Source: Bryobacterales bacterium
Lineage (GTDB): Bacteria > Acidobacteriota > Terriglobia > Bryobacterales > Bryobacteraceae
Length of the DNA: 8,200 bases
NCBI GenBank assembly: GCA_003132865.1
Contig: PKYZ01000379.1
Span: forward strand, 5,718 to 13,917
Direction: 5' to 3'
Shown here: piece by piece, positions 1-8,200 of the stretch
How positions within the stretch are numbered: the stretch's first letter is position 1
Layout: each line of letters opens with the position of its first letter
Made by a program: the position numbers and the translations under genes
The notes under the pieces: generated by a model
The model's input: the letters and a program-made list of their open reading frames with translations, nothing else
Told to the model about the DNA's origin: nothing
The model's database searches: none

Positions 1-55
1 GGCCCAGAGGGCGCCCCGTCAGGGAGCGGATGCGCAATTACCTATGGCGTTCTGT

Positions 56-292
56 TTAACCGCCATCGGATTCCGGGGGAGCGGCTTCAGTTCTCCAATC
101 CGACTCGCTGAAATCGTATTCCGCGTTAAACTGCCTCAACACGGCAACCTGGCGCGCAGTCGGGGTCGCATCCCTGCCCAGACCAGTGATGGTTTGGCGG
201 CCCCAATCCTGAAGGGGATCGAATTCAACTTCCCAATGGCGGGTAACCCAGAAGAGTCTAACGAGGCGGATTTTAAGCAATTCGAGCGCCAT
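56..292 (-). CDS. possible small hypothetical protein, 78 aa
   Basis: I do not recognise this frame. The predicted peptide is protein-like rather than shadow-like: a hydrophobic and basic start (residues 3-17), then mixed polar sequence with aromatic residues (WEVEFD near residue 20, NAEYDFSESDW near residue 55), no transmembrane helix and a proline-rich end. The ATG at 292 has no convincing Shine-Dalgarno in the 20 bases before it, only purine-rich GATAAGATAAG. Third-position GC appears lower than in the clear genes of this window. The overlapping plus-strand frame (44-430) reads worse, with a tail rich in Arg, Pro and Gly. It could be a real short gene, the tail of a degraded one, or chance. 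Confidence 0.3.
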   Translation of the reverse strand: MALELLKIRLVRLFWVTRHWEVEFDPLQDWGRQTITGLGRDATPTARQVAVLRQFNAEYDFSESDWRTEAAPPESDGG

Positions 293-513
293 GACTTATC
301 TTATCGCTGGTTCAGCCTTTCAGCCATACGATCCGGCCCCATTTGCCACCGGCTTCGTGAAGCGCTCCGTGCTCCACCGGGGCTAAGGTGCAGTGGCGGA
401 CGGAGGATCGCGTGGACCCTTCCGGGCTGAGGAAGCGCGTGCGGCCGTAACGGGAAGCTTTTCGAAGCTCTGGTTCCGGCTCGAACATGCCGCGCGCTTC
501 CGGGACGCGAATC

Positions 514-522
514 TGGTATCAT
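514..522 (+). promoter_or_regulatory. possible extended -10 promoter for the 564 gene
   Basis: TGGTATCAT matches the extended -10 form TGnTATAAT with one mismatch and lies about 40 bases before the ATG at 564. No good -35 box is seen, which extended -10 promoters can tolerate. Base match only. Confidence 0.25.
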
Positions 523-563
523 CGCAGTTCACGGGCTCGTGCTGCCCGGCTTGAGACTGAACT

Positions 564-839
564 ATGCCCTGCTTCCTCCTGCTCGTCATCCTGCTGTTTC
601 CGCGCATCGCGCTCGCGTTGATGTGGTTCTTCTCGACCTACCTGCAGCGCGCATTCCACGGTGGTTTGCTGCTGCCGGTACTCGGCTTCATTTTCCTGCC
701 GCTCACCACGATCGTCTACGCATGGGAGCTCAACAGCGGCATGCCGACGGCGGGAATCAATCTTTTGTGGCTGCTGATCGCGGTGATCATTGATCTGGGC
801 GGGCTGGGCGGCGGCGCGCATCGCCAATCGCGGCGCTGA
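564..839 (+). CDS. small integral membrane protein, 91 aa, unknown function
   Basis: The product is strongly hydrophobic, with three likely membrane segments at about residues 3-25, 33-53 and 66-80. It ends in a glycine-rich turn (GGLGGG, about 79-84) and a basic tail (HRQSRR). The pattern of a short Pro-Arg break after the first hydrophobic run (FPR, 12-14), an LP-LTT-YAW block in helix 2 and a final DLGGLGGG motif looks like a conserved family of small hypothetical bacterial membrane proteins; I cannot name a Pfam family. The basic C-terminus suggests that end is cytoplasmic. The start is the first ATG of the frame. The ribosome site is weak (GAG about 8 bases upstream), but an extended -10-like element lies at 514-522. 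It appears monocistronic, with gene-free DNA on its 3' side. Function unknown. Confidence 0.72.
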   Translation: MPCFLLLVILLFPRIALALMWFFSTYLQRAFHGGLLLPVLGFIFLPLTTIVYAWELNSGMPTAGINLLWLLIAVIIDLGGLGGGAHRQSRR

Positions 840-1379
840 GTCGCGCAACCGCCGGTATCGGTACCGATGGCCAAGTCAGCAGGCCCGCTTGCCGAATCGT
901 TCACCCGGACGAAGTCCTTACCGCCTCCACCCAGTACTGCTCCTTCTTCATTGGCTCCTTGCTGAATCACGCTCGGATTGCCGCAAAGGCAAGCCGCGGC
1001 GCCGCGGCGGTCCAACCCAGCGTGTCGAGATGTTTCCCCAGGATGTCGCTGGCGCGGCCCCATCGCCCGGCCCATCGCCGCGCAGGTAACGCTCCGCAAC
1101 GTCGATCCTGTAATTTAATGGCGGCGGCCGGTTGGCACGACGCCCCAAACACCGTGATTATTTTGGCGAAGAAGATCGGCCAGATCGCGTTTCGTCACGC
1201 GACGCGCTGAGTTTAGCGCCGATCGGGCATGGCGGAGTAACGGCCAACTCCGATTCTCGATCCCTCCCCTAATATACTGGAATGTTGGTGCAGCCTGTTC
1301 TGAGCCTGTAAGCAAGCATCTCCGGGTGGCATGCAGCACGGCGGCAGAACCGGATCAGGACTGCGCCGAGGCAAGCCGT
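840..1379. other. gene-free stretch with GC-rich palindromes
   Basis: No frame in these 540 bases reads like a protein: all are short, rich in Arg, Pro and Ala, and lack ribosome sites. Two perfect palindromes are visible: ATCGGTACCGAT at 857-868, 18 bases after the stop of the upstream membrane gene, and GCCGCGGCGCCGCGGC at 993-1008. CCCATCGCC occurs twice in quick succession near 1058-1078. The first palindrome could act as a transcript-end hairpin but has no T-run. The end of the stretch holds one arm of the inverted repeat that spans the end of the regulator gene. I see no RNA gene. Confidence 0.5.
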
Positions 1380-1440
1380 TCATGAGCCGGGAGTTGTCGC
1401 CTTCGCCTCTTGGCGCAGTGCGGCGATCCGGTTCTGCAGC
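1341..1440. repeat. inverted repeat straddling the stop codon of the regulator gene
   Basis: The left arm (1341-1371) is an inverted, slightly diverged copy of the right arm (1406-1440), which encodes the recognition-helix end of the regulator. Shared exact blocks in order are GATCCGGTTCTGC (13), GGCGCAGT (8) and CCTC (4), separated by short unequal gaps. The regulator mRNA could fold these into a long hairpin of about 25 pairs that encloses the TGA at 1380-1382. There is no T-run after it, so it is not a classical intrinsic terminator. It could protect the 3' end, cause pausing, or be the scar of an inverted duplication. Confidence 0.75.
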
Positions 1441-2786
1441 GTCCGCAAGCTGATCCCCAACATCTCGGCGGCCAGTTTGCGATTGCCGCGCACGTGCTCG
1501 AGGGTGAGTTTGATGTAAGCCTCTTCGAGTTTCATGAGTGGCTGGCCAGGCTGGAGCATTATATGACCGTCATGGCCGGTTGACGGCCGGGTATACGGGC
1601 CGGGGCTTACACCGAACGTAGGGGAAGGCAGGTCCGTCAGGCGGATCAAACCTTCGCCTGCCAGGATGATGGCTCGCTCCAGAATATTGCGCAGCTCCCG
1701 CACATTGCCAGGCCAATCGTACCGATAAAAAACATCCAGCACCTCCGCATCGAGTCCTGTAATGCGCGTGCCGTGTTTCTTGTTCAGATTCTGCAGCATG
1801 ACATCGGCGATCGGCGCGATATCTTCCTTATGTTCACGCAGCGGCGGAACTACGATCTGGAATACACTCAACCGATAGTAAAGTTCTTCGCGCAAATGCG
1901 TTCCGAGTTCCTGACTGGTCGCGGCAAGTACCCGAGCGTCTACTGCGATTTCATGCTTACCGCCAAGTCGCCGCACCCGCAAGTCCTCGAGAACGCGCAG
2001 CAGCTTTGGTTGCGTGGACTGCGGCATCTCGCCGATCTCGTCGAGAAACAGAGTGCCTCCGTGAGCCTGCTCAAAGCAACCGGCGGAACGCTCCATGGCT
2101 CCCGTAAACGCACCTTTCTCGTGGCCGAACAACTCGCTCTCAACCAGAGCCTCGGGTAAGGCGGCTGCATTGATAGCGACGAAAGGCCCATCACCGCGGG
2201 AGCTGCACTTATGGATCTCCCGCGCAACCAACTCCTTTCCAGTGCCACTCTCTCCACGGATCAATACGGGCGCTGAAGTGGGCGCCACCTGCCTGATTAA
2301 CGAAAAGATCTGCTGCATCGCCGGGGAGGTTCCTACCAAGTCCCCGAGTACGCCGCGAAGGCTGAGGTCCCGCTTAAGTTCGTCGGTTTTCTGCAGGCTT
2401 CTCTTGTAGCGAATCGCGCGTTCCAGAAGGGTCTTGAAGGTGCGCGGTTCCACGGGCTTCTCCAGGTACCAGAACGCCTTGAGGTCGTGAACGGCGGACA
2501 GCGCCTTGTCCATGCTGCCGAATCCGGTAAGCGCAATTGCCGGAGTGAGGTCGCCGCGTTCCTTCAAATACCGGAGCAGTTCAAAGCCGTCCATGCGCGG
2601 CATAACCAAATCCGCAACGATGACGTCCGCGTTGAAGGCAGTGAGCCGTTCCAGCGCTTCCTGCCCGTCGCCCGCGACCTGCGTTTCAAAGTCACAATCG
2701 GAAAGCATGGCAGCCAAGGCGGTACGCTGGCGCTCGTCGTCGTCGACGATGAGTATCCGGCCCGAAACGGCGGGCAGTCGGGGCAT
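1380..2786 (-). CDS. NtrC-type sigma-54 dependent response regulator, 468 aa
   Basis: Cytoplasmic two-component regulator and enhancer-binding ATPase. Residues 10-125 form a receiver domain: acidic pocket D15-D17, phospho-acceptor D59 (in ADLVMP), conserved T87 and K110 before P111. Residues about 145-380 form the sigma-54 interaction AAA+ domain: Walker A GESGTGKE 178-185, the sigma-contacting GAFTGA loop 225-230, Walker B LFLDE 246-250, arginine fingers R299 and R305, and sensor II in [10 protein letters not shown] 358-367. Residues about 420-458 form a Fis-type HTH. All key residues are present, so it should be active. One oddity is that the stretch between sensor I (AT 289-290) and the arginine fingers is about five residues shorter than in NtrC. 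It follows the STAS gene with an 11-base gap; AGAAGG before the ATG serves as ribosome site. No sensor kinase lies in the window. The exact family member (AtoC, ZraR or NtrC-like) cannot be fixed from sequence alone. Confidence 0.96.
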
Positions 2787-2797
2787 CGCCTTCTATT

Positions 2798-3238
2798 CTA
2801 GCAGGTCTCGGCGGAACGGACGCCCAACTCCGAATTGCGATCGTCTTTGTGCTGAATGAAGTTGAGGATGTCGAAGGGCTTCACGGCTCGATCCGGGAAG
2901 AAGCTGTTCACCGCCTCCTGCTCATTATCGAAGAACTCAAAGGCGATGGCCAGCTTGGTCAACGAAAACAACTCCAGATGCGACCGGTTGAGGTTTACCA
3001 GCGCCAGCTTTCCACCGGCCTTGCGCAGTCTGGCGAGCCCAAACACCAACGTCCCCAGCCCAGTGCTGTCAATGTGGCTGACATCTTTGAGATTTAAAAC
3101 CATATTGACCTTGCCGGATTGATGCAGGGCATGCAGTGTGTCGCGCAGATCCAAATCTCCATGCCCCAAAGTGAGCGGGCCTTTCAGGTCAAGAATGACG
3201 ATGCCTTCGCTTTCCCGCTGTTCGATGTGCAGACTCAT
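2798..3238 (-). CDS. STAS-domain anti-anti-sigma-factor type protein, 146 aa
   Basis: A single STAS domain fills residues 1-115. The hallmark loop HIDSTGLGTL puts a phosphorylatable Ser at S58 (T59 next to it), the position used in SpoIIAA. SpoIIAA-like proteins bind an anti-sigma or switch kinase when unphosphorylated and are released after Ser phosphorylation. No such kinase or phosphatase is in the window, so the partner is unknown. About 30 residues after the domain are polar and look unstructured. The start at 3238 is chosen over the in-frame ATG at 3271 because a perfect AGGAGG lies six bases upstream, and because the STAS fold begins at once (LHIEQRESEGIVILDLKG). It is the first gene of an operon with the sigma-54 activator, which points to a joint regulatory job. 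A sigma-54 type promoter lies 57 bases upstream. Confidence 0.93.
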   Translation of the reverse strand: MSLHIEQRESEGIVILDLKGPLTLGHGDLDLRDTLHALHQSGKVNMVLNLKDVSHIDSTGLGTLVFGLARLRKAGGKLALVNLNRSHLELFSLTKLAIAFEFFDNEQEAVNSFFPDRAVKPFDILNFIQHKDDRNSELGVRSAETC

Positions 3239-3244
3239 GCTCAA

Positions 3245-3250
3245 CCTCCT
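3245..3250 (-). promoter_or_regulatory. ribosome binding site deciding the STAS start
   Basis: AGGAGG on the minus strand, six bases before ATG 3238. It is the strongest Shine-Dalgarno in the window and excludes the longer frame starting at 3271. Confidence 0.9.
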
Positions 3251-3271
3251 CTGGCACAGATCAGCGGCCAA

Positions 3272-3679
3272 TCATGGCTTTCGGCGGCGCCGTATGCACT
3301 GCCCACGCCAAGTCGACAGTGTCTCACCGCCGCGGTCCGTGCGCGTTTGGTCTGTACGCCCACCAGGCAGGCCAAGGCCCGGCAACCCGCCGCCCGGTTT
3401 CCGCCGCGCGATCTCGTCAAGCGGAATCCGCCTCACCGATTCGTCGATCGCATGAGTCCGTACCTCGACCTCGCCCAGCAGACCTCGCTTCCGCACATCC
3501 TCCGTCAACCCGTGCAGACACGCGAAGCTATTGCTCGCCCCCCTCTGTTGAATTGTCCACGCCCGGAAGCGTTGCTCGCGCCCGCCTACCGCGGCGTCCG
3601 GATAAGCAGTGTTCCACGTTCTGAGCTCCCGGCGAACTGCACTGCAGCATTGAGTAAACCTAAAACTGATTACGCGCCC
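3272..3679 (-). pseudogene. start-less open frame, possible degraded gene
   Basis: An open frame of 136 codons runs from just after an in-frame stop (3680-3682) to TGA at 3272-3274, with no ATG or GTG before a TTG at 3508. Its first 95 codons read like protein (for example TEDVRKRGLLGEVEVR and DESVRRIPLDEIARR), with GC-rich third positions and little repetition. The last 40 codons turn into Gly, Pro and Arg-rich sequence that looks out of frame, and the tail overlaps the STAS promoter. I do not recognise the family. It may be a remnant of a gene with lost start and a frameshift, or a chance open frame in GC-rich DNA. The plus-strand frame over the same DNA looks like a shadow. Confidence 0.3.
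3295..3310 (-). promoter_or_regulatory. sigma-54 type (-24/-12) promoter of the STAS/regulator operon
   Basis: TGGCGTGGGCAGTGCA has the invariant GG-N10-GC spacing and matches the consensus TGGCACG-N4-TTGCA at nine of twelve defined bases. The predicted start point is near 3284, giving a leader of about 46 bases that contains the AGGAGG. The operon encodes a sigma-54 activator, so this would be autoregulation. Found by eye; no start-site data. Confidence 0.5.
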
Positions 3680-3703
3680 CTAAATTCCGGCCGCCTTGCA
3701 GGA

Positions 3704-3721
3704 CCGGATGTACGTATCCGG
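3704..3721 (-). terminator. hairpin after the lmo0937-like gene
   Basis: CCGGAT and ATCCGG form a perfect 6-bp stem around a 6-base loop, 12 bases past the stop of the small membrane gene. No T-run follows in either direction, so it is only a possible transcript end or stabilising hairpin. Confidence 0.35.
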
Positions 3722-3733
3722 CCACGATCGGCG

Positions 3734-3886
3734 CTAACCAAGAACCCTGCGCCCCTGAATCAGGCGGATTACCATTACTACCAACGCAATGACCAACAGG
3801 ATGTGAATCAGCCCGCCGGCGGTGTATGAGGTTGCCAATCCCGCAGCCCACAAAACCAGCAAAATTATACAGATTGTCCAAAGCAT
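3734..3886 (-). CDS. lmo0937-family small membrane protein, 50 aa
   Basis: The 50-residue product begins MLWTICIILLVLWAAG and has two hydrophobic helices (about 3-18 and 24-43) split by a short TSYTAGG turn, then a basic end (RLIQGRRVLG). This start-turn-second-helix architecture is typical of lmo0937-type (DUF5670-like) proteins, which are common, tiny and of unknown function, often near stress genes. GAGGAG lies seven bases before the ATG. A sigma-54 type promoter ends almost at the ribosome site, so the leader would be about 16 bases. It is divergent from mgtA and shares its control region. The long plus-strand frame that starts inside it (3822) is an antisense shadow. Confidence 0.88.
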   Translation of the reverse strand: MLWTICIILLVLWAAGLATSYTAGGLIHILLVIALVVMVIRLIQGRRVLG

Positions 3887-3912
3887 CTTTTTGCTCCTCG
3901 CCCATGCATCAC

Positions 3913-3928
3913 TGCAAGAGCGGGTCCA
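3913..3928 (-). promoter_or_regulatory. sigma-54 type promoter of the lmo0937-like gene
   Basis: TGGACCCGCTCTTGCA has GG-N10-GC and a perfect TTGCA -12 box. The -24 box TGGACC differs from TGGCAC at two bases. The predicted start point near 3902 leaves a leader of about 16 bases that carries the GAGGAG ribosome site, a very natural layout. Confidence 0.6.
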
Positions 3929-4000
3929 AAGCGGCGGGCCGAGCTACATGGGGACTGCGTGCCAGCCGGCGCTGCCGGACCGGGAGTGCCACTGGCGCAG

Positions 4001-4017
4001 GGTGCAGAATCTGCACC
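4001..4017. promoter_or_regulatory. perfect 8-1-8 dyad, likely activator (enhancer) site
   Basis: GGTGCAGAATCTGCACC is a perfect inverted repeat with a single central base. Its centre, 4009, is 107 bp upstream of the predicted lmo0937 start point (3902) and 108 bp upstream of the predicted mgtA start point (4117). That matches the usual -100 to -150 placement of NtrC-family enhancers, and Fis-type HTH dimers bind such dyads. The nearby regulator (1380-2786) is the obvious candidate ligand, which is an inference. Confidence 0.6.
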
Positions 4018-4090
4018 TGATCCCGGCAGTTGCTGCAGGTCGACTGGCGGCAGCGGCAAGCTGTCCGGTATCGTCTGATATGCAGGCACT

Positions 4091-4106
4091 TGGCACTAGC
4101 CGTGCA
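4091..4106 (+). promoter_or_regulatory. sigma-54 type promoter of mgtA
   Basis: TGGCACTAGCCGTGCA carries a perfect TGGCAC -24 box, GG-N10-GC spacing and a TGCA -12 core; only two of twelve consensus bases differ. The predicted start point is near 4117, giving a leader of about 71 bases to the proposed start. If used, it rules out the in-frame ATGs at 3822 and 4080 as starts for this transcript. Confidence 0.62.
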
Positions 4107-4126
4107 ACCAAGCCCCAGGTCGTCCA

Positions 4127-4147
4127 ACACCCTTGCGCGCGGGGTGT
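4127..4147 (+). other. mgtA leader hairpin with a competing stem
   Basis: ACACCC (4127-4132) pairs with GGGTGT (4142-4147) around a 9-base loop. TGTC at 4145-4148 can instead pair with GACA at 4156-4159, so the two stems exclude each other. No T-run or ORF is seen in the leader, and it does not resemble a known magnesium riboswitch that I can recall. Weak evidence for leader control. Confidence 0.25.
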
Positions 4148-4174
4148 CAGGCCCAGACAGCACGCAGGATCCAC

Positions 4175-4181
4175 GGAGAGG
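4175..4181 (+). promoter_or_regulatory. ribosome binding site before the CTG start of mgtA
   Basis: GGAGAGG lies six bases before CTG 4188 at ideal spacing, and is the only good Shine-Dalgarno in frame range of the ATPase N-terminus. The ATG at 4227 has only GGGAT directly abutting it. Confidence 0.55.
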
Positions 4182-4187
4182 CTGCCA

Positions 4188-6731
4188 CTGAGCAAACCAG
4201 ACAAAACGCTGGACCGCTTCTGGGATATGCCCCTGCGGGACCTACTCAAGCTGCTCGAAGCAGCTCCAGCCGGACTGACTTCCGCCGAGGCGAAACAGCG
4301 ACTGCGTCTCCATGGACCGAACAGTCTGGTAGGAGAGTCTCGCTTCGCGCCTCTGATCGCTTTTCTGCGTTTTTTTGCCAATCCTCTTGTTCTGATTCTC
4401 CTGGCTGCCAGCGCCATCTCGATTGTGTTGGGTGATCCGGTCGGCGGCTCGATCATCATCGCTATTGTCCTGCTCAGCGTGATAGTGAACTTCTACACGG
4501 AGTTTCAGGCGCGGCATGCGGTGGAGGATATTCGGAAGCAGGTTGCTACAACTGCCGCGGTTTTGCGCGACGGACACGAAGCGGAGTTGCCGACCGCAGA
4601 GCTGGTCCCGGGGGATATCGTGCGGCTCAATTGCGGTGACTTGGCGCCAGCCGATGCCCGTTTATTGGACGCCAAGGACCTGCATGTGCGCGAATCCGCG
4701 CTCACGGGGGAGTCTTTGCCCGTGGACAAGGCGGCGGCTGATCTTCCAGAGGGGCAACATGGCATTGGCGATGCCAGCAACAGCGTTTTCCTGGGGACTG
4801 CCGTGCAGACGGGAATGGGCACTGCAGTCATCGTTCGCACAGGCAAAGACACCGCCTTCGGCGAGATCGCCCAACGGCTGTCCACGCGGCCGCCGGAGAC
4901 CGAATTCGGCCGCGGCATACGCCACTTCGGGGTGATGATCACGCGAGTGATCATGCTGCTGGTGCTCTTCGTCCTGCTGGTGAACATCGTCTTACACCGT
5001 CCGGTGCTGGAATCGTTTTTGTTCTCTATCGCCCTGGCCGTCGGGATGACGCCCGAGATGATGCCGATGATCATCACGATCACGCTGGCGCAGGGCGCGC
5101 GGCGGATGGCCAAGAAGAAGGTTCTGGTCAAGCAGCTTTCGGCGATCGAGGACTTCGGCAGCGTGGAGATTCTTTGCAGCGACAAAACCGGAACCCTGAC
5201 CGAAGGCGAGATCGTGCTGGACAAGCACGTGGACATTTACGGTCAGGACAGCGAAGACGTCCTCCGGTTCGTCTACCTGAACAGTTACTTTCAAGCCGGC
5301 ATCAAGAGCCCGCTGGACGACGCCATCCTGAAGTATCAGCGTCCTGCCATAGCGGAGTATGAGAAGGTGGACGAGATCCCCTTCGACTTCAATCGCAAGC
5401 GCCTATCCGTGGTGGTGCGGCGTGGCGGCGAGCACCTCCTCATTACCAAGGGCGAGGCGGAAAGCGTCTTTGCCATCTGCGGGACCGTCATGATTGACGG
5501 AGCGTCCCAACCGTTCGACGAAGGCCGGCGAGCCCAGGCGGCGGAGACCTTCAAGAAGTTGAGTGCCGACGGATTCCGCACCCTGGGAGTCGCAGTCCGG
5601 AAGGTGGACCAGCAGGGTGCTTATGCGCTCGCTGCCGAGCAGGAGATGACGCTGGCCGGGTTTGCGGCATTCCTCGACCCGCCCAAGGAGGGAATTCTTG
5701 CGGTTCTCGAAGCGCTGAAAAAGAACGGCGTTTCCGTGCTCATCATGACCGGCGACAATCAGTACGTGACGCAGAAGGTAGCGCACGATGTCGGGTTGGC
5801 TACCGACCGCATTGTCACCGGCAACCAGGTGGACACGATGGACGACGCCGCCCTGGCTTACCAGGCGGAGCATGGCGCCATCTTCGCGCGTGTGTCTCCG
5901 GAACAAAAGAACCGGGTGATCCTCGGTCTGAAGGCACGCGGGCACGTCGTGGGGTACATCGGTGACGGCATCAACGATGCTCCGTCACTGCACACCGCGG
6001 ACGTCGGCATTTCCGTAATGAATGGCGTGGATGTGGCCAAAGATGCCGCGAAAATCATCCTGCTGGAAAAGGACCTGGCAGTCCTGAACGAGGGGGTAAT
6101 CGAGGGACGGCGGTGCTTCGCCAACATCATGAAGTACATCATCATGAGCACCAGCTCAAACTTCGGCAATATGTTCAGCATGGCTGCGGCATCGCTTTTC
6201 CTGCCATTCCTTCCAATGTTGCCGACTCAAATCCTGCTGAACAATTTTCTTTATGACACTTCACAGGTCGCTGTCCCCGGCGATAACGTCGATCCGGCCC
6301 TGGTGCACAAGCCCAAGCGGTGGCAAATTGGGTTCATTCGCCAGTTTATGACGATCATCGGCCCCATCAGCTCCATCTACGATTTCCTCACTTTCGGAGT
6401 CCTCCTCTGGCTGTTCCACGCTTCCACCAACGCGCCGCTGTTCCGGACCGGGTGGTTCGTGGAATCCCTGGTTACGCAGACGCTGGTAGTGTTTGTGATC
6501 CGGACGGCCGGCAACCCTTTCAAGAGCCGGCCGAGCGGGCGGTTGCTGATTGCGGTTGCGGCCGTCTCCGTGGCCGGCGCCGTCCTGCCGTATACGCGCC
6601 TGGGCGCTGTACTTGGGTTCATTCCATTACCGCTGTCGTTACTGGGTGCGATTTCGCTACTGACCCTGACCTATCTTTTCCTGGTGCAAGCCGTCAAGAC
6701 CTGGTTCTATCGCCGGCATGCGTTGCTCTGA
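4188..6731 (+). CDS. mgtA: magnesium-transporting P-type ATPase (MgtA/MgtB type), about 847 aa
   Basis: Inner-membrane P-type ATPase that drives Mg2+ import at the cost of ATP. Numbered from CTG 4188: an N-terminal cation-ATPase domain (about 10-60), M1-M2 (about 61-103), actuator loop with TGES 173-176, M3-M4 (about 248-300) with the MgtA-type TPEMMPM at 288-294, phosphorylation motif DKTGT with D332, nucleotide domain with KGE at 421-423 (usually KGA), TGDN 521-524, hinge GDGINDAP 592-599, then six C-terminal helices. The block FLPFLPMLPTQILLNNFLYD and the following DTSQVAVPGDNVD are diagnostic of the type IIIB magnesium group. All catalytic residues are intact. Length is close to the family norm (E. 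coli MgtA about 898). Starts: 3822 is antisense to the lmo0937 gene, 4080 lies before the predicted promoter start; CTG 4188 has the only good ribosome site, ATG 4227 is the fallback. Confidence 0.95.
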   Translation: MSKPDKTLDRFWDMPLRDLLKLLEAAPAGLTSAEAKQRLRLHGPNSLVGESRFAPLIAFLRFFANPLVLILLAASAISIVLGDPVGGSIIIAIVLLSVIVNFYTEFQARHAVEDIRKQVATTAAVLRDGHEAELPTAELVPGDIVRLNCGDLAPADARLLDAKDLHVRESALTGESLPVDKAAADLPEGQHGIGDASNSVFLGTAVQTGMGTAVIVRTGKDTAFGEIAQRLSTRPPETEFGRGIRHFGVMITRVIMLLVLFVLLVNIVLHRPVLESFLFSIALAVGMTPEMMPMIITITLAQGARRMAKKKVLVKQLSAIEDFGSVEILCSDKTGTLTEGEIVLDKHVDIYGQDSEDVLRFVYLNSYFQAGIKSPLDDAILKYQRPAIAEYEKVDEIPFDFNRKRLSVVVRRGGEHLLITKGEAESVFAICGTVMIDGASQPFDEGRRAQAAETFKKLSADGFRTLGVAVRKVDQQGAYALAAEQEMTLAGFAAFLDPPKEGILAVLEALKKNGVSVLIMTGDNQYVTQKVAHDVGLATDRIVTGNQVDTMDDAALAYQAEHGAIFARVSPEQKNRVILGLKARGHVVGYIGDGINDAPSLHTADVGISVMNGVDVAKDAAKIILLEKDLAVLNEGVIEGRRCFANIMKYIIMSTSSNFGNMFSMAAASLFLPFLPMLPTQILLNNFLYDTSQVAVPGDNVDPALVHKPKRWQIGFIRQFMTIIGPISSIYDFLTFGVLLWLFHASTNAPLFRTGWFVESLVTQTLVVFVIRTAGNPFKSRPSGRLLIAVAAVSVAGAVLPYTRLGAVLGFIPLPLSLLGAISLLTLTYLFLVQAVKTWFYRRHALL

Positions 6732-6864
6732 CACGCGGGGCAACCTTCGCCAGATCCTCAGCTCCCGCCTGCGCCGCCGTTTTCACCTGAACGGTACCGC
6801 GCGTGCTCTCGCATTCCTGGCACTACAGCCAATTGCGTCAAAACTTAGCCTCTGGAAAGAAATC

Positions 6865-7323
6865 ATGAGGACATATTCAACTACTTCAATTACCGGAGCC
6901 GTCTTGACGACCCTCCTCTTCGCGTTCTCCGCCTTCGCGCGCGACCACAGCGCCCTGAACGGCACCTGGACGCTGGTGCCCGCCCAGAGCGATTTTGCCG
7001 GCCAGCCCGTCGTCCAAACCGGCACCGTGACGATCGCCGACCGGGACGGCATCATCATCGTCTCTCGCAGTTTCGTGTATGAAGGCGCCACCGAGACGTT
7101 TTACTACAACGACGTCACCGACAGCGAGCACAACGCCACTATCCACACCGGCAAAGACCTCAAGAGCAAGACCAGCTGGGATCACGACGTCTTGAAGGTG
7201 ACCACCACTCAATCCGGTGCGGTTACTATCGAACGCTACAGCCTGGCCCCGGATGGCGCCATGATCGTTAGCGTCGAAAGGCCCGAGCGAAAGCCGATCA
7301 GCTTGGTCTTCCAGCGCCAATAA
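6865..7323 (+). CDS. small secreted protein of unknown function, 152 aa
   Basis: A Sec signal peptide is clear: a short basic start (MRT), a hydrophobic core at about residues 10-22 and an AFA signal peptidase I site, cutting after residue 25. The mature part (about 127 residues) begins with LNGTWTLVPAQSDF and continues with alternating beta-type strands (TGTVTIADRDGIIIVS, TIERYSLAPDGAMIVS). GTW-L-P-SDF openings are seen in lipocalin-like and other small beta-rich exported proteins of soil bacteria, so an extracytoplasmic beta-barrel or sandwich is my guess. No cysteine follows the signal, so it is not a lipoprotein. The start at 6865 is preferred over 6718 because of GGAAAG five bases upstream and the signal peptide. 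It lies 133 bases after mgtA with no visible terminator between, so read-through is possible. Confidence 0.82.
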   Translation: MRTYSTTSITGAVLTTLLFAFSAFARDHSALNGTWTLVPAQSDFAGQPVVQTGTVTIADRDGIIIVSRSFVYEGATETFYYNDVTDSEHNATIHTGKDLKSKTSWDHDVLKVTTTQSGAVTIERYSLAPDGAMIVSVERPERKPISLVFQRQ

Positions 7324-7337
7324 CGCAACTGTCCATA

Positions 7338-7358
7338 ACCATATATGGTCACGTGACC
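7338..7358. repeat. two overlapping 12-base palindromes
   Basis: ACCATATATGGT (7338-7349) and GGTCACGTGACC (7347-7358) are each perfect and share GGT. They lie just after the secreted-protein gene. They could be an operator pair or alternative stems of the adjoining terminator. Their centre is about 110 bp before the predicted start point of the DUF883-like gene. Confidence 0.6.
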
Positions 7359-7375
7359 CGGTGCGGTCAGTTTTT
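7354..7375 (+). terminator. intrinsic terminator of the secreted-protein gene
   Basis: TGACC (7354-7358) pairs with GGTCA (7365-7369) around CGGTGC, followed by G and TTTTTCTT. This stem plus T-run 30 bases after the stop is the clearest terminator in the window, though the stem is short. Confidence 0.6.
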
Positions 7376-7380
7376 CTTAC

Positions 7381-7398
7381 GGCGAACATACATTCGCC
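7381..7398. repeat. perfect hairpin GGCGAA-CATACA-TTCGCC
   Basis: A 6-bp stem with a 6-base loop lies directly after the terminator T-run. Together with the two palindromes and the terminator it makes four dyads within 61 bases. Role unknown. Confidence 0.5.
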
Positions 7399-7431
7399 TC
7401 TACCTTGCCGCATCCTTTGGCATTCCTGTAA

Positions 7432-7447
7432 CGGCCACAGCCGTGCA
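7432..7447 (+). promoter_or_regulatory. weak sigma-54 type element before the DUF883-like gene
   Basis: CGGCCACAGCCGTGCA keeps GG-N10-GC and shares AGCCGTGCA with the mgtA promoter, but its -24 box is poor. The overlapping TGGCATTCCTGTAACG (7418-7433) has a good -24 box but lacks the -12 GC. The start point would be near 7458, 54 bases before the gene. Confidence 0.28.
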
Positions 7448-7511
7448 CTTCAAGAGATCCGAGCGGAGCCGCCGCGAACAAGAGTTTTGTAAAACACAAT
7501 TGGAGGAAAGA

Positions 7512-7901
7512 ATGAATCTAACAGATACGGCAACTAGAGCGGGCGCAACTCTGTCTCGCGCCCAGGAGCGAGTGAAGGATTTTGGCCTCGCCGCCGCTGA
7601 GAAGTTGGATGAAGCCCGAGAGGGAACAGCCGACGCGCTCGAAAACGCGGCTTGCTCGGTTCGAACCACCGGACGCGCGGGGGCCAAGACGATAGAGACT
7701 ATGTCGGAGAACGCGGCCGGCAACCTGGATTCCACCGCTGCATATATGCGCGATCACGACCTGGGAGGCATGCTCAGTAACCTCCGGCAGGTGATTGTCA
7801 GGAATCCAACCGCGTTCCTGGTTTTGGCCGCTAGCATTGGGTTCCTGGCCGGTTCCGCGTTTCGGCGAAACAATTCACAGGCCGGGCCGTACCCGGCCTA
7901 G
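7512..7901 (+). CDS. YqjD/ElaB/DUF883-like membrane-anchored helical protein, 129 aa
   Basis: Residues 1-90 are a long polar, alanine-rich amphipathic helix region without tryptophan, likely a coiled coil. Residues about 93-118 (VIVRNPTAFLVLAASIGFLAGSAFRR) are one membrane helix with a small-residue zipper, closed by RR and a short polar tail. The RNP-helix-GFLAG-RR ending is the signature layout of DUF883/YqjD proteins, which sit in the inner membrane by a C-terminal anchor; E. coli YqjD binds ribosomes in stationary phase. Sequence identity to that family is low here, so function is by architecture only. The start at 7512 has GGAGG five bases upstream; the in-frame extension back to 7353 is not protein-like. 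It lies 24 bases ahead of another small membrane gene, so the two are probably one operon. Confidence 0.82.
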   Translation: MNLTDTATRAGATLSRAQERVKDFGLAAAEKLDEAREGTADALENAACSVRTTGRAGAKTIETMSENAAGNLDSTAAYMRDHDLGGMLSNLRQVIVRNPTAFLVLAASIGFLAGSAFRRNNSQAGPYPA

Positions 7902-7925
7902 GATTCAGAAGAAAAGGAGAACGAT

Positions 7926-8078
7926 ATGCTGATACTGATTATCATTTTGGTACTGCTCTTTGGCGCCGGTGGAGGATATTACGGCCATAGCCGCTGGGGT
8001 CCCGGTGGCGGGGCTGGTATAGGACTGGGGACGGTTCTAATAATTCTCCTCATCGCCTACATGCTTGGCCTGCTCTGA
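7926..8078 (+). CDS. DUF3309-like small glycine-rich membrane protein, 50 aa
   Basis: Two hydrophobic helices (about 2-12 and 32-50) flank a glycine-rich hydrophilic loop with GAGGGYYGHSRWGPGGG at about residues 13-29. This is the layout of DUF3309-type proteins, which are tiny, widespread and uncharacterised. AAGGAG lies six bases before the ATG, and the gene follows the DUF883-like gene with a 24-base gap, so co-transcription is likely. The end at TGA 8076-8078 leaves no extra tail. It is a natural partner of the other stress-type membrane proteins here; the role itself is unknown. Confidence 0.87.
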   Translation: MLILIIILVLLFGAGGGYYGHSRWGPGGGAGIGLGTVLIILLIAYMLGLL

Positions 8079-8161
8079 TATCAGATCCACAACTTCGCTG
8101 ACAACTCCGATGCCGCCGAGAATGACGGTTGGTTTTCCAAGAAGCTGTGGATAAATCGGTT

Positions 8162-8181
8162 GGCAGGCGAAAGCGCCTGCC
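8162..8181. repeat. REP-like hairpin, GGCAGGCG / CGCCTGCC
   Basis: A perfect 8-bp stem with loop AAAG is followed by a CCACC tail and no T-run. Short stems of this form followed by CCCCAC are, to my memory, dispersed intergenic repeats in Acidobacteriota genomes; that link is recall and needs a genome-wide count. It may also mark the transcript end of the DUF883/DUF3309 operon. Confidence 0.6.
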
Positions 8182-8200
8182 CCACCAGGATGTAAACCAT

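Follow-up and report, generated by a model that had tools for sequence, protein, structure and literature searches.

A candidate two-site enhancer between opposed sigma-54-type promoters of a DUF5670 gene and mgtA in Bryobacterales

In a soil acidobacterium, a palindrome lying between an lmo0937-family small membrane protein gene and the divergent magnesium pump gene mgtA probably forms part of a two-site enhancer on which a bacterial enhancer-binding protein (bEBP) acts—likeliest the NtrC-family product of 1380-2786—which would drive lmo0937 and, here, mgtA as well. The window, that is, the full stretch of 8,200 nt analysed, supplied the coordinates (Table 1), and the genome-level evidence was drawn from relatives; the sites described below, with their recurrence and association with the regulator, and the differences among mgtA promoters were established by computation.

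The dyad and the opposed promoters in the window

The window proteins were classified with Pfam and NCBIfam profiles. The 1380-2786 product combines a receiver, a Sigma54_activat domain with GAFTGA, and a Fis HTH, as an NtrC-family activator does, and lies under the curated NCBIfam equivalog cut-offs for AtoC (388.7/714), NtrC (382.5/558.6), and ZraR (320/760). No sensor kinase was found among the eight window proteins scanned. The mgtA codon at 4188 is CTG in the window and in L041, and ATG in 10 of 14 relatives. Positions 7512-7901 (+) encode a 129-aa protein without a family, followed by a small DUF3309 protein at 7926-8078.

Table 1. Features of the intergenic region and neighbouring genes (window coordinates)
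Feature	Position	Strand	Remarks
NtrC-family response regulator	1380-2786	-	Receiver, AAA+ with GAFTGA, Fis-type HTH; proposed dyad binder
STAS-domain protein	2798-3238	-	PF01740; recurs between lmo0937 and regulator in several loci
lmo0937-family small membrane protein, 50 aa	3734-3886	-	PF18919 DUF5670, NF033488
Sigma-54-type promoter TGGACCCGCTCTTGCA, lmo0937 side	3913-3928	-	GG-N10-GC; predicted start ~3902
Primary dyad GGTGCAGAATCTGCACC	4001-4017		Centre 4009; core TGCAGANTCTGCA at 4003-4015; proposed main activator site
Secondary imperfect dyad GGCAGTTGCTGCA	4025-4037		TGCAGCAACTGCC on lmo0937 strand; 9/10 arm positions match
Sigma-54-type promoter TGGCACTAGCCGTGCA, mgtA side	4091-4106	+	GG-N10-GC; predicted start ~4117
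CAGGAT	4165-4170	+	Six relatives lacking a sigma-54 site show TAGAAT or TAAAAT at this place
mgtA, magnesium-translocating P-type ATPase	4188-6731	+	TIGR01524

The primary dyad is perfectly palindromic, its 8-bp arms flanking a single central base, and both candidate promoters agree with the -24/-12 consensus, including GG-N10-GC. Sigma-54 sites were scored with weights that approximate the published consensus and are not those of a published matrix, and the predicted starts were placed 12 nt past the GC of each candidate. The preliminary description had placed the dyad midway between two opposed promoters of this type, at 107 and 108 nt from its centre to the predicted starts; coordinates, motifs, and arithmetic were all confirmed, and the distances to the -24 boxes are 81 and 82 nt on the lmo0937 and mgtA sides, respectively. 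Within 3200-4260, a simple consensus scan gave no sigma-70-like -35/-10 promoter for the gene pair, and no intrinsic terminator was found; the window matched no Rfam family, and the plasmid search gave no match. An extra sigma-54-like site, TGGCGTGGGCAGTGCA (score 10.5), lies ahead of the STAS gene at 3295-3310 (-), and was not seen in relatives at the same place and threshold.

Among 2000 Markov shuffles of 3887-4187, a perfect palindrome (arm of at least 8, spacer of at most 2) appeared in 82, and two or more sigma-54-like sites scoring at least 10.4 appeared in 44; the whole window contains two such palindromes (shuffle mean 0.43) and four such sites. Because the chance of each element, judged on the window by itself, is a few per cent, the arrangement is suggestive when seen in the window alone, and it becomes convincing through its recurrence in relatives.

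Recurrence in relatives and association with the regulator

The family searched was that of the genome containing L001, in which DUF5670 was found in 68 of 150 genomes. The resulting set comprised 112 distinct genes—nearly all from this one family, and including that of the window—of which 110 had 400 nt of upstream sequence. With a dyad called at 11/12 or better, or at 10/12 with TGCA ends, the dyad was detected upstream of 21 of the 110 genes, compared with a mean of 0.5 and a maximum of 2 in shuffles and 0 for the reversed pattern; it is weaker or oddly placed in L136, L165, L186, and L123, and scores 10/12 in L035, L168, and L172. A sigma-54 site scoring at least 9 at -150..-36 on the gene strand precedes 62 of the 110 genes (controls: opposite strand, 6; further upstream, 3; shuffles, 3.2), as against 23 of 255 control ORFs of at least 250 aa. 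Since most of these 62 genes are without the dyad, there are probably DUF5670 genes driven by different activators. The counts overstate independence, because relatives share ancestry.

Alignment of 14 loci on the dyad gave a mean of 1.84 bits per arm column versus 0.89 in the flanks, and the expectation that the dyad and the -24/-12 boxes would be shared with close relatives was borne out by intergenic comparison, in which both recur. The exact midpoint did not survive the same comparison: measured from the dyad centre to TGG, the lmo0937/mgtA distances are 81/82 nt in the window, 117/83 in L001, 59/91 in L002, and 83/145 in L007. An exact midpoint was thus rejected as a functional feature, the spacing not being conserved among relatives. 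Enhancers for bEBPs contain one or more dyad sites roughly 60-150 nt upstream of the promoter; the distances found here are 59-117 nt on the lmo0937 side (16 loci) and 82-145 nt on the mgtA side (6 loci). Twelve of the 16 listed lmo0937-side distances fall at 59-61 or 81-84 nt, with L136 (170), L165 (76), L168 (83), L172 (83), and L186 (102) left out of the list. Helical phasing on this side (R 0.75 at 11 bp, p 0.0002 versus uniform) is only suggestive, being calculated from 16 related, hand-listed distances, and the mgtA-side distances appear out of phase by eye.

A genome-wide dyad search allowing one mismatch was too unspecific for use, and a pattern search matched 33 of 150 genomes, with four matches for the reversed control, the matches being classified in part. 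Some DUF5670 genes without the dyad (L140, L141, L147, L170, L181, L228, and L229) lie near other NtrC-family regulators—within ~9 kb, mostly 3.3 kb—that are 42-53% identical to that of the window. A sigma-54-like site, TGGCAGGGNNAYAGCA, which may be coding sequence, recurs 460-1460 nt upstream of the lmo0937 promoter in L096, L102, L197, L251, and L281.

The alignment of the 14 loci on the primary dyad also exposed a second conserved block. In the window, this block corresponds to the secondary dyad, centred 22 nt from the primary on the mgtA side, and the single dyad of the preliminary description accordingly gives way to a pair, the weaker member of which lies about two helical turns from the stronger. 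Of 25 sites, 13 have a second dyad of at least 8/10 at exactly -21 (maximum of 2 in shuffled flanks, although many of the 25 flanks share descent, which the shuffle ignores), and five more have one at -19, -20, -22, or +21; none of at least 8/10 was found near 19-22 nt in the remaining seven (L002, L007, L097, L098, L109, L172, and L284). Enhancers for bEBPs usually have more than one site, as found here in 18 of the 25, and two sites about two helical turns apart are a usual anatomy for a sigma-54 activator.

The search found 21 orthologues of the regulator sharing at least 75% identity, distributed over 18 of 237 family genomes (E 1e-150); the next matches are 62% identical, with one partial copy (73%, G130) in between. 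At 74% or above, window and partial copies included, there are 24 distinct regulator loci, 17 of which have a DUF5670 gene (broken in L273) in view upstream. The order lmo0937 - STAS - NtrC-family regulator accompanies the dyad in 14 of these 17; the dyad is weaker in L197, and is lacking ahead of DUF5670 in L271 and L196, the latter containing a 10/12 dyad and a sigma-54-like site ~1.3 kb further up. Neither DUF5670 nor dyad was found in the upstream DNA examined of four regulator copies (L266, L267, L270, and L272), and contig ends cut off L241, L268, and L175. GAFTGA is present in 18 of 20 orthologues, with GSFTGA in L001 and L272, and the recognition helix ISLRTLQ in 19 of 20, an ambiguous base interrupting it in L041.

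Furthermore, the genomes with a dyad before DUF5670 coincide with those containing the regulator (13/15 versus 6/135, or 14/17 versus 5/133 when the 10/12 dyads of G044 and G092 are counted). Fisher p is ~1e-12 for either count, kinship not being corrected; the tables were compiled by hand, with the partial regulator copies in G096 and G092 taken as present. A dyad before DUF5670 occurs with no regulator orthologue at the cut-off in G141, G042, and G044 (10/12), all draft genomes. Because the dyad recurs, and goes with lmo0937 - STAS - regulator, 1380-2786 is the best candidate for its binder, and we infer that its product would bind the dyad.

Judging from this sequence comparison, the primary dyad would be the stronger of the two sites that make up an enhancer for a bEBP, likeliest the 1380-2786 product. 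The activated regulator would bind TGCAGANTCTGCA and, 21-22 nt from it, the weaker site TGCAG-N3-CTGCC, and then oligomerise; DNA looping would allow sigma-54 RNA polymerase to be opened at the lmo0937 -24/-12 promoter, the presumed effect being activation and not repression. Transcription would probably continue from lmo0937 through STAS to the regulator, resulting in positive autoregulation. The gap between lmo0937 and STAS is ~7 nt in L001 (tblastn placement) and ~500 nt in the window, and the L001 spacing, together with the kept promoter unit, is consistent with one self-activating operon. In this lineage, the same enhancer would also serve the opposite-facing -24/-12 promoter ahead of mgtA, which seems to have replaced a sigma-70-type promoter.

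The mgtA side and rival explanations

The MgtA scan yielded 49 loci, mostly from Bryobacterales and other Acidobacteriota; 39 relatives with 699 nt and two with less entered the upstream survey, and 19 sequences entered the scan that included odd-centred palindromes. A divergent DUF5670 gene was found within 400 nt of mgtA in six loci (L001, L002, L007, L026, L035, and L041), all of which have the dyad, at 10/12 in L035 and 12/12 in the others. Sigma-54-type sites are present on both sides in L001, L002 (weak, 8.8, on the lmo0937 side), and L007, and also in L036, in which lmo0937 is replaced; in L026, L035, and L041, the dyad adjoins an mgtA without a sigma-54 site. L008 has lost lmo0937 and kept the dyad (11/12), a second dyad, and the mgtA sigma-54 site, and L032 has the mgtA sigma-54 site without the dyad. 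In L003, L004, L005, L006, and L047, the dyad is absent, and no sigma-54 site lying 150 nt or less from mgtA scores above 7. In distant relatives, sigma-54-like sites lie ahead of mgtA in L013, L023, and L040, in which the dyad was not seen, and in L009, for which the dyad scan was blind to odd-centred palindromes.

A sigma-54 site is present at seven mgtA genes with at least 84% identity (window, L001, L002, L007, L008, L032, and L036), and in six of them a dyad lies 82-145 nt upstream. The best -10 match is 3-4 of 6 positions in six of these promoters and 5 in L036. Of eight mgtA genes without a sigma-54 site, six (L003, L004, L005, L026, L035, and L041) have TAGAAT or TAAAAT 24-25 nt before the mgtA start, and L006 and L047 reach a -10 score of 4.5 with the TG bonus. 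The difference between the two classes (Mann-Whitney p 0.002, Fisher p 0.04) comes from a small, related sample. CAGGAT, found at this place in the window, is possibly a degenerated -10 box, and the comparison suggests an exchange of mgtA promoter class, sigma-70-type versus sigma-54-type. The promoter states are scattered on the tree, with four changes for the sigma-54-with-dyad label and 9 of 16 inner branches open; the tree fixes neither direction nor number of changes, and the claim that it demonstrates one origin for the sigma-54 state of mgtA was rejected.

Thus, the proposal of shared control with mgtA holds in part: both promoters and the dyad recur, but the pairing with mgtA is optional, since the dyad and lmo0937 promoter are also found without mgtA in view or, in three loci, beside an mgtA lacking a sigma-54 site. 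The lmo0937 side is the constant partner of the dyad, and the mgtA side varies. Owing to the loose mgtA-side distances, the case for dependence on the dyad is weaker for mgtA than for lmo0937. The enhancer might even belong to lmo0937 (with the STAS-regulator operon) only, the mgtA site being served by another activator or affected incidentally; this is unlikely, though it deserves weight, given the loci without mgtA in view, the clustered lmo0937-side distances, the three loci with a dyad beside a sigma-54-less mgtA, and the reverse case of L032. Against it stand L008, which without lmo0937 still has both dyads and the mgtA sigma-54 site, and the presence of the dyad ahead of six of the seven sigma-54-type mgtA promoters. 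It is rather improbable that the dyad is bound by a different NtrC-family activator of the genome instead of by the neighbour: first-look regulator candidates number 34-224 per listed genome, and G141, G042, and G044 have the dyad with no regulator orthologue found, but exactly this orthologue group is adjacent to and co-occurs with the dyad, and a near-invariant recognition helix goes alongside a near-invariant dyad.

As RNA, the dyad folds well (z -2.68, equalled by 2 of 200 shuffles), which speaks for an RNA hairpin or terminator, or else a repressor operator, unrelated to sigma-54. It is nevertheless very improbable that the dyad is any of these: its place is upstream of the two predicted starts, with no T tract, terminator call, or Rfam family; the variants TGCAAAATCTGCA (L008) and TGCAAAACCTGCA (L035) break the pairing; and the dyad recurs at set places before sigma-54 sites. 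A terminator or riboswitch was rejected by terminator scan, Rfam search, and folding comparison. A chance palindrome between chance sigma-54 look-alikes, for which the few-per-cent figures of the window by itself might speak, is a negligible prospect in view of recurrence and conservation in many loci, and is refuted for the lmo0937 side.

Relation to known systems and significance

The promoter unit also occurs with other genes. In L273, lmo0937 is broken, and the dyad and promoter are kept ahead of a small membrane protein, STAS, and the regulator; in L036/L277, the lmo0937-type promoter now precedes an HlyD-type gene. These arrangements indicate that the unit is kept apart from its first gene. 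A second, divergent sigma-54-type site lies before a peptidoglycan-binding protein gene in L205. The PRC-barrel gene of G005 (L284) is accompanied by the dyad and a sigma-54 site. The DksA/TraR-type gene of G008 (L097) has the dyad and no sigma-54 site above threshold; a truncated gene of G006 (L104), which begins similarly, has both. A broader reading, offered tentatively and as a whole somewhat short of probable, joins these observations: a hitherto undescribed, self-activating sigma-54 envelope-stress system of this acidobacterial family (lmo0937 - STAS - regulator) would recruit genes at its two-site enhancer; mgtA, when it arrived there, would have exchanged a sigma-70-type promoter for a sigma-54-type one; the peptidoglycan-binding protein (L205) and HlyD-type (L277) genes would have been recruited in other lineages; single genes elsewhere (PRC-barrel, DksA/TraR-type) would carry the enhancer site; and the DUF5670 genes of this family would be largely sigma-54-driven.

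The control unit had been thought undescribed, a claim that has to be narrowed, as divergent sigma-54 promoters under one activator have been published. The ORP operons of Desulfovibrio, studied by Fievet in 2011, are reportedly divergent and sigma-54-dependent. ZraR controls divergent zraP and zraSR in Salmonella and E. coli, and the features in common with the proposed unit are one NtrC-family response regulator, two divergent sigma-54 promoters, one of them that of its own genes, and an envelope stress context (PMC4987338); the targets differ, being a periplasmic chaperone and a sensor-regulator pair there, and DUF5670 with STAS-regulator and a magnesium P-type ATPase here. In Desulfovibrio vulgaris, the T3SS and DVUA0100 form divergent sigma-54 operons with a common upstream region and a predicted activator motif for both (PMC4641369), but genes, regulator, and motif are all other than in the window. 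The NtrC box TGCACCAnnnTGGTGCA is likewise described as a TGCA-ended palindrome bound by an NtrC-type activator (PMC8743547); it spans 17 bp (TGC-N11-GCA), whereas the dyad here spans 13-15 bp (TGC-N7-GCA) and thus lacks the NtrC-box spacing. Listeria monocytogenes lmo0937, of the same small membrane protein family and also stress-regulated, appears in gene lists as sigma-B-dependent (PMC7690807, PMC2813243), in contrast to the sigma-54-type promoters here. No description of the lmo0937/mgtA pair or unit was seen in the portions of the literature searched, outside which most subscription journals lie, and a text search of PMC3162934 and PMC12316311 gave nothing on Acidobacteria. The type of switch is already known; new are the group of regulators, the site and the genes that go with it, and the mgtA promoter difference.

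Overall, a concrete site, regulator, and target list are provided for an apparently uncharacterised acidobacterial two-component sigma-54 system, in which a Mg2+ pump would be linked to an envelope-type stress response. Moreover, loci with the dyad beside a sigma-70-type mgtA and loci with the dyad beside a sigma-54-type mgtA form a natural series for the way in which an enhancer already in place may gain control of a gene next to it, and DUF5670, a family of unknown function, is given a testable regulatory context.
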